Positions 1-64,000 of a stretch of DNA of 64,000 nucleotides are shown here, in pieces (the first letter of the stretch is position 1; every line of letters begins with the position of its first letter). Under the pieces are notes generated by a model, which did not search any database, was not told the DNA's origin, and worked only from the letters and a program-made list of their open reading frames with translations. Position numbers and translations under genes: made by a program. The stretch comes from Pseudolabrys sp. (GTDB lineage Bacteria > Pseudomonadota > Alphaproteobacteria > Rhizobiales > Xanthobacteraceae), in contig JAFIGS010000006.1 in assembly GCA_017849615.1 (NCBI GenBank), positions 62,001 through 126,000 of the forward strand, written 5' to 3'.

Positions 1-591
1 TTCCGCTTCGACGCCTCGATCTACTACACGCGGTTCAAGGGCTTCATCTACCGCCGCCTCACCGGCAACACCTGCAGCGAAGCGGGCGACTGCACCGGCG
101 CCGCCGAACTCAACGAGGCGATCTATTCGCAGGCCGACGCCACCTTCCGCGGCGGCGAATTCCAGAGCCAGTGGGACATCCTGCCGCTCGGCTCCGGCAT
201 GTTCGGCATCGAGAACCAGTTCGACGTGGTACGCGCCACTTTCACCGACGGCACCAATGTGCCGCGCATCCCGCCGGTGCGCCTCGGCGGCGGCGTCTAC
301 TGGCGCGACGCCAACTGGTTCGCGCGCGTCAAGCTGATCCACGCCTTCGCGCAGAACAACGTCGCCACCGTCGCGGATTCAGGCACCGGCGCCTATGACG
401 ACCTGCGCGCAGAGGTGAGCTACAACTGGAAAAATGCGAAACCGCGCTTCGACCAGCTCGGCGAATTCACGGTCGGCATCAGCGGCAGCAACCTCCTGAA
501 CCGCGACATCCGCAACGCCGCGTCCTACAGCAAGGACCAGGTGCTGATGCCCGGCGCCAGTGTGCGGGTGTTCGCGAGCGTGAGGTATTGA
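1..591 (+). CDS. TonB-dependent outer-membrane receptor, C-terminal part (5' end outside window)
   Basis: This is the C-terminal part of a TonB-dependent receptor; about 196 codons remain, in the frame starting at base 1. Alternating aromatic and polar residues (FRFDASIYYTRFKGF at the left edge) look like transmembrane beta strands. A loop holds two nearby cysteines (CSEAGDC). The late-barrel phrase GISGSNLLNRDI and the aromatic end VFASVRY are typical of the last strands of these 22-stranded barrels. Such receptors import iron chelates, cobalamin or other scarce ligands through the outer membrane, driven by TonB-ExbBD. The ligand cannot be told because the plug domain and TonB box are outside the window. 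No TonB or periplasmic partner is visible nearby. Confidence 0.85.
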   Translation, partial: FRFDASIYYTRFKGFIYRRLTGNTCSEAGDCTGAAELNEAIYSQADATFRGGEFQSQWDILPLGSGMFGIENQFDVVRATFTDGTNVPRIPPVRLGGGVYWRDANWFARVKLIHAFAQNNVATVADSGTGAYDDLRAEVSYNWKNAKPRFDQLGEFTVGISGSNLLNRDIRNAASYSKDQVLMPGASVRVFASVRY

Positions 592-594
592 GCT

Positions 595-717
595 TGTCCC
601 GGGCGCAGTGCGGCACGCGTTCGTGACGCGCTGCAGACCCGGGACCGCCAAAGCACGCGGGTGGTACGGCCCCGGATCTGCGGCGCACCGCAAGTGCGCT
701 GCGTCGCGTCCGGGGCA
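595..717. repeat. Palindromic intergenic repeat, family E copy 1
   Basis: The gap between the receptor and xseA is filled by a GC-rich element made of two hairpins, one built on CCCGGG...CCCGGG and one on CCCCGGATCTGCGG...CGCGTCCGGGG. A shorter relative is seen after groEL at 50968. It abuts the receptor stop codon, so it may act as a 3' end hairpin for the receptor mRNA. I see no gene in this gap. Confidence 0.6.
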
Positions 718-720
718 GGT

Positions 721-2310
721 TTACCCAAACAAACTGCCCTGCCCGCCACCTTCAGCGTCGCCGCGCGGCTTCCTGGCCCGCGGCGATGGCTTGGCGACTT
801 CGACCACGGTTTCGGTAACGATCGTCTCGCGCACGACGACCGAACCGGCGCCGCCCGCCGTCGCCGCCACGCGGCCATCGGCGAATTCGATATCCAGCAT
901 CGCGCCGCTCGCCACCTGCGCCGCCGCGCGCACCGGCTGGCCCTTGTCGTCGCGCACCAGCGCGAAGCCGCGCTTGAGCACCTCGCGATAGGAGAACGCC
1001 GCCAGCAGCCGCTCGGCGCGCTCGATGCGGGTGTGATGCAGCTTGAGCAGCGCCAGCGTGGCGCGGCGCGAGCGCTCGCCGAAGGCCGTGACGCGCTCGC
1101 GCGCGCGTTCGATCCGCGCATGATGCGCCTGTGCATTGGCCAGCAGGCTGGCCTTGAGGCGCTGGTTGAGCGCGTCATAGCGATCGCGCCGGCGCTCGAC
1201 GGTGTTGGACAGAAGCTGCGGCGCCAGCCGCGTGGCGACGCGCGTATATTGGGTGTGATGCACCTGCGCATTGGCGCGCAGCGCGCGCGGCAGACGCTCG
1301 GCCAGGGTGTCGAGACGCTGGCGCGGCTCGGCGAGAATGTCCTTCGGCAGCGCGCGCGACAGCATGGTGAGTTCGCGGCGGTGCCGCTCCATGCCGCGCT
1401 GCATGCAGGCGAGCTTGCGCGCGCCCAGCCCGTTCAGCGTCTGCAACAGCTCGACGCGCACCGGCACGGCCATCTCGGCCGCCGCGGTCGGCGTCGGCGC
1501 GCGCTTGTCGGAGGCAAAGTCGATCAGCGTGACATCAGTCTCGTGGCCGACGGCGGAGATCAGCGGGATCATGCTGCCCGCCGCGGCGCGCACCACGATC
1601 TCCTCGTTGAACGACCACAGATCCTCGAGCGAGCCGCCGCCGCGCGCGACGATGATGAGATCGGGGCGCGGAATGCGCCCGCCCTCCGGCAGATTGTTGA
1701 AGCCCTCAATGGCGGCCGCGACTTCGGCGGCGGACTGCTCGCCCTGCACGCGCACCGGCCAGACCAGCACATGGCGCGGGAAGCGGTCCGACAGCCGATG
1801 CAGGATGTCGCGGATCACCGCGCCGGTCGGCGAGGTGACGACGCCGATCACCTCCGGCAGGAACGGAATGAGCTGCTTGCGCGCCTCGTCGAACAGGCCC
1901 TCGGCGGCGAGCTTCTTCTTGCGCTCCTCGAGCAGCTTCATCAGCGCGCCGACACCGGCGGGCTCGAGGCTGTCGATGACGATCTGGTACTTCGACGAGC
2001 CCGGGAAGGTCGTCAGCTTGCCGGTGGCGATGACGTCGAGGCCCTCCTCGGGCTTGACGCGCATGCGGCCATAAACGCCCTTCCAGATCACGCCCTCGAT
2101 CACGGCGCGGTCGTCCTTGAGGCGGAAATAGCAGTGCCCCGAGGGCGAGGCGCCACGGAAGCCCGACACCTCCCCGCGCACCCGGACGAAGCCGTAGGCG
2201 TCCTCCACCGTGCGCTTGAGCGCCGCGGACAGTTCCGAGACGGACCATTCGACGAGGTTCGAGGCGGGGGCCTCGGCGCGGCTCTCAGCAGGGATTCGGG
2301 GGCTCGGCAT
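721..2310 (-). CDS. xseA: Exodeoxyribonuclease VII large subunit
   Basis: This is the large, catalytic subunit of exonuclease VII, which with XseB degrades single-stranded DNA to acid-soluble oligonucleotides in the cytoplasm. The 529 residues start with an OB-fold DNA-binding domain (about 20-120, with VRGEVSGFR and CYFRLKDD). The catalytic region holds [11 protein letters not shown] near 158, [13 protein letters not shown] near 223 and [20 protein letters not shown] near 255, followed by a long helical coiled part. The start at 2310 (MPSPRIP) was chosen because the reading frame further upstream does not resemble the family. The protein is longer than the E. coli one (456 residues), which is normal in alphaproteobacteria. 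It diverges from purD; xseB is not in the window. Confidence 0.97.
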
Positions 2311-2425
2311 GCCCCCGATATACGCGCTCCGGCAGCGGCCCGAAACAGCGCGATTTTCCCCTGTCGATAGTGGTGTTCCCGCCCCTTGCCGCAGCGCTCC
2401 CCGCCCGCTAACCGGTCTGACCAAC

Positions 2426-2530
2426 CGTCATTCCGGGGCGCGCGGCAGCGCGAACCCGGAATCCAGCCTGATCCGAGGATGTCGCTGGATTCCGGGCTCG
2501 CGGGCTTGACGCCCGCGCCCCGGAATGACG
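2426..2530. repeat. Palindromic repeat, family A copy 1
   Basis: The element begins and ends with inverted copies of CGTCATTCCGGGGCGCG. Inside lies a second inverted pair around CCGGAATCCAG and CTGGATTCCGG, so it can fold as two nested or side-by-side hairpins. Seven copies of this family occur in the window. This one lies in the divergent gap between xseA and purD, so promoters of both genes must sit beside or inside it. Confidence 0.9.
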
Positions 2531-2576
2531 GTCATGAGCCACGCCGCCACTGCCAGGACGATCGGACGCCCCCACC

Positions 2577-3857
2577 ATGAACATCCTCATTCTCGGTTCC
2601 GGCGGCCGCGAGCATGCGCTGGCCTGGAAGATCGCCGCGAGCCCGCTGACGACGAAACTGTACTGCGCCCCCGGCAATGCCGGCATCGCGCAGGAAGCGA
2701 CATGCGTCGCGCTCGATATCGCCGACCACCAGGCGGTGATCGCCTTCTGCAAGGACGCCAAAATCGACTTCGTCGTGGTCGGGCCGGAAGTGCCGCTGGT
2801 CGCCGGCATCGTCGATGATCTGGAGGCCGCCGGCATCAAGGTTTTCGGCCCGCGCAAGGCCGCCGCGCAGCTCGAGGGCTCCAAGGGCTTCACCAAGGAC
2901 CTGTGCAAGGCCAACAACATTCCGACCGCGGCCTATGAGCGCTTCACCGACGCCGCCGCCGCCAAAGCCTACATCCGCAAGCAAGGCGCGCCGATCGTGG
3001 TCAAGGCCGACGGCCTCGCCGCCGGCAAGGGCGTCGTCGTCGCCGCCACCGTCGCGGAAGCCGAAGCCGCCATCGACATGATTTTCGACGGCGGCCTCGG
3101 CGTGATGGCCGAAGTCGTGGTCGAGGATTGCCTTGTCGGCGAGGAAGCCTCGTTCTTCGCGCTGTGCGACGGCGACACCGCGCTTCCACTCGCCTCGGCT
3201 CAGGACCACAAGCGCGCTTACGACGGTGACAAGGGGCCGAACACCGGCGGTATGGGCGCCTATTCGCCGGCGCCGGTGATGACCGAAGCCATGAACAAGC
3301 GCGTGATGGCCGAGATCGTGCTGCCCACGGTCGCCGCGCTGAAAAAAGCCGGCACGCCGTTCAAGGGCGTGCTGTTCGCCGGGCTGATGATCACCAGGGA
3401 TGGCCCGCAGCTTATCGAATACAATGTGCGCTTCGGCGATCCGGAAACGCAGGTCATTCTTCTTCGGATGATGTCCGACATTCTGCCGGCGCTGATCGCC
3501 TCGCGCGACGGCCAGCTCAAAAATTTCAATCTGCGTTGGTACGACGACGCCGCTCTCACCGTGGTGATGGCCGCGAAGGGCTATCCGGGCAGCTACGCCA
3601 AGGGCACGATCATCAAGGGCCTCGACAAGGCGGCGCAGATCGACGGTGTCGAGATATTCCATGCCGGCACCAGGCGCGATGGCGACACCATCGTCGCCAA
3701 TGGCGGACGCGTGCTTAACGTTTGCGCGCGCGGCAAGACCGTCGCCGAGGCGCAGCGGCGCGCTTACGAAGCGGTCGACAGGATCGACTGGCCGGAAGGC
3801 TTCTGCCGCCGCGATATCGGTTGGCAGGCCATCGCGCGCGAAACGACGAAGCCATAA
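2577..3857 (+). CDS. purD: Phosphoribosylamine-glycine ligase (GAR synthetase)
   Basis: PurD makes glycinamide ribonucleotide from 5-phosphoribosylamine, glycine and ATP, the second step of de novo purine synthesis. The 426-residue length matches the family. The N-terminal Rossmann-like segment reads [18 protein letters not shown]; the ATP-grasp part shows [14 protein letters not shown] near 142-155 and the [20 protein letters not shown] signature near 210-229. The substrate/metal site phrase [12 protein letters not shown] follows near 280. The gene stands alone, divergent from xseA, and is followed by a strong hairpin with a T-run. I saw no purine riboswitch core upstream. Confidence 0.98.
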
Positions 3858-3920
3858 CGACGAGTCTCACGATCTCGTTATCGCCCGCGCATAAAGCACG
3901 CATAAAATAAGCATGCGCAT

Positions 3921-3951
3921 GCCACGCATGCGCATGCGTGGCTCTGTTTTT
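3921..3951 (+). terminator. Rho-independent terminator after purD
   Basis: A 22-bp perfect palindrome (3921-3942, arms GCCACGCATGC and GCATGCGTGGC) is followed by a short T-run ending at 3951. Part of it, GCATGCGCATG, is also repeated in tandem just upstream. Position and T-run fit a purD terminator. Confidence 0.7.
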
Positions 3952-3968
3952 CGCCGCAAGCCGCACCT

Positions 3969-4003
3969 AGCTCCCTCGTCACGGGCGACGAAGGACTGGA
4001 GCT
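3969..4003 (+). promoter_or_regulatory. Leader hairpin holding the Shine-Dalgarno of the secreted protein
   Basis: Arms AGCTCC (3969-3974) and GGAGCT (3998-4003) pair, with an inner stem TCGTC/GACGA. The GGAG at 3998-4001 is the only good ribosome-binding site for the ATG at 4011, so the fold would hide it. Whether it forms in vivo is not known. Confidence 0.4.
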
Positions 4004-4010
4004 ACCGACT

Positions 4011-4271
4011 ATGAAAAAGTTTCTCATCGCTGCCGCCCTCGTGACTGCCGCGGCCTCGCCGTCGTTCGCAGCGACGATTCATCATCGCCATGCGATGACG
4101 CCGGAGAGGATGGCGGCCGCTTCCGACGACATGGCGTTCGGTGCTTACGCCATGTCGCCGGCCACCACTGTCGTCGTGCAGAACGGCCAGGTGCTCGGCG
4201 CCGATCCAGATCTGTTCATCCGCGCCGAGCTCATCCGTGAAGGCAATCCGGGCGATCTGGCCGGAAACTGA
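4011..4271 (+). CDS. Small secreted hypothetical protein
   Basis: An 86-residue protein with a clear Sec signal peptide: MKKF, a hydrophobic stretch LIAAALVTAAAS and an Ala-X-Ala type cleavage site at SFAAT, about residue 20. The mature part of about 65 residues has a His-rich start (TIHHRHAM), then DDMAFGAYAM, and a conserved-looking end with LFIRAELIREGNPGDLAGN. The start is supported by GGAG nine bases upstream. I do not recognise a family; a periplasmic role is inferred from the signal peptide only. It is a single gene between two hairpins, hence probably its own transcript. Confidence 0.75.
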   Translation: MKKFLIAAALVTAAASPSFAATIHHRHAMTPERMAAASDDMAFGAYAMSPATTVVVQNGQVLGADPDLFIRAELIREGNPGDLAGN

Positions 4272-4286
4272 CGCGGTCGTACCTGC

Positions 4287-4315
4287 GGCAAGGTCCGGTG
4301 CGTCCGGGCCTTGCC
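4287..4315 (+). terminator. Hairpin after the small secreted protein
   Basis: Arms GGCAAGGTCCGG and CCGGGCCTTGCC pair over 12 positions with one G-U type mismatch and a five-base loop. There is no T-run behind it, so it may be a weak terminator or a 3' stabiliser. Confidence 0.5.
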
Positions 4316-4399
4316 GCCTCGTCTCCAGCCGCTAAAGTCGCGCCGTCAGAAACGACGGCACGAAAGGTGGCGCCATGCGGATAGCGCGAAATCGACGCG

Positions 4400-5509
4400 A
4401 TGTCGGGCCCCGTGGCTCTTGATATGGCCGTAGATCGCCAGCAGGCCTTCTCGGGCACCAAGGAAACGCCGGCCGCCTTGCGCATGGACGAAGCGCGGCT
4501 CGCCGACTATCTCAGCGCCCATATTGGCGGCTTCGCCGGGCCGCTGGCGGCGCGACAGTTCAAGGGCGGCCAGTCGAACCCCACTTATCTTCTGGAGACG
4601 CCGTCGCGGCGCTACGTGCTGCGCCGCAAGCCGCCGGGCAAGCTGCTGCCGTCCGCGCATGCGGTGGATCGCGAGTACCGCGTCATCGGCGCGCTGCACG
4701 CCCAGGGCTTTCCTGTCGCCGAACCGCTGGTCTACTGCAACGACGAGGCCATCGCCGGCACCGCCTTCTATGTCATGAGCTTCGCCGACGGCCGCGTGTT
4801 CTGGGAACCGTCGATGCCCGGTTCCGACCCGGCCGAGCGCGCCGCGGTGTACGACGCCATGAACGACACCATCGCGCGCCTGCATGCGTTCGATCCGGCG
4901 GCGATCGGCCTCGGCGATTACGGCCGCGGCGAGAACTATGTCGCGCGGCAGGTCGATCGCTGGTCGAAGCAGTATCGCGCCTCGCAGACCGAAACCATCG
5001 AGCCGATGGAGAAGCTGATCGACTGGCTGCCGCGGAACATTCCGCCGGCCGGTCCGGCGCGGCTGGTGCATGGCGATTTCCGCATCGACAATCTGATCAT
5101 TGCGAAGGATTCACCATCCGTCATCGCGGTGCTCGACTGGGAACTGTCCACGCTGGGCGATCCGCTCGCCGATTTCACCTATCACCTGATGGCCTGGCAC
5201 ATGCCGCAAAGCGAAAGCGCGGCCGGCACCGCCACCTTGCAGGGTCACGATCTCGGCGCGCTCGGCATCCCGTCGATGACGGATTACGTCGATGACTACG
5301 TGGCGCGCACCGGGCTCGACCCGCGGCCGCATCTTAACGTCTACCTCGCCTACAATTTCTTCCGCATCGCCGCGATCCTGCAGGGCATTATCGGCCGCGT
5401 CCGCGACGGCACCGCGACCTCGGATCACGCGCCGGCCAAGGCGGAGATGATCCGGCCGCTGGCCGACAAGGCCTGGGGATTCGCGCGCGCCGCCGGCGCG
5501 GCGGAATAA
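4400..5509 (+). CDS. Phosphotransferase, APH/ACAD10-like family
   Basis: A 369-residue cytoplasmic protein of the aminoglycoside-phosphotransferase fold, close to the kinase domain that accompanies acyl-CoA dehydrogenases (ACAD10/11 type). The nucleotide loop region reads KGGQSNPTYLLE near 56 and the Lys-bearing strand RYVLRRKPPGKLLPSAH near 72-88. The catalytic loop HGDFRIDNLI lies near 222 and the metal-binding DWELSTLGDPLAD near 246. Known relatives phosphorylate hydroxy-acyl substrates before dehydration in beta-oxidation; antibiotic resistance is less likely. No acyl-CoA dehydrogenase is adjacent, so the substrate is inferred from family only. The first 30 residues have no family match, so a later start is possible. 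Confidence 0.85.
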   Translation: MSGPVALDMAVDRQQAFSGTKETPAALRMDEARLADYLSAHIGGFAGPLAARQFKGGQSNPTYLLETPSRRYVLRRKPPGKLLPSAHAVDREYRVIGALHAQGFPVAEPLVYCNDEAIAGTAFYVMSFADGRVFWEPSMPGSDPAERAAVYDAMNDTIARLHAFDPAAIGLGDYGRGENYVARQVDRWSKQYRASQTETIEPMEKLIDWLPRNIPPAGPARLVHGDFRIDNLIIAKDSPSVIAVLDWELSTLGDPLADFTYHLMAWHMPQSESAAGTATLQGHDLGALGIPSMTDYVDDYVARTGLDPRPHLNVYLAYNFFRIAAILQGIIGRVRDGTATSDHAPAKAEMIRPLADKAWGFARAAGAAE

Positions 5510-5609
5510 ACAGCCTAAAATAAACAACTCATTTTAGAGGCATTCGAGCGGTTTCGTCCGCCTTTCCTTCAGCCGCGTTTGCGTATCTTAACCGCGACAG
5601 GAGGTCTCC

Positions 5610-5798
5610 ATGACGAGCGCCAGTATCGGCATTCGTGGCGTTTCGCCGTTTGCCGCCACGCCGCAAAGTCGCAGGCGATTGCCGGAGCGTGGCAGCGAGC
5701 GCTCGCTCGCCAAGCATGCCGACGCGAAGGACGACGACGGCGCGGCGCAGGAGCCCGAGTCGCTCGATCCCGGCCGCCTCATCGACATCACGGTCTGA
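5610..5798 (+). CDS. Small hypothetical protein, 62 residues
   Basis: A short reading frame with an unusually good ribosome-binding site: AGGAGGT ends five bases before the ATG. The product is polar and rich in Ala, Arg, Asp and Pro, with no signal peptide, membrane segment or motif I recognise. It starts MTSASIGIRGVSPF and ends PGRLIDITV. It lies tail to tail with tadA. The binding site is the main reason to call it; it could still be chance in GC-rich DNA. Confidence 0.5.
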   Translation: MTSASIGIRGVSPFAATPQSRRRLPERGSERSLAKHADAKDDDGAAQEPESLDPGRLIDITV

Positions 5799-5821
5799 GG
5801 CACTTAAATTCCGCGCGCGGT

Positions 5822-6268
5822 CTAGCGCCGCGCCGCGAAGAACTCCCGCAACAGCGCAGCACATTCGGCTTCACCGATGCCGCCATAGACCTCCGGTCTG
5901 TGGTGGCAGGTGGGGCTGCCGAAAAAGCGCACGCCACTCTCCACCGCGCCGCCCTTCGGGTCGGCGGCGCCAAAATAGAGCCGCCGGATGCGGGCGAAGG
6001 ACAAGGCCGCCGCGCACATGGTGCAGGGCTCCAGCGTCACGTAGAGATCGCAGCCGGTCAGCCGCTCGGTGCCGATTGTGGCCGCCGCCGCGCGGATGGC
6101 GATCAGTTCCGCATGGCCGGTGGGGTCCTTGTCGGCCAGGGTTCGGTTGCCGGCCCGCGCCACCACCTCGCCGTCGCGGACGATGACGCAGCCGATCGGC
6201 ACCTCGCCGCGCGCCGCCGCGGCGCGGGCTTCCTCGAGGGCGAGTTGCATGAAGGAGGACGATGCCAT
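5822..6268 (-). CDS. tadA: tRNA-specific adenosine deaminase
   Basis: TadA converts adenosine 34 to inosine in the anticodon of tRNA-Arg(ACG). The 148-residue protein has the zinc deaminase signature: HAE in PTGHAELIAIRAAA (about 50-63) and the two cysteines of LEPCTMCAAAL (about 80-90). The PCxxC spacing and the FGAADPKGGAVESG stretch match TadA rather than cytidine or guanine deaminase. I chose ATG 6268 (MASSSFM) over the ATG 12 bases upstream because a GAGGG motif sits at the right distance. The gene is divergent from the pseudouridine synthase gene, with only 36 bp between the starts. Confidence 0.95.
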   Translation of the reverse strand: MASSSFMQLALEEARAAAARGEVPIGCVIVRDGEVVARAGNRTLADKDPTGHAELIAIRAAAATIGTERLTGCDLYVTLEPCTMCAAALSFARIRRLYFGAADPKGGAVESGVRFFGSPTCHHRPEVYGGIGEAECAALLREFFAARR

Positions 6269-6304
6269 AAACGCCCTCATAGCCGGGCATCACGGCGGAG
6301 ACAA

Positions 6305-7264
6305 ATGAGCGACAAAACCAGCAGCGGCGAGCGCATCGCCAAGGTCATGGCCCGCGCCGGCCTCGCCTCGCGCCGCGAGGCCGAGGCCTGGATCGCGGAA
6401 GGCCGCGTCTCGGTCAACGGCCAGGTCATCACCTCGCCGGCGCTCAACGTCACCGCATCCGACCGCATCGTGGTCGACGGCGCCAGGATGCCGGGCCGCG
6501 AGCGCACCCGGCTGTTCCTCTACAACAAGCCGCGCGGGCTGGTGACGACGCATTCCGACCCGGAAGGCCGCCCGACCATCTTCGGCGCGCTGCCCAGGAA
6601 GCTGCCGCGCCTCATCAGCGTCGGCCGCCTCGACATGAACACCGAGGGCCTGCTGCTGCTCACCAATGACGGCGGCCTCGCCCGCACGCTCGAACTGCCG
6701 GCCACCGCCTGGCTGCGCCGCTACCGTGTGCGCGCCAATGGCCGCGTCGATCAGGCCACGCTCGACAGACTGCGCGACGGCGTCACCGTCGAAGGCGTGC
6801 ATTACGGCCCGATCGAGGCGCTGCTCGAGCGCGCGCAGGGCGCCAATTCGTGGCTGTCCTTCGCCATCCGCGAGGGCAAGAACCGCGAAGTGCGCAAGGT
6901 GCTGGAGTCCCTCGGGCTGCGCGTCAACCGCCTGATCCGCGTCTCCTACGGCCCCTTCATGCTCGGCGACCTGCCCGAGGGTGAGGTCAAGGAAGTGGAG
7001 AGCGCGGCCCTGCGCGCCGAACTCGGTGAGAAGATCGTGGAGCAATCGGGCGCCGATTTCTCGGCGCCGCTCGTCAGCGACGAGGAGCGCATCCCGCGCA
7101 AACGCCCCGCAGCGCCGCGGCGGGACGCGCCGGCGCCCCGCCAGCGCGAAGAGGTGACCGCCTGGGGCCGCGAGAAGGAACAGCGCGCGCAGCAGAAGAA
7201 GCGCCCGCGCCGCGACCGCAGCAAGAGCGGGCCCCGCCCCGCTTATCCGAGAAACAGCAAATGA
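6305..7264 (+). CDS. Pseudouridine synthase, RsuA/RluB family
   Basis: A 319-residue rRNA-modifying enzyme that isomerises uridine in 23S or 16S rRNA. An S4 RNA-binding domain fills the first 60 residues (IAKVMARAGLASRREAEAWI). The catalytic aspartate is in GRLDMNTEGLLLLTNDG near 106, and the C-terminal catalytic phrase EGKNREVRKVLESLGL is near 190. A basic, low-complexity tail of about 65 residues (RKRPAAPRRD to the end) follows, as in alphaproteobacterial RluB homologues. RluB (23S U2605) is more likely than RsuA because of the tail, but I cannot separate them firmly. rsmD lies 52 bp downstream, so both rRNA modifiers may be cotranscribed. Confidence 0.92.
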   Translation: MSDKTSSGERIAKVMARAGLASRREAEAWIAEGRVSVNGQVITSPALNVTASDRIVVDGARMPGRERTRLFLYNKPRGLVTTHSDPEGRPTIFGALPRKLPRLISVGRLDMNTEGLLLLTNDGGLARTLELPATAWLRRYRVRANGRVDQATLDRLRDGVTVEGVHYGPIEALLERAQGANSWLSFAIREGKNREVRKVLESLGLRVNRLIRVSYGPFMLGDLPEGEVKEVESAALRAELGEKIVEQSGADFSAPLVSDEERIPRKRPAAPRRDAPAPRQREEVTAWGREKEQRAQQKKRPRRDRSKSGPRPAYPRNSK

Positions 7265-7305
7265 TCCCGAAAAGTGGAATCCGGTTTTCGGATAAGATCA
7301 TTTGC
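7257..7305. repeat. Palindrome between the pseudouridine synthase gene and rsmD (family D)
   Basis: Perfect 10-bp arms GCAAATGATC (7257-7266) and GATCATTTGC (7296-7305) enclose an inner pair CCGAAAA/TTTTCGG. The motif around GATCCCGAAAAGTGG resembles a widespread rhizobial intergenic palindrome. It overlaps the last codons and stop of the upstream gene. A second, competing pairing uses CTTATCCGA (7242-7250) with TCGGATAAG (7288-7296). Confidence 0.75.
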
Positions 7306-7316
7306 AGAGATAAAAC

Positions 7317-7871
7317 ATGAGAGTCGTCGGCGGCCGCCTGCGTTCGCGCCCGATCGCCGGGCCGAAAGGCGAAGGCCTTCGCCCGACCGCGGATCGTCTG
7401 CGCGAGTCGCTGTTCAACATCCTGGCGCATGGTTATGGCAACCCGGTCGAAGGCGCGCGCGTGCTCGATCTTTTCGCCGGCACCGGCGCGCTCGGCATCG
7501 AGGCTTTGTCGCGCGGCGCAGCCTATGTGTTGTTCGTCGATGACGGCGTCGAGGCGCGCTCCCTGCTGCGTGGCAACACCGAGCAACTCGGCTTAGGGGG
7601 CACCAGCCGCATTTTCCGCCGCGACGCGACGAAGCTCGGCCCGGCCTACCCGTTGGAGCCTTTCAGCCTCGCCTTTCTCGATCCGCCCTATGGCAAGGGG
7701 CTCGCCGAACAGGCGCTGGTCTCCGCGCGCGACGGCGGCTGGCTGACGAAGGACGCGCTTGTCGTCGTCGAGGAAGCCGTGAGCGCGAAGTTCGCCGCGC
7801 CGGAGGGATTCGAGGAACTGGAGCGGCGGGCTTACGACGATAGCGAGTTGGTGTTCTTACGCCGCGCGTAA
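7317..7871 (+). CDS. rsmD: 16S rRNA (guanine966-N2)-methyltransferase
   Basis: RsmD methylates G966 of 16S rRNA during 30S assembly. The 184-residue protein starts with the family's MRVVGGRLRSRPI and GLRPTADRLRESLFN. The SAM-binding motif is DLFAGTGALGIEALSRG near 43-59, and the catalytic motif IV is DPPYGKG near 121. Length is as expected. It follows the pseudouridine synthase gene at 52 bp and is probably in the same transcript. Confidence 0.96.
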   Translation: MRVVGGRLRSRPIAGPKGEGLRPTADRLRESLFNILAHGYGNPVEGARVLDLFAGTGALGIEALSRGAAYVLFVDDGVEARSLLRGNTEQLGLGGTSRIFRRDATKLGPAYPLEPFSLAFLDPPYGKGLAEQALVSARDGGWLTKDALVVVEEAVSAKFAAPEGFEELERRAYDDSELVFLRRA

Positions 7872-7872
7872 C

Positions 7873-7957
7873 CGTCGCCCCCGCGAAAGCGGGGGCCCAT
7901 AACCCCTGTATAATCGAGAGGCTGCGGCGTATGGGTCCCCGCCTCCGCGGGGACGAC
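7873..7957. repeat. Palindromic inverted-pair repeat, family B copy 1
   Basis: Two hairpin units in inverted orientation: CGTCGCCCCCGCG...GCGGGGGCCCATA on the left and TATGGGTCCCCGCC...GCGGGGACGAC on the right, with about 30 bp between. It begins one base after the rsmD stop. The right unit, with its inner flank GCTGCGGCG, matches the left unit of the copy at 17689 in reverse orientation over about 37 bp. Confidence 0.9.
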
Positions 7958-7999
7958 CACAACTGCCTTGTACCGCAAGACACCAGAGCCGCCCGGCGC

Positions 8000-8371
8000 C
8001 TACTTCTTCTTCCAGACCTCGGTGCCCTTGGTGCCGGCATCGGTACGGCGCCACCATTTGCCTTCCAGCGAGCCGTCCGGCTTGATGTCCATCACCATGA
8101 TGACCACCTTGCCGTCGGCCAGCGAGCCGACGAACAGCTTGCTGCCGTCGACCTGACCGATGCCGACATATTTGCCGCCATCCCATTTCAGTTCGAGCGC
8201 GCCGCTCTTGTCCATGGTGACGGCCAGCGTGCCTTCACCGTCATATTTGGCGCCGTCGGTCTCGGTGCCGGTCACGACGTAGTTACCGAGCACCTTGGTA
8301 TTGTCCTGCGCCAATACCGGCGTCACCACGGTGACAAGGCCGAGCAGCGCCAAACCAAACATCGATTTCAT
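8000..8371 (-). CDS. Secreted hypothetical protein, 123 residues
   Basis: A signal peptide (MKSMFGLALLGLVTVVTPVLAQ, cleavage after the Ala-Gln region near 21) precedes a mature domain of about 100 residues. The mature part alternates short strands and turns (NYVVTGTETDGAKYDGEG, LELKWDGGKYVGIG, GSLEGKWWRR) and ends KGTEVWKKK, which suggests a small beta-rich periplasmic protein. The phrases resemble those of secreted lipocalin-like or fibronectin-attachment style proteins of rhizobia, but I cannot assign a family. It is a single gene on the minus strand before mutL's end. Confidence 0.8.
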   Translation of the reverse strand: MKSMFGLALLGLVTVVTPVLAQDNTKVLGNYVVTGTETDGAKYDGEGTLAVTMDKSGALELKWDGGKYVGIGQVDGSKLFVGSLADGKVVIMVMDIKPDGSLEGKWWRRTDAGTKGTEVWKKK

Positions 8372-8454
8372 GAAAGCCCCCCTGATAAAACAGCGGGCGG
8401 GAACTTATCGCCGTTCGGCGGCGCTGCCAATAAACAGCCTGTTTATATTCTCGC

Positions 8455-10260
8455 TTATTTCCGCCCGAACAACCTCTCGATATCCCCGAGCTTCAGCTCA
8501 ATGTAGGTCGGCCGGCCGTGATTGCACTGGCCGGAATTGGGCGTCGTTTCCATCTCACGCAAAAGCGCGTTCATCTCGTCGGGCTTGAGCCGTCGCCCCG
8601 CGCGCACCGAACCATGGCAGGCCATGGTCGCCGACACATGCAGCAGGCGTCGCTCCAGCGGCAATGAATCGTCCCACTCCGCCATGTGCTCGGCGAGATC
8701 GGTGACGAGGCCGCGCACATCGACATCGCCGAGCATCGAGGGTGTCTCGCGCACCGCCACCGCGCCGGGCCCGAAGGCTTCCAGCGCCAGGCCGAAATGC
8801 TCCAGATCGGCGGCGCGCGCCACGAGCCGCGCCGCGTCGCCCTCGTCGAGCTCGACGATCTCGGGGATCAGCAGGATCTGCCGCGCGATGCCGGATTTCT
8901 CCAGCGCCGCCTTCATGCGCTCATAGACGATGCGCTCATGCGCGGCGTGCTGATCGACAATGATCAGGCCGTCGCGCGTCTGCGACACGATATAGGTCTC
9001 GTGGATCTGCGCCCGCGCCGCGCCCAAAGGCTGTTCGATGAGTTCGGCGGCCGGCGCGAAGCTTTCGACCCGCGCATCGGCCGACGGCGCGCCGACATCG
9101 AAGGCGGCTTGTGCCACCTCTTCAAAGCCGAGGGCGACATTGCCCTGCGTCGGCGACCATGGCGTCGGCCGCGACGGCGAATTGCGCCAGTCATAGGGCG
9201 CGCGCCGCGCCATCGACACCGGGCGGAACGCGGCGATGGTGGCGCCGCCGCCGGTCGAGGCCGCGCGCTGGCCCTCGCGCGCCAGGGCATTCTTCAGCGC
9301 GCTCACGATCAATCCGCGCACCAGCCCTGAATCGCGAAAGCGTACTTCGGTCTTGGCCGGATGCACGTTCACGTCCACCTCGCTGGTCGGCAGCGTCACG
9401 AACAGCGCCAGCACCGGATGGCGGTCGCGCGGCAGATAATCGGCATAGGCGCCGCGCACCGCGCCGGCGAGCAGCTTGTCGCGCACCGGCCGGCCGTTGA
9501 CGAACATGTATTGTCCGAGCGAATTGGCGCGCGACAGCGTGGGAAGTCCGGCGAAGCCTTCGACACGCACGCCCTCGCGCTCGGCCTCGATGGCGATCGC
9601 GTTGGCGCGGAAATCGGCGCCCAGCACATCGCCGAGCCGCACCAACGGTTCCTCTTCACCCGCCGCGCTCCAGGTGATCGGCGCGCGGTCCTCGCCGGCC
9701 AATGTGAAGGTGACGTCGGGCCGGCTCATCGCCAGCCGCCGCACCACCTCGCGGACGGCTTCGCCTTCGCCGCGATCGGTCTTGAGAAACTTCAGCCGCG
9801 CCGGCGTTGCGTAAAACAGGTCGCGCACTTCCATCGTCGTGCCTTGCGACAGCGCGGCCGGCTTGATCTCGGACTTGTCGCCGCCATCGACGGTGAGACA
9901 CCACGCATGCGGTTCGCTCAAGTGCCGCGTCGTGATGGTCAGCCGCGCCACCGATCCGATCGACGGCAAAGCCTCACCGCGAAAGCCGAGCGTGTGGATC
10001 GCCAGCAGATCGTCGCCGTCCAGCTTGGAGGTGGCGTGACGCTCGACGCACAGGTCGAGATCGGCGCGCGTCATGCCGGCGCCGTCGTCGGTGACGCGGA
10101 TCAGCCGGCGGCCGCCGCCGTCGGTCAGCACGTCGATGCGTTTCGCCCCGGCGTCGAGCGCGTTCTCCACCAGCTCCTTGACGACGCTGGCCGGGCGCTC
10201 GACGACCTCGCCGGCAGCGATGCGGTTGACGACGGCTTCGGACAACTGGCGGACGGGCAT
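8455..10260 (-). CDS. mutL: DNA mismatch repair protein MutL, endonuclease type
   Basis: MutL couples MutS mismatch recognition to strand incision. The 601 residues begin with the GHKL ATPase: NRIAAGEVVERPASVVKELV, ENALDAGA, DDGAGM and TLGFRGEALPSIGSV in the first 100 residues. The C-terminal part has DQHAAHERIVYE, which fits the metal-binding endonuclease signature DQHA-x2-E-x4-E. So this MutL probably nicks DNA itself, unlike E. coli MutL, in keeping with the lack of MutH in such bacteria. The protein ends with CNHGRPTY and IERLFGRK. I chose ATG 10260 (MPVRQL); the upstream extension reads through repeat DNA. Confidence 0.97.
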   Translation of the reverse strand: MPVRQLSEAVVNRIAAGEVVERPASVVKELVENALDAGAKRIDVLTDGGGRRLIRVTDDGAGMTRADLDLCVERHATSKLDGDDLLAIHTLGFRGEALPSIGSVARLTITTRHLSEPHAWCLTVDGGDKSEIKPAALSQGTTMEVRDLFYATPARLKFLKTDRGEGEAVREVVRRLAMSRPDVTFTLAGEDRAPITWSAAGEEEPLVRLGDVLGADFRANAIAIEAEREGVRVEGFAGLPTLSRANSLGQYMFVNGRPVRDKLLAGAVRGAYADYLPRDRHPVLALFVTLPTSEVDVNVHPAKTEVRFRDSGLVRGLIVSALKNALAREGQRAASTGGGATIAAFRPVSMARRAPYDWRNSPSRPTPWSPTQGNVALGFEEVAQAAFDVGAPSADARVESFAPAAELIEQPLGAARAQIHETYIVSQTRDGLIIVDQHAAHERIVYERMKAALEKSGIARQILLIPEIVELDEGDAARLVARAADLEHFGLALEAFGPGAVAVRETPSMLGDVDVRGLVTDLAEHMAEWDDSLPLERRLLHVSATMACHGSVRAGRRLKPDEMNALLREMETTPNSGQCNHGRPTYIELKLGDIERLFGRK

Positions 10261-10270
10261 TCTGTCTCTT

Positions 10271-10414
10271 TCACCTCTCCCCGTTCTTACGGGGAGAGGT
10301 CGGCTTCCGAGCCTTGGCGAGGAAGCCGGGTGAGGGGCAATCGCTGACGTCCCCTCACCCGCCTCGCTGACGCTCGGCACCCTCTCCCCGCACGCGGGGG
10401 AGAGGGGAAGGTGA
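10271..10414. repeat. Palindromic repeat, family C copy 1
   Basis: The element contains CACCTCTCCCCG...CGGGGAGAGGT, GGTGAGGGG...CCCCTCACC and a closing CCTCTCCCCGC...GCGGGGGAGAGG. It fills the gap upstream of mutL and would form three hairpins. Related pieces are at 47910-48074. Between it and the toxin operators (10415-10531) I see GC-rich sequence without a gene. Confidence 0.85.
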
Positions 10415-10531
10415 CGATTCGCCGAGGAATCTAGCGACGGAAGGAGCCCGCCGCGAGGCGGCCGGGCGGGCTGTGCCCGTTATCCCGCCCCTTCGTCGCG
10501 CCCGCCTGCCCCTCCCCGCTCCGCCTCTCTA

Positions 10532-10582
10532 ATATCGCAAACTGCGATATTCCTTGACGCCATTATCGCAAAGTGCGATAAT
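10532..10582 (+). promoter_or_regulatory. Toxin-antitoxin promoter with two operator palindromes
   Basis: Two inverted repeats share the half-site ATCGCA. Operator 1 (10532-10550) is ATATCGCAAACTGCGATAT; operator 2 (10562-10582) has arms ATTATCGCA and TGCGATAAT around AAG. Their centres are 31 bp apart, three helical turns, so they face the same side of the DNA. A sigma-70 promoter fits exactly: TTGACG (10554-10559), 17 bp, GATAAT (10577-10582). The -10 box is inside operator 2 and the -35 box lies between the operators, so a bound repressor would block RNA polymerase. The antitoxin's helix-turn-helix is the likely ligand. Confidence 0.85.
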
Positions 10583-10589
10583 AAGAAAT

Positions 10590-10829
10590 ATGCAGGTTAC
10601 GTTCACCCCGGCGGCGCTGCGGCAGTGGACCAAACTGGACGTCGCCGTGCGCAAGCGCATCAGGGCGAAGATCGAGACGTTCGTGCAGACCGGCAGCGGC
10701 GACATCAAGAAGCTGCAGGGCAGAGCCGGTTCGCGTCTGCGCGTTGGCGATTTTCGCGTGATCTTCTACACCGAGGATCAACTCATGGTCATCGTCGCGG
10801 TGAGCGACCGCCGCGACATCTACGGTTGA
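10590..10829 (+). CDS. RelE/HigB-family toxin
   Basis: A 79-residue protein of the RelE/ParE superfamily, probably an mRNA-cutting toxin acting on the ribosome. The fold signature is the late segment RLRVGDFRVIFYTEDQ and the end VAVSDRRDIYG, where the arginines and tyrosine align with catalytic positions of RelE-type toxins. I chose ATG 10590 (MQVTFTP) because the promoter -10 box lies just upstream and longer versions would start inside it. There is no clear Shine-Dalgarno. Toxin-first order is the HigBA arrangement. The antitoxin gene starts nine bases after the stop. Confidence 0.88.
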   Translation: MQVTFTPAALRQWTKLDVAVRKRIRAKIETFVQTGSGDIKKLQGRAGSRLRVGDFRVIFYTEDQLMVIVAVSDRRDIYG

Positions 10830-10838
10830 GAGAAAGCC

Positions 10839-11222
10839 ATGTCCGTACAGTTCAAAAAAACCGACAAGGGTGAAATAGCGATCCTGCCGCGCGCCGAGTA
10901 CGAGCGGCTTGTCGCTCGCGCCGCCGAAGCCGATGAGGATGCCGCCACCGCGCGACTGGTGGCCCATGCGCGAAAGGAAGTCGCCTCCGGCGCGCCGCTC
11001 ATTCCTCTGGAGGTGGCTGAACGCATCGCCGATGGCGAAAACCCCATCAGGGTCATTCGCGAGTGGCGCGATGTCACCCAGCTTCACCTGTCACACAAAG
11101 CCAATATCGGCCAAGGCTACATTTCCGATCTGGAAAACGGTCGCCGCAAGGGTACGGCCGCCGCGCTCCGTGCGATCGCCAAGGCGCTCGACGTGCCGCT
11201 CGATATACTGGTCGGGGACTAA
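10839..11222 (+). CDS. Antitoxin with C-terminal Xre-type helix-turn-helix
   Basis: A 127-residue antitoxin paired with the RelE/HigB toxin. The N-terminal part (QFKKTDKGEIAILPRAEYER) looks like the toxin-binding or Phd-like segments of antitoxins. The C-terminal 60 residues form an Xre helix-turn-helix: REWRDVTQLHLSHKANIGQG, YISDLENGRRKG and ALDVPLDILV. It should neutralise the toxin and repress the operon through the two palindromes upstream. A GAGAGAAAG ribosome-binding site precedes the ATG. The gene ends with a 4-bp overlap against the convergent arfB gene. Confidence 0.88.
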   Translation: MSVQFKKTDKGEIAILPRAEYERLVARAAEADEDAATARLVAHARKEVASGAPLIPLEVAERIADGENPIRVIREWRDVTQLHLSHKANIGQGYISDLENGRRKGTAAALRAIAKALDVPLDILVGD

Positions 11223-11638
11223 TCCCACCCCTTCTTGCCGCGGCCGGCCTTGACCTCGCTGCGGCGCTTCTTGCCCTCGACGCGCTTTTTCTTCTCGGAT
11301 TTGGGCACCTTCGTCTCGCGCCGCACCGTGGGCCGCACCGCGGCCTGACGGATCATGTCGAACAGCCGCTCGCGCGCCTCGGCGCGGTTGCGCGACTGGT
11401 CGCGGTATTCCTGCGCCACGATGACGATGACGCCGTCCTTGGTCAGCCGCGAGCCGGCCAGCTTCATCAGGCGGATGGCGACGTCGTTCGGCAGCGAGGC
11501 CGAGCGCCGCGCGTCGAAGCGCAGTTGCACCGCCGACGACACCTTGTTGACGTTCTGCCCGCCCGGACCCGAGGCGCGCACGAAGCTTTCCTCGAGTTCG
11601 GACTCGTCGATGGAGATGGATGAGGTGACCTGGTGCAT
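11219..11638 (-). CDS. arfB: Alternative ribosome-rescue factor ArfB (YaeJ-type peptidyl-tRNA hydrolase)
   Basis: A 139-residue codon-independent release factor that frees ribosomes stalled at mRNA ends. The catalytic loop is ASGPGGQNVNKVSSAV, with GGQ at residues 26-28. The basic C-terminal tail (from about 110, KSEKKKRVEGKKRRSEV) is the part that enters the empty mRNA channel in known ArfB. Length and architecture match. Its neighbour upstream is a toxin that probably makes broken mRNAs, an interesting but unproven link. Repeat A copy 2 lies directly before the start codon. Confidence 0.95.
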   Translation of the reverse strand: MHQVTSSISIDESELEESFVRASGPGGQNVNKVSSAVQLRFDARRSASLPNDVAIRLMKLAGSRLTKDGVIVIVAQEYRDQSRNRAEARERLFDMIRQAAVRPTVRRETKVPKSEKKKRVEGKKRRSEVKAGRGKKGWD

Positions 11639-11643
11639 GAAGC

Positions 11644-11786
11644 CGTCATTCCGGGGCGCGGCCAGTCAGGCCGCGAGCCCGGAATCCATACTCCCAGAAT
11701 CAGCTTTTAAACAAACGCAGTCCACCACCATTTCTGCTGCGTTGTATGGATTCCGGGTTCGCTCTTTCAGAGCGCCCCGGAATGAC
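11644..11786. repeat. Palindromic repeat, family A copy 2
   Basis: Outer arms CGTCATTCCGGGGCGCG and the inverse, inner arms CCCGGAATCCATA and TATGGATTCCGGG. A longer centre of about 50 bp with lower GC content separates the two halves. The last base of the element is the final base of the pgi stop codon. Confidence 0.9.
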
Positions 11787-13102
11787 TAGGAGATCAAATA
11801 CTTCTTCGCCAGCACCTTGCCCTCTTCCACCGCCGGCTGGTCGAAGGCATCGACGCCGAGGAGGTGCGCGGCGATGATGGTCTCGAGCATGAAATGCATC
11901 AGCAGTTCGCCCATGCTCTGCTCGTCGATGACCGGCATGTGGATCGTGCGCACCGGGCAGCCGTTCTTGGCCAAGGTTTCCGCCGTGGCGCGGCCCTGCG
12001 CGCCGACCAGATCGCCGATCGACTTGCCGGCGAAGCCCGCCTCGCCCGCCACCTCGGACAGCTTTTTGTCCATGCGCGGGCCCTTGCCGGCGCGGTCGGT
12101 GGTGATGACGGTGAACAACTTGTCGCGCGGTCCGGCAATGAAGAGCTGCAACTGGCTGTGCTGATCGACCGGGCCGAGCGCGCCGATGGGCGTTGTGCCC
12201 TTGCCGTCCTTGCCGAGACTCTCGGCCCAGAGCTGGACATACCAGCGCGTGAAGCGTTCGAGCTTGTCGGCATAGGCCATCACGACGCTGATGCCCTTGT
12301 TCTTGGTCTCGGCCAGCGCCACCGACAGAGCCGCGCCCACGGCGGCCGGCACGTCCCTGGCCTTTTTCTTCTCGAGCACCGGCTTGAGCGCCAGCGCGGC
12401 GCCGCCGCGCACCGCGACGACGTCGAGGCCGAGCATCGCCGCCGGCAGCAGGCCAACATTGGTCAGCACCGAGAAGCGGCCGCCGACGCCGGTGTGATGC
12501 TTGAGCATCGGCACCTTGTACTGGCCGAGCAGCTCGCGCAGGCCGTTCTTCTTGCCGGGCTTGGCCGGCTCGGTGAGGCCGAGGAAGATATCGGGAATGC
12601 GCGGGCCGAGATTCGCCTCGTGCAGCGCCGAGAGCACGGCGATGGTCTGCATCAAGGTCTCGCCGGTGCCGCCCGACTTCGAGATCGACACGAAGCGCGA
12701 GGTCGGCAGCGGCAGGTGCTTGAGCAGCGAGGCGAAGCTGTCGGGATCGAGATTGTCCATGAAGTGCAGCCGCGGCCCGGGGCGCAAGGCGCCGACGCCC
12801 GGCACCATATGGCCGGCGAGTTGCGCCAAAGTCTGACCGCCGAGCGACGAGCCGCCGGTGCCGAGCAGAACGATATCGGTGGCGCGATCGGCGAGCGCGC
12901 GGGCGGTGTCGCGCAGCTCCGGGATTTCGGATGTGGCCTCCGGCAGATTGAGGAGCGGCAGCCCGCCATCGGCATGGCGGGCGCGCAGCCAGTCGAGCGC
13001 GCCTTCGGTGCGTTCGAGAGCCGCGTCGAGCGCCTCCGCGGATACGCCATGCTGGCCGATATTCTGATGAAGCGCGCTGTCGATGGATTGGATCAGGGGC
13101 AT
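11786..13102 (-). CDS. pgi: Glucose-6-phosphate isomerase
   Basis: Pgi interconverts glucose-6-phosphate and fructose-6-phosphate in the cytoplasm. The 438-residue protein has the sugar-phosphate isomerase (SIS) signatures LLGTGGSSLGGQTL near 79, SISKSGGTGETLMQT near 140 and GVGGRFSVLTNVG near 205. The catalytic glutamate region is QLWAESLGKDGKGTTP near 290, and the C-terminal lysine is in AVEEGKVLAKKYLI. It is shorter than E. coli Pgi (549), the usual state for one group of alphaproteobacterial enzymes. The gene stands alone. The start MPLIQSID is the first in-frame ATG with a reasonable leader. Confidence 0.95.
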   Translation of the reverse strand: MPLIQSIDSALHQNIGQHGVSAEALDAALERTEGALDWLRARHADGGLPLLNLPEATSEIPELRDTARALADRATDIVLLGTGGSSLGGQTLAQLAGHMVPGVGALRPGPRLHFMDNLDPDSFASLLKHLPLPTSRFVSISKSGGTGETLMQTIAVLSALHEANLGPRIPDIFLGLTEPAKPGKKNGLRELLGQYKVPMLKHHTGVGGRFSVLTNVGLLPAAMLGLDVVAVRGGAALALKPVLEKKKARDVPAAVGAALSVALAETKNKGISVVMAYADKLERFTRWYVQLWAESLGKDGKGTTPIGALGPVDQHSQLQLFIAGPRDKLFTVITTDRAGKGPRMDKKLSEVAGEAGFAGKSIGDLVGAQGRATAETLAKNGCPVRTIHMPVIDEQSMGELLMHFMLETIIAAHLLGVDAFDQPAVEEGKVLAKKYLIS

Positions 13103-13128
13103 GATGACTCCGTCATGAAATTGTACGG

Positions 13129-13157
13129 GTCATGGCCGGGCTTGTCCCGGCATGACG
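13129..13157. repeat. Short palindrome, family F
   Basis: GTCATGGCCGGG and CCCGGCATGAC form a hairpin with a CTTGT loop in the gap upstream of pgi. It resembles another widespread rhizobial intergenic palindrome. Only one copy was seen. Confidence 0.55.
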
Positions 13158-13192
13158 GAGAAAAATATCTAACGCAGCATATGCGGAACGGT

Positions 13193-14518
13193 TCACTGTG
13201 TGCTCGACGCCAGTCCCTTCGGCCGGCCGGCGACCGTCACCAGCATGCCGCCGCCGAACAGGCGCTTGGCGACGCGCTTGACGTCATCCAGCGTCACGGC
13301 GTCGATCATGGCGGCGCGCTTGTCGATATAGTCGATGCCGAGATCGTCGAGCTGGATCTGCGTCAGTTGCCCGGCGATCTTGGACGACGTGTCGAGCGAC
13401 AAGGGATAGGCGCCCTTGAGATAGTCCTTGGCGGCGGCGAGTTCGTCGGCCGTCGGCCCCTCCTCCGCGATGCGCCTGGTCTCGGCCTCGATGATCGCCA
13501 GCGCATCGGCGGTGCGGTCGGCGCGCGTCGCGGTGCCGCCGAGATAGAGCGCGGCGGATTTGAACCAGACGAGACTCTCCGACACGCCGTAAGCCAGGCC
13601 GCGCTTCTCGCGCACTTCCCTGTACAGCCGCGACGAGAAGGTGCCGCCGCCGAGGATGTGGTTGACGATATAGCCCGCCATGAAGTCGGGGTCCTTGCGC
13701 TGGATGCCGGCGCCGCCGAAAGTGATGACGGCCTGCGGCACATCGACATCGGTGACGATGCGGCGGCCGATGCCGGCGATTTTGGCTTCGGGCACGGGCT
13801 TGAGATCGTTCTTCTCCGGCAGCGAGCCGAACGCCTTGTCGATCAGTTCGCCGGCGGCTTTGGCGTCGATGTCGCCGACGATGGAGATCGTCAGCTCATT
13901 GCGCGCGAACACCCGGCGCGTGTAGTCGCGCAGGTCGGCGATGGCGATTTTGGGCACGCTCTCAAGCGAACCCTTGGTCTCGCGGCCGTAAGGATGATCG
14001 GGAAACGCGGTGCTCCACCAGGCGCGGCTGGCGATGGTGTTGGGATTGGTGGTGTCGCGGCGCAGGCCCGAGATCTGCTGGGCGCGCACGCGCTCCACCG
14101 CCTCGGCGTCGAAGCGCGGCTGCGACAACGCCATGCGCAACAGGTCGAACGCCTCGTCGCGGTTGTCGTTGAGCACGCGCAGCGAGCCGTAGAACTGGTC
14201 GCGGGTCGCGCTGAACGACAATTCGATGGCGCGCCGCTCCAGGCGGTCGTGGAAAGCCCTGCTGTCGAGCTCGCCCGCGCCTTCGTCGAGCGTGTCGGCG
14301 ACCAGATTGGCGGTGCCCGCCTTGTCGGCCGGGTCCTGCGCCGAGCCGCCGTTGAAGGCGTAGCTCATGGCGATCAGCGGCACCGCCTTCTCGCGCACCA
14401 GCCAGGCCTTGATGCCCTTGGGGCTGACGATGGTCTCGATGGTGACGGCGCCGGCCGGCGTCAGGCCGGCGAGCGCGAAGGCGACCACGCCGGCAATGGC
14501 AGCGATGACGGGCTTCAT
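13193..14518 (-). CDS. M16 family peptidase-like protein, zinc site missing
   Basis: A 441-residue secreted protein of the insulinase (M16) family. A signal peptide is present (MKPVIAAIAGVVAFALAGLTPAGAV). The position where active M16 enzymes carry HxxEH reads TANLVADTLDEGAG, so the metal site is absent. The rest keeps family phrases such as GGTFSSRLYREVREKRGLAYGVS near 285-307. It overlaps the stop of the preceding active M16 gene by 4 bp. The pair thus forms the split bacterial M16B arrangement, where the inactive subunit helps bind substrate in a periplasmic heterodimer. Confidence 0.93.
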   Translation of the reverse strand: MKPVIAAIAGVVAFALAGLTPAGAVTIETIVSPKGIKAWLVREKAVPLIAMSYAFNGGSAQDPADKAGTANLVADTLDEGAGELDSRAFHDRLERRAIELSFSATRDQFYGSLRVLNDNRDEAFDLLRMALSQPRFDAEAVERVRAQQISGLRRDTTNPNTIASRAWWSTAFPDHPYGRETKGSLESVPKIAIADLRDYTRRVFARNELTISIVGDIDAKAAGELIDKAFGSLPEKNDLKPVPEAKIAGIGRRIVTDVDVPQAVITFGGAGIQRKDPDFMAGYIVNHILGGGTFSSRLYREVREKRGLAYGVSESLVWFKSAALYLGGTATRADRTADALAIIEAETRRIAEEGPTADELAAAKDYLKGAYPLSLDTSSKIAGQLTQIQLDDLGIDYIDKRAAMIDAVTLDDVKRVAKRLFGGGMLVTVAGRPKGLASSTQ

Positions 14519-15933
14519 GAGCGCTTCCCTCCGGCGCTGATGGGCACCACTTGCTCGGCCTTGCCACCGGCGGCCGGCGTTTCATCCTTGATGAGATAGC
14601 CGGTGACGGAGCGGCGCTTGTCGAGCCAGGCGCGCGCCGCGGCCTGCACCTGGGCCGCGGTGACGGCCTTGATGCGCTCCGGCCACTTCTGCACGTCGTC
14701 CACCGTGGCGCCGCTCATGAGCGCCTGGCCGTACCAGCGCGCCATGGTAGCCTGGTTGTCCTGCGCATAGACCGCGTCGGCGATCAGCCGCGACTTGGCG
14801 CGGTCGATTTCATCGTCGGTGACGCCCTTCTCGACCACGGCGGCGAGCACGGCATCGGCGGCGGCTTCGAATTCAGGCAGGCCGACGCCGCGCGCCGGCA
14901 CGCCATAGACCGTGAACTTCGACATGTCGTAGGCGGATGAGTCGTAATAGGCGCCGGCGCTGACCGCGACCGGCTTGTCAACGACCAGCGCCTGATAGAG
15001 CCGGCTGTTCGAGCCGGTGCCCAGCACATGGGCCAGCACTTCGAGCGCTTCGGATTCGCCGGCCTTGGCGAGGCGGAACGACGGCACGAGATAGGAGCGC
15101 TGCATCAGCGGCTGCTCGACGCGCGGATCGGCCAGCGTGAGCGAGCGCACCGCGGCCGGCGGCGGCTCCTGCGGACGCTCGCGCGGCGGCAGGTCGGTGC
15201 GCGGCTTGATCTGGCCGTAGGTCTCCTGCGCGAATGTCAGCGCCTGCTGCGGATCGACATCGCCGGCGACGACGACCACCGCATTGTTGGGGCCGTAGAA
15301 GCGCTTGTAGAACGCGATCGCGTCGTCCTTCGTCAGCCCTTCCATTTCGTGACGCCAGCCGATGATCGGCCGGCCATAGGGCGAATTGAGGAACAGCGCC
15401 GCGTCGATCTGCTCGCCGAGCCGGGCGCGCGGGTTGTTCTCCATGCGCTGGTTGCGCTCTTCGAGAATGACATCGCGCTCGGGCAGCACCACCGCGTCGG
15501 TGAGTTGCAGGCCCGTCATGCGGTCGGCCTCGAAGTCCATCACCTGCCTGAGCTTGTCGCCCGGCACGCGCTGGTAATAGCCGGTGTAGTCGCTCGAGGT
15601 GAAGGCGTTCTCCTGCCCGCCCATGCGCGCCACGACGGACGAGAAATGCCCGGCCGGATTCTTCGCCGTGCCCTTGAACAGCAGATGCTCGAGGAAATGC
15701 GCGAGGCCGGATTTGCCCGGCGTCTCGTCGGCGGCGCCGACCTTGTACCAGATCATGTGCGTCGCGACCGGCGCGCGGCGGTCGGGGATGACGACCAGTT
15801 CGAGCCCGTTGTCGAGCTTGAAGTGCGAAACGGTGAGCGAAGGTTTGTCGGCGGCGCCGGCGGCGGAAACAAGAACGGGCGCCGCGGCCAGTGCCAGAGC
15901 GGCGGCGCGGAATAAACGAGCTGAAATTTTCAC
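14515..15933 (-). CDS. M16 family zinc metallopeptidase, active subunit
   Basis: A 472-residue periplasmic protease with a signal peptide (ARLFRAAALALAAAPVLVSAAG). The zinc site HFLEHLLFKGT lies near residue 84, with the downstream glutamate in the ENAFTSSDYTGYY region. The substrate-binding part shows NAVVVVAGDVDP and GTGSNSRLYQALVVDKPVAVS. It precedes and overlaps the inactive partner gene by 4 bp, so both are translated together. Targets of bacterial M16B pairs are poorly known; small peptides and misfolded fragments are typical. Confidence 0.95.
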   Translation of the reverse strand: MKISARLFRAAALALAAAPVLVSAAGAADKPSLTVSHFKLDNGLELVVIPDRRAPVATHMIWYKVGAADETPGKSGLAHFLEHLLFKGTAKNPAGHFSSVVARMGGQENAFTSSDYTGYYQRVPGDKLRQVMDFEADRMTGLQLTDAVVLPERDVILEERNQRMENNPRARLGEQIDAALFLNSPYGRPIIGWRHEMEGLTKDDAIAFYKRFYGPNNAVVVVAGDVDPQQALTFAQETYGQIKPRTDLPPRERPQEPPPAAVRSLTLADPRVEQPLMQRSYLVPSFRLAKAGESEALEVLAHVLGTGSNSRLYQALVVDKPVAVSAGAYYDSSAYDMSKFTVYGVPARGVGLPEFEAAADAVLAAVVEKGVTDDEIDRAKSRLIADAVYAQDNQATMARWYGQALMSGATVDDVQKWPERIKAVTAAQVQAAARAWLDKRRSVTGYLIKDETPAAGGKAEQVVPISAGGKRS

Positions 15934-16010
15934 CGGGTCAAACCCTATGACGTTGGCGTGAATGGTGCGTCACACGCGACAAGCCTGTCGGACACCGCCC
16001 CCGCCTCGCG

Positions 16011-16739
16011 TCACTTCGGATTGTCGGTGCCTTTGGATTCGAGATAGTTGGTCGCCTTGGGCGCGGCATCGCGGTCGACGCCGGAGCCGTAAGGCTGGTC
16101 CGGCGACGGCGTCTGGTAGCCGCGCGGCGGATCGGTGAGCGCGGTGCGCGGCGGCTCGCCGGTGAAGCGCGCAGTCTCGTCATCCTTGCCGCCGAACATC
16201 CTGCCGAACAGGCCGCCGCGATAGCCGAGCTGCGACGGGGTCAGGCGCTGACCGCCGCCGGACTCGGTCCAGGTGCTGGCGGTGCGGTTGGGATCGTTGG
16301 CGACGCGCGGGGCGCGGTTGGTCGCGGACGCGCCGGGCATCATTTCGCTCGGGCTCAGCGGGCGCTGGTCGTCGCGCTGCTTCTGGTCCGCCGACTTGTA
16401 GGAGTCGATGCGGGCCTGGCGGGCCGCTTCGCGCTTGCGCGCGATGTCGGGATCCTTCGGCCAGGCCGGGTTGTTGGCGATGGCGGCGTTGGCATTTTCC
16501 GGAACCGGCAGATTGGTGCTCGGCGGAATGACGAGCGGCGCGCGCTCCTGATAGACGATGGCGCCCTTGTTCGGCGATTGCAGGCCGAGGCCTTCCATCA
16601 GGTTGCCGATCATCCTGGAATCCCACGGACGATCGTCGTCGGCGTCATCGGCGCGCGCCGGCAGGGCCTGCATCGCCAGGACGAAGCCCAGGACGCTGGC
16701 CGCGATCGCGGCCTGACGGGGGAAGCGGCGAATGGACAT
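16011..16739 (-). CDS. Secreted hypothetical protein, 242 residues
   Basis: A signal peptide (RRFPRQAAIAASVLGFVLAMQALPARA) precedes a mature part that is polar and rich in Pro, Asn and Asp. Notable phrases are DRPWDSRMIGNLMEGLGLQ and APLVIPPSTNLPVPE near 65-80, a charged helix KREAARQARIDSYKSADQKQ, and GYRGGLFGRMFGGKDDETA near 175. Similar 200-300-residue proteins are common in rhizobia near M16 and lspA genes, without known function. It lies between the M16 pair and lspA on the same strand, so one transcript (lspA, this gene, M16 pair) is possible. Confidence 0.85.
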   Translation of the reverse strand: MSIRRFPRQAAIAASVLGFVLAMQALPARADDADDDRPWDSRMIGNLMEGLGLQSPNKGAIVYQERAPLVIPPSTNLPVPENANAAIANNPAWPKDPDIARKREAARQARIDSYKSADQKQRDDQRPLSPSEMMPGASATNRAPRVANDPNRTASTWTESGGGQRLTPSQLGYRGGLFGRMFGGKDDETARFTGEPPRTALTDPPRGYQTPSPDQPYGSGVDRDAAPKATNYLESKGTDNPK

Positions 16740-16826
16740 GGAACTGGCCCCTTCTTTCGATGACCGGTCGAAACCCGCGCGATTTCGGGCGTTTGAGGTC
16801 GCCTGTGCAGGCCTATTGCCTTGGGA

Positions 16827-17342
16827 TCAGGGCGCTTTTACGGCATGGTCCCCGAAGAAGGACTCATACAGCAGGGCCACGACCCCGGCAACGATGACCA
16901 CGTCGGCGAGGTTAAAAACGTACCAGTTGAAGCGCCAGCCTGCCCCGGAAACGTGAAAAAACACGAAATCGACCACCCAGCCGTGCAGCAGGCGGTCCAC
17001 GGTATTGCCGGCGGCGCCGCCGATGATCAGGCCGAGCGCCAGCGCCGTGAACCGGTTTTCGGCCCTGGCCAGCCAGATCCACAGCAGGGCGACCGCGGCG
17101 ACCTTGAAGCCGACCAGCAGCCACTGCCCCGCCTCGCCCGGCATCTGGAACAGGCCGTAGCTGATGCCGTAATTGCGCGTCAGCACGAAATCGAGAAACG
17201 GCGCCAGCCGCACCGGATTGGCCTCGAGATCGTAGACGAACAGCAGATAGAGCTTGGAGCCCTGATCGACGAGCGCGGCCGCCGCGGCAATGGCGAGGCC
17301 GAACAAGGTCAGCGGCCCGAAGAGATATTGCTTGAGGTTCAT
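16827..17342 (-). CDS. lspA: Lipoprotein signal peptidase
   Basis: LspA cleaves signal peptides of diacylglyceryl-modified prolipoproteins at the inner membrane. The 171-residue protein has four membrane segments. The two catalytic aspartates sit in GNTVDRLLHGWVVDF near 115 and FNLADVVIVAG near 145, and RNYGISYGLF near 57 matches the conserved NxGxxFG-type motif. In many rhizobia lspA lies beside ileS, as here, with a GIY-YIG cassette inserted between the two. Confidence 0.95.
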   Translation of the reverse strand: MNLKQYLFGPLTLFGLAIAAAAALVDQGSKLYLLFVYDLEANPVRLAPFLDFVLTRNYGISYGLFQMPGEAGQWLLVGFKVAAVALLWIWLARAENRFTALALGLIIGGAAGNTVDRLLHGWVVDFVFFHVSGAGWRFNWYVFNLADVVIVAGVVALLYESFFGDHAVKAP

Positions 17343-17368
17343 TTATCCGGTCGTCCCGATCATCTTTC

Positions 17369-17394
17369 GTCGTCCCCGCGCAGGCGGGGACGAC
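17369..17394. repeat. Single hairpin unit, family B copy 2
   Basis: One unit, GTCGTCCCCGCG and CGGGGACGAC, ending 3 bp before the stop codon of the GIY-YIG gene. The matching double element lies just upstream of the same gene, so the gene is bracketed. Confidence 0.9.
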
Positions 17395-17397
17395 ACT

Positions 17398-17682
17398 CTA
17401 TTCGACAATCAAATGACTTAAATCTTTCCATTCCAGGTTATCCTCTTCGATCAGGCGGATTTTCCAGTCGCGATTCCACTTCTTCAGTTGCTTCTCGCGC
17501 CTGATCGCGTCTTCGGCACGTTCATAAGGCTCGATATAGACCAGCCGGTGAACGCCGTATTGCTTGACGAACTCTGAGCCCTTTCCGGCACGGTGCAGCG
17601 CCATTCTCGTGGCGAGACTGTTGGTCACACCGATATAGAGGGTGCCGTGCTTTTTACTGGCGAGGATATAAACGCTGTACAT
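17398..17682 (-). CDS. Small GIY-YIG nuclease-domain protein
   Basis: A 94-residue stand-alone GIY-YIG protein of the UvrC/YhbQ-like type. The two halves of the name motif are VYILASKKHGTLYIGVT: here YIL replaces GIY, and YIG is intact. The catalytic arginine region is NSLATRMALHRAG and the metal-binding glutamate lies in DAIRREKQLKKWNRDWK. I chose ATG 17682 (MYSVYIL); a longer frame would translate the repeat upstream into MGPRLRGDD-like residues. The gene sits between family B repeats on both sides, splitting lspA from ileS, which suggests that it moved in as a cassette. DNA cleavage is inferred from family. Confidence 0.9.
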   Translation of the reverse strand: MYSVYILASKKHGTLYIGVTNSLATRMALHRAGKGSEFVKQYGVHRLVYIEPYERAEDAIRREKQLKKWNRDWKIRLIEEDNLEWKDLSHLIVE

Positions 17683-17688
17683 GAAGCT

Positions 17689-17820
17689 GTCGTCCCCGCG
17701 AAGGCGGGGACCCATACGCCGCAGCATCCCAATTTCTTATCAGGATGGCTGTTTTGTCGCATGGTGACCAGCATCATCGGAAGGGCGGTGGTTATGGGTC
17801 CCCGCCTTCGCGGGGACGAC
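17689..17820. repeat. Palindromic inverted-pair repeat, family B copy 3
   Basis: Left unit GTCGTCCCCGCGAAGGCGGG (17689 on) running into ACCCATACGCCGCAGC, and right unit TATGGGTCCCCGCCTTCGCG, ending at 17820. About 75 bp of lower-GC sequence lies between. It starts 6 bp upstream of the GIY-YIG start codon and ends 5 bp before the ileS stop. Architecture equals the copy at 7873. Confidence 0.9.
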
Positions 17821-17825
17821 GATTA

Positions 17826-20800
17826 CTACCCCGCCTTACGCATCGTCTCCCGTTCGCGCAGCGCCTTGGCGTCGCGCGGCGAAACGTCCGGGTAGTCAGG
17901 GTCGGCGCCGATCGTGTTGAGGATCTTCCACGAGCGCGCGCACTTGGTGCCCTCGGCGAGGTTCGACACCACCGCGACGCCCGTCACGTCCGGCAGCCTG
18001 AACGCGCTGTCCGGCCCGGCATCGCTCACCAGCGTCAGCGCCGAGGTGATGCAGACTTCCGCCATGTCGACGTCGAGCACCGCTTCGTAAAGCTCGCCGT
18101 TCGACACATGCACGATCGGATGCGCCTCGAGCGAGGAGCCGATGCGTTTGCCGGCGCGTTCGATCTCGATGGCGCCGGTGACGACGCGGCGCACGGTGCG
18201 CACCTTGCGCCACTTCTCCGCCAATTTGTCGTCGCGCCAGCCCGCCAGCACCTTGGGGAATTCCTCGAGATGCACCGATTTCGCCTCCGCGCCGTAGCGC
18301 GACAGCCAGGCCTCCTCGGTGGTGAAGCACAGGATCGGCGCCATCCAGGTGACGGTGCAGCGGAACAGATAATCGATCACCGTCAGCGAAGCCTTGCGCG
18401 TCACCGACGAATAGGGATCGCAATAGAGCGTATCCTTGCGGATGTCGAAATAGAACGCCGACAGGTCCGAGGTCATGAAGGCCGACAAGGCCGCGAAGAT
18501 CTTCTTGTAGTCGAACTCGGCATAGGCCTTGCGCACCAGTTCATCGAGCTCGACGAGGCGATGCAGCATCAGCCGCTCGAGCTCCGGCATCGCTTCGGCC
18601 TTGACGCGCTCGTCGTCGTGGAAATGCGCCAGCGAGCCGAGCATCCAGCGGATGGTGTTGCGCAGCTTGCGATAGGTGTCGGCGGTGGTCTTGAGAATCT
18701 CCTTGCCGATGCGCAGGTCGTCGGCATAGTCGGAGGCGCAGACCCACATGCGCAGGATGTCGGCGCCGGATTCCTTGATGACGTCCTGCGGCGCGACGAC
18801 GTTGCCGAGCGACTTCGACATCTTGCGGCCGTTCTCGTCGAGCACGAAGCCGTGCGTCAGCACGACGTCGAAGGGCGCGCGGCCGCGCGTGCCGCAACTC
18901 TCGAGCAACGACGAGTGGAACCAGCCGCGATGCTGGTCCGAGCCTTCCAGATACATCACCGCGTCGCGGCCGCCATCGACCTTGCGGCGGATGCCGGCGA
19001 GCTGCGGGAAATGCGCCGGGTCCTCGAGCACGAAGGCGTGCGTCGAGCCGGAATCGAACCACACGTCGCAGATGTCATCGACCTTCTGCCAGGAATCGTT
19101 CGCCAGCTTGCCGAGGAAGCGCTCGCGCGCGCCTTCCTTGTACCAGGCGTCGGCGCCTTCTGCGGCGAAGGCCTCGGCGATGCGGATATCGACCTGCGAG
19201 TCGCGCAGGATCTCGACCGAACCGTCCGGCTTTTCCTTGATGAACACCGCGATCGGCACGCCCCAGGCGCGCTGGCGCGAGATCACCCAGTCCGGGCGGC
19301 CGGAGATCATGCCGTTGATGCGGTTTTCGCCCTGCGGCGGCACCCATTTGGTGACCGAGATGGCTTGCAGCGCCCGCGCCCGCAAGGTGTCGCCGCGCCC
19401 GGCGATATCCTTGTCCATGGCGATGAACCATTGCGGCGTGTTGCGGAAGATGATCGGCTTCTTCGAGCGCCACGAATGCGGATACTGATGCTTGAGGCGG
19501 CCGCGCGCGATGATCCCATAGTACTCGACGAGCGCTTTGACCACCGCCTCATTGGCGTCGCCCTTCTCGCCCTTGTCGTTGATGACGCGCTTGCCCTCGA
19601 AACCGGGCGCCTGCGCGGTTAGCGCGCCGTTCTCGTCGACGGTGTAGGGGATCGCCGGATTGATGCCGCGCGCTTCGAGCTCGCGCGCATGCGCGGTCCA
19701 GACCTCGAAGTCCTCGCGGCCATGGCCCGGCGCGGTGTGCACGAAGCCGGTGCCGGCGTCGTCGGTGACGTGCTCTCCGGGCAGAAGAGGCACATCGAAA
19801 TCATATCCGAGAGCGGCAAGAGGATGGTGACAGACCAGACCGACCAAATCATCGGCGGTCACTTCGCGAAGACGCTCATAGCTCTCCACTTTGGCGGCTT
19901 TGAAGACATCGGCTGCGAGCTTGTCGGCCAGAATATATTTGTCGCCGATTTGCGCCCAGTTGCCGGGCGCTGCGGCGGTCACCTTGTAGAGACCGTATGA
20001 AATCTTCTTGGAATAAGCGATCGCCCGATTACCCGGTATCGTCCAAGGCGTCGTCGTCCAGATGACGATGTATGCGCCGTCACGCAGAAGTTCAAAGGCA
20101 CCGTCCGATGCTTCCTTCGAAGACACGATTTCGAAGCGCACCCAGACCGTGTCGCTCGTATAATCCTCGTATTCGATCTCCGCTTCGGCGAGCGCGGTCT
20201 TTTCAACGACCGACCACATCACCGGCTTTGAGCCGCGATACAAGGTGCCGTTGGCGGCGAACTTCATCAGTTCGCGCGCGATCTGCGCCTCGGCCGGGAA
20301 GCTCATCGTCGTGTAGGGATGATCCCAGTCGCCCTCAACGCCGAGCCGCTTGAACTCGTCGCGCTGCACGTTCAGCCACTTCTCGGCATAGGCGCGGCAT
20401 TCCTGGCGGAACGCCACCATCGCCGCCGGCTCGGAGAAATTCGGCTTCGCCTTGTTCTTGGAGCGGTAGTTCTCTTCCTCGATCTTCCATTCGATCGGCA
20501 GGCCGTGGCAGTCCCAGCCCGGCACGTAGTTGGAATCGAAGCCGAGCATCTGCTGGCTGCGCGTCACCACGTCCTTGAGGATCTTGTTGAGCGCGTGGCC
20601 GATATGGATGTTGCCGTTGGCGTAAGGCGGGCCGTCATGGAGCACGAACTTGGCGCGGCCCTTGGCCTCGGCGCGGAGCTGCTTGTAGAGGTCCGTGTCC
20701 TTCCAGCGCTTGAGGAGCTCGGGCTCCTTCTGCGGCAGGCCGGCGCGCATCGGGAAATCCGTCTGCGGCAGGAACAGAGTCTCGGAATAATCTTTCTCGG

Positions 20801-20834
20801 ACGATTTTTCGGACGTTTTTTCGGACTTGGACAT
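17826..20834 (-). CDS. ileS: Isoleucyl-tRNA synthetase
   Basis: IleRS charges tRNA-Ile and edits misactivated valine. The 1002-residue class I enzyme has the HIGH motif in [16 protein letters not shown] near 67, the editing-domain phrases [15 protein letters not shown] and [17 protein letters not shown], and the KMSKS loop in [10 protein letters not shown] near 665. The start at 20834 (MSKSEKTS) gives a short Ser/Lys-rich leader before [13 protein letters not shown]. Bases 19770-20240, within the editing domain, use noticeably more A/T-ending codons than the rest of the gene, which may mark recombination. Confidence 0.97.
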
Positions 20835-20941
20835 TCGTTTTTCGCGCAAAATCAATGGGGTCGCGGGCTGTGTAGCAGGGCCGTTTTGGCCGCGCAAAGG
20901 CTTCGGCCGGGTAAATGGCCGCGGCGGCGCCGACGCGGCGC

Positions 20942-20970
20942 TTGACCGCCTATAGTCCTAGGACTATATA
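20942..20970 (+). promoter_or_regulatory. 18-bp perfect palindrome in a promoter-like context
   Basis: TATAGTCCTAGGACTATA (20951-20968) is an uninterrupted perfect palindrome. On the plus strand it lies between TTGACC (20942-20947) and TATATA (20965-20970), spaced 17 bp, so a bound protein would cover a sigma-70 promoter pointing away from ileS. On the minus strand it lies about 115 bp upstream of the ileS start. I do not recognise the regulator. Confidence 0.5.
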
Positions 20971-21337
20971 TGGCAGCGATCGGGCCAAAGCCTCCGCCGC
21001 CGTCATGACGCGGCGGGCGCGGCGGCCGGGTCCGGCGCCCGACAATGGCGCCGTCGGCGGCGCCGCCTTCAGGCGGAGCCGCGGTGGAGCGCCGGGAGGC
21101 GCAGCGCCGCGGCGGCGGGCCTCGCAAACCTGCCGCCCTCCGGCGCGCGCGCCTCGGGTGCGGGCTTCGCAACCCCGCCCCGGCCCGGCGTGCGGGCCCT
21201 CCCGATCGCAAGGGAGGCCCATGAAGGGGCCTCGCAAGCCCCTTGGCGCCTCCCGGCGCTCCATCCCCTCCGGGGGACAGGAAAAAGGGACACAGGCCGC
21301 CCCGGGCCTTCGAGAACAGGGGCGACGTCGCACGTCT
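20971..21337. other. GC-rich intergenic stretch without a convincing gene
   Basis: Bases 20971-21337 between ileS and the repeat after ribF hold no reading frame with family-like composition; all frames are Arg/Pro/Ala/Gly-rich. Several short inverted pairs occur (for instance GGCGCCGTCGGCGGCGCC and GGGCCTCGCAAGCCCC regions). A structured non-coding RNA driven by the promoter-like site at 20942 is possible but not supported by a known family. Confidence 0.4.
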
Positions 21338-21444
21338 GTCATTCCGGGGCGCGAACGAAGTGAGCGAACCCGGAATCCATACGCCGCAGCGCTGGGGATA
21401 TGGATTCCGGGCTCGCGGCCTTTCGGCCGCGCCCCGGAATGACG
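21338..21444. repeat. Palindromic repeat, family A copy 3
   Basis: Outer arms GTCATTCCGGGGCGCG and CGCCCCGGAATGACG, inner arms CCCGGAATCCATA and ATGGATTCCGGG. The right end lies 2 bp from the ribF stop codon. Confidence 0.9.
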
Positions 21445-21446
21445 GG

Positions 21447-22427
21447 TCAGAGATTCCCCAACATCGGAAACGCCTTGCCGGAGCGCTTGAGCGATTCCCG
21501 CGCCTGGGCCACGTCGGCCATCATGTGCTTCTTCAAGGCGTCGATCGAGGAGAACTTCTGCTCGTGGCGGATCCAGCCGATGAAGGCGACGTCGAGCGTC
21601 TTGCCGTAGAGGTCGCCCTCGTAATCGAGCAGATATATCTCGAGCAAAGGCGCGCCATTGTCGAATGTCGGCCGCGTGCCGAACGAGGCGACGCCGTCCA
21701 CGCGCACGCCGTCGATATCGGCGCGCACCGCGTAAATGCCGTGCTTGAGCCCGCACGACGGATCGAGCCTTATATTGGCGGTCGGGAAACCAAGCTCGCG
21801 GCCGCGCTTCTCGCCGTGGATGACGTCGCCGGTGATGAACCATGGCGCTCCGAGCAGCTCGGCGGCTTCGACCACCTTGCCCTGGCTCAGCGCCTCGCGG
21901 ATCGAGCCGGACGAGACCGGCCGGCCTTCGTCCTCCAGCGGCGCGACGACATCAACCGGAAAGCCGAGCCGCGTGCCCTCGAAGCTGAGAAAGTTCGGCG
22001 AGCCGGCGCGGCCCCTGCCGAAGTGGAAATCATAGCCGATGGCGACGCCGCCGACGCCGAACTTCTCCACCAGAATGCGGCGGACGAAATCCTCGGCCGT
22101 GGTCGCGGCGAAGGCGGCGTCGAATTGAAACACGATGGCGCCGTCGAGACCGGTCGCCGCCAGAAGGCGCAGCTTGCTGCGCTCGCTCGACAGCGAAAAC
22201 ATCGGCGCGTCCGGCTGGAAGAACCGGCGCGGATGCGGCGAGAAGGTCAGCGCCGCGGCCTTGCGGCCGAGCGAAGCGGCGCGCTGCAAGGCGGCGCCGA
22301 TGACCTTGCGGTGACCGCGATGCACGCCGTCGAAATTCCCGATCGCCACCACCGCGCCGTGCAGCGCACCCGGCTCGCCATCGGCGATGACTGTAAAAGG
22401 CCGGCCGGACGAAACGTCGTCAATCAT
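21447..22427 (-). CDS. ribF: Bifunctional riboflavin kinase / FAD synthetase
   Basis: RibF phosphorylates riboflavin to FMN and adenylylates FMN to FAD. The 326-residue protein has the nucleotidyltransferase motif AIGNFDGVHRGHRKVIG near 27-43, GYDFHFGRGRAGSP near 134 and SSGSIREAL near 172. The C-terminal kinase half shows GRELGFPTANIRLD near 210 and YGKTLDVAFIGWIRHEQKF near 275. Length is standard. I saw no FMN riboswitch. The end of the gene abuts a family A repeat. Confidence 0.96.
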   Translation of the reverse strand: MIDDVSSGRPFTVIADGEPGALHGAVVAIGNFDGVHRGHRKVIGAALQRAASLGRKAAALTFSPHPRRFFQPDAPMFSLSSERSKLRLLAATGLDGAIVFQFDAAFAATTAEDFVRRILVEKFGVGGVAIGYDFHFGRGRAGSPNFLSFEGTRLGFPVDVVAPLEDEGRPVSSGSIREALSQGKVVEAAELLGAPWFITGDVIHGEKRGRELGFPTANIRLDPSCGLKHGIYAVRADIDGVRVDGVASFGTRPTFDNGAPLLEIYLLDYEGDLYGKTLDVAFIGWIRHEQKFSSIDALKKHMMADVAQARESLKRSGKAFPMLGNL

Positions 22428-22635
22428 TGGAGAATCGAGGCTCTGTCGGATCGAAACTGTTGCGCTGCGCCGCGTCGTCCTACGCCCGCGGCCATGACCA
22501 AGGCAACCGTCATCATTGACGCCGCCTAGGGTTATTGCATCGTTACCAATCCTTCAAATTAACCGGTTATTCAAGCACGCAAGCTAGATTGCCATTCTCG
22601 GGTGGGACGCCCTGGCTGGGGCGATAGGTTGCACG

Positions 22636-23040
22636 ATGGCCGTCGATTTTTCGATGCCGGTTCTGGTGGTGGACGATTACTCCACCATGGTTCGCATCAT
22701 CCGCAATTTGCTCAAGCAGCTTGGCTTCGTCGAAATCGACGACGCCAATGATGGCCAGGCGGCGTTGGCCAGGATGCGCGAGCGTTCCTACGGCCTCGTC
22801 ATCTCCGACTGGAACATGGAGCCGATGACCGGCTACGACCTGCTCCAGCACGTCCGCGCCGATGCGGCGCTGGCGCATACGCCCTTCATCATGATCACCG
22901 CCGAATCCAAGACCGAGAACATCATCGCCGCCAAGCGCGCCGGCGTGTCCAACTATATCGTCAAGCCGTTCAACGCGCAGACGCTCAAGGACAAGATCGA
23001 CGCGGTGTTCGAGAAGCCGGCCCCGGCGCCGACGGCCTGA
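22636..23040 (+). CDS. cheY: Single-domain response regulator, CheY-like
   Basis: A 134-residue receiver domain with no output domain. The acidic pocket is VVDDYSTM near 12-19, the phosphoacceptor aspartate is in [11 protein letters not shown] near 58, the switch threonine is in MITAES near 88 and the lysine in [11 protein letters not shown] near 110. The stretch between follows CheY ([14 protein letters not shown]). CheY-P binds the flagellar switch FliM. It stands alone outside a che operon, as one of the CheY copies in alphaproteobacteria often does. A CheZ-like phosphatase gene lies 23 kb away. Confidence 0.88.
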
Positions 23041-23068
23041 AACCCTTCCCTCATTCCCGGCGCACGCT

Positions 23069-23098
23069 ATATTACGTCTCTCCCCGGAGACGTAATAT
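23069..23098 (+). promoter_or_regulatory. Perfect inverted repeat enclosing the ribosome-binding site and start of the galactarate dehydratase gene
   Basis: Arms ATATTACGTCTC (23069-23080) and GAGACGTAATAT (23087-23098) are perfect over 12 bp with loop TCCCCG. The Shine-Dalgarno GGAG is at 23086-23089 and the last two bases of the right arm are the AT of the ATG at 23097. As RNA it would hide the start codon; as DNA it is a 30-bp operator-like site. A TATATT box overlaps the left arm. Confidence 0.7.
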
Positions 23099-24647
23099 GA
23101 CCATACCGGTCAAGCCGCCCTCTGAAACGCCGCGTTACATCAAGCTCAATGACGCCGACAATGTCGCCATCGTCGCCAATGCCTTCGGCATGCCGGCGGG
23201 CGCGGTGTTTCCTGACGGGCTGACGCTGAAGGATTACGTGCCGCAGGGCCACAAGGTGGCGCTGGCCGATATTCCGAAGGACCGGCCCATCGTCCGCTAC
23301 GGCGAGGTCATCGGCTACGCGGTGGACGATATCGCCGCCGGGGCCTGGGTCGAGGAATCGCGCATCCGCATGCCGACGCCGCCGAGCCTCGACGGCCTCG
23401 AACTCGCCACCCGCACGCCGCCAGCCCTGCCGCCGCTCGAGGGCTACACCTTCGAGGGCTACCGTAACGCCGACGGCACCGTCGGCACCAAGAATATCCT
23501 CGCCATTTCCACCAGCGTGCAATGCGTCGCCGGCACGCTGGAGATCGCGCTCAAGCGCATCAAGGACGAGTTGCTGTCGAAATATCCGAACGTCGATGAC
23601 GCGGTCGCGATGACCCATGTCTATGGCTGCGGCGTCGCCATCAACGCGCCGAAGTCGGAGATTCCGATCCGTACCTTGCAGAACCTTGCCCGCCACCCGA
23701 ATTACGGCGGCGAAGTCATGGTGGTCGGCCTCGGCTGCGAGAAGCTGGCGCCCGAGCGGCTGCTGCCGGACGGCAAGACCGCCGATGCCGAGATCATGCG
23801 GCTGCAGGACGAGAGCCTGACCTCGTTCGGCGCCATGGTCGACTTGATCATGCGCATGGCCGACGAGCGGCTGAAGAAACTCAATGCGCGCAAACGCGAG
23901 ACCTGCCCCGCTTCCGAACTGGTGGTCGGCATGCAGTGCGGCGGCAGCGACGCGTTCTCCGGCGTCACCGCCAATCCGGCTTTAGGCTTCGCATCCGATC
24001 TGCTGGTGCGCGCCGGGGCGACCGTGATGTTCTCCGAAGTCACCGAAGTGCGCGACGCCATTCATCTGCTCACGCCGCGCGCGGCCACCGAGCAGGTGGC
24101 GCGCGACCTCATCCGCGAAATGGCCTGGTACGACGATTACCTCGACAAGGGCGGCGTCGATCGCTCGGCCAACACCACCCCCGGCAACAAGAAGGGCGGC
24201 CTCGCCAATATCGTGGAGAAGGCGCTCGGCTCGTCGGCGAAATCCGGATCGAGCGCGATCGCCGGCGTGCTGGCGCCGGGCGAGCGGGTCAAGGACAAGG
24301 GCCTCATCTTCGCCGCCACTCCCGCCTCCGATTTCGTCTGCGGCACGCTGCAACTGGCCTCCGGCATGAATGTCCACATCTTCACCACCGGACGCGGCAC
24401 CCCCTACGGGCTGTCATCGGTGCCGGTCATCAAGGTGGCGACGCGCAACGAACTCGCCGCGCGCTGGTCCGACCTCATCGACCTCAATGCCGGCACCATC
24501 GCCACGGGCGAAGCCACCATCGAAGAGGTTGGCTGGGAGCTGTTTCGCCTCATCCTCGACGTCGCCAGCGGGCGGACGAAAACCTGCACCGACAAATGGG
24601 GACTTTATAATTCGCTGGCGCTGTTCAATCCGGCGCCGATTACCTAG
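23097..24647 (+). CDS. garD: Galactarate dehydratase (UxaA/GarD family)
   Basis: A 516-residue dehydratase that removes water from galactarate to give 5-keto-4-deoxy-glucarate. The N-terminal SAF-like domain (about 15-95) reads [24 protein letters not shown] and [11 protein letters not shown]. The catalytic part carries [17 protein letters not shown] near 117, [13 protein letters not shown] near 175, [14 protein letters not shown] near 210 and [12 protein letters not shown] near 278. These match GarD more closely than altronate dehydratase. No garL/garR/garK partners are adjacent, so the pathway context is missing. A related sugar-acid dehydratase activity remains possible. Confidence 0.88.
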
Positions 24648-24652
24648 ATCGC

Positions 24653-24739
24653 CGTCATTCGGGAAGCCGAGCCAAGCGAGGCTATCCGGAATCCAGCGCT
24701 GGATTCCGGGTTCGCGCTTTCAGCGCGCCCCGGAATGAC
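24653..24739. repeat. Palindromic repeat, family A copy 4
   Basis: A short form with outer arms CGTCATTC...GAATGAC and inner arms CCGGAATCCAGC/GCTGGATTCCGG. It fills the gap between the convergent garD and HAD genes: 5 bp after the garD stop, and its last base is part of the HAD gene's stop codon. Confidence 0.9.
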
Positions 24740-25596
24740 TACCAGACAAGATGCTTCATCACCGCGGTCGGCGCATCCCCCGCCGCCGCGAATACGGTCT
24801 TCATGACATCGGCATTCGGCGTGTCGCGGCCGCCGAACTCCTCGGCGTGAATGCCGGCGGAAATGAACAGCATGTCGATGCCGAAGGCGCGCGCGCCTTT
24901 CAGATCGGTGCGCACGGAATCGCCGATCGCAATGACGCGCTTCGCCTCAACCTTGCGACCGAGCGCGGCCTCGGCCTTGGCCAGCGCGAGATCGTAAATC
25001 GGCCGATACGGCTTGCCGGCGTAAAGCACTTCGCCGCCCATGGTCGCGTAGAGATCGGCAATCGAGCCGGCGCAATAGACCATTTCCGAGCCGCGCTCGA
25101 CGACCAGATCGGGATTGCCGCAGACCATGAACAGCTTGCGCTTCAGCGCGATTTGGAGGCGCGCGCGGTAATCGTCCGGCTTCTCGGTCTCGTCGTCGTA
25201 AAGTCCGGTGCAGACGATGTAGTCCGCCGTTTCCAGCGGCGCGAACGTCGCGGGCAGGTCCTTGAAAACCGGCAGATCGCGCTCCGGGCCGATGTGGCAG
25301 ATGCTCTGGCCCTTGCGGTGGATGATGACGTCGCGCGTCACGTCGCCGGACGACACGATGCCGTCATAGGCCTCGCGCGGCACATGCAAGCGGTCGATCT
25401 GCCTGATGACGGAGTTGCCGGGGCGCGGCGCATTGGTGATGAAGATCACCACCTTGCCGGTCGCGCGAGCGCGCATCAGCGCCTCGCCGGCATCGGGGAA
25501 CGACGCCACGCCGTTATGAACGACGCCCCAGACGTCGCACAGCAACACGTCATAGGACGACGCCAGCGCCGAGAAATGCGGAATTACATTGGGCAC
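24739..25596 (-). CDS. HAD-IIA family hydrolase (TIGR01459-like)
   Basis: A 285-residue haloacid-dehalogenase-like phosphatase of the subclass IIA (NagD-like). Motif I is LLCDVWGVVHNG near 18, with tryptophan after the first aspartate; motif II is VIFITNAPRPGN near 50; the Lys/Asp motifs are YAGKPYRPIY near 192 and AIGDSVRTDLKGARAFG near 222. Members of this small alphaproteobacterial group have no firmly known substrate. It runs on the same strand as the TipF-like gene 13 bp upstream, so they probably share a transcript. Confidence 0.9.
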   Translation of the reverse strand: MPNVIPHFSALASSYDVLLCDVWGVVHNGVASFPDAGEALMRARATGKVVIFITNAPRPGNSVIRQIDRLHVPREAYDGIVSSGDVTRDVIIHRKGQSICHIGPERDLPVFKDLPATFAPLETADYIVCTGLYDDETEKPDDYRARLQIALKRKLFMVCGNPDLVVERGSEMVYCAGSIADLYATMGGEVLYAGKPYRPIYDLALAKAEAALGRKVEAKRVIAIGDSVRTDLKGARAFGIDMLFISAGIHAEEFGGRDTPNADVMKTVFAAAGDAPTAVMKHLVW

Positions 25597-25609
25597 GTTG
25601 ATTGACCGT

Positions 25610-27004
25610 TCAGCCGGACGATGCGCTGGCGGCGAGATACTCGCTCAGCGTCTTGGTGGCGGCCGGATTGGCCGGCGTTATGGCCGGCGGCGGCGCGGCG
25701 CCCTGCAGCGCCTCGGCGCGCACCGGGCGCGGCGGCGAGAACAGGAACCCCTGACCGAAGCGCACATCGTAGTCCAGCAGATCGACCACAGTGCTCTCAT
25801 TCTCGATGCGCTCGCCGATCAGGTCGATGCCGTTGCGCGCCAATAGATCGGCGAGATCCTCGGCGTGGATGTCGCTCTGCGCCGTGGCGGCGCGGTTGAG
25901 CAGCAGGTTGGCCGGCACCTTGACGAAACGGAACGACCGGTCGGCCAGTTCCTTCGGCACGATGCGCAGGTCGGTGACGTGGTCCATCGAGAAACGGAAG
26001 CCGCAGTCGGCCAGCGCGGCGAGGCTCTCGAACTCGATCGGCCCGAAATTGCGATAGGCGTCCTGCGTGAATTCGAAGGTCAGCGAGCCGGCCAGCGCCT
26101 TGTTCGCTTCCATGAACTCCAGGAACTGCCGGAAATAGAAACCGTCGGTCAGCGTCGTGGCATTGACGTTGCAGAACAGGCCGACATCGCGGCTCTTGAG
26201 CTGCAGCCGGCGCACCACCTGCACGCAGCGGAACACCAGCATGTTGTCGATCTTCGGCATCAAGCCGGCGCTCTCGGCGATATCGACGAAATCGCCGGCG
26301 GGGATGATTTCGCCATCTTCGGTGCGCAGGCGCGACAGCGCTTCATAGAAGCGCACCTTGCGCTGCGGCAAGGTCACGACCGGCTGCAGATAGAGGTCTA
26401 TGCGGTTGGCGTCGGCGGCCTGCGCGATCATGGCGCCGATCTGCTCGCGGTTCATGGCCCTGAAGCGCGACGCCCCGCTGACGGCATCGGTCTCGTTCAG
26501 CGCCAGCGGCGCCTGCGACTCCGGCTCGGCGGGCGCGGGTTCGTCGGCAACAGCGGGCGCGGAAGGCGCGGCGGCCGGTTGCTGCGGCATGCCGGTCGGC
26601 GCGCCCAGCATGGCCTCATGCGCGGCGACGGTCTCGGCCAGTTGCCGCACCAGTCCGCCGAGCTCGCCGATTTCGGCGGCGATCGGATCGACGGCGCCGC
26701 GGGCGCGGCTGACGGTCTGCTCAACGCGGCCTTCCACCGCGGCAATGCGCCGCGACATCTCGGCCATCTGCCGCGACAGGTCGGCGGTACCGCGTGACAG
26801 GTCGGCGATCTGGTCGCCCAGCATGCCGCGGTCGCGCAGGCGGTTATCCACCATGTTGTAGATCGCCATCGCCACGAGCGCCGCCAGCGCGACGATCGCG
26901 GCAGTACGCGGATCGACCTTGAGGCCGAAATAGAGCACGGCGCCGACCGAAGCGGCGATGAGCACCATGCAGACCGCGATGAAAATGGCGCTGAGACGAA
27001 GCAT
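25610..27004 (-). CDS. TipF-like membrane protein with degenerate EAL domain
   Basis: A 464-residue protein: two N-terminal membrane segments (about 4-28 and 33-50), a coiled coil (60-130), a Pro/Ala-rich linker (140-170) and an EAL domain (about 200-430). The EAL signature is YEALSRL at 220-226. The motif that is normally DDFG reads MDHV and the usual TE reads TQ (LTFEFTQD), so phosphodiesterase activity is doubtful. This architecture matches Caulobacter TipF, a c-di-GMP-binding protein that positions the flagellum. I chose ATG 27004 (MLRLSAIF) because the frame above it has no family features and the membrane segment starts there. Confidence 0.85.
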   Translation of the reverse strand: MLRLSAIFIAVCMVLIAASVGAVLYFGLKVDPRTAAIVALAALVAMAIYNMVDNRLRDRGMLGDQIADLSRGTADLSRQMAEMSRRIAAVEGRVEQTVSRARGAVDPIAAEIGELGGLVRQLAETVAAHEAMLGAPTGMPQQPAAAPSAPAVADEPAPAEPESQAPLALNETDAVSGASRFRAMNREQIGAMIAQAADANRIDLYLQPVVTLPQRKVRFYEALSRLRTEDGEIIPAGDFVDIAESAGLMPKIDNMLVFRCVQVVRRLQLKSRDVGLFCNVNATTLTDGFYFRQFLEFMEANKALAGSLTFEFTQDAYRNFGPIEFESLAALADCGFRFSMDHVTDLRIVPKELADRSFRFVKVPANLLLNRAATAQSDIHAEDLADLLARNGIDLIGERIENESTVVDLLDYDVRFGQGFLFSPPRPVRAEALQGAAPPPAITPANPAATKTLSEYLAASASSG

Positions 27005-27189
27005 CAAAACCGGTCCTGGGAGCCTTTTGAGCCCGGGTCTCGGGCGGCCGTGGCTGATTCGCGCCCGCCGGCACCAATCTCCCTGAGTAGGCCCGCCTGT
27101 GCAACCGGGAATTCTTGCTATTCTACCGCCACTTCGCCATTCCTGCCGAAAGCCAACCAAGCCTTGCTTCATCGGAACCGCGCCCGCTC

Positions 27190-28710
27190 ATGATGGCCTC
27201 CCGCCTTGCCTCACTGACCGCAGCCATTGAACGCGCCCCGAACCGCGCCTTGGGGGTGTTTCTGGTGCTGCATGCGCTCGTGTGGACGGCGCTGCCGGAC
27301 CTGCTTTACCCCAACCTGCCGCTCGATCTGATCGAGGCCCTGACCTATGGCCGCGAATGGCAACTCGGCTATGACAAGCTCCCGCCCTTACCGTGGTGGC
27401 TCGTCGAAATCGCCTGGCGCATCGCGGGGCACGACTTCGCCTACTACCTGCTGGCCCAGATCGCCGTCGTCGTCGCACTGCTTTTCGTTTACGCCACCGC
27501 CCGGCCGATCATCGGCGCGACCGGCGCCCTCGCCGCGGTGCTGATCGTCGACGGCCTGCACTACCTCAATTACACCGCCGCCAAGTTCAACCACGACGTC
27601 ATCCAGCTGCCGTTCTGGGCGATGGCCGGCTACGCGCTGCATCGCGGCCTGCGCCGCGGCCGCCTCGCCGACTGGTTGCTGCTTGGCCTCGCTATCGGCA
27701 TCCTGGTCTGGGCAAAGTATTTCGTCGTCGTGCTGGTGGCGCCGATGGTGCTTTTTGCCTTGGTCGACGACGACGCGCGCAAGTCTTTGAGGACTCCGGG
27801 TCCCTATGTCGCCGCGGTCGTGTCATTAACCGTCGCCGCCCCGCATCTGATCTGGCTGGTCGCCAACGACTTCCTGCCCTTCGCCTATGCCGAGCACCGC
27901 GCCGTGCTGCCGCGCGGCTGGTACGACCATCTCTGGCACCCGCTCAAATTCGCCCTCGGCCAGTTCGGCTTCATGATCCCGGCGCTGATCATCGCGCTGC
28001 CCTTGTTCTGGCCGCGCAAGGCGGACGGCGAAACGCCGCCGTCCGCCGTGGCCGACGACTTCGACTGGCGCATCGTCACCTGGCTCGCCTTCGGCCCCTG
28101 CGCCGTGGTGCTGCTGCTCGGCGTCGTCAGCGGCCGCGGCGCCATCGCCATGTGGGGCTATCCGTTGTGGATGTTCCTCGGCCTCTGGCTGGTGCTCACG
28201 GCCCGCCGCGCCATCGAGGGCGCGCGGCTGACGCGTATCGTCGCCACCTGGGCCGTCGTGTTTTGCGTGCTGGCCGGGGCTTTCGTCGTCAATTACGAAA
28301 TCCTGCCGCGCTTCGACCACCGCTATCGGGCGGTGTTCTTCCCCGGCGAGGCGCTGGCCCGTGAAATCACGATGCGCTATCGCGCCATCACCGGCCAGGC
28401 GCCGGTCTATGTCATCGGCTCGATGTGGGACGGCGGCAATGTCGGCCACTACGCGCCGAGCCGGCCGCGCGTGCTGATCGACGGCAAGCCGGGGCGCGCC
28501 CCGTGGATCGACCTCAACGACCTGCATGCGCGCGGCGCGGTGATCGTGTGGACCGACGCCGACACGACCGTGGTGCCGCCGATGTACCGCACCGTCGCGC
28601 CGGACGCCGCGGTACAGCCGTCTTTCGTGCTGCCCTACCGGCGCGGCACCGGCAGCGTTGAAATCGGCTGGGCCATCGTGCTGCCGAGGCCGTCTTTCGC
28701 GGCGCGCTAG
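27190..28710 (+). CDS. ArnT-like glycosyltransferase family 39 membrane protein
   Basis: A 506-residue polytopic inner-membrane protein of the GT39/GT83 (PMT/ArnT) type. The first periplasmic loop carries YPNLPLDLIEALTYGREW, with the acidic residue expected to be catalytic, and PPLPWWLVEIAWR nearby; about 10-12 hydrophobic helices follow, then a periplasmic C-terminal domain (YVIGSMWDGGNVGHYAPS). Such enzymes transfer a sugar from a polyprenyl phosphate to lipid A or another acceptor. The start is ATG 27190, directly followed by a second ATG. It is convergent with, and overlaps by 4 bp, the ABC ATPase gene. Confidence 0.88.
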   Translation: MMASRLASLTAAIERAPNRALGVFLVLHALVWTALPDLLYPNLPLDLIEALTYGREWQLGYDKLPPLPWWLVEIAWRIAGHDFAYYLLAQIAVVVALLFVYATARPIIGATGALAAVLIVDGLHYLNYTAAKFNHDVIQLPFWAMAGYALHRGLRRGRLADWLLLGLAIGILVWAKYFVVVLVAPMVLFALVDDDARKSLRTPGPYVAAVVSLTVAAPHLIWLVANDFLPFAYAEHRAVLPRGWYDHLWHPLKFALGQFGFMIPALIIALPLFWPRKADGETPPSAVADDFDWRIVTWLAFGPCAVVLLLGVVSGRGAIAMWGYPLWMFLGLWLVLTARRAIEGARLTRIVATWAVVFCVLAGAFVVNYEILPRFDHRYRAVFFPGEALAREITMRYRAITGQAPVYVIGSMWDGGNVGHYAPSRPRVLIDGKPGRAPWIDLNDLHARGAVIVWTDADTTVVPPMYRTVAPDAAVQPSFVLPYRRGTGSVEIGWAIVLPRPSFAAR

Positions 28711-29423
28711 GCCGGCTGCGGCGCGGGACTGTGTATCTCGTCGCGCACGATGTGGCCGTCGAGCAGTTCGACGTGGCGGTCCATCCGCTCGGCCATGGCC
28801 GCGTCGTGCGTCACCGCGACCACGGTCTTGCCCTTGCCGTGCACGAGGTCCTGAAGCACCTCGAACACCTGCGCGCTGGACTTTGAATCGAGCGAACCTG
28901 TCGGCTCGTCGGCCAGGATCACCGGCGGCTCATTGGCGAGCGCCCGCGCCACCGCGACGCGCTGGCGCTGGCCGCCCGAAAGCTGATCGGGCCGCTTGTC
29001 CACATGATCGGCAAGACCGAGCGACGAGAGCAGACCGGCGGCTCGTGCGCGCATGTCCTCGCGGCCAAGACGGCCCAGCGCGCGCATCGGCAGCATGACG
29101 TTGTCGATAACGGTGAGTTCGGGCAGCAGGAAATGAAACTGGAACACGAAGCCGAGCGTCGTCAGCCGCGCCCGGGCGCGCTCCTCCTCGCTCATCACCG
29201 TCGTCACCTTGCCCTCGATCAGCACTTCGCCGGAGGTCGGCATATCGAGCAGGCCGAGCAGATACAGAAGCGACGACTTGCCCGAGCCCGACGGACCGGT
29301 AATGGCAACGAATTCGTGCGGCCGGATGACGAGATCGATGTCGCGCACCAGAGTCGTCGGCACGATTCCCGGCAGGATGCGCGTCACCTTGCGCGCCTCG
29401 ATCAGCGGGGCTTCGGCGTTCAT
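28707..29423 (-). CDS. ABC transporter ATP-binding protein, LolD/MacB type
   Basis: A 238-residue ATPase: Walker A GPSGSGKSSLLYLLG near 41, signature LSGGQRQRVAVARAL near 143, Walker B VILADEPTGSLDSK near 165, and the H-loop AVTHDAAMAERM. The extra phrases SGEVLIEG and RLTTLGFVFQFHFLLPEL are typical of the MacB/LolD/FtsE group. It overlaps the permease gene by 4 bp. With the permease and the HlyD-like adaptor it forms a three-gene export unit. I chose ATG 29423 (MNAEAPL), which gives the overlap and the normal length. Confidence 0.93.
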   Translation of the reverse strand: MNAEAPLIEARKVTRILPGIVPTTLVRDIDLVIRPHEFVAITGPSGSGKSSLLYLLGLLDMPTSGEVLIEGKVTTVMSEEERARARLTTLGFVFQFHFLLPELTVIDNVMLPMRALGRLGREDMRARAAGLLSSLGLADHVDKRPDQLSGGQRQRVAVARALANEPPVILADEPTGSLDSKSSAQVFEVLQDLVHGKGKTVVAVTHDAAMAERMDRHVELLDGHIVRDEIHSPAPQPA

Positions 29424-30655
29424 GTCGCGCCTCGGATGATCTCGACCGGGTGCATGCGCGCCGCCTTGCGCGCCGGCTGGTAGCCCGCGATGACCGACGA
29501 GGCCAAAGCGACGAAGCCGGCCAGCAGATAATGCAGCGCGCTGTAGGCCAGCGGCAGGTGGTTTCCGTCGAGGAACGGGCTCTTGAACTCCAGCGAGCCG
29601 AGCGCGAGGCACAGGAGATAGCCGAGCGCGAAACCGGCCGCCGCGCCGGCAAGTCCGATGATCGACGCCTCGACCACAAAGATCGAGCGCACCGTGAACT
29701 CGCTCAGGCCCAGCGACTTCATGATGGCGATATCACGCGCCTTCTCATGCGTGATGGTGGAAATGATGTTGTAGGTGCCGAAACTCGCCACCAGCAAAAT
29801 GGCGCCGACCACCGTGAACATGATGACGTTGCGGATGACGAAGGTGGACAGCAGGTCCTCATGCGCCTCCTGCCATGACACCGATTTGTAGCCGGTCTCG
29901 CGCTCGACGCGCATCGCGACGTCGCGCGACGCCATCGGATCCTTGAGGCGAATGCGCAGCTCGTTGATCAGCCCGGTTTGCTGCGCCAGAATCTGCCCGG
30001 TTTTAACGAGGACATAAGCGGTGCTCTCATCGACCTGCCGCACCCCGGTATGAAAATAGCCGACCACCTGGGCGCTCAGCCGCGCGCCCTCACTGGTCTG
30101 TAACGTGATGTTGGCGCCGATCCGCGCGCCGATCTTCTCGGACAGCCTGTCGCCGATGACGATGGCGTTGGTGGCGCGGTACAGCGCCGACAAAGGCGCG
30201 CCGCGCATCTGCTTCGGCAAATCGGACACCAGCGCCTCGCGGCGCGGATCGATGGCGACGACGCTGGTCGCGACATCGTGGCTGGCATAGCGGATGATCG
30301 CCTGCACGCGCACCGTCGGCGCGATGCCGCCAGGCAGCCATGGCTCCAGCGCCGCCATGGTGGCGAGCGGATTCTTGATGCCGCGCCGGCGCGCCTCCGG
30401 CGTCAGATTGTGAATCTCGGCGGCGTCATAGAGCCGCTCGGCCGGCTGCGGCGGCGGCGCGCGGCGCTCATCCGAGACGCTGATGTGCGGCATGGCGTTG
30501 ACGAGCTGGCGGATGAAATCATCCTGCGAGCCCTGCATCAGCGCCGCCATCATGATGGAGAAGCCGACGCCGGTGGCGACGCCGGCCACCGCGACGCCGG
30601 TCTGCCGCAACCGCGCGCGAACATGCGTCCATGCGATGTCGAAGATGAGGTTCAT
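29420..30655 (-). CDS. FtsX-like ABC transporter permease
   Basis: A 411-residue permease with the MacB/LolCE layout: one N-terminal membrane helix (ARLRQTGVAVAGVATGVGFS), a periplasmic domain of about 230 residues, then three helices (FTVVGAILLVASFGTYNIIS, EASIIGLAGAAAGFALGYLL and a last one near 385). The segment THEKARDIAIMKSLGLSEFT is the cytoplasmic coupling motif of the family. Unlike MacB it carries no fused ATPase; the next gene supplies it. Substrates could be lipids, lipoproteins or small peptides; I cannot choose. Confidence 0.92.
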   Translation of the reverse strand: MNLIFDIAWTHVRARLRQTGVAVAGVATGVGFSIMMAALMQGSQDDFIRQLVNAMPHISVSDERRAPPPQPAERLYDAAEIHNLTPEARRRGIKNPLATMAALEPWLPGGIAPTVRVQAIIRYASHDVATSVVAIDPRREALVSDLPKQMRGAPLSALYRATNAIVIGDRLSEKIGARIGANITLQTSEGARLSAQVVGYFHTGVRQVDESTAYVLVKTGQILAQQTGLINELRIRLKDPMASRDVAMRVERETGYKSVSWQEAHEDLLSTFVIRNVIMFTVVGAILLVASFGTYNIISTITHEKARDIAIMKSLGLSEFTVRSIFVVEASIIGLAGAAAGFALGYLLCLALGSLEFKSPFLDGNHLPLAYSALHYLLAGFVALASSVIAGYQPARKAARMHPVEIIRGAT

Positions 30656-30666
30656 GATGCACGATC

Positions 30667-30775
30667 CGTCATTCCGGGACGCGCGTGAAACGCGCGAACC
30701 CGGAATCCAGCGAGGTCGTCCGAGCCCGTGTCTGGCCTCCGGGTTCGCGGGCTAGCGCCCGCGCCCCGGAATGAC
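30667..30775. repeat. Palindromic repeat, family A copy 5
   Basis: Outer arms CGTCATTCCGGGACGCG and GCGCCCCGGAATGACCG, inner pair CCCGGAATCCAG and a degraded CCTCCGGGTTCG. It lies inside the export operon, between the adaptor stop (19 bp away) and the permease start, and could change the ratio of upstream to downstream message. Confidence 0.85.
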
Positions 30776-30794
30776 CGGTCTGTGGATTCCGCGG

Positions 30795-31799
30795 TCATGG
30801 CGGCGTTACCCGCAGCCGCGCGCCGTCCTTGAGGCCGGCGGGCGCGGGCGAAGCGACGCGCTCGCCCTCCTTGACGCCGTCGAGCACCTCCACCGCGCGC
30901 GTGCCGCGAATATCGACCGTCACCACGCGCCGGTGCGCATGACCGCCCTCGACAACGTAAACGGCGTTGTCCAGCACCGCATCGGCAGGCACCAGCAGCG
31001 CGTTCGGCTTCTCGCGCGTGATGATATTGGCCTCGACGCTCATGCCGGGCTTGAGCGGCGTATCGGCCGGCAGCGCGGCCTTGATGCGGAAGGTCTTGGC
31101 GGCGACGTCGCCCATCGGCGTGATCTCCCTGATCCTGCCCTCGAGGCGCCGGTCCGGAAAGGCGTCGGTGCGGAACAGCACCACCTGCCCCAGCGCGACG
31201 CGCGGAATGTCCTCTTCGTTGACTTCCGCCACCACCTGCAGCGGCGCAGGCACGCCGACGCGAAACAGGATCTGGCCGGCTTCGGCGATTTCGCCGATTT
31301 CGCCGTCGCGGCGCAGCACCACGCCGTCCATCGGCGCGCGGATCGTGTAATCGGCGATGCGCTCGAGCTGCACCGCGATCAGCCCCTGCACCTGCTGCAG
31401 GTCCATGGAGGCGCGCTCATAGGCCTGCGTGGTGGCGACGCCGCGCGCGATCAGGTCGCTGACGCGCGACATCTCGTTCTTGAGAAAGGTCTCGCGCGCG
31501 CGCAGCTCTTTCATCTGCGCCTGCGCCTCGCCGTCGTCGAGATGCGCGAGCAGGTCGCCCTTGGCGACGGTCTTTCCCTCGCAGTCGCAGATTTCGACAA
31601 TGCGGTCGCGGATGACGCTGGCGACCTTGGCCCAATGCACCGGCTCGACGCCGCCGGTGGCATAGACGATCTCCACCGCGGTGCCGCGCGCGGCGGCCAC
31701 GGCGGCGACGCGGGGCCACTGGCTGTAGCGCCACGCCATCGCGCCGGCGGCGGCCGCCACGATCAGAAAAACAATGAGAATAATGCGCCGCTTCTGCAT
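30795..31799 (-). CDS. HlyD/MacA-like periplasmic adaptor
   Basis: A 334-residue membrane-fusion protein. One N-terminal membrane anchor (RRIILIVFLIVAAAAGAMAW) is followed by a barrel-sandwich/lipoyl half (VIRDRIVEICDCEGKTVAKG), a helical hairpin of about 60 residues (MKELRARETFLKNEMSRVSD and the following helix), the second lipoyl half (YTIRAPMDGVVLRRDGEIGE) and a beta-barrel domain (FPDRRLEGRIREITP). It links the inner-membrane ABC pump to an outer-membrane channel, which is not in the window. The arrangement adaptor-permease-ATPase is as in MacAB/DevBCA systems. Confidence 0.9.
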   Translation of the reverse strand: MQKRRIILIVFLIVAAAAGAMAWRYSQWPRVAAVAAARGTAVEIVYATGGVEPVHWAKVASVIRDRIVEICDCEGKTVAKGDLLAHLDDGEAQAQMKELRARETFLKNEMSRVSDLIARGVATTQAYERASMDLQQVQGLIAVQLERIADYTIRAPMDGVVLRRDGEIGEIAEAGQILFRVGVPAPLQVVAEVNEEDIPRVALGQVVLFRTDAFPDRRLEGRIREITPMGDVAAKTFRIKAALPADTPLKPGMSVEANIITREKPNALLVPADAVLDNAVYVVEGGHAHRRVVTVDIRGTRAVEVLDGVKEGERVASPAPAGLKDGARLRVTPP

Positions 31800-31857
31800 G
31801 CGGGCGGTTTTACCGCCCGCGCGTCCCGGCCATATTGACGTACCGCAACGGGTAACC

Positions 31858-31943
31858 CGTCATTCCGGACGGCGCGAAGCGCCGATTCGGAATCCAGTGC
31901 TGGATTCCGGATTCGCTTGCTTCGCAAGCGCCCCGGAATGACG
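31858..31943. repeat. Palindromic repeat, family A copy 6
   Basis: Outer arms CGTCATTCCGGACGGCG and CGCCCCGGAATGACG, inner arms CGGAATCCAGTGC and GCTGGATTCCGG. A further arm TTCGCTTGC/GCAAGCG is present near the right end. It ends 5 bp before the stop codon of the aminotransferase. Confidence 0.9.
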
Positions 31944-31948
31944 AGCAA

Positions 31949-33292
31949 TTACGCCCCCTGCTTGATGATCGCCGCGACCTTGGAGATGATTTCGTCGATC
32001 TGGTCTTCGGTGACGATCAGGGGCGGCGACATGGCCAGCGAGTCGCCCGAGGTGCGGAACATGATGCCGTGGTCGTGGAAGCCCGACTCCAGCGCGTCAT
32101 AACCGCGCTTGCCGACCGCGTCCGGCTTGCTGGCCAGATCGATGCCCGCCATCAGGCCGACGACGCGGATATCGAGCACGCCCGGCAGACCCTTGAGGCT
32201 CATAACGGCCTGCGCCCACACCGGCTCCAACTTCTTGGCCCGCTCGAACAGCTTCTCGTCGCGATAGAGATCGAGCGTCGCGAGGCCGGCCGCGCAGGCC
32301 AGTGGGTGCGCCGAATAGGTGTAGCCGTGGAACAATTCGATGACGTGATCCGGGCCGGTCATGAAGGCATCGTGGATGTGCTTGCGTGCAATGACGCCGC
32401 CCATCGGCACCGAACCCGAGGTGATGCCCTTGGCGAAGCAGATCATGTCCGGCGTCACGCCATAGCGCTCGGCGGCGAAGGCGTGGCCGAGGCGGCCATA
32501 GCCGGTGATGACCTCGTCGAACACCAGCAGAATGCCGTGCTTGTCGCAGATCTGGCGCAGGCGCTTGAGATAGCCCTTCGGCGGCGGCAGCACGGCGGTC
32601 GAACCGGACACCGGCTCGACGAACACGGCGGCGATGGTCGAGGCGTCGTGCAGCGCCACCAGACGATCGAGCTCGTCGGCCAGATGCTCGCCCCAGTCCG
32701 GCTCGCCGACCGAGAAAGCCTGCTCGGCGCGGCTATAGGTCGATTGCAGATGATCGACGCCGGCCAGCAGCGCGCCGAACTGCTTGCGGTTGGCGACCAT
32801 GCCGCCAATGGCGGTGCCGCCGAAGCCGACGCCGTGATAGCCGCGCTCGCGGCCGATGAAGCGCACGCGCGAGGCTTCGCCGCGGGCGCGGTGATAGGCC
32901 AGCGCGATCTTCATCGCGGTGTCGTCGGCTTCCGAGCCCGAGTTGCAGAAGAACACATGGTCGAGGTCGCCCGGCGCCAGCGCGGCGATGCGGCTCGCCA
33001 GCTCGAAGGCCTTGGGATGGCCGAACTGGAAGGTCGGCGAGAAGTCGAGCTCGGCCGCCTGCTTCTGGATCGCGGCGACGATGGAATCGCGGTTGTGGCC
33101 GGCATTGGTGCACCACAGGCCGGCCGAGGCGTCGATGATCTTGCGGCCCTCCGGCGTGAAGTAGTGCATGTCCTTGGCGCTCGCCACCATGCGCGGCCGC
33201 GCCTTGAACGACCGGTTGGCGGTGAAGGGCATCCAGAACGGCGCCAGGTCGTTGGGGACGGAGGTTGATGCGATTTTGGGGGCCGTGGCCAT
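31949..33292 (-). CDS. Class III omega-amino acid aminotransferase (beta-alanine:pyruvate type)
   Basis: A 447-residue PLP enzyme of the omega-transaminase group. The N-terminal phrase [18 protein letters not shown] and the following [12 protein letters not shown] are typical of beta-alanine-pyruvate transaminase. The cofactor lysine lies in [15 protein letters not shown] near 288, the aspartate in [15 protein letters not shown] near 255, and the phosphate-binding [11 protein letters not shown] near 120. It would move the amino group of beta-alanine, or a similar omega-amine, to pyruvate. I chose ATG 33292 (MATAPKIAS); the upstream frame crosses the divergent hisS start region. Closely related amine-pyruvate activities are possible. 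Confidence 0.9.
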
Positions 33293-33416
33293 GGGCTCGC
33301 CTCTGCGTGCTGACGGAAGTCGGAAGGCCCACGAATATCCGCTTTCCGCGATAATGACAAAGCGGGAAACGGCTGCTACCACGGCGAAAATCACCCCACA
33401 GATATACGAAGCGAAT

Positions 33417-34925
33417 ATGTCCGACCCCAAATCCGGCAAGAAACCGCAGAAACTCAAGGCGCGCATGCCGCGGGGCCTCGCCGACCGCGGCCCGGCCGAA
33501 ATCGCCGCGACGCGGGCCATGGTCGAGACCATCCGCAAGACCTTCGAGCGCTACGGCTTCGATCCGGTGGAAACCCCGACGTTCGAATACACCGACGCGC
33601 TCGGCAAATTCCTGCCCGACCAGGACCGCCCGAACGAAGGCGTGTTCTCGTTCCAGGACGACGACGAGCAGTGGATCTCGCTGCGCTACGACCTGACCGC
33701 GCCGCTGGCGCGCCACGTTGCCGAGAACTACCAGCACCTGGCGCTGCCCTATCGCAGCTATCGCAGCGGCTATGTCTATCGCAACGAGAAGCCGGGCCCC
33801 GGCCGCTTCCGCCAGTTCATGCAGTTCGACGCCGACACGGTCGGCTCGCCGAGCATGGCCGCGGATGCCGAGATGTGCATGCTCGCCGCGGACACCATGG
33901 AGGCGCTCGGCATCAAGCGCGGCGACTATGTGGTGAAGGTGAATAACCGCAAGGTGCTGGATGGGGTGATGGAAGCCATCGGCATTGGCGGTGATGAGAA
34001 CGCGGGTAAGCGGCTGACCGTGCTGCGCGCGATCGATAAACTCGACCGGCTTGGGCCTGTGGGCGTCGAGCAGCTACTTGGTGAGGGTCGCAAAGACGAC
34101 AGCGGTGACTACACGAAAGGCGCGGGCCTTGGCCGTGCCGACGCGCAAATCGTCCTCGGCGTTGTCGAAAAGCGCAGCGACTGGAAAGAGACCGTAGCCG
34201 CCGCCGACCTCTATCTTGCCAAAAGTGAAACTGGCCAGCGCGGCGTGGCAGAGCTTGAAGAGATCGCAAAATTGGTTGCTGCGGCTGGCTACGACGACCG
34301 CGTGAAGATCGACCCTTCCGTCGTGCGCGGTCTCGAATACTACACCGGCCCTGTCTACGAAGTTGAACTCACCTTCGAAGTAAAGGACGAAAAGGGCCGT
34401 CCGGTGCGGTTCGGCTCGGTCGGCGGCGGTGGCCGTTACGACGGCCTCGTGTCGCGCTTCATGGGTCAGCCCGTGCCGGCGACCGGCTTCTCCATCGGAG
34501 TGTCGCGCTTGCAGGCCGCGCTGACCGCGCTCGGCACTCTGTCGAGCAATCCCGAGCCGGGCCCGGTCGTGGTCACCATCATGGACCGCGACAATGTCGC
34601 CGCCTATCAGCGCATGGTGAGCCAACTGCGCAACGCCGGCATCCGCGCCGAGCTCTATCTCGGCAATCCCAAGAACAATGTCGGCCAGCAGCTCAAATAT
34701 GCCGACAAGCGGCACTCGCCCTGCGCCATCATCCAGGGTTCGAACGAGCGCGAGGCCAAACAGGTCATCATCCGTGACCTGATCGCCGGCGCTGAAAGCG
34801 CCGCATCGTCGGAGGCCGACCGCGAGGATTACCTCAAGAAGCAGGCCGAGGCGCAGTATCCGGTCAGCGAGGCTGACCTGGTCGCCGAGGTCCGCAAGGT
34901 GCTGGCGCGTCACGCCCGCGCCTGA
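33417..34925 (+). CDS. hisS: Histidyl-tRNA synthetase
   Basis: A 502-residue class II enzyme that charges tRNA-His. Motif 1 is [16 protein letters not shown], motif 2 is [13 protein letters not shown] near 135, the histidine loops are [16 protein letters not shown] near 303 and [14 protein letters not shown] near 340, and the anticodon-binding domain follows ([19 protein letters not shown]). The start [12 protein letters not shown] was chosen at ATG 33417; the upstream frame belongs to the intergenic region. It is longer than E. coli HisRS (424) because of an insertion near 180-290. Bases 33930-34400 use more A/T-ending codons than the flanks. hisZ and hisG lie 1.5 kb downstream. Confidence 0.96.
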
Positions 34926-35055
34926 GCACGTTCATCGCCGCGTCACCGGCCTGTCATCGGCCGTAAAGTCGCAGCCGCTAGCCTCCCCGGAACGAAAACG
35001 GTTCTGGCGCATTGTGCCGCCAAACCGACAACAAACGTACCGGGGAGACGGTCCG

Positions 35056-35226
35056 ATGGACGATCGTTGGCCTTACCCAATTTCGTTGACGATGCAGCGG
35101 CACTCCGGCTCCGCGCCGAAACCGCGCGCGATCACGAGCCCGCCGGTGGCGCCGGCGGTCGAGCCCGAGGCGACGGCGGGCGGACCCGTTCCCGCCCCGT
35201 CTGTGCACCCGGCCGAAAAGCCCTAG
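35056..35226 (+). CDS. Small proline-rich hypothetical protein, 56 residues
   Basis: A short frame starting MDDRWPYPISLTMQRH after GGGGAGAC, 10 bp upstream, which could serve as ribosome-binding site. The second half is Pro/Ala-rich (SPPVAPAVEPEATAGG). There is no domain or signal peptide. It ends within the convergent SnoaL-like gene's stop codon. It may be a chance frame. Confidence 0.3.
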   Translation: MDDRWPYPISLTMQRHSGSAPKPRAITSPPVAPAVEPEATAGGPVPAPSVHPAEKP

Positions 35227-35714
35227 AGAACGAAAATATTGTCGTCGGCGAGCGACGGCGCATCGCCGATGTCGAGCGCGTGGCCGAGCACCTGCTCGGC
35301 GGCGTCGAAACTGTCGAGCAGCGACGTGTTTTCGATCAGTTTGCGGCCCTCGAACCGGAAGAAATTGGCCACCCGGTAACTGGCGGTGCGGCCGTCGGCG
35401 GTCACCTGGGCGGTCAGCCGCGTCAACGCCGCGCCGCGATTGCCGTCGATCAGAAACTTGTCCCGGACCAGATGGACCTTGCGCAGCACTTTCGGCGCCT
35501 GGCGCGCCATGATGTCGATCACCGCCGCCTTGCCCCGGTGCGTGCCGCAATACGGGATGACGTCGACGGGGCCGCTGATGGTCCAGACGACGTCGTCATG
35601 CAGGAACGCGCCGAAGGCCTGCGGATCGCGCGAGGCGAAGGCTTGGAAATAGGCCTCGAATAGGGCGGCATCCGCGATCTCTTCCGCCGCCGGCTTTTGC
35701 AGGGCGTCGGTCAT
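35223..35714 (-). CDS. SnoaL-like / NTF2-fold protein, second of a pair
   Basis: A 163-residue protein of the nuclear-transport-factor-2 fold. The family pattern is AYFQAFASRDPQAFGAFLHD, DDVVWTISGPVDVIPYCGT, HRGKAAVIDIM and VANFFRFEGRKLIENTSLLD. Such proteins are cytoplasmic isomerases, cyclases, or ligand-binding partners of unknown role. It is about one third identical by eye to the gene just upstream and overlaps it by 4 bp (ATGA), so both come from one duplication and are translationally coupled. No neighbouring enzyme points to a substrate. Confidence 0.85.
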   Translation of the reverse strand: MTDALQKPAAEEIADAALFEAYFQAFASRDPQAFGAFLHDDVVWTISGPVDVIPYCGTHRGKAAVIDIMARQAPKVLRKVHLVRDKFLIDGNRGAALTRLTAQVTADGRTASYRVANFFRFEGRKLIENTSLLDSFDAAEQVLGHALDIGDAPSLADDNIFVL

Positions 35715-36175
35715 AGCATCACCAGATTGTCGGCCCCGGCGGGCGTGTCGTCGCGCGCGGTGAGCGGATGGCCGAGCATCTGCTCGGCGGCGTCGTAGGT
35801 GTCGATGATCGACAGGGTTTCGATGACCTTGCCGTCCTTGAACCGCAGGAAATGCGAGAAGCGGTAGCCGATGCTGCGGCCGTCGGACCGGCGCCGTGCC
35901 GTCAGGCGATTCAGCGTCGCGACCTCGTCGCCGCTGATGACCACGGATTGATGGGCTATCTTCATGTCGGCCAGCACGCTGGGCAGGATGGTGGCGGCAA
36001 GCTCCAGGACCTGCGCCTTGCCGTGGCGTTCGCCGCAATACAGCATGATGGCGACGGGACCGCGGATGCTCCAAACGACATCCTCGTGCAGCAGGGTCTC
36101 GAGTTCAGCGCGGTCGCCGGCCGTGTAGGCGGCGTAGAATGCGTCAACGACCTGCCGGGTGACGGAGTGGGCCAT
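35711..36175 (-). CDS. SnoaL-like / NTF2-fold protein, first of a pair
   Basis: A 154-residue NTF2-fold protein: VVDAFYAAYTAGDRAELETL, then HEDVVWSIRGPVAIMLYCGE, RHGKAQVLELAATILP and FSHFLRFKDGKVIETLSIID. Both copies of the pair share the VVWxIxGPV and YCGxxxGKA phrases and end with an AEQxLGHxL motif near the C-terminus, then a short Asp/Ala-rich tail. A good AGGAGG-like site precedes the ATG at 36175. The function is unknown. Confidence 0.87.
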   Translation of the reverse strand: MAHSVTRQVVDAFYAAYTAGDRAELETLLHEDVVWSIRGPVAIMLYCGERHGKAQVLELAATILPSVLADMKIAHQSVVISGDEVATLNRLTARRRSDGRSIGYRFSHFLRFKDGKVIETLSIIDTYDAAEQMLGHPLTARDDTPAGADNLVML

Positions 36176-36417
36176 TGGTGCGAACCTCCTGATACCAGTG
36201 AAGCGGTTGAATGTTGAAAATTCCTTACTTTTCAGCCACTTGCTTGCCCACCCCTGCCGCGCCGCAACAATGATGGGACAACGCCCCGGTTGGGCAAATT
36301 CATTAACGACGCCAGTGATTTAAGGGTCAATTATCGTGGCGCCGTCAGGCATTCGTCGTCGAAACCTTAAAGCTGACGTGCTAAAGCGCCGCACGACGAT
36401 TGGGACGCTGGACGACG

Positions 36418-37578
36418 ATGAACGGGAATTGGGCAACAAGCGGCACGGGCGCCGCATCGGACCCGCGGGCGGAAGCGCTGCTCGCGTCCTATGAGCGCGC
36501 CGGTTACGTGCGCGTCGCGCCGCCGATCCTGCAGCCGGCCGAGCCGTTCCTCGACCTCTCCGGCGAGGACATTCGCCGCCGCATGTTTCTCACCACCGCG
36601 CCGGGCGGCGCCGAACTGTGCCTGCGGCCCGACCTGACCATCCCGGTGTCGCGCGATTATCTCGCCTCGCCGCTCGCCGGCAAGCCTGCCAATTTCAGCT
36701 ATCTCGGCCGCGTCTTTCGTCACCGCGCCGACGGCAACGCCGAATTCCTGCAGGCCGGCATCGAGAGCTTCGGCCGCCACGACACGGCAGCCTCCGACGC
36801 CGAGATGCTTGCTCTGGGGCTCGAGACGACCGCCCATTTCGGCCTCGCCTCGCCGGCGATCCGCACCGGCGACGTCGCGCTGTTCGCCGCGCTGATTGCC
36901 GCGCTCGATCTGGCGCCGGCGTGGAAGCGCCGCCTGATCAAGGATTTCAACCGCAAGGAAAACCTGGCGCAGGACCTTGAGCGCCTCGTGCTGGGCGGCA
37001 CCAACGGCCGGCCGAAATATCAGGGCGTGCTCGCCGCGCTCGCCGGCTCCGACCCCAAAGGCGCACACGCGCTGGTCACCGACCTCCTGTCGATCGCCGG
37101 CATCAGCGCCGTCGGCGGCCGCTCGGTGGCGGAGATCGCCGACCGCTTCCTCGAGCAATCGGCGCTGGGGGCCTCGACCAAGCTGCCGCGCGATGTGCGC
37201 GGCCTGATCGAACGCTTCCTTGCCATTGCCGGCGATCCGGATGAGGCCGCCGCCGAATTGCGCGCGCTTGCAGCCGACGCCAATCTCTCCGGCGAACTGG
37301 CCCCCGCGCTCGATCTCCTGGAAAGCCGCAACGGCTTCCTCGCCGCGCGCGACATCGATCTCAAGCGCGTCGCGTTCTCCACCGCCTTCGGCCGCGGCTT
37401 CGATTACTATACCGGCTTCGTCTTCGAGATCACCGATCCGTCGCGCACCGGCGATCCGCTGGTCGCGGGCGGGCGCTATGACGGCCTTTTGACGCGGCTC
37501 GGCGCCACCACCCCTATTCCCGCCGTGGGCTTCGCGGTCTGGATCGAACGCCTCGCCGTTTATGGAGGCGCAGCATGA
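36418..37578 (+). CDS. hisZ: ATP phosphoribosyltransferase regulatory subunit
   Basis: HisZ is a HisRS-like protein without charging activity that joins short HisG to form the first enzyme of histidine synthesis and to sense histidine. The 386 residues keep class II phrases: [15 protein letters not shown] near 63, [20 protein letters not shown] near 90, [14 protein letters not shown] near 325 and [13 protein letters not shown] near 350. The anticodon-binding domain of HisRS is absent, as expected. I chose ATG 36418; a TTG lies 18 bases upstream. It overlaps hisG by 4 bp. Confidence 0.92.
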
Positions 37579-38546
37579 GCGCGCCATTCGTTCTCGCCGT
37601 GCCCGCCAAGGGCCGGCTGCAGGAAAACGCCGAAAGCTTCTTCGCGCGCTCGGGGCTGCAACTCGTCAAGCCGCGCGGCGCCCGCGACTATCGCGGCGCC
37701 GTCGCCGGACTCGACGGCGTCGAAATCGCCTATCTGTCGGCCAGCGAAATCACGGCGCAGCTTGCCGCCGGCGCGGTCCACATGGGCGTCACCGGCGAGG
37801 ACCTGATCCGCGAGCAGATCGCCGATGCCGACGCGAAGGTGGTGCTGCTGGAGCCGCTCGGCTTCGGCTTTGCCAATGTCGTGGTCGCGGTGCCGCAGGC
37901 CTGGATCGACGTGCGCACCATGGCCGACATCGACGACGTCGCCACCGGCTTCCGCCAGAACCATGGCCGCAAGATGCGGGTCGCGACCAAATACATCAAC
38001 CTGACGCGCGAGTTCTTCTCCGCGCATGGCATTATCGACTATCGCATCGTCGAAAGCGCGGGCGCGACCGAAGGCGCGCCGGCCGCCGGCACCGCCGAAC
38101 TGATCGTGGACATCACCACCACCGGCACGACGCTCGCCGCCAATGCGCTGAAGATCATCGATGACGGCGTCATGCTGCGTTCGCAGGCCAACCTCGTCGC
38201 CGCGCGCACCGCAGACTGGGGCAACGGCACACGCGAGACGGCGCGCGTCATCCTCGACCGCATCGCCGCGCAGGCGCGCGCGCGCGCCTATCGCGAAGTG
38301 CGCTCGCGCTTTGCCGCCTGCGACGCCAGGCTCGTCGAAGACGCTAAGGCGAAATTCGGCGTGCAGACCCCGTTCGGCGGACCGACCTCCTCTGGCATGC
38401 TGACACTGCATTGCCCGCCCGGGCAGGTCTATGCGCTCACGTCGTTCCTGCGCGAACGCGGCGCCGAAGCCGTCGCGGTGGCCGATCTCGATTACGTGTT
38501 CTCGAAGGAGAACCCGCTGTTCGCGAAACTGGAAGCAGCGCTGTAG
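37575..38546 (+). CDS. hisG: ATP phosphoribosyltransferase catalytic subunit
   Basis: HisG couples ATP and PRPP to phosphoribosyl-ATP, the first step of histidine synthesis. The 323-residue protein starts [17 protein letters not shown], shows [14 protein letters not shown] near 70, and the PRPP-binding loop [16 protein letters not shown] near 175-190. With HisZ next door one expects the short form (about 200-230 residues); this protein has an extra C-terminal part of about 90 residues, a known alphaproteobacterial layout. It is translationally coupled to hisZ by a 4-bp overlap. Confidence 0.94.
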
Positions 38547-38729
38547 CGTCATCAAACCGATTACGTCAGGGGGTCGCGGCCCGCCCTCTAGCACCACAAC
38601 CGGTATCCGGCGAGGACCGACCCAAAACGGCGGTATTTTTATCCTACTGAGGGGCGGCATCCCCTTTATAACGCGGCATCGGGCAACATTGCGCTTGAGT
38701 TGCGCCGCTTCACCCGGGTAATTTTCTTT

Positions 38730-38751
38730 CGGAAACTGTTTATAATTTCCG
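38730..38751 (+). promoter_or_regulatory. Candidate -10 box inside an inverted repeat
   Basis: TATAAT (38741-38746) lies 13 bp before the start codon of the outer-membrane protein. It is flanked by CGGAAA (38730-38735) and TTTCCG (38746-38751), an inverted repeat that overlaps its right side. No good -35 box is visible at 17 bp, so an activator may be needed. The rest of the 213-bp gap after hisG shows no gene. Confidence 0.4.
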
Positions 38752-38759
38752 GTATCAGA

Positions 38760-39539
38760 ATGATCTCGTTTCTGTGGCGATCACTTGTGCTGGCGGCATG
38801 CGCGATGTTGGCAGCGCCGCCCGTCACGGCTGCGGCCGATCCAGCCTCTTCCTGGAACGGCTTTTATGTCGGCGCTCACGCCGGCTACGCTTGGACGAGA
38901 GCTGACATCAACACCACGCTCGGACCGGCGGCCTCGTGCGGCGGCGGTGTTGTCAACTGTAACGCTGTCTCCAGCGTCGAGTCGCAACCACTGAACCCGC
39001 GCGGCTTCGCCGGCGGCGCGCTTGCGGGATACAGTTTCCAGAGCGGCAGCCTGGTTTATGGCCTCGAAGCCGATTTTTCCGGCCTCGCCGGCAGCGCATC
39101 ACGCACGGTCACGGGAACGTTCCCCGTCGGCGGCTGCTGCTTCACCGTGAGCCAGAGCGTCAAGGCCGACTGGACGATGACCATTCGGCCTCGCATCGGT
39201 TACGCATTCGACCGCGCACTTGTCTATGCCACCGGCGGGCTTGCCCTGGGGCATTTGAAATACAGCGAGCAGGTCGTCGACACCGCGGGCAACACCGAAA
39301 ACACCAACATCTCGTCGGTGAAGGCCGGCTGGACACTCGGCGGCGGCGTCGAATACGCGTTGCCGAACCGCTGGACGCTGCGCGGCGAATATCTTTATAC
39401 GAAGTTCGCTCAACTCGGCACAGACACGACCGCTTCGGTCGTCTCCTACGTTCCGCCCTCGCCGCTGGTCTACAGCCACCGCGTCGATTTTTCGTCCAGT
39501 ACGGCCCGCGCCGCGCTGATCTATCGCCTCCAGCCGTAA
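38760..39539 (+). CDS. Outer-membrane beta-barrel protein (Omp25/RopB-like)
   Basis: A 259-residue porin-like barrel of the OmpA/Omp25 type. The signal peptide (SFLWRSLVLAACAMLAAPPV) ends at TAAADPASS. The mature part starts with WNGFYVGAHAGYAW, a strong signature of these eight-stranded barrels, then GGALAGYSFQSGSLVYGLEA, and the alternating strands of IRPRIGYAFDRALVYATGGL. The end IYRLQP is a poor version of the usual final aromatic. Two Cys pairs (SCGGGVVNC and GGCC) lie in loops. ATG 38760 (MISFLW) was chosen to give a normal signal peptide. Confidence 0.9.
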   Translation: MISFLWRSLVLAACAMLAAPPVTAAADPASSWNGFYVGAHAGYAWTRADINTTLGPAASCGGGVVNCNAVSSVESQPLNPRGFAGGALAGYSFQSGSLVYGLEADFSGLAGSASRTVTGTFPVGGCCFTVSQSVKADWTMTIRPRIGYAFDRALVYATGGLALGHLKYSEQVVDTAGNTENTNISSVKAGWTLGGGVEYALPNRWTLRGEYLYTKFAQLGTDTTASVVSYVPPSPLVYSHRVDFSSSTARAALIYRLQP

Positions 39540-39568
39540 CCGCCCGCAAGACCGAAGCAGCGCCGTCA

Positions 39569-40846
39569 CTATCCCTTCAGCGCCTGCGCGATATCCGCGA
39601 CCAGATCGTCCGGATGCTCGATGCCGACCGACAGGCGGATCGTGGTGTCGAGCACACCGATGCGGGCGCGCACATCCGCAGGCACGCCGGAATGCGTCAT
39701 CGCCGCCGGATGGCTGGCGAGCGATTCAGTGCCGCCAAGACTGACCGCGAGCTTGAACACCTGCAGCGCATTGAGGAAGGCGAAGGCCTCCGCCTGCCCG
39801 CCCTTGATGTCGAAGGAGAAGGTCGAACCGGCGCCTGTGCATTGCCGCTCATAGGTGGCGCGCGCCGGCCCGGCACCAAGGAACGGCAGATAATGAACGT
39901 GCGCGACGCGCGGATGATCGCGCAGGAATTCGGCGACGATCTTCGCATTGGCATTGGATCTTTCCATGCGCAGGGCCAAAGTTTCCAGAGAGCGGCCGAG
40001 CATCCAGCACGAATGCGGATCGAGCTGCGTGCCGATGGCGCTGCGCAGGGCCTTCACCGGGCCGATCACCGCCTGGCTGCCCAGCGCCGCGCCGGCAATG
40101 AGATCGGAATGGCCGCCGACATATTTGGTCAACGAATAGAGCGACAGGTCGGCGCCGAAATCCAGCGGGCGCTGAAATACCGGCCCGAGCAAAGTATTGT
40201 CGCAGGCGACGATCGGCCGGTGGCCCTGCGCGGCTCCGACTTCGTCGGCGAGACGGCGCACCAGCGCGATATCGACCAAAGTATTGGTCGGGTTGGATGG
40301 CGTCTCGATCAGCACCACGGCGACGCGGCCGAGCTTTTGCGCCTGTGTCAGCGACGCGCGAATCGCGCCTTCGCTGACGCCGTCATCGAAGGGCACCGCC
40401 TTGATGCCGAACTGGGCGAAGGTCTTGCTCAGCAGCGTTTCGGTGCCGCCATAGAGCGGCTGCGAATGCACGATGACATCGCCGGGCCGCGCATAGGCCA
40501 TCAGCGAGGTCGAGATGGCCGACATGCCGGACGAGAACAGGATTGCGGATTCGGCGCCCTCATAGACGGCGAGCCGGTCCTCGACGATCTCGCTGTTGGG
40601 GTGGTTGAACCGCGAATAGACCAGCCCGGCGCCAGTGCCGGCCGGCGGCGTCTTGCGCCCGGATACATAGTCGAAGAAATCGCGGCCTTCCTCTGCGGTG
40701 CCGAAAACGAATGTGGACGTGAGAAACACCGGCGGCTTGACCGCCCCTTCCGACAGCATCGGGTCGTAGCCGTAGCCGAGCATCAAGGTCTCGGGCTTGA
40801 GCTGGTGATTGCCGATCTGCGTCTTGGAGGCGCGGGGCGCGGCCAT
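39569..40846 (-). CDS. Cystathionine gamma-synthase family PLP enzyme
   Basis: A 425-residue Cys/Met-metabolism lyase. Family phrases are [32 protein letters not shown] near 115 and [16 protein letters not shown] near 180. The cofactor lysine is in [20 protein letters not shown] near 240. The long C-terminal part includes [17 protein letters not shown] and the substrate-site [19 protein letters not shown]. Members may be cystathionine gamma-synthase, beta/gamma-lyase or methionine gamma-lyase; sequence inspection cannot separate them. The start at 40846 (MAAPRAS) is set by an AAAGGA site seven bases upstream, which lies in a long hairpin. Confidence 0.9.
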
Positions 40847-40854
40847 GGCGATGT

Positions 40855-40891
40855 CCTTTGTGCTGGCGGCGGAGTCGCCGCAGCACAAAGG
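40855..40891 (-). promoter_or_regulatory. Leader hairpin that includes the Shine-Dalgarno of the PLP enzyme
   Basis: Outer arms CCTTTGTGCT (40855-40864) and AGCACAAAGG (40882-40891) pair perfectly. Inner arms GCGGCG/CGCCGC add six pairs around loop GAGT with one bulged base. The ribosome-binding AAAGG of the gene starting at 40846 is part of the stem, so the hairpin would block translation. It does not match SAM riboswitch cores known to me. Confidence 0.6.
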
Positions 40892-40910
40892 CTAGCAGAG
40901 ATTATGGCCG

Positions 40911-41210
40911 CTAATGCGACGGATATCGGTCCGGCTGCACCGAATCGACCGCCATGCCGCTGTGAAGCGGCACCCGGCCCTGGAGGCACTGCCGGAAGAA
41001 ATCGTCCCACTCGCCGCGCTCGACGTGAACGCCGCGCACCCAACCCAGCCTGAAGCATTCGTCGTAACTTGGCGCACCCGCCGGTACGCCGCCAAAATCG
41101 CCGGACGCGGTCGCCGGCTCGTTTTCAGGCTGAGCGTAGGAATCCTCGGCCTGCGCCGGCGCAGCAGCGCATACGAACGATACAAGCACCGCCAAGATAA
41201 AGTAGCGCAT
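40911..41210 (-). CDS. Secreted hypothetical protein, 99 residues
   Basis: A signal peptide (MRYFILAVLVSFVCAAAPAQA) is followed by a mature part of about 78 residues: an acidic stretch (EDSYAQPENEPATASGDFGG), then YDECFRLGWVRGVHVERGEW and ECQ-like cysteines (DECF, RQCLQGRV). Two cysteines spaced for a disulfide hint at a small folded periplasmic domain. No family is recognised. It lies just upstream of the PLP enzyme on the same strand. Confidence 0.75.
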   Translation of the reverse strand: MRYFILAVLVSFVCAAAPAQAEDSYAQPENEPATASGDFGGVPAGAPSYDECFRLGWVRGVHVERGEWDDFFRQCLQGRVPLHSGMAVDSVQPDRYPSH

Positions 41211-41449
41211 CTTGCAGCCCTGTCGCGTGAGACGACGGTCCGGTCGTCACGCGCCCCGTGCGCAAGCTAGAAAACCATCGGGCCGGCGGAACGATAAATG
41301 CTCCTTTAAAAAACCGCCCCTCCCATAGCGCCGGCATAGACAGCGCGTATAGCGCCCGTAAAACCGCAAGCTAGAGAGATGATTTTGACGCTCGCGGATT
41401 TATAAATATCCGTGGGCTGCGGAGCGTGATGTTGACGAGACTCAAATAG

Positions 41450-41572
41450 AGCGGCACTTCGCCACCGCGCCGGCAAGGTCGGCCTGCGAATGCCCTTGGT
41501 GGTGAAGAGCGGCTCGGTCGCCTTGCGCAAGGCGGCCTCGTCCATCCCTTCGCCGGCGTCTGCGACTGATGG
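41450..41572 (-). pseudogene. Remnant of a histidine-kinase ATP-binding domain
   Basis: On the minus strand 41492-41566 encodes VADAGEGMDEAALRKATEP then LFTTKG, the G1 box and the following F-box region of a sensor histidine kinase (DxGxGM, EPFFTTK). Upstream is an in-frame TGA that is the GtrA stop; downstream the frame changes and the G2 box GTGLGLS is missing. A second frame contains GGEVPLYLSLVNI, like a kinase C-terminus. So only a decayed tail of a kinase remains. The rest of this gap (41211-41449) holds nothing I can name. Confidence 0.75.
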
Positions 41573-42025
41573 TCAGGGATTTGGCAGATCGCGCTTTCTG
41601 AACACCACAAAGTGGGACAGCGAAAAGTTGACGACGAAACTGACGAGAATGGAGATGAGCTTGGCCGCCAGCACCGGTGTCACATAGGACAACAGGACCA
41701 ATGTCGCCGTCGAGGCGACCATGCCGGCGACGCCGGAGGCGACAAATGTTCCGTAGTCGCGCCAGCGCAGCACCCGGCCGGACTCCGGCCCGAAGGTGAT
41801 GAACGAGTTCATCGCATAGGAGAACGACACCGCCGTCACCCAGGCGATGACATTGGCCGGCACCAGCCGCCAGCCGAGCAACTGGTTGGCCGTCCAGAAA
41901 ATGGAAAAGTCGATCGCCGTGTTGACGACGCCGATCATGGCGAAGCTGAGCGCCTTGAGAGCAATGGCTCTTTCGGCCCAGGCCACCTTTAACCGGTGGA
42001 CGAGGTTTTGCAGCGTTTCGATCAT
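41573..42025 (-). CDS. GtrA family membrane protein
   Basis: A 150-residue protein with four membrane helices: ALSFAMIGVVNTAIDFSIFW, VIAWVTAVSFSYAMNSFITF, the segment ASGVAGMVASTATLVLLSY and AKLISILVSFVVNFSLSHFV. The pattern and the cytoplasmic phrase RWRDYGTF match GtrA, which is proposed to flip polyprenyl-phosphate-linked sugars across the inner membrane in serotype conversion and glycolipid synthesis. It is divergent from a GT2 gene, the usual partner. A kinase remnant starts exactly at its stop codon. Confidence 0.9.
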   Translation of the reverse strand: MIETLQNLVHRLKVAWAERAIALKALSFAMIGVVNTAIDFSIFWTANQLLGWRLVPANVIAWVTAVSFSYAMNSFITFGPESGRVLRWRDYGTFVASGVAGMVASTATLVLLSYVTPVLAAKLISILVSFVVNFSLSHFVVFRKRDLPNP

Positions 42026-42159
42026 CGCGTTTCCTTATCATCCCGGATCGCCAAGGTCTTGTCCGAAAAGGCGGTTCCGGGGCTGCGCCACGGGCCCCCA
42101 CCGGGGCGACAAGGCCGCGCCCATACGCTATAGATCACGGGCTTAAGTGGAGGCCCTAA

Positions 42160-43218
42160 GTGTCCAAAGCGCCGGCAAAAACCCGGAAATCGGCCCGCCG
42201 GGCCGACAAGTCCCTCACCGCACGCAGCGCCCCGGCGGGGCTGTCGATCGTGGTGCCCGTATACAACGAGGCCAAGGGCCTGCCGATTCTGCACGAGCGG
42301 ATCGCCGAGGCCGCGCGCTCGCTGACCAGCAAATACGGGCTCGCCGTCGAGGTCGTCTATGTGGATGACGGCAGCCGCGACGACACCTTTCGCGTGGCGC
42401 TGGCGCTGCCGCCTCTGTCTCTCGACGTCCAGGCCATCGGCCTGTCACGCAATTTCGGCAAGGAAGCCGCCCTGCTCGCCGGCCTCGACCACTGTCGGCA
42501 TGGCGCCGTGCTGTTCATGGATGGCGACGGCCAGCACCCGCCGAGCCTGATTACCACGCTGGTGTCGCGTTGGCTCGATGACGGCTACGACGTCGTCTAT
42601 ACCGCCAAGGCGCATCGCGAAAACGAGCCGTTTCTGCGCCGCCAGGGCGTCGCGGGCTTCTATTGGCTGCTGAACTGGCGCGCCCGCCTGAAAATTCCCG
42701 AAGACGCCGGCGACTTCCGCCTGCTCTCGCCGCGCGCGGCCGACGCGCTGCGCCAGTTGCCCGAGCGCAATCGCTTCTTCAAGGGCCTGTCGACCTGGAT
42801 CGGCTTCCGCCAGGTGCGCGTCGACTACGAACCGGCGGAACGCGAACATGGCGTCACGAGCTGGAACGTCTGGTCGCTGATCGGCCTGTCGATCGAAGGG
42901 CTGACGTCGTTCTCGGTCGCGCCGCTGCGCGTCGCCAGCCTGCTTGGCGTGTTGCTCGCGGCCTCGGCGCTGCTGTTCGGCCTCTGGATCCTGCTCGAGA
43001 CGATTCTGTTCGGCAAGGATGTGCCGGGCTATCCGTCGCTGGTCGTCAGCATCATGTTCATCGGCGCCATGCAGCTTCTGATGATCGGCGTGCTCGGCGA
43101 ATACATCGGCAAGCTGCTGTCCGAGGTCAAAGGCCGTCCGGTGTATGTCGTCGCCGAACACAGCCTGAAAGAGGTCAAGGAAGATTCCGCGCGCCCCGCT
43201 GCCGTGAGTGCGGAGTAA
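42160..43218 (+). CDS. Glycosyltransferase family 2, polyprenyl-phosphate sugar type (GtrB-like)
   Basis: A 352-residue enzyme: a GT-A domain of about 230 residues, with SIVVPVYNEAKGLPILHERI near 26, VVYVDDGSRDDTF near 64, LSRNFGKEAALLAGLDH near 95, and DGDGQHPPSLI near 120 as metal-binding aspartates. Two C-terminal membrane helices follow (VASLLGVLLAASALLFGLWI and VSIMFIGAMQLLMIGVLGEY). This layout fits GtrB/DPM1 enzymes that put a sugar on undecaprenyl phosphate. The start is GTG 42160, with GGAGG six bases upstream. The deacetylase gene follows 3 bp after the stop. Confidence 0.93.
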   Translation: MSKAPAKTRKSARRADKSLTARSAPAGLSIVVPVYNEAKGLPILHERIAEAARSLTSKYGLAVEVVYVDDGSRDDTFRVALALPPLSLDVQAIGLSRNFGKEAALLAGLDHCRHGAVLFMDGDGQHPPSLITTLVSRWLDDGYDVVYTAKAHRENEPFLRRQGVAGFYWLLNWRARLKIPEDAGDFRLLSPRAADALRQLPERNRFFKGLSTWIGFRQVRVDYEPAEREHGVTSWNVWSLIGLSIEGLTSFSVAPLRVASLLGVLLAASALLFGLWILLETILFGKDVPGYPSLVVSIMFIGAMQLLMIGVLGEYIGKLLSEVKGRPVYVVAEHSLKEVKEDSARPAAVSAE

Positions 43219-43221
43219 ATC

Positions 43222-44085
43222 TTGTCCGTCAGGACCCGCCGCATCTGGCTGTGCGCCGACGACTACGGCATGGCGCCCGGCGTCAACGACGCCATCCGTC
43301 AACTGATTGCAAAACGGCGGCTCAATGCCACCTCGGTGATGACGGCGGCGACGCATCTGGACCGCGTCGACGCCGATGCGCTGGTTGACGTCAATATCGA
43401 CGGACAGGCGGCCATCGGCCTCCACGTCACGCTCACCGCACCGTTCAAACCCTTGAGTGCCGCCTTCAAGCCGCTGCGCGACGGCGCGTTTCTGCCGCAG
43501 CCCGAACTGATGCGGCTCGCTCTCATGCGGCGGCTCGATGTCGAGCGTTTCACTATCGAGATCGCCACCCAGGTCGAGGCCTTTGTCGGCCTGTTCGGCC
43601 GCCTGCCCGACTATCTCGACGGCCATCAGCATGTGCAGTTGCTGCCGCAGGTGCGCGATGCCTTCCTGAAGGTGGCCGCCGAAGCCGTGCCCGGGGCCTG
43701 GGTGCGCCAGTGCGGCCGGCCGCGCGGCGCCCGCCCGCTGCATGAGCCCAAGGCGCTGGTCATCGACATCCTCAATGTCGGCTTCCGTACCAAGGCGAGC
43801 CGCCTTGGCATCGCCACCAACCCGGCCTTTGCGGGGGCCTATTCGTTCAACCCGAAGGCCGATTTTCCGAAGATATTCCCCCGCTTCCTCAAGAGCCTGC
43901 CCGATGGCGGCCTGATCATGTGTCATCCGGGCTTCGTCGATGCCGAGCTAGCCTCGCTCGACAGCCTGACGACCTTGCGCGAGCATGAATTCGCCTTTTT
44001 CAATTCGGATGCTTTTCCGGCCGTGCTTGCCGCCCATCATGTTGAATTGGCGCCGCCCTCTGGCACCGGCGGCGGCGCTTCCTAA
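43222..44085 (+). CDS. ChbG/HpnK (YdjC) family deacetylase
   Basis: A 287-residue carbohydrate deacetylase-like protein. The metal motif is WLCADDYGMAPGVNDAIRQL near 9, and the second metal ligands are DGHQHVQLLPQVRDAF near 133. The third part reads IGLHVTLTAPFKP near 72 and LPDGGLIMCHPGF near 230, as in YdjC. It starts at TTG 43222 with GGAG seven bases upstream. Because it directly follows a polyprenyl-phosphate GT2 gene, it may deacetylate the lipid-linked amino sugar, as NaxD does in Francisella. HpnK in hopanoid synthesis is the alternative family role. Confidence 0.88.
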   Translation: MSVRTRRIWLCADDYGMAPGVNDAIRQLIAKRRLNATSVMTAATHLDRVDADALVDVNIDGQAAIGLHVTLTAPFKPLSAAFKPLRDGAFLPQPELMRLALMRRLDVERFTIEIATQVEAFVGLFGRLPDYLDGHQHVQLLPQVRDAFLKVAAEAVPGAWVRQCGRPRGARPLHEPKALVIDILNVGFRTKASRLGIATNPAFAGAYSFNPKADFPKIFPRFLKSLPDGGLIMCHPGFVDAELASLDSLTTLREHEFAFFNSDAFPAVLAAHHVELAPPSGTGGGAS

Positions 44086-44126
44086 ATTCTGACGGCGTGC
44101 AGCCTGCACGCTTTGGGAGGATGTCC

Positions 44127-44849
44127 ATGACGCCGCAGGAACGCCAGTTGATCGACGACCTGTTCGACAAGCTCGCCAAAGTCGAGGCGACGCCGCGCGA
44201 TGCCAGCGCCGAGCGCGCCATCACCGAGGCGTCGCAGCGCGCGCCGCACGCCTTGTACGCTTTGGTGCAAACCGTGCTGGTACAGGACGAAGCTCTCAAG
44301 CAGGCCGAGGCGCGCATCCGCGAACTAAGTGGCGAAGCCGAAGCGCCGGCCGGCGGCGGCTTCCTCGATTCAATGCGCAACGCGCTGGGCGGTGGCCGCG
44401 GTTCCGTGCCGAGCGTGCGCGCCGGCACTCCGGATTCGCGCTGGAATACCGGCGGCGCCTTGGCGCAGGTCCAGCAACCGGCGGCGCCGTTCAACGCGCC
44501 GCAAGCGCAATCTCAACAGCAAGGCGGCGGTGGTTCTTTCCTCGGCACCGCGGCGGCAACCGCCGCCGGCGTCATCGGCGGCTCGATGCTGTTCAATGCG
44601 CTGGGCGGCATGTTCGGCGGCCATCACAGCGGCAGCGCGATGGCCGACGTCCCGCGCGATCAGGGATCCGGCAGTCCGTGGGGCGGCAAGGATAACGCCT
44701 CGGGCAGCGACCTGTCGCGCGAAGCCGGCGTGAACGATGTCGGCGGCGACCGGCGCGCCGGCCTGTTCGATGACGCCGATCAGTACGACACTGCCGACAA
44801 CAGCGATTTCGGCGATGACACGGGCGGTGATTTCGACGGCGACGTGTAA
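44127..44849 (+). CDS. DUF2076 family protein
   Basis: A 240-residue protein of the DUF2076 type. The N-terminal 70 residues (MTPQERQLIDDLFDKLAKVE, PHALYALVQTVLVQDEALKQ and ARIRELSG) form the conserved helical part. The middle is Ala/Gln/Pro-rich, then comes a Gly-rich stretch (GVIGGSMLFNALGGMFGGHH), and the end is acidic (FGDDTGGDFDGDV). The function is unknown; relatives are called periplasmic or ligand-binding without strong proof. ATG 44127 has GGGAGG six bases upstream, so it is preferred to the ATG at 44121. Confidence 0.88.
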   Translation: MTPQERQLIDDLFDKLAKVEATPRDASAERAITEASQRAPHALYALVQTVLVQDEALKQAEARIRELSGEAEAPAGGGFLDSMRNALGGGRGSVPSVRAGTPDSRWNTGGALAQVQQPAAPFNAPQAQSQQQGGGGSFLGTAAATAAGVIGGSMLFNALGGMFGGHHSGSAMADVPRDQGSGSPWGGKDNASGSDLSREAGVNDVGGDRRAGLFDDADQYDTADNSDFGDDTGGDFDGDV

Positions 44850-44850
44850 C

Positions 44851-44957
44851 CGTCATTCCGGGGCGCGCGCATAACGCGTGAGCCCGGAATCCGGAAACAG
44901 CCTCCGGAGATTTGTCGCTGGATTCCGGATCGCTGCCGCGCAGCGTCCGGAATGACG
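44851..44957. repeat. Palindromic repeat, family A copy 7
   Basis: Outer arms CGTCATTCCGGGGCGCG and CGTCCGGAATGACG, inner arms CCCGGAATCCGG and GCTGGATTCCGG. It fills the convergent gap between the DUF2076 gene (1 bp from its stop) and the L,D-transpeptidase gene (2 bp from its stop). Confidence 0.9.
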
Positions 44958-44959
44958 GA

Positions 44960-45814
44960 TCACATCACCTTGACCTTGGCGCCGACCGCGACGCGCTCGT
45001 AGAGGTCCTCGACGTCGGCGTTGCGCATGCGAATGCAACCCGACGAGACATTCTGCCCGATGGTCCACGGCTCGTTGGAGCCGTGGATCCGATACAGCGT
45101 CGAGCCCAGATAGAGCGCGCGGGCGCCGAGCGGATTGTTCGGTCCGCCCTCCATGTGGCGCGGCAGATAAGGCTGGCGCTCCAGCATTTCCTTCGGCGGC
45201 GTCCAGTCCGGCCATTCCTTTTTCGCCGACACCAGATGCGTGCCGGCCCAGGTGAAGCCCGGCCGGCCGACGCCGATGCCGTAACGCAGCGCGCGGCCAC
45301 CCGGCTGCACCAGATAGAGAAACTTGTTGGGCGTATCGACCACGACTGTGCCCGGCTCTTCCGTGCCGGTGTAGGCGACTTCCTGCTTCTCGTAGATCGG
45401 ATTGATCGGATAGTCGCGGCGCGCCATCGGCTCGCCCACGATCGGACCGGTATTGGCATAGACCTGTTGCACCGGTGCGGGCTGACCGTAATAGCCCTGC
45501 GCCGCTTGCTGCTCGTGCGGCAGCGGCGCATAGCCCTGCATGCGCTCGTTGCGCCCGCCGCCGCCGAAAATCGCCTCGATGAATCCGCCGCCGAGATCGC
45601 GCTCCATGCGCTGCGGCTGCGCCGTCACCACCATCGGCGGCGGCGCCTGCATCTGCGCGCGCATTGCGGCGCGGCCTTGCGCCGGAGGCGCGTAATACTG
45701 CGGCTGCGGCTGAGCGTAATATTGCGGCTGGGGCTGGGCATAATACTGCGCATGCGCCGGCATCGCGCACAGGACAAATGCCGTCAGCCCAAAGATCGTC
45801 GAACGATGCCGCAT
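44960..45814 (-). CDS. L,D-transpeptidase (YkuD domain)
   Basis: A 284-residue secreted enzyme that cross-links peptidoglycan (3-3 links) or ties proteins to it. After a signal peptide (IFGLTAFVLCAMPAHAQ), residues 22-45 are a Tyr/Gln/Pro repeat (three copies of a PQPQYYAQ-like unit). The YkuD domain (about 150-284) reads TVVVDTPNKFLYLVQPGG, YGIGVGRPGFTWAGT and RHMEGGPNNPLGARALYLG. The catalytic part is YRIHGSNEPWTIG followed by SSGCIRM, with His and Cys in place. ATG 45814 (MRHRST) was chosen over an upstream start for a normal signal peptide. Confidence 0.93.
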   Translation of the reverse strand: MRHRSTIFGLTAFVLCAMPAHAQYYAQPQPQYYAQPQPQYYAPPAQGRAAMRAQMQAPPPMVVTAQPQRMERDLGGGFIEAIFGGGGRNERMQGYAPLPHEQQAAQGYYGQPAPVQQVYANTGPIVGEPMARRDYPINPIYEKQEVAYTGTEEPGTVVVDTPNKFLYLVQPGGRALRYGIGVGRPGFTWAGTHLVSAKKEWPDWTPPKEMLERQPYLPRHMEGGPNNPLGARALYLGSTLYRIHGSNEPWTIGQNVSSGCIRMRNADVEDLYERVAVGAKVKVM

Positions 45815-46070
45815 CACGCCACTCACACAACAAACAAGCGCCGAGCGCTCACCACACGTCACTCAAGCATCGAATGGTAAATCCGGCCATGCGCGGCCTT
45901 GTCGCGCGGCGAAATCGTCGCGCCAAAGTTTATATTGGGTAAAATGCGAGCGGATTTGGTTAACCGCCGGTTTCCGGAATCCGCGGCGTTTTTTGCTAAT
46001 TCTCGCGTTGCAACGCGGCGTTAATTCACCATGCGCTAAAGCCTTGGACGACAGGCGAGGCCCGGAATAC

Positions 46071-46703
46071 TTGCAACGCAAGGTGTTCAAGATCGAAGCG
46101 ATGCTCGCGCCGCGGCGGCAGCCCGGCGGCAGCCTTGCCATGCGCGCGCCGTCGTCCCAGCCGGCCCCGTCGACCAGCGACAATGCCGAGGCGCTGATCG
46201 GACTCCAGGCCGAACTCGCCTACGTCCACGAATCGATCGCGCGCAACAAGCGTGAACTCACCGCGCTGATCGGCGACGACAAGGAGCGCCGCCTGGTCCG
46301 CGCCGGCGCCGAACTCGGTGCCGCCATCGCGGCAATGCGCGGCGCCACCGATACGATCCTCGGCACCGCCGAAGCCGCCGACGACAGCGCGCGCACGCTC
46401 GCCGCCAGCCTCACCGACGAATTCAAGCGCGGCCTTGCGCAGGACATCCAGGAGCAGATCGTCAAGATCTACGAGGCTTGCAATTTTCAGGACATCGCCG
46501 GACAGCACATCGGCAAGGTGATCGGAATGCTGGCGTCGGTTGAAAGCCAGCTCGAGACCATTCTGGCGCGCTGCGACGGCGTTCATGCCGTCACGGAACC
46601 GCAGGAAGTGCCGGTCAAAGGCAACAGCCTTCTCAACGGTCCGAAGTTGTCGGGCGATGCCGGCCACGCCACCCAGAGCGACATCGACCGGTTGTTCGCC
46701 TAG
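46071..46703 (+). CDS. cheZ: CheZ-like chemotaxis phosphatase
   Basis: A 210-residue, mostly helical protein. The active-site helix is IYEACNFQDIAGQHIGKVIG near 136, with the conserved Asp and Gln of CheZ phosphatases; the helix before it (LTDEFKRGLAQDIQEQIVKI) completes the four-helix bundle. The C-terminal end DIDRLFA is the CheY-binding tail. The start is uncertain: TTG 46071 has AGGCGAGG upstream, and an ATG at 46101 is possible. It should remove phosphate from CheY-P. It stands alone, away from other che genes. It converges with the MFS gene with a 4-bp overlap. Confidence 0.82.
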   Translation: MQRKVFKIEAMLAPRRQPGGSLAMRAPSSQPAPSTSDNAEALIGLQAELAYVHESIARNKRELTALIGDDKERRLVRAGAELGAAIAAMRGATDTILGTAEAADDSARTLAASLTDEFKRGLAQDIQEQIVKIYEACNFQDIAGQHIGKVIGMLASVESQLETILARCDGVHAVTEPQEVPVKGNSLLNGPKLSGDAGHATQSDIDRLFA

Positions 46704-47905
46704 GACGCAGGCCGCCTGATCACATAGAAGCAGACAAGCGCAATCGCGCCGAAGGCGCAGGCCAGCGCCAGCGCCGCCCTGTCGGAAAAGCCATCGATCA
46801 CCGCGGCCATGAGAAGCGGCGCGACCGCCTGCACCAGAAGAAACGGAAAGGCGAGCCGCCCCATCAGCCGGCCGTAGCCGGAGGCCCCGAACAGAGCGAG
46901 CGGCACCGCGCCGCGCGCGATGGTGATAAGCCCGTTCGCGCCGCCGAAGATGATGGCAAAGGCCGCCGCCGCCGGCGGCGCGATCCCGAGCACGGCGATC
47001 ATGATGAAGCCGGTCAGCAAGGTTGTGAGCGCGATGCGCGCGATCCACAAAGGATGCAGGTTGCGGCCGAAGGAAAACTCGATGATGCGCGCACCGACCT
47101 GCGCCGGGCCGAACAGCGCGCCGATCCACACCACCGTGTCGCCGTCGATGCCGGAGCGCGCGAAGATCGCCAGCAGGTGCGCGGCCAGCGCCGACGGCAC
47201 GAAAGCGTATACGGCAAAACCACCGGCAACGAGGATAAACGGCCAGCCGCGCGCCGGCAGCACCCGGTCGGGCACCTTGATGCCGTCGGCCGGCGGCGCC
47301 TCGACCGCGAAACGGTGGCGCGGCAGCAGGAACGCATGCAGCGGCGCCGCGATGACGACGAGCAGGACGGCGTAGATAAGATAGGCGCCGCGCCAGCCGA
47401 GGGCCTCGGACAGGAAATGCGTCGCCGGCCAGCCGACGGTCGAGGCAAAACCGCCGGCCAAGGTCAGCGCCGTGATCGGCCGCCGCGCCGCCGCGCCGAA
47501 GATACGGCCGAGCGTGCCGAAGGCGGCGTCATAGAGGCTCGCCGACAGCGCGACGCCAAGCAGGGTCCACACCGCAATATAGGCGACGCGATGCTCGGCG
47601 ATGGTGATCAGGACGAGCCCGAGCGCGCCGAGCAGCGAGCCGGCCGTCATCACCACGTGCCCGCCGTAATGATCGATCGCGCGCCCGACATAGGGCGCTG
47701 ACAAACCCGCGGCCAGCAGCGCGACGGAAAAGCCGCCCATGGCGAACGATATCGACCAGCCGTGCTCGCGCGCGATCATCGGCACGATCAGCACCGGCGT
47801 GTAGTAAATGCCGCCCCACGCCAGAATCTGCGTGACGCCGAGAACCGGAACCGCGCGCCAGGGGCCGGAGAGGAAGCTGCGGAGGGAAGTCATCGATGGT
47901 GCCAC
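46700..47905 (-). CDS. MFS transporter
   Basis: A 401-residue transporter of the major facilitator superfamily with about 12 membrane helices. The loop between helices 2 and 3 reads APYVGRAIDHYGGHVVMTAG, the usual DRxG-type motif A in altered form. The first helix (VLGVTQILAWGGIYYTPVLI) and the phrase LTLAGGFASTVGWPATHFLS fit an oxalate/formate antiporter-like or general MFS subgroup. The substrate is unknown. I chose GTG 47905 (AGAGG six bases upstream) over the ATG at 47893. Confidence 0.88.
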   Translation of the reverse strand: MAPSMTSLRSFLSGPWRAVPVLGVTQILAWGGIYYTPVLIVPMIAREHGWSISFAMGGFSVALLAAGLSAPYVGRAIDHYGGHVVMTAGSLLGALGLVLITIAEHRVAYIAVWTLLGVALSASLYDAAFGTLGRIFGAAARRPITALTLAGGFASTVGWPATHFLSEALGWRGAYLIYAVLLVVIAAPLHAFLLPRHRFAVEAPPADGIKVPDRVLPARGWPFILVAGGFAVYAFVPSALAAHLLAIFARSGIDGDTVVWIGALFGPAQVGARIIEFSFGRNLHPLWIARIALTTLLTGFIMIAVLGIAPPAAAAFAIIFGGANGLITIARGAVPLALFGASGYGRLMGRLAFPFLLVQAVAPLLMAAVIDGFSDRAALALACAFGAIALVCFYVIRRPAS

Positions 47906-47909
47906 TCTT

Positions 47910-48074
47910 CACCTCTCCCATAGGGAGAGGTCGGATCGTCATAGCGCGTTTGCGACGCGCTATGACGATCCGGGTGAGAGGTTATAGCCTATCGATGATC
48001 AGGAACCCCTTCACCCCAACCCTCTCCCCACATAGTTCGCCGTACGGCGAACGTTCGTTCGCCTATGGAGAGGG
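47910..48074. repeat. Palindromic repeats, family C copies 2 and 3
   Basis: The first half (47910-47984) has CACCTCTCCC/GGGAGAGGT, a hairpin ATAGCGCG/CGCGCTAT and GGTGAGAGG. The second half (48005-48074) has CCCCTTCACCCC, CCCTCTCCCC and GGAGAGGG with a hairpin TTCGCCGTACGGCGAA inside. Both are relatives of the element upstream of mutL. They fill the gap between the MFS and lipoprotein genes. Confidence 0.8.
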
Positions 48075-48104
48075 AGCACGCCGGAGTTCGGCGCTCATTC
48101 TTGC

Positions 48105-48677
48105 TCAGCGCGCCGGCGGCTTCGGCTTCGCGGCGGGCTTGCGCGGCTTGGCCGGCGGCTTCTTGGAGCCTTCGGCGCCGCAGCGCACATAGATCATGTT
48201 GCCGTAACGGCCCTGCACTTCCGGGTCCATCCAGCGCAGGATCAGGACGCGGCCATCGAACTGCACCACCTCGCGGTCCTGCTGGCTGGCCGGCGGATCT
48301 TCGGCCGGGCCGATATAGGTCTTGCCCCCCGGCGCGCCCTTGAGGCGCAGCTCGGTCGGGGTCGACTGATCGGCCAGATGCATCATCACGCCGCCGGTCG
48401 GGCCAAGGCCGATGACATAAGGCTGGCGACACTGGCCGGCGGCATTGGTTTCGGTGCGGACGCGATCTTCCTCGCGGTGATAGGCGGCCAGGCCCCAATT
48501 GCCGACGATGTCCTGGGGCGGGAAAGCCGGCGGCAAGGTCGGGATCACGGGCGGCGGCGGCGGCTCCGGCGGCCCGCTCGGCGTGGTCGAACAGCCTGCG
48601 ATGCCAAGGCCCACGGCAAGAACCAGAACGGTCCGCAGGCGGGCGCCGGGCAGACCTAGGCGGTTAAACAGGCTCAT
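48105..48677 (-). CDS. Putative lipoprotein, 190 residues
   Basis: A signal peptide with a lipobox (VLVLAVGLGIAGC, Cys near 29) makes this a lipoprotein. A Pro-rich spacer follows (PSGPPEPPPPPVIPTLPP), then a domain of about 110 residues starting DIVGNWGLAAYHREEDRVRT, with ELRLKGAPGGKTYIGP and FDGRVLILRWMDPEVQGRYG. The C-terminal 25 residues are Lys/Pro/Ala-rich (SKKPPAKPRKPAAKPKPPAR). The domain recalls small lipocalin-like secreted proteins but I do not recognise it. It lies divergent to groES, 309 bp away. Confidence 0.8.
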   Translation of the reverse strand: MSLFNRLGLPGARLRTVLVLAVGLGIAGCSTTPSGPPEPPPPPVIPTLPPAFPPQDIVGNWGLAAYHREEDRVRTETNAAGQCRQPYVIGLGPTGGVMMHLADQSTPTELRLKGAPGGKTYIGPAEDPPASQQDREVVQFDGRVLILRWMDPEVQGRYGNMIYVRCGAEGSKKPPAKPRKPAAKPKPPAR

Positions 48678-48802
48678 CGGGACTCCTGGAAGCGCTATGG
48701 ATTGAGATTGCTGGGCATCGACTGGCAGTGCAAGCGAAAGCCTAACGCTCGGTACCCGCCACTTGTGCCCGGAATGCGGCCACATTCATGAACGGCTGCA
48801 GC

Positions 48803-48869
48803 TTGACACCCAACCGTTAAGGCAATATCTCCGCTGGCGCGATTGGCACTCTCTATCGAAGAGTGCTAA
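48803..48869 (+). promoter_or_regulatory. groESL promoter and CIRCE operator
   Basis: A sigma-70 promoter TTGACA (48803-48808), 17 bp, TATCTC (48826-48831) is followed by CIRCE: TTGGCACTC (48843-48851), nine bases, GAGTGCTAA (48861-48869). One mismatch to the consensus TTAGCACTC is in the left arm. HrcA should bind here and repress groESL until heat shock. The rest of the 309-bp gap holds no gene. Confidence 0.92.
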
Positions 48870-48986
48870 GGGTTTCTGTTCCCTGCATTTTCTGTCCTGG
48901 CGCCAATGCTTCCGGCGCCAGAAGCCCGGGCTCAGCCCATTCGTCCGTCGCGACTCCGTCCACGAAGAAGCCCAAGGAAAGTTCCC

Positions 48987-49283
48987 ATGGCCAAAACCAA
49001 GTTCCGTCCCCTGCACGACCGCGTCGTCGTGCGCCGCATCACCGCCTCCGAGAAGACCAAGGGCGGCATCATCATCCCCGACACCGCGCAGGAAAAGCCG
49101 TCGGAAGGCGAAGTGATCGCCGTCGGCCCGGGCGGCCGCGACGAAACCGGCAAGCTGATCCCGCTCGACATCAAGGCCGGCGACCGCGTCCTGTTCGGCA
49201 AGTGGTCGGGCACCGAAGTGAAGATCGACGGTGAAGATCTCCTCATCATGAAGGAGAGCGACATCATGGGCGTCGTCGCCTAA
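48987..49283 (+). CDS. groES: Co-chaperonin GroES
   Basis: A 98-residue co-chaperonin that caps the GroEL folding chamber. It starts [18 protein letters not shown] and contains the mobile loop [20 protein letters not shown] (about 18-37), the [20 protein letters not shown] segment and the end IMGVVA. An AAGGAAA site lies upstream of ATG 48987. It is followed by groEL after 36 bp, under CIRCE control. Confidence 0.99.
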
Positions 49284-49313
49284 GCGCCCGCCAGCACCAA
49301 TCATCCGGAGTAA

Positions 49314-50960
<1,647 letters not shown>

Positions 50961-50967
50961 CGCGGTA

Positions 50968-51021
50968 GCGTCATCCCGGACGCGATGCAGCACGAAGTGA
51001 TGCATCGCAGATCCGGGATCG
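50968..51021. repeat. Palindromic repeat, family E copy 2
   Basis: GTCATCCCGGACGCGATGCA and the returning TGCATCGCAGATCCGGGAT form a long hairpin 8 bp after the groEL stop. It resembles half of the element at 595. With the terminator after it, it gives the groESL message a structured 3' end. Confidence 0.7.
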
Positions 51022-51040
51022 TTCAACATCAAATAAGAAA

Positions 51041-51070
51041 GGCCCGGCAGCAGCGATGCCGGGCCTTTTT
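51041..51070 (+). terminator. Rho-independent terminator of groESL
   Basis: Arms GGCCCGGCA (51041-51049) and TGCCGGGCC (51057-51065) pair perfectly over nine bp, followed by TTTTT. This is a typical intrinsic terminator for groESL. Confidence 0.92.
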
Positions 51071-51097
51071 GTTTGTGCCGCCAGGGCGGCGAAGCCC

Positions 51098-51538
51098 TCA
51101 GTGGCTCGACAAGCGGAAGCGCAGCGGCACGCCGCCGGGTCCGCTCAGCGAGACGGTGTCACCCTGGCGCTGCCATGCGGACGTCTGCGTCAGTTGTTCG
51201 AGCAGTTCGGCGTCGGCCTGGATGCGCTCCGGACTGCATTGCCCGGTGCTCATGTAGAGCGGCAATGTGTCCGGCAGCGGCGCGGTTTGAATCTTGATAT
51301 CGGCACCATTCACCTCAAACAAGGCCGGTACGGTCTGGCACCACAGGTCGACGGTGGTCCGGCCATCGGCGCCGATGGTGAGCACCGGCACGCGTTTCAG
51401 CGGACCGATACGCTGCGCGTCCAGCACCAGAACCTGATCGAAGGGAAATTGCTGAGCCAGAGCGGCACCGGACAACATGCCAGCGAAAAGAGCCAAAGCC
51501 GGCAGCAACCGGCGCAAGATCAGGCGCATGAAAATCAT
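51098..51538 (-). CDS. Secreted hypothetical protein, META/HslJ-like
   Basis: A 146-residue protein with a signal peptide (RRLLPALALFAGMLSGAALAQ). The mature domain of about 115 residues reads LVLDAQRIGPLKRVPVLTIG, DGRTTVDLWCQTVPALFEVN, and closes with QCSPERIQADAELLEQLTQT and WQRQGDTVSLSGPGG. The order small-residue strand, Cys pair and final Arg-Phe-Arg strand resembles META-domain proteins such as HslJ, but the match is weak. It lies convergent with groESL behind the terminator. Confidence 0.8.
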   Translation of the reverse strand: MIFMRLILRRLLPALALFAGMLSGAALAQQFPFDQVLVLDAQRIGPLKRVPVLTIGADGRTTVDLWCQTVPALFEVNGADIKIQTAPLPDTLPLYMSTGQCSPERIQADAELLEQLTQTSAWQRQGDTVSLSGPGGVPLRFRLSSH

Positions 51539-51762
51539 GTCGTCTCCGAACTAAGCGGCCGCGGGCGCGGCACGGAGGAAAAACACGCAAGCGGCTGACA
51601 TGAAGCCTCGGCGCGGTCCGGTCAAGACGTCCTGGCGCCGCATCGTCGCGCCGCCGCCGATGCCCACAGCATGACGAAGTTGTTACGTGGCAGCGGCGCT
51701 TTCGCGCTCAAAAACCGCCGTGACGTTATTACAATGGTTTTCCGCAGCCGGGAGCCCGCATT

Positions 51763-52647
51763 ATGGAACAGCGCCATATCGACCAGAAGGTGGTCGATCT
51801 TTATGACACTTTCACGCATGGCCTGATCGACCGGCGCACTTTCATGGAGCGGCTGACCCTGATCGCGGGCTCGGCCGCCGCGGCCACCGCGCTGCTGCCG
51901 GCTCTGCAGAATAACTATGCCCAGGCCGCGACTGTCGCTGCGGACGATGCCCGGCTGGTGATCGAGAAGGCTGGCTACGACGCCGGCGGCACGCAGATGT
52001 CGGGCTATCTGGCACGCCTCAAGGGCGCCGCCAAACGCCCGGCCGTGATCGTCATTCACGAGAACCGCGGCCTCAACCCGCATATCGAGGATGTCACACG
52101 CCGCATCGCCCTCGCCGGCTTTCTCGCCTTCGGCGTCGATGCGCTGTCGCCGCTCGGCGGCACGCCCACGGACGAGGACAAGGGCCGCGACATGATCGGC
52201 TCGCTCAACACCGCTGAGACGGCGCAGCGCCTCGCAGCCGCCGTGCGGTTTCTGGCGAAGCATGCCGAGTCGACGGGCAAAGTCGGCGCCGTCGGCTTCT
52301 GCTGGGGCGGCGGCATGGTGAACCGCATCGCCGTGCTTTCGCCGGAATTACAAGCCGGCGTTGCTTATTACGGCGCCCAACCGCCAGCGGCGGACGCGCC
52401 GAAAATTCACGCAGCGCTGCTGCTACACTATGCCGGGCTCGACCAGCGTATCAACGCGGGCATCCCGGCCTACGAGGAAGCCCTGAAGGCCGCCGGCAAA
52501 ACCTTCACCGTCCACGTCTATCCGGACGTCAACCACGCCTTCAACAACGACAACGGCAACCGCTACGACAAGGCGGCCGCGGATCTGGCGTGGAGCCGCA
52601 CCATCGCCTTCTTCACCGCGCATCTCGACGCGCCGCCTAAGACTTAA
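51763..52647 (+). CDS. Dienelactone hydrolase family protein, exported
   Basis: A 294-residue alpha/beta hydrolase. The catalytic set is visible: the glutamate of VIVIHENRGLNPHIED near 98, the nucleophile cysteine in VGFCWGGGMVN near 178, the aspartate in YAGLDQRINAG near 226 and the histidine in VNHAFNNDNGNRY near 258. The N-terminus has a conserved leader with RRTFMERLTLIAGS, a Tat-like signal lacking a perfect RRxFLK. Substrates of this exported branch are unknown; the cytoplasmic enzymes open dienelactones in chlorocatechol breakdown. The gene converges with the amidase gene, overlapping by 4 bp. Confidence 0.9.
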   Translation: MEQRHIDQKVVDLYDTFTHGLIDRRTFMERLTLIAGSAAAATALLPALQNNYAQAATVAADDARLVIEKAGYDAGGTQMSGYLARLKGAAKRPAVIVIHENRGLNPHIEDVTRRIALAGFLAFGVDALSPLGGTPTDEDKGRDMIGSLNTAETAQRLAAAVRFLAKHAESTGKVGAVGFCWGGGMVNRIAVLSPELQAGVAYYGAQPPAADAPKIHAALLLHYAGLDQRINAGIPAYEEALKAAGKTFTVHVYPDVNHAFNNDNGNRYDKAAADLAWSRTIAFFTAHLDAPPKT

Positions 52648-53972
52648 CCGGACAGCCGCGACACCAGCCAGTTCGCGGTGCGCAGCAACCGCGCGTCGTC
52701 GCCCATGGCGCCGACAAGCTGGACGCCGAGCGGCAACCCGTTTTCGCCCGTGAGCAACGGCAACGTGATCGCCGGCAATCCGGTCAGGCTCCACAGCGAA
52801 CAGAAGGACGGATCGCCGGTCGCCTGGCCGACCGGCGCGACACCCACCGTCGCCGGCGTAATGATCGCGGTGCAGGCCTGCTCGAACAATTCGCCGAGTG
52901 CCTCGCGCATGGCGCGCGCATCCTCCAGCGCGTCCAGATAGGCCGCCGCCGAAACGGCGCGACCGTCCGCCATCAGCGCATTGAATTGCGGACTGATCAG
53001 GTCGCCGCCCTCTTCGGCATAACGGCCGAGATTGTGCACCATCTCCACCGCCATGATCGCCTTCTGCGCGTCCCAGCCCGCGGCGTAGCTTTCCGGCAGG
53101 TCGTAGGTGAAGCAGTCGCCGCCAAGCTCCGCGGCGAGCGCCTCGAAGGCGTCGCGCGTGTCGGCATCGGCCTTGTCCCAGATCGGCGTGCGCACGAAAG
53201 CAAGACGCGGCGCCAGGCCGAGCGGTTCCGCGGCGGTGCTGCGGAAATTCCGTGCGCCGATCGGCCGGGTGTCCGGGTCGCCGGCGTCGTGGCCGGCGAT
53301 CACGTCCAGTACCAGCGCAATGTCCTCGATCGAGCGCGCCATCGGCCCGATGTGGTCGAGCGAGCGCGACAGCGGCAGCGTGCCGGTGCGCGGCACCAGG
53401 CCGTGGCTGCCCTTCATGCCGAATACGCCGCAAAACGCGGCCGGGCGGATGATCGAGCCGTTGGTCTGGGTGCCGAGCGCCGCGGGCACCATGCCGGCCG
53501 CCACCGCGGCGGCCGAGCCGGAGGACGAGCCGCCGGGCGTACGCGTCAAGTCGTGCGGATTGCGGGTCTTGCCGGGATGAAAATAGGCCATCTCGGTGGT
53601 CACGGTCTTGCCGAGGATGACGGCGCCCGCCGCGCGCAACCGCGACACCACCGTCGCGTCGTTGCGCGGCCGGCGGCCGGCGAAATAGCGCGAGCCGTAT
53701 TCGGTCGGATAGTCCGCGGTGTCGATGAGGTCCTTGACCGCCACGGGCACGCCGTTGAGCGGGCCGACCGGCTGGCCGGAAAGCCGCCGGGCGTCGCAAT
53801 CGCGCGCCTGCGCCAAAGCATGTTCGGCGTCGAGAAAGACGAAGGCGCCCACGGCCTGCTCGGTCTGCGCCATGCGCTCGAGGCAGGCCGTGGTCAGTTC
53901 TTCGGACGAAAAAGTGCCGGCGGCGACGCCGGCCGCCGCTTGCGCGGCGGTCAGGGTGGAAAGGTCGGTCAT
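52644..53972 (-). CDS. Amidase signature (AS) family hydrolase
   Basis: A 442-residue amidase. The Ser-Ser-Lys triad is in VPVAVKDLIDTADYPTEYG near 76 (Lys), TPGGSSSGSAAAVAAGMVP near 150 (cis-Ser) and LGTQTNGSIIRPAAFCGVFG near 170 (nucleophile Ser). The closing part ITLPLLTGENGLPLGVQLVG fits the family. ATG 53972 (MTDLSTL) was chosen; it lies only 19 bp after the DctM stop, so it is the last gene of the TRAP operon. It would hydrolyse an amide taken up by the transporter; the compound is unknown. Confidence 0.92.
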   Translation of the reverse strand: MTDLSTLTAAQAAAGVAAGTFSSEELTTACLERMAQTEQAVGAFVFLDAEHALAQARDCDARRLSGQPVGPLNGVPVAVKDLIDTADYPTEYGSRYFAGRRPRNDATVVSRLRAAGAVILGKTVTTEMAYFHPGKTRNPHDLTRTPGGSSSGSAAAVAAGMVPAALGTQTNGSIIRPAAFCGVFGMKGSHGLVPRTGTLPLSRSLDHIGPMARSIEDIALVLDVIAGHDAGDPDTRPIGARNFRSTAAEPLGLAPRLAFVRTPIWDKADADTRDAFEALAAELGGDCFTYDLPESYAAGWDAQKAIMAVEMVHNLGRYAEEGGDLISPQFNALMADGRAVSAAAYLDALEDARAMREALGELFEQACTAIITPATVGVAPVGQATGDPSFCSLWSLTGLPAITLPLLTGENGLPLGVQLVGAMGDDARLLRTANWLVSRLSG

Positions 53973-53991
53973 GGGACGTGTCTGGATCCGA

Positions 53992-55731
53992 TCAGTTGCC
54001 GTAGAGATACTCCGGCAACCAGGTCGCAATACCGGGCCAGATGTACAGCACCACCATACACAGGATCACGATGGCCATATAGGGCATCATGCCCGCGAAT
54101 ATCTGGTTGATGGTGATGTGCCTGGGGGCCACGCCCTTCAGGTAGAAGGCCGACATGGCCACCGGCGGCGACAGGAACGCCGCCTGCAGGTTCACGAAGA
54201 CCAGCACTCCCCACAGCACCGGGTCGATGCTGAAATGCTTCAGCAGCGGCAGGAAGATGGGCACGAAGATGATGATGATCTCCGTCCATTCCAGCGGCCA
54301 GCCGAGCAAGAAAATGACCGCCTGCGACAGCAGCATGAACTGCGTCGGCGACATGTCGAGCGACAGCACCCACTGCTCCAGCAACGCCTGCCCGCCGAGA
54401 ATGGCGAAGACGGCCGAGAACAGCGCCGAGCCGACGAACAGCCAGCACACCATCGCGGTGGTCTTGGCCGTCAGGAACACGGCTTCCTTGGTTTTGTCCC
54501 AGGTCAGCGTGCGCGCGTGCATCGCCAGCAGGAAGGCGCCCGCCGAGCCGACCGCGGCGGATTCCGTCGCCGTGGTCAGGCCGAACAGGATGGCGCCCAG
54601 CACCAGGATGATCAGCAGCGCCATCGGCACCACCGACGACGCCAGCATCTTGATCAGCACAAGGCGCTCCGCGGTCATCCGGCCATAGGTGCGCGCCATC
54701 ATGATGACGGCGAGGGCGGCCAGAGCGGCGAAGGTGACGTAGAAGCTGGTGGACGGCCCGGCATCGACAGCCGCCGCCGGCGCGGCGGAGGACGAGCCGA
54801 GCTGCTCGAGCCCTTCGAATTCCTCCTGCGGGCCGCGCTGCGAATGGATGACGACGTACCACCACAGAACGCCGAGAATGCCGGAGGTCAGGAAGAGCGG
54901 CACCAGCGCGATCAGGAAATTCTTGACCACCTCGCGATAGCTGAGCGCGTCCGGCTCGGCGACAGCCGGCGCCTTCGACGGCGAGACCAGCGCCTTGCCG
55001 AGACCGGCGAACATGTTGGTCGTGCCGGTCTTGCGGATATTCTCCATCCAGCCCGGGACCGGAATTCGCGTCATCTCCTTGGGCAGGCCCGGCGCCAGCT
55101 TCGGATTGATGAGCGCACGCCCGATCACATAGAGGATATACATGAAGGCGAGGAACAGCCCCGGAAACATCGCGGCCGCATAGAGCTTGACCACCGACTG
55201 ACCGGCCACAGCCGCATAGACGATGATCATGATCGAAGGCGGAATGAGAATGCCCAGCGTGCCGCCGGCCGTGATCACGCCCGCCGCCAGCTTGACGTCG
55301 TAGCCGGCACGCAGCATCGGCTGGAAGGCGACGACACCCATCAGCACCACCACGGCGCCGACGAGGCCAGTCGCCATGCCCCAGAACGCGCAGACGACGA
55401 GCGTTGCGACGCCAAGAGAGGCCGGGAAGTTGCGGAAGGCGAGTTGCACGGCGTGGAACATCTTGTCCACGAGCGCGCCGCGCTCCATCACGTAACCCAT
55501 CAGCACGAAGAGCGGGATGGCGATGAGCACGTCGTTGGTCATGGCGCCGTAGGTGCGCTGGACCATGAGGTCGAAGACCCGGTTGTCGAACCAGAACTCC
55601 GCCGGGTTGTAGAAGGCGTAGAAGCCGAAGAACACGCCGAGACCCATCAGGGTAAAAGCGGTCGGGAAGCCCATCATGATCGTGATGACGATGAGCCCCA
55701 GCATGAGGAGGCCGAGCGCGGGATCGCTCAT
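53992..55731 (-). CDS. dctM: TRAP transporter large permease (DctM), long form
   Basis: A 579-residue inner-membrane protein of about 12-14 helices. The N-terminal half is standard DctM (LLMLGLIVITIMMGFPTAFT, YVMERGALVDKMFHA, GGTLGILIPPSIMIIVYAAV). Typical DctM has about 430 residues; here 120-150 extra residues lie between roughly 210 and 350, with an amphipathic part (GKALVSPSKAPAVAEPDALS), a membrane pair and a Ser/Ala-rich loop. The second half resumes with ATESAAVGSAGAFLL and ends WLPEYLYGN. It overlaps the dctQ stop by 4 bp. Long forms occur in some TRAP subfamilies. Confidence 0.93.
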   Translation of the reverse strand: MSDPALGLLMLGLIVITIMMGFPTAFTLMGLGVFFGFYAFYNPAEFWFDNRVFDLMVQRTYGAMTNDVLIAIPLFVLMGYVMERGALVDKMFHAVQLAFRNFPASLGVATLVVCAFWGMATGLVGAVVVLMGVVAFQPMLRAGYDVKLAAGVITAGGTLGILIPPSIMIIVYAAVAGQSVVKLYAAAMFPGLFLAFMYILYVIGRALINPKLAPGLPKEMTRIPVPGWMENIRKTGTTNMFAGLGKALVSPSKAPAVAEPDALSYREVVKNFLIALVPLFLTSGILGVLWWYVVIHSQRGPQEEFEGLEQLGSSSAAPAAAVDAGPSTSFYVTFAALAALAVIMMARTYGRMTAERLVLIKMLASSVVPMALLIILVLGAILFGLTTATESAAVGSAGAFLLAMHARTLTWDKTKEAVFLTAKTTAMVCWLFVGSALFSAVFAILGGQALLEQWVLSLDMSPTQFMLLSQAVIFLLGWPLEWTEIIIIFVPIFLPLLKHFSIDPVLWGVLVFVNLQAAFLSPPVAMSAFYLKGVAPRHITINQIFAGMMPYMAIVILCMVVLYIWPGIATWLPEYLYGN

Positions 55732-56393
55732 GTGAGGTCTCCGGTCATGCCGCGCTGGCGCGCAGCCTCGTCGATCTTGTGGGCGCCGCCGATGGCGCGC
55801 TGGCGCGTTTCCTCGTCCACGAACTCGCTGTTGGCGAGCTGCGTGCCGATGACATCCATTTCCGCAACGTCCTTGAGGCGGCTCGGCCATTCGCCGGTGC
55901 GCAGGCAGATGATGCAGCGCGCGATCTCGGCGAAGCCCTGCGTGATGATCAGCGCGCCGGCGATGGGAATGACGGTCTTGAAGGGATAGATCGGCGGCCC
56001 TTCCGCCATGATGCTGGAGTGTTCGCCGATGCGCCATGAAATGGCGGCGAAACGATAGCCGGCATAAAGCAGCGCCGCGATGCCGGGCAGGAAAAACAGG
56101 AAGTACAGCACCAGATCGAGCGCGGCCTGCGTTCTCGGCCGCATCGAGCCGTACAGGAAGTCGCCGCGCACATGCGCGTTCTGCGCCAGCGCATAGGCGC
56201 CAGCCACCATGAACAACGTGCCGTACAGCATGTTGTTGAAATCGAAAATCCACGCGGTCGGCGCGTTGAAGACGTAACGCTTGAAGACCTCGAGACAGAC
56301 GACGGCCGCCAGCAGGATGACGAGCCAGGCAACTGCCTTGCCCGCCCATGTGCTGATCGCGTCGATGCCGTGCAATACGCGCTGCGCGTTCAT
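55728..56393 (-). CDS. dctQ: TRAP transporter small permease (DctQ)
   Basis: A 221-residue membrane protein with four helices (AVAWLVILLAAVVCLEVFKR, DFNNMLYGTLFMVAGAYALA, LDLVLYFLFFLPGIAALLYA and TVIPIAGALIITQGFAEIAR). The motif VFKRYVFNAPTAWIFD and the NAHVRGDFLYG phrase are the DctQ signature. The C-terminal 45 residues are a soluble extension not usual in DctQ. It lies between dctP (84 bp upstream) and dctM (4-bp overlap). Confidence 0.92.
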   Translation of the reverse strand: MNAQRVLHGIDAISTWAGKAVAWLVILLAAVVCLEVFKRYVFNAPTAWIFDFNNMLYGTLFMVAGAYALAQNAHVRGDFLYGSMRPRTQAALDLVLYFLFFLPGIAALLYAGYRFAAISWRIGEHSSIMAEGPPIYPFKTVIPIAGALIITQGFAEIARCIICLRTGEWPSRLKDVAEMDVIGTQLANSEFVDEETRQRAIGGAHKIDEAARQRGMTGDLT

Positions 56394-56477
56394 TGATGCC
56401 CAGGGATCATGAGGAATATTGATAACAAAGCACCACCCGGGTGTTGGCCCGAATGGTGCTCTGTTGACTATGTGAAG

Positions 56478-57617
56478 CTAGAGCTTCTTGGCGCCGGCGT
56501 TCTGACCGAAGTAGTGGTCGAAGGCCATGCGGCGATTGACGACCGTGTCCTGCTCCCAGCGCGTGGCGCGCTCGGCGAAGGCGATCTGCGACTGGATGAT
56601 CTCCTTGAAGACCGGGCTCTCGCCTGCCCGCTTCTTGACCACCTCGTCGTAGACCTCGAGTTGCCGCTTGAGGACCGCGTCCGGAGTCTTGAAGAAGCGG
56701 ACCTTGTCCTTCTCCTGCATCTCCACATAATCCTTGGAGTAGCGGTCGATCGCCTTCCAGGACATGTCCTGGCTGGCCGCTTCCACCGCATTGGCGATGA
56801 TGGCGCGCATCTTCTCGGGCAGGCCGTCATACTTGCCCTTGTTGAACAGGATTTCGAACTGTTCGGCGTTCTGGTGATAGCTCTGCAGCATGCAGATCTT
56901 CGACACATCGGCGAAGCCGAGCACGCGATCCGACGAGGCGTTGTTGAACTCGGCCGCATCGAGCAGGCCGCGATCCATCGCCGCGACGATTTCGCCGCCA
57001 GGCAATGCGTTCACCGCCGCACCCAGCGCCGTGAACACGTCAATCGAGATGCCGACCGTGCGGAACTTCACGCCCTTGAGATCGTCCGGCTTGGTGATCG
57101 GCTTCTTGAACCAGCCGAGCGGTTGGGTCGGCATCGGGCCGTACAGGAACGAACGGACATTGGCGCCGACGGACGTATACAGCTTGTCGAGCAATTCCTT
57201 GCCGCCGCCGTATTTGTGCCAGGCCAGCAGCATGTTGGCGTCCATGGCGAAGCCCGGACCCGAGCCCCACAGCGCCAGCGCCGGGGCCTTGCCGTAGTGA
57301 TAGACGGCCACGCCATGGCCGCCGTCGAGCGTGCCCGACGAAACCGCGTCGAGAAGCTGGAAGGCCGGCACCACCGCGCCCGCCGGCAGCACTTCGATCT
57401 TCAGGTCGCCACCGGTCATGTCGTTGACCTTCTTGGCGAAGTCCTGCGCGTATTCGTGGAAGATATCCTTCGATGGCCAGGTGCTTTGCCAGCGCATGCT
57501 GACGGCGCCCTGGGCCTTGACGACGGATGGCGCAGCGACTGCCGCTACGCCAGCAACCGCGGCGCCACCGAGAAACCGGCGACGAGTCGCGGATGTAGAC
57601 TGACTGGATTGAGCCAT
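56478..57617 (-). CDS. dctP: TRAP transporter solute-binding protein (DctP), Tat-exported
   Basis: A 379-residue periplasmic ligand-binding protein. The Tat signal is TRRRFLGGAAVAGVAAVA. The mature part has MRWQSTWPSKDIFHEYAQDF, VNDMTGGDLKIEVLPAGAVV, and the ligand-site phrase LKGVKFRTVGISIDVFTALG near 185, with PGGEIVAAMDRGLLDAAEFN near 212. The arginine of KFRTVG is expected to bind a carboxylate, typical of the family, so an organic acid or acidic amide is the likely ligand. Relatives in Tat-signal DctP groups bind mannitol- or chloroaromatic-type compounds. It is the first gene of the operon. Confidence 0.93.
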   Translation of the reverse strand: MAQSSQSTSATRRRFLGGAAVAGVAAVAAPSVVKAQGAVSMRWQSTWPSKDIFHEYAQDFAKKVNDMTGGDLKIEVLPAGAVVPAFQLLDAVSSGTLDGGHGVAVYHYGKAPALALWGSGPGFAMDANMLLAWHKYGGGKELLDKLYTSVGANVRSFLYGPMPTQPLGWFKKPITKPDDLKGVKFRTVGISIDVFTALGAAVNALPGGEIVAAMDRGLLDAAEFNNASSDRVLGFADVSKICMLQSYHQNAEQFEILFNKGKYDGLPEKMRAIIANAVEAASQDMSWKAIDRYSKDYVEMQEKDKVRFFKTPDAVLKRQLEVYDEVVKKRAGESPVFKEIIQSQIAFAERATRWEQDTVVNRRMAFDHYFGQNAGAKKL

Positions 57618-57894
57618 TCTGAAACCCTCCCTTGGAGTTGCGTTTCCGTAGTTTTCTTTTTTATTTCAGTAGTATCGTGTCGGGTCTTATCCCTTAGTCT
57701 CGATAAGCATCATCAAGACCAGGTACCTCTTGGACTTTATCGTAAGGGTGACGGCCCGCGGACGCAATATTGGGCAGACATGGGATTACCCGCCAAGAGC
57801 CGCTTTTCCCTAATCCACATCGGGCGGAGTAATATGTCGCATGTGCGAAAAGCTTCGCGCAGCGCCCGCCCCTGTCCGCCATAGGAGCCCTCCC

Positions 57895-59634
57895 TTGAGA
57901 GGAATCGCCGCAACGCTCGCCACCGTGTGGCGGATCGCCAGCCCGTATTTCAGCTCGGAAGAGCGCTGGTTCGCGCGCCTGCTCCTTGGCGCCATCATTG
58001 CCATCGAGCTTGGGATCGTGGCGATCACCGTGCTGATCAATCAGTGGAACGCCCGTTTTTATAATGCGCTGCAGGACAGGAACTGGGACAGCTTTGTCTA
58101 CGAGCTCGGCTATTTCTGCGTGCTGGCCGCCATCTTCATCGTCGCCGCGGTCTATCAACTCTATCTGAACCAGTGGCTGCAGATCCGGTGGCGGCGCTGG
58201 ATGACACGGGCCTATCTCGAGCGCTGGCTGGAGGGTTCCAACCACTACCGCATGCAATTGCTCGGCGATGCGGCCGACAACCCCGACCAGCGCATTGCCG
58301 AAGACATCCGGATGTTCATCGAGGGGGGCATCCTGCCGCTCGGGCTCGGCCTGCTGAACTCGATCGTCAGCCTCGCCTCGTTCAGCGTCATTCTGTGGAC
58401 TTTGTCGGCGGCGGCGCCGCTGCACCTGTTCGGGGACGCCTGGAACATCCCGGGCTATCTGTTCTGGGCGGCGCTGATCTATGCCGTCATCGGCACGGCG
58501 CTGACGCACTGGATCGGCCGGCCGCTGGTGGCGCTCAATTACCAGCAGCAGCGCTACGAGGCCGATTTCCGCTTCAATCTCGTGCGCGTGCGCGAGAACG
58601 CCGAGCAGGTCGCCCTGCTCGAAGGCGAAAAAGCCGAGCGCGACCAGTTGGCCGGCCGTTTCGCACGACTCGCCGACAACTGGATGGCGATCATGTCGCG
58701 CACCAAGCGGCTGACCTTCCTGACCGCCGGCTACGGCCAGGTCGCCACCGTGTTTCCGTTCATCGTCACCAGCCCGGCCTATTTCGCCGGCGCGGTGCAA
58801 CTGGGCGGCTTGATGCAGACAGCGTCCGCCTTCGGCAGCGTTCAGGGCGCGTTATCGTTCTTCGTCGATGCCTATCGGCGGCTCGCCGAATGGAATGCGG
58901 TGATCGAGCGCCTCGACGGTTTCGACCGCTCGATCCTCACCGCACGGCAAGTTGCCGTATCGCCGCCGGTCATTGCCGTCGAGCCGGGCGAGCGCGCAGC
59001 CGTGGAAATCAAGGATTTGGCGGTGAAGCTCCCGAACGGCGCGCCGCTGGTGAACGCGAGTGATGTCACCATCGCCGCCGGCGACAGAGTGCTGGTCACT
59101 GGACCGTCCGGCTCTGGAAAATCGACTTTGTTCCGGGCCCTGGCCGGCATCTGGCCGTTCGGCTCCGGCGTGATCCGCGTGCCGAAGGGCGCCAAATTAA
59201 TGATCCTGCCGCAGCGGCCTTACTTTCCGATTGCGTCCCTGACCGACGCGGTCGCCTATCCGGCCGAGCCCGGCACTTACCATGCCGCCGATATCGCCGA
59301 ACTCATCGCCGCGGCAGGACTGCCCGCGCTGACGCGGCGGCTGGAGGAGGAAGCCCATTGGAATCGCATGCTGTCGCTGGGCGAACAGCAGCGGCTTGGG
59401 ATTGCGCGGGCGTTGCTGCTCAAGCCGGATTACCTGTTCCTCGATGAAGCCACCGCGTCGCTCGACGAGGCCGCGGAAGCGGCAGTCTATCGGCTGCTGG
59501 CGGAGCGGCTGCCCGACACGACGATCGTCTCGATCGGTCACCGCTCGACGCTGACGGCCTTCCACAGCCGCCGCCTGGCCGTCGAACGCGAGACCGGCGG
59601 CGCCCGCTTGAGCGAGCAGATGGGCGCGAGCTGA
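57895..59634 (+). CDS. SbmA/BacA-type ABC transporter with fused ATPase (YddA/BclA-like)
   Basis: A 579-residue protein with an SbmA/BacA-like membrane domain (about 1-330; helices around LLLGAIIAIELGIVAITVLI and ELGYFCVLAAIFIVAAVYQL) and a C-terminal ATPase. Family phrases are NQWNARFYNALQDRNWDSFV, and LYLNQWLQIRWRRWMTRAYL. The ATPase has Walker A GPSGSGKSTLFRALAG, signature MLSLGEQQRLGIARAL, and Walker B YLFLDEATASLDE. BclA of Bradyrhizobium has this layout and imports plant antimicrobial peptides, but YddA-like and vitamin B12-type relatives exist. I chose TTG 57895 with GGAG upstream; ATG 57841 is possible. It is divergent from the TRAP operon. Confidence 0.88.
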   Translation: MRGIAATLATVWRIASPYFSSEERWFARLLLGAIIAIELGIVAITVLINQWNARFYNALQDRNWDSFVYELGYFCVLAAIFIVAAVYQLYLNQWLQIRWRRWMTRAYLERWLEGSNHYRMQLLGDAADNPDQRIAEDIRMFIEGGILPLGLGLLNSIVSLASFSVILWTLSAAAPLHLFGDAWNIPGYLFWAALIYAVIGTALTHWIGRPLVALNYQQQRYEADFRFNLVRVRENAEQVALLEGEKAERDQLAGRFARLADNWMAIMSRTKRLTFLTAGYGQVATVFPFIVTSPAYFAGAVQLGGLMQTASAFGSVQGALSFFVDAYRRLAEWNAVIERLDGFDRSILTARQVAVSPPVIAVEPGERAAVEIKDLAVKLPNGAPLVNASDVTIAAGDRVLVTGPSGSGKSTLFRALAGIWPFGSGVIRVPKGAKLMILPQRPYFPIASLTDAVAYPAEPGTYHAADIAELIAAAGLPALTRRLEEEAHWNRMLSLGEQQRLGIARALLLKPDYLFLDEATASLDEAAEAAVYRLLAERLPDTTIVSIGHRSTLTAFHSRRLAVERETGGARLSEQMGAS

Positions 59635-59662
59635 TGGGGCCGGCTTCATCCGGCCAATAAAA

Positions 59663-59690
59663 AAGCGGCGGTCCTTTCGGACCGCCGCTT
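59663..59690 (-). terminator. Terminator of the porin gene
   Basis: Arms AAGCGGCGGTCC and GGACCGCCGCTT pair over 12 bp with loop TTTC. On the minus strand the stem is followed by a T-run (59657-59664 as A on the plus strand). It terminates the porin; the plus-strand ABC gene ends 29 bp before it and could also use it. Confidence 0.9.
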
Positions 59691-59722
59691 CGTCAAGACC
59701 GATAAGGCCGGTCGGTTTCGGC

Positions 59723-60622
59723 TTACTTGAGCGCCGAGAGCGAGGTGTCGAACTTGAGCGACACAATGAAGGTGTCGTTGCACCAGTTGCTGGACGAATT
59801 GCCCGGGGCCACCAGCAGGAAGGCATTGCACTTCTGCTTGCTCTGGTCCGTGCCATGGTAGCGTAGATCGAGGGTCAGCGCCTTGTAAGTGAAGGCAAGA
59901 CCGGCGTTCCAGTAGCTGTAGCTCGGGTTGATGAAACCGGCCGCCACGAAGCCGGTGTCCTTGATCCACCAGTGGCCGAGTTCGCCGCTGACATACGAGC
60001 CGATGCCGTTGAAGGACCACGGGGTGACCCACTTGCCGGTCAACGAGCCGTAGGTCGCGCCGGCCTTCTGGCCGCCGGTCGCGGCGAAGGACTTGCTGTA
60101 GTGCAGCAGGTCGGGCGTGTAGAAGACGTTGGCGCCAATCGACAGGTCCGGTGTGATCGCATAGCTGAACTTGCCGTAGAATTCGTAGAAGTCACTGTCG
60201 TCGGTCGCGCCGTTGAAGGTTTCCTTCGGGTAATAGTAGTAGATGAACCCGAGATCGACCGAGAGAGCGCCGAAGGTGTTCCGCCAGCCACCGTACAAAT
60301 CGACTTCCGCCGACGGGTTGGTGAAGCCGTAGGCCGCGGTGCTCGGCCAGTCGATACCCAGGGCGCCGATGCCGACGTAGAGCACGCCGAAGCTGGTGGT
60401 GAGCTGCGGCTCGAAGTAGGCGCCGCCCGAGAAGCCGCGGTTCGACTGCGAGATACCGCGGAAATTATAGTCGCTCATCACAACGCCGCCGAAGGCGATA
60501 TCGAAGATGCTCGGCGCCGGAGCCGCGGCAACCTTCGCGGCCTTGACCGGCATATCCGCGGCAAACGCGGGCGCGGCGGATAAAGCAACCGCGGCGACTG
60601 CTGACAAAACAAATTTCTTCAT
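59723..60622 (-). CDS. TorF-family putative porin
   Basis: A 299-residue outer-membrane protein. After a signal peptide (KKFVLSAVAAVALSAAPAFA), the mature part begins ADMPVKAAKVAAAPAPS and goes into strands such as GGVVMSDYNFRGISQSNRGF and GGAYFEPQLTTSFGVLYVGI. The phrases PSAEVDLYGGWR and YYYYPKETFNG match the TorF (Gcw_chp) family. Two cysteines (KCNAF and NWCNDT) lie near the end, and the last residues are KFDTSLSALK. It would let small solutes across the outer membrane. Its long leader folds strongly. Confidence 0.92.
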   Translation of the reverse strand: MKKFVLSAVAAVALSAAPAFAADMPVKAAKVAAAPAPSIFDIAFGGVVMSDYNFRGISQSNRGFSGGAYFEPQLTTSFGVLYVGIGALGIDWPSTAAYGFTNPSAEVDLYGGWRNTFGALSVDLGFIYYYYPKETFNGATDDSDFYEFYGKFSYAITPDLSIGANVFYTPDLLHYSKSFAATGGQKAGATYGSLTGKWVTPWSFNGIGSYVSGELGHWWIKDTGFVAAGFINPSYSYWNAGLAFTYKALTLDLRYHGTDQSKQKCNAFLLVAPGNSSSNWCNDTFIVSLKFDTSLSALK

Positions 60623-60644
60623 AGACCTGCCCCTTCACTTTCCT

Positions 60645-60736
60645 ATCGGCTTTTGCCGATGCACCCGCCCGTCCCAGTTGCGTAAGTCCCCTCGCGAAAA
60701 AACTCGGCAAGGCTGAACGTCCCTTACGCAACAGGG
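60645..60736 (-). promoter_or_regulatory. Structured leader of the porin gene
   Basis: Two inverted repeats lie upstream of the porin start. ATCGGC (60645-60650) pairs with GCCGAT (60655-60660) around TTTT. GTTGCGTAAG (60677-60686) pairs with CTTACGCAAC (60723-60732) over 36 bp, extended by CCC/GGG outside. Both would fold in the mRNA. From 60737 to 61009 I see no gene; AT-richer promoter-like sequence lies at 60810-60850. Confidence 0.6.
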
Positions 60737-61009
60737 CGTGCATTACCGACATTTTTCGTCCGGCGACATGCAGATCGGCAAGGTGAAAAGGACAGCAACT
60801 GCTGCCTAATTAGGCGTTTGACGCTTCTTTCAAAAGTTTTAAAGGCGGTGTTGCGGGGATGTCACAATACAAATAACCAGCTTGGCACTGCGTTTTAGCT
60901 TCGTCTGCCGGATGTTTAATAATGCATTGACCGAAGCCAAAGGGCCGGCGCGCCAAGCAGATTGATACCGCTCTCAGCCTTGCCCGGCATAAATGCCGCA
61001 TAACGAAAC

Positions 61010-61033
61010 GGCCCGCCTTGGCAGGCGGGCCGG
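61010..61033 (-). terminator. Terminator-like hairpin after the ketopantoate-reductase-like gene
   Basis: Arms CGGCCCGCCT (61010-61019) and AGGCGGGCCG (61024-61033) pair over ten bp with loop TGGC. On the minus strand it is followed by TTTCGTT, a weak T-run. It lies 77 bp behind the stop of the gene at 61111. Confidence 0.7.
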
Positions 61034-61110
61034 AGTCGAGTGCGTAGTTCGGACGAGATAACCGAGCGTCGGCCGGTGATTCGCGCCGGCCGGCAAGGTC
61101 CGTCGCGGTA

Positions 61111-62178
61111 TCAGACAGCCGCTTTCTTGCGGTTGGCGGCCAGTCTTTCGTCCACCAGTGCAACCTGGGCGTCGATGGCCGGATGGCTCAGGCCCTTCTG
61201 TTTGGCGATGAGCTGCACCAGCTTGTCGGCGCGTTCGATGCTGGGGGCGCCATTATTGAGGGCGCGGGCGGCCGAGGCCGGACGCGACAGCGACTGCGCC
61301 GCAGCGGCGTACTTCTCGAACGGCACGAGGTCGCTCGGCGAGGCGCCGAGCTTGACGCAAAGGTCGAAGACGAAGTTGTACACCGATTTCGATTCCTCGA
61401 TGTCGGTCCACACCGCTTCCTGCGCCGTCCGCATGCCGTCCTTGGTGATACAGCGGTAGTTGCCGGCCAGCAGCATCGCCCACTTCGCGAGCGGCACCCA
61501 GATCGAGTCGTAGGCCTTCAGCTTCACCGGCAATTCGATCTTGCCTTCCGGCGCGTCGAAGCGGGCGGCGTCGACGTCCTTCTCGAGGTTGCGGATGATC
61601 TGCGTATCCTTGTCGTCCTCGAAACGCGCGCATTTGAAGTTGGTCGGCAGCGTGACCAGGAGCTCGTTGGCCTTGCCGTCCGGCGGACGGATCGCCTGAG
61701 GGTCGGGGCTGTTGAGCGTGATCTTCTTCGGATCGACCGAATCCCAGACGCGCGGATCGGTATAGGCCGCTTCCAGCGCCGCATAATCGAGGCCGGGGAT
61801 GCGCTTGATATAGGGCAGCGGCGGCATGTTCATGATCGACATGCACGGCACACGCGACTTGCCCACCGCGTCGAGCAACTGGCGCACGCCGTCGGAGCGA
61901 TACTGCGGCTCCTGCATGCACAGCCCGACCAGATCGTATTTGGAAGGATCGACGCCGGCCGCACCGCCCGCCGTCACCTTGCCCGGCAGTTTGCGCGATT
62001 CGAGCAGCACCGGATCCTTGCGGCCGCGCACGGGCAGCGTCACCCTGAAGCCTTCGGCGTTGATCAGGTCGGCTTCCGCCGGCAGACAGACCAGATGGAT
62101 GGAATGTCCGCCGAACAGCAGCTTGGAGGCCAGCAACGACCCGTAGGACGCGCCCATGAGAAGAATGTTGTATGGCAT
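61111..62178 (-). CDS. Ketopantoate reductase (ApbA/PanE)-like protein
   Basis: A 355-residue protein with an N-terminal Rossmann fold (MPYNILLMGASYGSLLASKL) as in 2-dehydropantoate reductases. The middle carries the phrase GLCMQEPQYRSDGVRQLLDA and CMSIMNMPPLPYIKRIPGLD; the C-terminal helical domain has WVPLAKWAMLLAGNYRCITK. The catalytic lysine of PanE may be the one in LKAYDSIWVPLAKW but this is not certain. The family includes many NADPH-linked reductases of other hydroxy-keto acids, and this one differs enough that pantoate synthesis is not assured. The gene stands alone with its own terminator. Confidence 0.8.
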   Translation of the reverse strand: MPYNILLMGASYGSLLASKLLFGGHSIHLVCLPAEADLINAEGFRVTLPVRGRKDPVLLESRKLPGKVTAGGAAGVDPSKYDLVGLCMQEPQYRSDGVRQLLDAVGKSRVPCMSIMNMPPLPYIKRIPGLDYAALEAAYTDPRVWDSVDPKKITLNSPDPQAIRPPDGKANELLVTLPTNFKCARFEDDKDTQIIRNLEKDVDAARFDAPEGKIELPVKLKAYDSIWVPLAKWAMLLAGNYRCITKDGMRTAQEAVWTDIEESKSVYNFVFDLCVKLGASPSDLVPFEKYAAAAQSLSRPASAARALNNGAPSIERADKLVQLIAKQKGLSHPAIDAQVALVDERLAANRKKAAV

Positions 62179-62274
62179 GGTTGAAGGCTCCCTCGCTCGT
62201 TTTTAGCGGCTTTTGTGAATGTGCCTCCGTCCGGACCTGAAGCGGCGGCTCGGCGAGGCCAATGAACGGGAATG

Positions 62275-62702
62275 CTAGGCGTCCCGGCGCGGCGATGCAA
62301 TCGCCGGAGGCAGGCCTGGCTCATCCTGCTGTAGCCGGAATACGGCGATGCTGTCGAGGTGGCCGATGCGGTGTTCCGGCGGCACATGCCGCACGCTCAT
62401 CGGGTCGGCGCGGCCTTCGAGCAGCGCGCGATAGTTCCTCATCCAGTACGTCGTTTCCGGATGAGGATCGGCGTGCCCGCCGCTGCGTTCGCTCTACGGC
62501 TCGCAAAGGATAGCCAGCGCCAGGTGACGCGGACGATCTCGTCGAGGCTGGCGGCGATCGCTTCCGGCCCGACACAAACCAGCGTGACGCTGGTCAGCGC
62601 GATATCGACGCTGTTATCCGCGAAGGACAAAGGCGTCGGCTGACGCAAGCGCAAGCTCGGCGGCGGGCCGAGGACGCGCTTGATGACCGCTTTGAGGGAC
62701 AT
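62275..62702 (-). pseudogene. Decayed SAM-dependent methyltransferase
   Basis: The minus strand from 62702 starts MSLKAVIKRVLGPPPS and then jumps to LSFADNSVDIALTSVTLVCV, the motif IV part of a class I methyltransferase; about 80-100 residues with the SAM-binding GxGxG are missing. Near 62495 the frame breaks: the sequence after RWLSFAS continues properly only in another frame, as RSGGHADPHPETTYWM, ending at a TAG at 62275. Thus both an internal deletion and a frameshift are seen. The product, if any, would be about 87 residues long and inactive. Confidence 0.75.
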
Positions 62703-62790
62703 GGGCCGCCCCGGGCAAACGCCTGCACAAACGGAACGGGCGGCTGCGCGCACAGGTCGCTCAGCCGCCCGGATCGAAAAGCCGTGCTTC

Positions 62791-63045
62791 TTACTGGCCG
62801 TCGCCCATGCCAATCGGCGCCGCAGCCGGTGCCGGGCTGGGAGCCGGAGCCGCGGCCGGAGCGGCCTTCGGCGCCGCCTTGCGCTTGGCTGGCTTCCTGG
62901 CGGTGGCGGCCTTCTTGGCCTTCTTTGCGGCTTTCTTGACCGACTTCTTCTTCGCGGCGACGGTTTTTTTCGCCTTCTTCGCCGTCTTTGCCTTCTTCGT
63001 TTTCTTGACGGCTTTCTTCGCCGCCTTCTTACGCTTCTTCGCCAT
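62791..63045 (-). CDS. Histone H1-like lysine-rich protein
   Basis: An 84-residue protein made of Lys and Ala (MAKKRKKAAKKAVKKTKKAK and repeats up to residue 60), ending in a Pro/Ala tail (APAAAPAPSPAPAAAPIG). Such proteins resemble the C-terminal tail of eukaryotic histone H1 and the bacterial AlgP/HC1 group, and they bind DNA non-specifically. The start has a good CGGAGG site 7 bases upstream. It probably helps condense or modulate the chromosome, which is inferred from composition. Confidence 0.85.
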   Translation of the reverse strand: MAKKRKKAAKKAVKKTKKAKTAKKAKKTVAAKKKSVKKAAKKAKKAATARKPAKRKAAPKAAPAAAPAPSPAPAAAPIGMGDGQ

Positions 63046-63226
63046 GATCGACCTCCGGTCGGTGTTCGAACGATTCGGGATTGAACGATTCGAGTGAGCA
63101 AGCCGCGGCCTGACGCCATCGGCCCTTACGCAAAGCTCGTACAAGTGACTGCCTTCCGCCCGGCGCATCGGCCCGGCTTGCGCCCGGCTTTATTTCGCGC
63201 CTCGCGAACCGCCGACCCTCCGGCGC

Positions 63227-64000
63227 TCACGCCGCCGGGTTGAGACCCTCGAGGCGGACGAGCGGCTCCGGCATCGGCCCGCCGGTCGCCCAGTCGATCA
63301 GTTCGACCGTGTGGACCACCGGTATCGCCGTTCCGGATGCGATCTGAGTCATACAGCCGATATTGCCGGCTGCGATCACATCCGGCTGGAGCTTTTCGAT
63401 GTTACCGACCTTGCGGTCCCGCAGCTTCGCCGCGATCGCGGGCTGGAGAATGTTGTAGGTGCCCGCCGAGCCGCAACACAAATGCCCCTCGGCGATATCT
63501 TTGACGACAAAGCCCAACTTGGAAAGCAATTCTTTCGGCGCATGCACTATCTTCTGGCTGTGCTGCAACGAACAGGCCGCATGATAGGCGACGTTGAGCG
63601 GCTGAGCACCCGTAACAGACAACTCAAGCGTGGCCAGATATTCGGTGACATCCCGGGCCAGGGCCGAGACGCGGGCGGCCTTGCCGGCATAGGCCGGATC
63701 GTTCCTGAACATGTGGCCGTAGTCCTTGATCGTGGTGCCGCAACCGGACACGGTGACCAGGATCGCGTCCAGCGGCTCTCGTTCGATCTCCGCGGTCCAG
63801 GCATCGATCGCGCCCCTGGCCTGCGCGAAAGCCTGCTCCTCCCGCCCCATGTGATGGGTCAGCGAGCCGCAACAGCCCTCCTCCTCGGCGATCACCACCT
63901 CGACGCCGTGGCGGTTGAGCAGGCGGATGGTCGCCTCGTTGGTCGAAGGCCGCAGTACCGGACCGACGCAGCCGCCAAGCAGCGCCACCCGGCCGCGGCG
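63227..64000 (-). CDS. glcF: Glycolate oxidase iron-sulfur subunit, C-terminal part
   Basis: The last 257 codons of a GlcF-type protein; the start lies beyond the right edge. Both CCG domains are visible: EEEGCCGSLTHHMG with ALLGGCVGPVLRPSTNEAT before it, and HLCCGSAGTYNILQP near the C-terminus, with CSLQHSQKIVHAPKELL between. These Cys-rich domains act with the GlcD/GlcE flavin subunits to oxidise glycolate to glyoxylate at the membrane. The glcE and glcD genes are expected upstream, outside the window. Confidence 0.92.
   Translation of the reverse strand, partial: RRGRVALLGGCVGPVLRPSTNEATIRLLNRHGVEVVIAEEEGCCGSLTHHMGREEQAFAQARGAIDAWTAEIEREPLDAILVTVSGCGTTIKDYGHMFRNDPAYAGKAARVSALARDVTEYLATLELSVTGAQPLNVAYHAACSLQHSQKIVHAPKELLSKLGFVVKDIAEGHLCCGSAGTYNILQPAIAAKLRDRKVGNIEKLQPDVIAAGNIGCMTQIASGTAIPVVHTVELIDWATGGPMPEPLVRLEGLNPAA

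Follow-up and report, generated by a model that had tools for sequence, protein, structure and literature searches.

Does the small nuclease gene that lies among palindromic repeats at this Pseudolabrys locus act on those repeats and help to spread them? The gene and its surroundings in the window, the whole 64,000-nucleotide stretch of DNA that was analysed, are arranged as follows.

7874-7901, plus strand: left unit of a gene-free doublet (7874-7957)
7930-7957, minus strand: right unit of the same gene-free doublet
16827-17342, minus strand: lspA, the downstream neighbour of the nuclease cassette
17369-17394, no strand assigned: palindrome GTCGTCCCCGC-GCAG-GCGGGGACGAC, with a tag at both ends, 3 bp downstream of the nuclease stop codon
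17398-17682, minus strand: GIY-YIG nuclease gene, 94 residues (PF01541, E 9e-16; model pLDDT 89.6)
17689-17716, plus strand: repeat unit GTCGTCCCCGC-GAAG-GCGGGGACCCATA, adjoining the start of the nuclease gene
17793-17820, minus strand: inverted second unit, which completes the doublet 17689-17820
17826-20897, minus strand: ileS, the upstream neighbour of the cassette

The sequence-only reading had described a 94-residue GIY-YIG gene that splits lspA from ileS, with a single repeat unit 3 bp away on one side and an inverted double unit 6 bp away on the other. The gene is real, lspA and ileS stand on either side of the cassette, and the first base of the doublet lies 6 bp upstream of the start codon. 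The 3-bp distance on the other side also holds, but the element there is not a normal single unit; because it carries a tag at both ends, it is probably a collapsed doublet. The second doublet said to lack the nuclease is present at 7874-7957, and the reported match over about 37 bp (GCTGCGGCGTATGGGTCCCCGCCTYCGCGGGGACGAC) was found with one difference. A further tag-to-tag palindrome, GTCATAGCGCGTTTGCGACGCGCTATGAC, occurs at position 47938. The open frame of the nuclease extends through the repeat to 17727, and positions 17683-17727 would append MLRRMGPRLRGDD to the protein; this run into the repeat is a source of mistaken start annotation. No Rfam match to a structured RNA was found in 7700-18000, and a defence-system or phage gene was ruled out, with no PADLOC or PHROGs match.

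The number of palindromes in the 64-kb window by itself stands out only a little (5 matches at no more than 3 mismatches versus a shuffle mean of 1.8; 4 of 100 shuffles reach 5). Across the whole 4.40-Mb window genome (G000) the abundance of the repeat is not chance: there are 77 copies at up to 3 mismatches, a count that lumps in a sister family ending CCCAG, versus 0 for the reversed pattern, and 19 exact window-type copies (ending CCCATA) versus 0 for the reversed control. The repeats are located mostly in intergenic DNA. A strict pattern run on 30 of the 77 sites found five distinct doublets, the window's 17689-17820 being one of them, and in all five one inner end is CGCCGC-like and the other ATAACC- or ATAATC-like. 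A looser doublet of the same genome (L010) is without the CGCCGC-like inner end. Both inner-end kinds recur in the gene-bearing pair of a relative, G019, as in the G000 doublets, and the gene-bearing units of Bradyrhizobium that were inspected are mostly symmetric. The cleanest layout, repeat, gene and inverted repeat, is found in G019 and at two Bradyrhizobium loci (L301 and L316); in G004 a doublet stands on each side of the gene, and in the window a doublet on one side and the presumed collapsed doublet on the other. Gene-free doublets can be read as short relatives of the gene-bearing unit, a reading that fits the architecture and is not proved by it. Elsewhere in the window genome (L007, G000 C20, 1506-2532) two window-type repeats, separated by about 994 bp, surround a different open frame of at most 139 residues.

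The bracketing score was that of the strongest inverted match linking the 200 bp on one side of a gene to the 200 bp on the other, and genes scoring at least 18 were counted as bracketed. The related genomes numbered 40, of which 24 belong to the genus (the window genome included) and 16 to the order. They gave 79 matches at E≤1e-10, the window gene among them, in 28 genomes, and the flanks of all 79 were read; 58 were bracketed. Control ORFs were bracketed in 0 of 22 cases in the same loci and 0 of 136 from eleven randomly chosen 20-kb regions; pairing flanks from different genomes reached the threshold in 64 of 790 cases. A wider Pseudomonadota sample contained a match in 98 of 299 genomes. 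Among the matches listed there, 109 strong ones (E up to 1.7e-29) were read, two partial and all weaker or shorter ones being omitted; one of the 109 was excluded for a short flank, and 64 of the remaining 108 were bracketed, with 0 of 29 control ORFs. Both sets combined (79 + 108 genes) give 122 bracketed genes of 187; none of the 187 control ORFs and none of the 23 lspA genes that served as a control family passed, both kinds of control being longer than the nuclease gene. Eighty named loci were picked by likeness to the window protein, one of them being the G019 locus again; one was dropped, and 73 of the 79 left were bracketed. Six of 11 plasmid records inspected, from 31 with a match, also show bracketing. 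Thus the RAYT-like layout with a GIY-YIG enzyme, read at first from one locus, recurs in the related genomes, phylum-wide among the matches listed, and at the named loci.

The bracketing sequences are largely of one build. A CGTC-type unit, defined as a CGTC or TGTC tag pointing outward plus a CC[AC] tail, was seen at 87 of the 187 genes on the upstream side and at 84 on the downstream side, with 62 genes having one on each side; the corresponding counts for 2200 random 285-bp windows, which are matched in size and are not genes, are 25, 23 and 0. Inward-pointing tags were seen 23 and 39 times around the same 187 genes. Among bracketed genes the repeats lie close to the gene, at median distances of 24 and 18.5 bp. 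Sixty-five of the 187 genes fall below the bracketing threshold, and 28 show no bracket and also have no CGTC-type unit in the adjoining 200 bp. Non-CGTC bracketing families also exist, such as the CCCGGG type at two other strong copies in the window genome. Clustering of sites by single linkage chained, with 86 of the 187 in one cluster, and it therefore served only for the loci left unlinked, 65 in number, among which 40 are bracketed. Chance adjacency is ruled out by the control ORFs, lspA and the random windows, and the counts establish that the nuclease family is associated with bracketing repeats.

The type of repeat follows the clade of the protein. Distant paralogues within one genome have different repeat families. 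For 142 genes from genomes with several paralogues, each repeat was compared with the one beside the most closely related protein of a different genome, at a site without recognised homology; the mean likeness was 25.3, versus 19.1 (sd 0.8) when repeats were shuffled among paralogues of the same genome, and 0 of 5000 permutations reached 25.3 (0 of 2000 in a less strict version). Between different genomes, at sites not seen as homologous, the repeat was shared in 98 of 111 protein pairs with at least 70% identity and in 512 of 8172 pairs at 50–60%. In the window clade the outer GTCGT and inner CCCAT are mostly constant and the stem varies, being CCCCGC in Pseudolabrys and CCCTGC, CCTGGC or CCCGGC in groups of Bradyrhizobium.

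From these sequence comparisons, a candidate nuclease that acts on the repeats and spreads them emerges as the best explanation. The GIY-YIG family likely provides CGTC REPs with a dedicated nuclease, in the way that RAYTs serve GTAG REPs. There would then be a large family of nucleases of about 95 residues, whose clades are each paired with a palindromic repeat family of their own, mostly of the CGTC type. The gene and its inverted repeat pair would form one genetic unit, with gene-free inverted doublets as its short relatives.

The survey that defines the CGTC-tagged REP super-family places it mostly in alphaproteobacteria and reports no associated transposase (Di Nocera et al., 2013; PMC3733652). 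Its units are given there as a CGTC or TGTC tag, a stem of 8–9 bp, a loop of 4–5 nt and a CCA tail, arranged in inverted dimers. The window unit (TGTC-GTCCCCGC-GAAG-GCGGGGAC-CCA) has this tag, stem, loop, tail and dimeric arrangement. It differs in that its stem begins with GT, whereas AT is almost invariable in the super-family; many other bracketing families do have stems beginning with AT. A nuclease gene family is associated with the repeats here, whereas no transposase was found with them in PMC3733652. The survey leaves open the mover of these repeats, which predominate in alphaproteobacteria. The present proposal names a specific enzyme as candidate and predicts for each clade the repeat that it would act on, so that the question can be tested with purified protein. 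If true, an unrelated nuclease fold would do for CGTC REPs what HUH transposases do for GTAG REPs. The main text of a 2025 REP survey (PMC12306157) returned no nuclease, RAYT or transposase in a word search, and titles and abstract beginnings of the open-licence PMC papers listed in the searches contained no report linking GIY-YIG enzymes to REPs.

REP/RAYT systems (PMC3116915; PMC3733652; for RAYTs also PMC8049555) resemble the present one in several respects: short palindromes that form inverted doublets dispersed through intergenic DNA, a dedicated enzyme gene with members of its own repeat family on either side (here the window gene and 122 of 187 members), co-divergence of enzyme and repeat, which is found here too, and long vertical inheritance at some sites. 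On the other hand, the enzyme here is a GIY-YIG nuclease and theirs a Y1 HUH tyrosine transposase, the tag is CGTC or TGTC rather than GTAG, and here cassettes occur at several sites with several paralogues. The working would be REPtron-like, yet this is not a REPtron, because the enzyme superfamily and the tag are both different. A background RAYT was ruled out for the genus, none of its 24 genomes matching the RAYT-type Y1_Tnp profile (PF01797) at E≤0.001. Compared with a classical insertion sequence, which has a transposase and a target-site duplication, the unit shows inverted repeats, a GIY-YIG protein as its only enzyme and no visible duplication in spacers that have diverged.

Presence and absence of the cassette were compared at homologous sites. 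The sequence-only reading had called for a search for cassette-free lspA-ileS alleles in relatives, and such junctions exist. Among 16 genomes read, the cassette is present in 4 (G000, G004, G019 and G023). It is absent, with an ileS-lspA gap of 3 to 24 bp, from G002, G012, G014, G013, G006, G009 and G003; G007 has no insert either, its gap being estimated from a partial match. The other four (G010, G011, G005 and G008) contain other palindromic or repeat-like sequence and no nuclease gene, and the junction may therefore be a hotspot. On plasmid p3 of Azospirillum lipoferum 4B the gene lies between sufB and sufC with a doublet on each side; six of six other Azospirillum plasmids aligned are without it, with a diverged spacer in which insertion boundaries are not readable. 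The clearest comparison comes from Sphingobium, where two carriers were aligned with four related cassette-free plasmids. Of these empty sites, TYG64 holds a lone tag-to-tag palindrome, TYG74 an altered form of it and the other two neither; the palindrome may be either a scar or a landing site. Neither a target-site duplication nor a sharp boundary was found at the ileS-lspA, Azospirillum and Sphingobium sites, whose spacers have diverged. One aligned Sinorhizobium relative retains the nuclease gene, and in one set of sites (cluster 0) orthologous copies are retained in many Bradyrhizobium species.

Repeat copy number was also compared with presence of the gene, a check proposed in the sequence-only reading. 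Across 149 genomes of the family, a window-type gene (E≤1e-30) is found in 8 of the 10 genomes with at least 10 CCCTGC-type repeats versus 8 of the 139 others (p 1e-7, phylogenetically uncorrected), and in none of 8 genomes with 1–8 copies. In the genus g18, carriers have 16, 173 and 154 CCCTGC-type copies versus 4, 1 and 2 in non-carriers; the genome with 173 copies (G239) is counted as a carrier, yet its only window-type match contains a stop codon. In the Pseudomonadota sample, at least 5 repeats of a general shape occur in 29 of 72 genomes with a strong match versus 22 of 227 without (p 2e-8, phylogenetically uncorrected). Repeat-rich genomes thus do show an excess of the gene. Strict dependence did not hold. 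Eight of the 16 window-type carriers in the family test have zero copies of the CCCTGC-type repeat (two have the CCCCGC variant), and two genomes of genus g206 without the gene have 38 (G443) and 15 (G458) copies. For the one general repeat shape, 31 of the 72 strong-match genomes have no copy, and 12 of the 32 genomes with at least 10 copies have no strong match. Exact window-type copies occur without a window-type gene in G002 (58 copies; 86% complete), G010 (36; 82% complete) and G011 (19; 100% complete). In Pseudolabrys itself the association is weak (p 0.03 and 0.02, phylogenetically uncorrected) and does not support a copy number that depends strictly on the gene.

The window protein matches PF01541 and PF10544 as its only profiles, and no NCBIfam model matches it. 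It has the conserved domain, fold and catalytic residues of the GIY-YIG superfamily. R26, H30 and E63, which we take to be catalytic from their roles in GIY-YIG enzymes, are conserved in 263, 266 and 266 of 267 sequences. By sequence and fold its closest solved relatives are the small GIY-YIG proteins of UPF0213, 1zg2 and 1ywl; 1zg2 is the nearest fold to the model (E 5e-4), followed by Slx1 (E 0.035), UvrC (E about 0.6) and I-TevI (E about 1), all three above the 0.001 line. Because the fold is nearest to UPF0213 and then Slx1, the nuclease would recognise its cognate palindrome probably as a hairpin, cruciform or fork-arrested form, and it may cut in or beside it. Break repair or template switching could then place a copy of a doublet, or on rare occasions of the gene cassette, elsewhere. 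As GIY-YIG enzymes are not known to form a covalent intermediate when they hydrolyse DNA, copying would depend on host repair. That GIY-YIG nucleases propagate the repeats of the CGTC super-family over the Pseudomonadota by such cut-and-repair, as a mobile class undescribed in the literature searched, is a broader claim towards which we lean only slightly.

The gene is under strong purifying selection, with dN/dS of 0.066 and 0.094 at two Bradyrhizobium sites; internal stop codons were found in 10 of 187 and 4 of 80 frames. This selection bears on the alternative that survives best, although we think it unlikely, namely that the repeats spread otherwise and the GIY-YIG gene is a selfish homing endonuclease that cuts them and is copied in by repair. 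Homing-endonuclease features belong to free-standing GIY-YIG enzymes of the I-TevI type, which have the same catalytic domain and make a selfish gene moving as a small unit plausible. Consistent with homing, the repeats outnumber the genes and persist without them, a lone tag-to-tag palindrome occupies the empty Sphingobium site TYG64 (altered in TYG74) where carriers have the cassette, and I-TevI is among the structural matches, though not significantly. Here, however, no intron or phage context was seen, 94 residues leave scant space for a separate DNA-binding domain, and the targets would be multi-copy repeats. The tracking of nuclease clades by repeat families and the rise of copy number with the gene in the family test also argue against it, and the persistence of cluster 0 orthologues across many Bradyrhizobium species under such selection is unexpected from a pure homing cycle.

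Less likely still is a domesticated, structure-specific repair nuclease of the host that clears hairpins or cruciforms formed by the repeats and is bracketed by them for its own regulation. Resemblance of the fold to Slx1 and UvrC, dN/dS of 0.07–0.09 and the nearness of the bracketing repeats to the gene would suit such a role. It leaves unexplained why one genome has several paralogues with different repeat families and why cassettes come and go at homologous sites, and it gives no reason for distinct stems to need distinct enzymes. Coincidence, small genes lying by chance beside dense intergenic repeats, could draw on the mostly intergenic position of the repeats and on the own-genome pair that encloses a different ORF, but is very improbable given the control ORFs, lspA and the within-genome permutation.

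The preferred reading, a GIY-YIG nuclease dedicated to its own palindromic repeats, may extend to a weaker-scoring tier of the enzymes, which we take to be YhbQ/UPF0213-like. Twenty such genes were picked from the matches listed, mostly with long spans, and 4 of these 20 chosen (L241, L243, L248 and L249) are bracketed, by a different repeat of the CCTGAG...TCGAAGG type; this branch may do likewise for that repeat family. The tier thus differs in its bracketing from the window protein, although UPF0213 proteins are the closest solved relatives of the latter. Among plasmid copies of the family, one from Planktothrix (L362), below the bracketing threshold, has an MmeI-type restriction enzyme on one side and DISARM drmA on the other. 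A GIY-YIG gene of the family from Neisseria gonorrhoeae (L358), whose record is labelled plasmid, has CGTCATTCCCGC-type repeats next to it.
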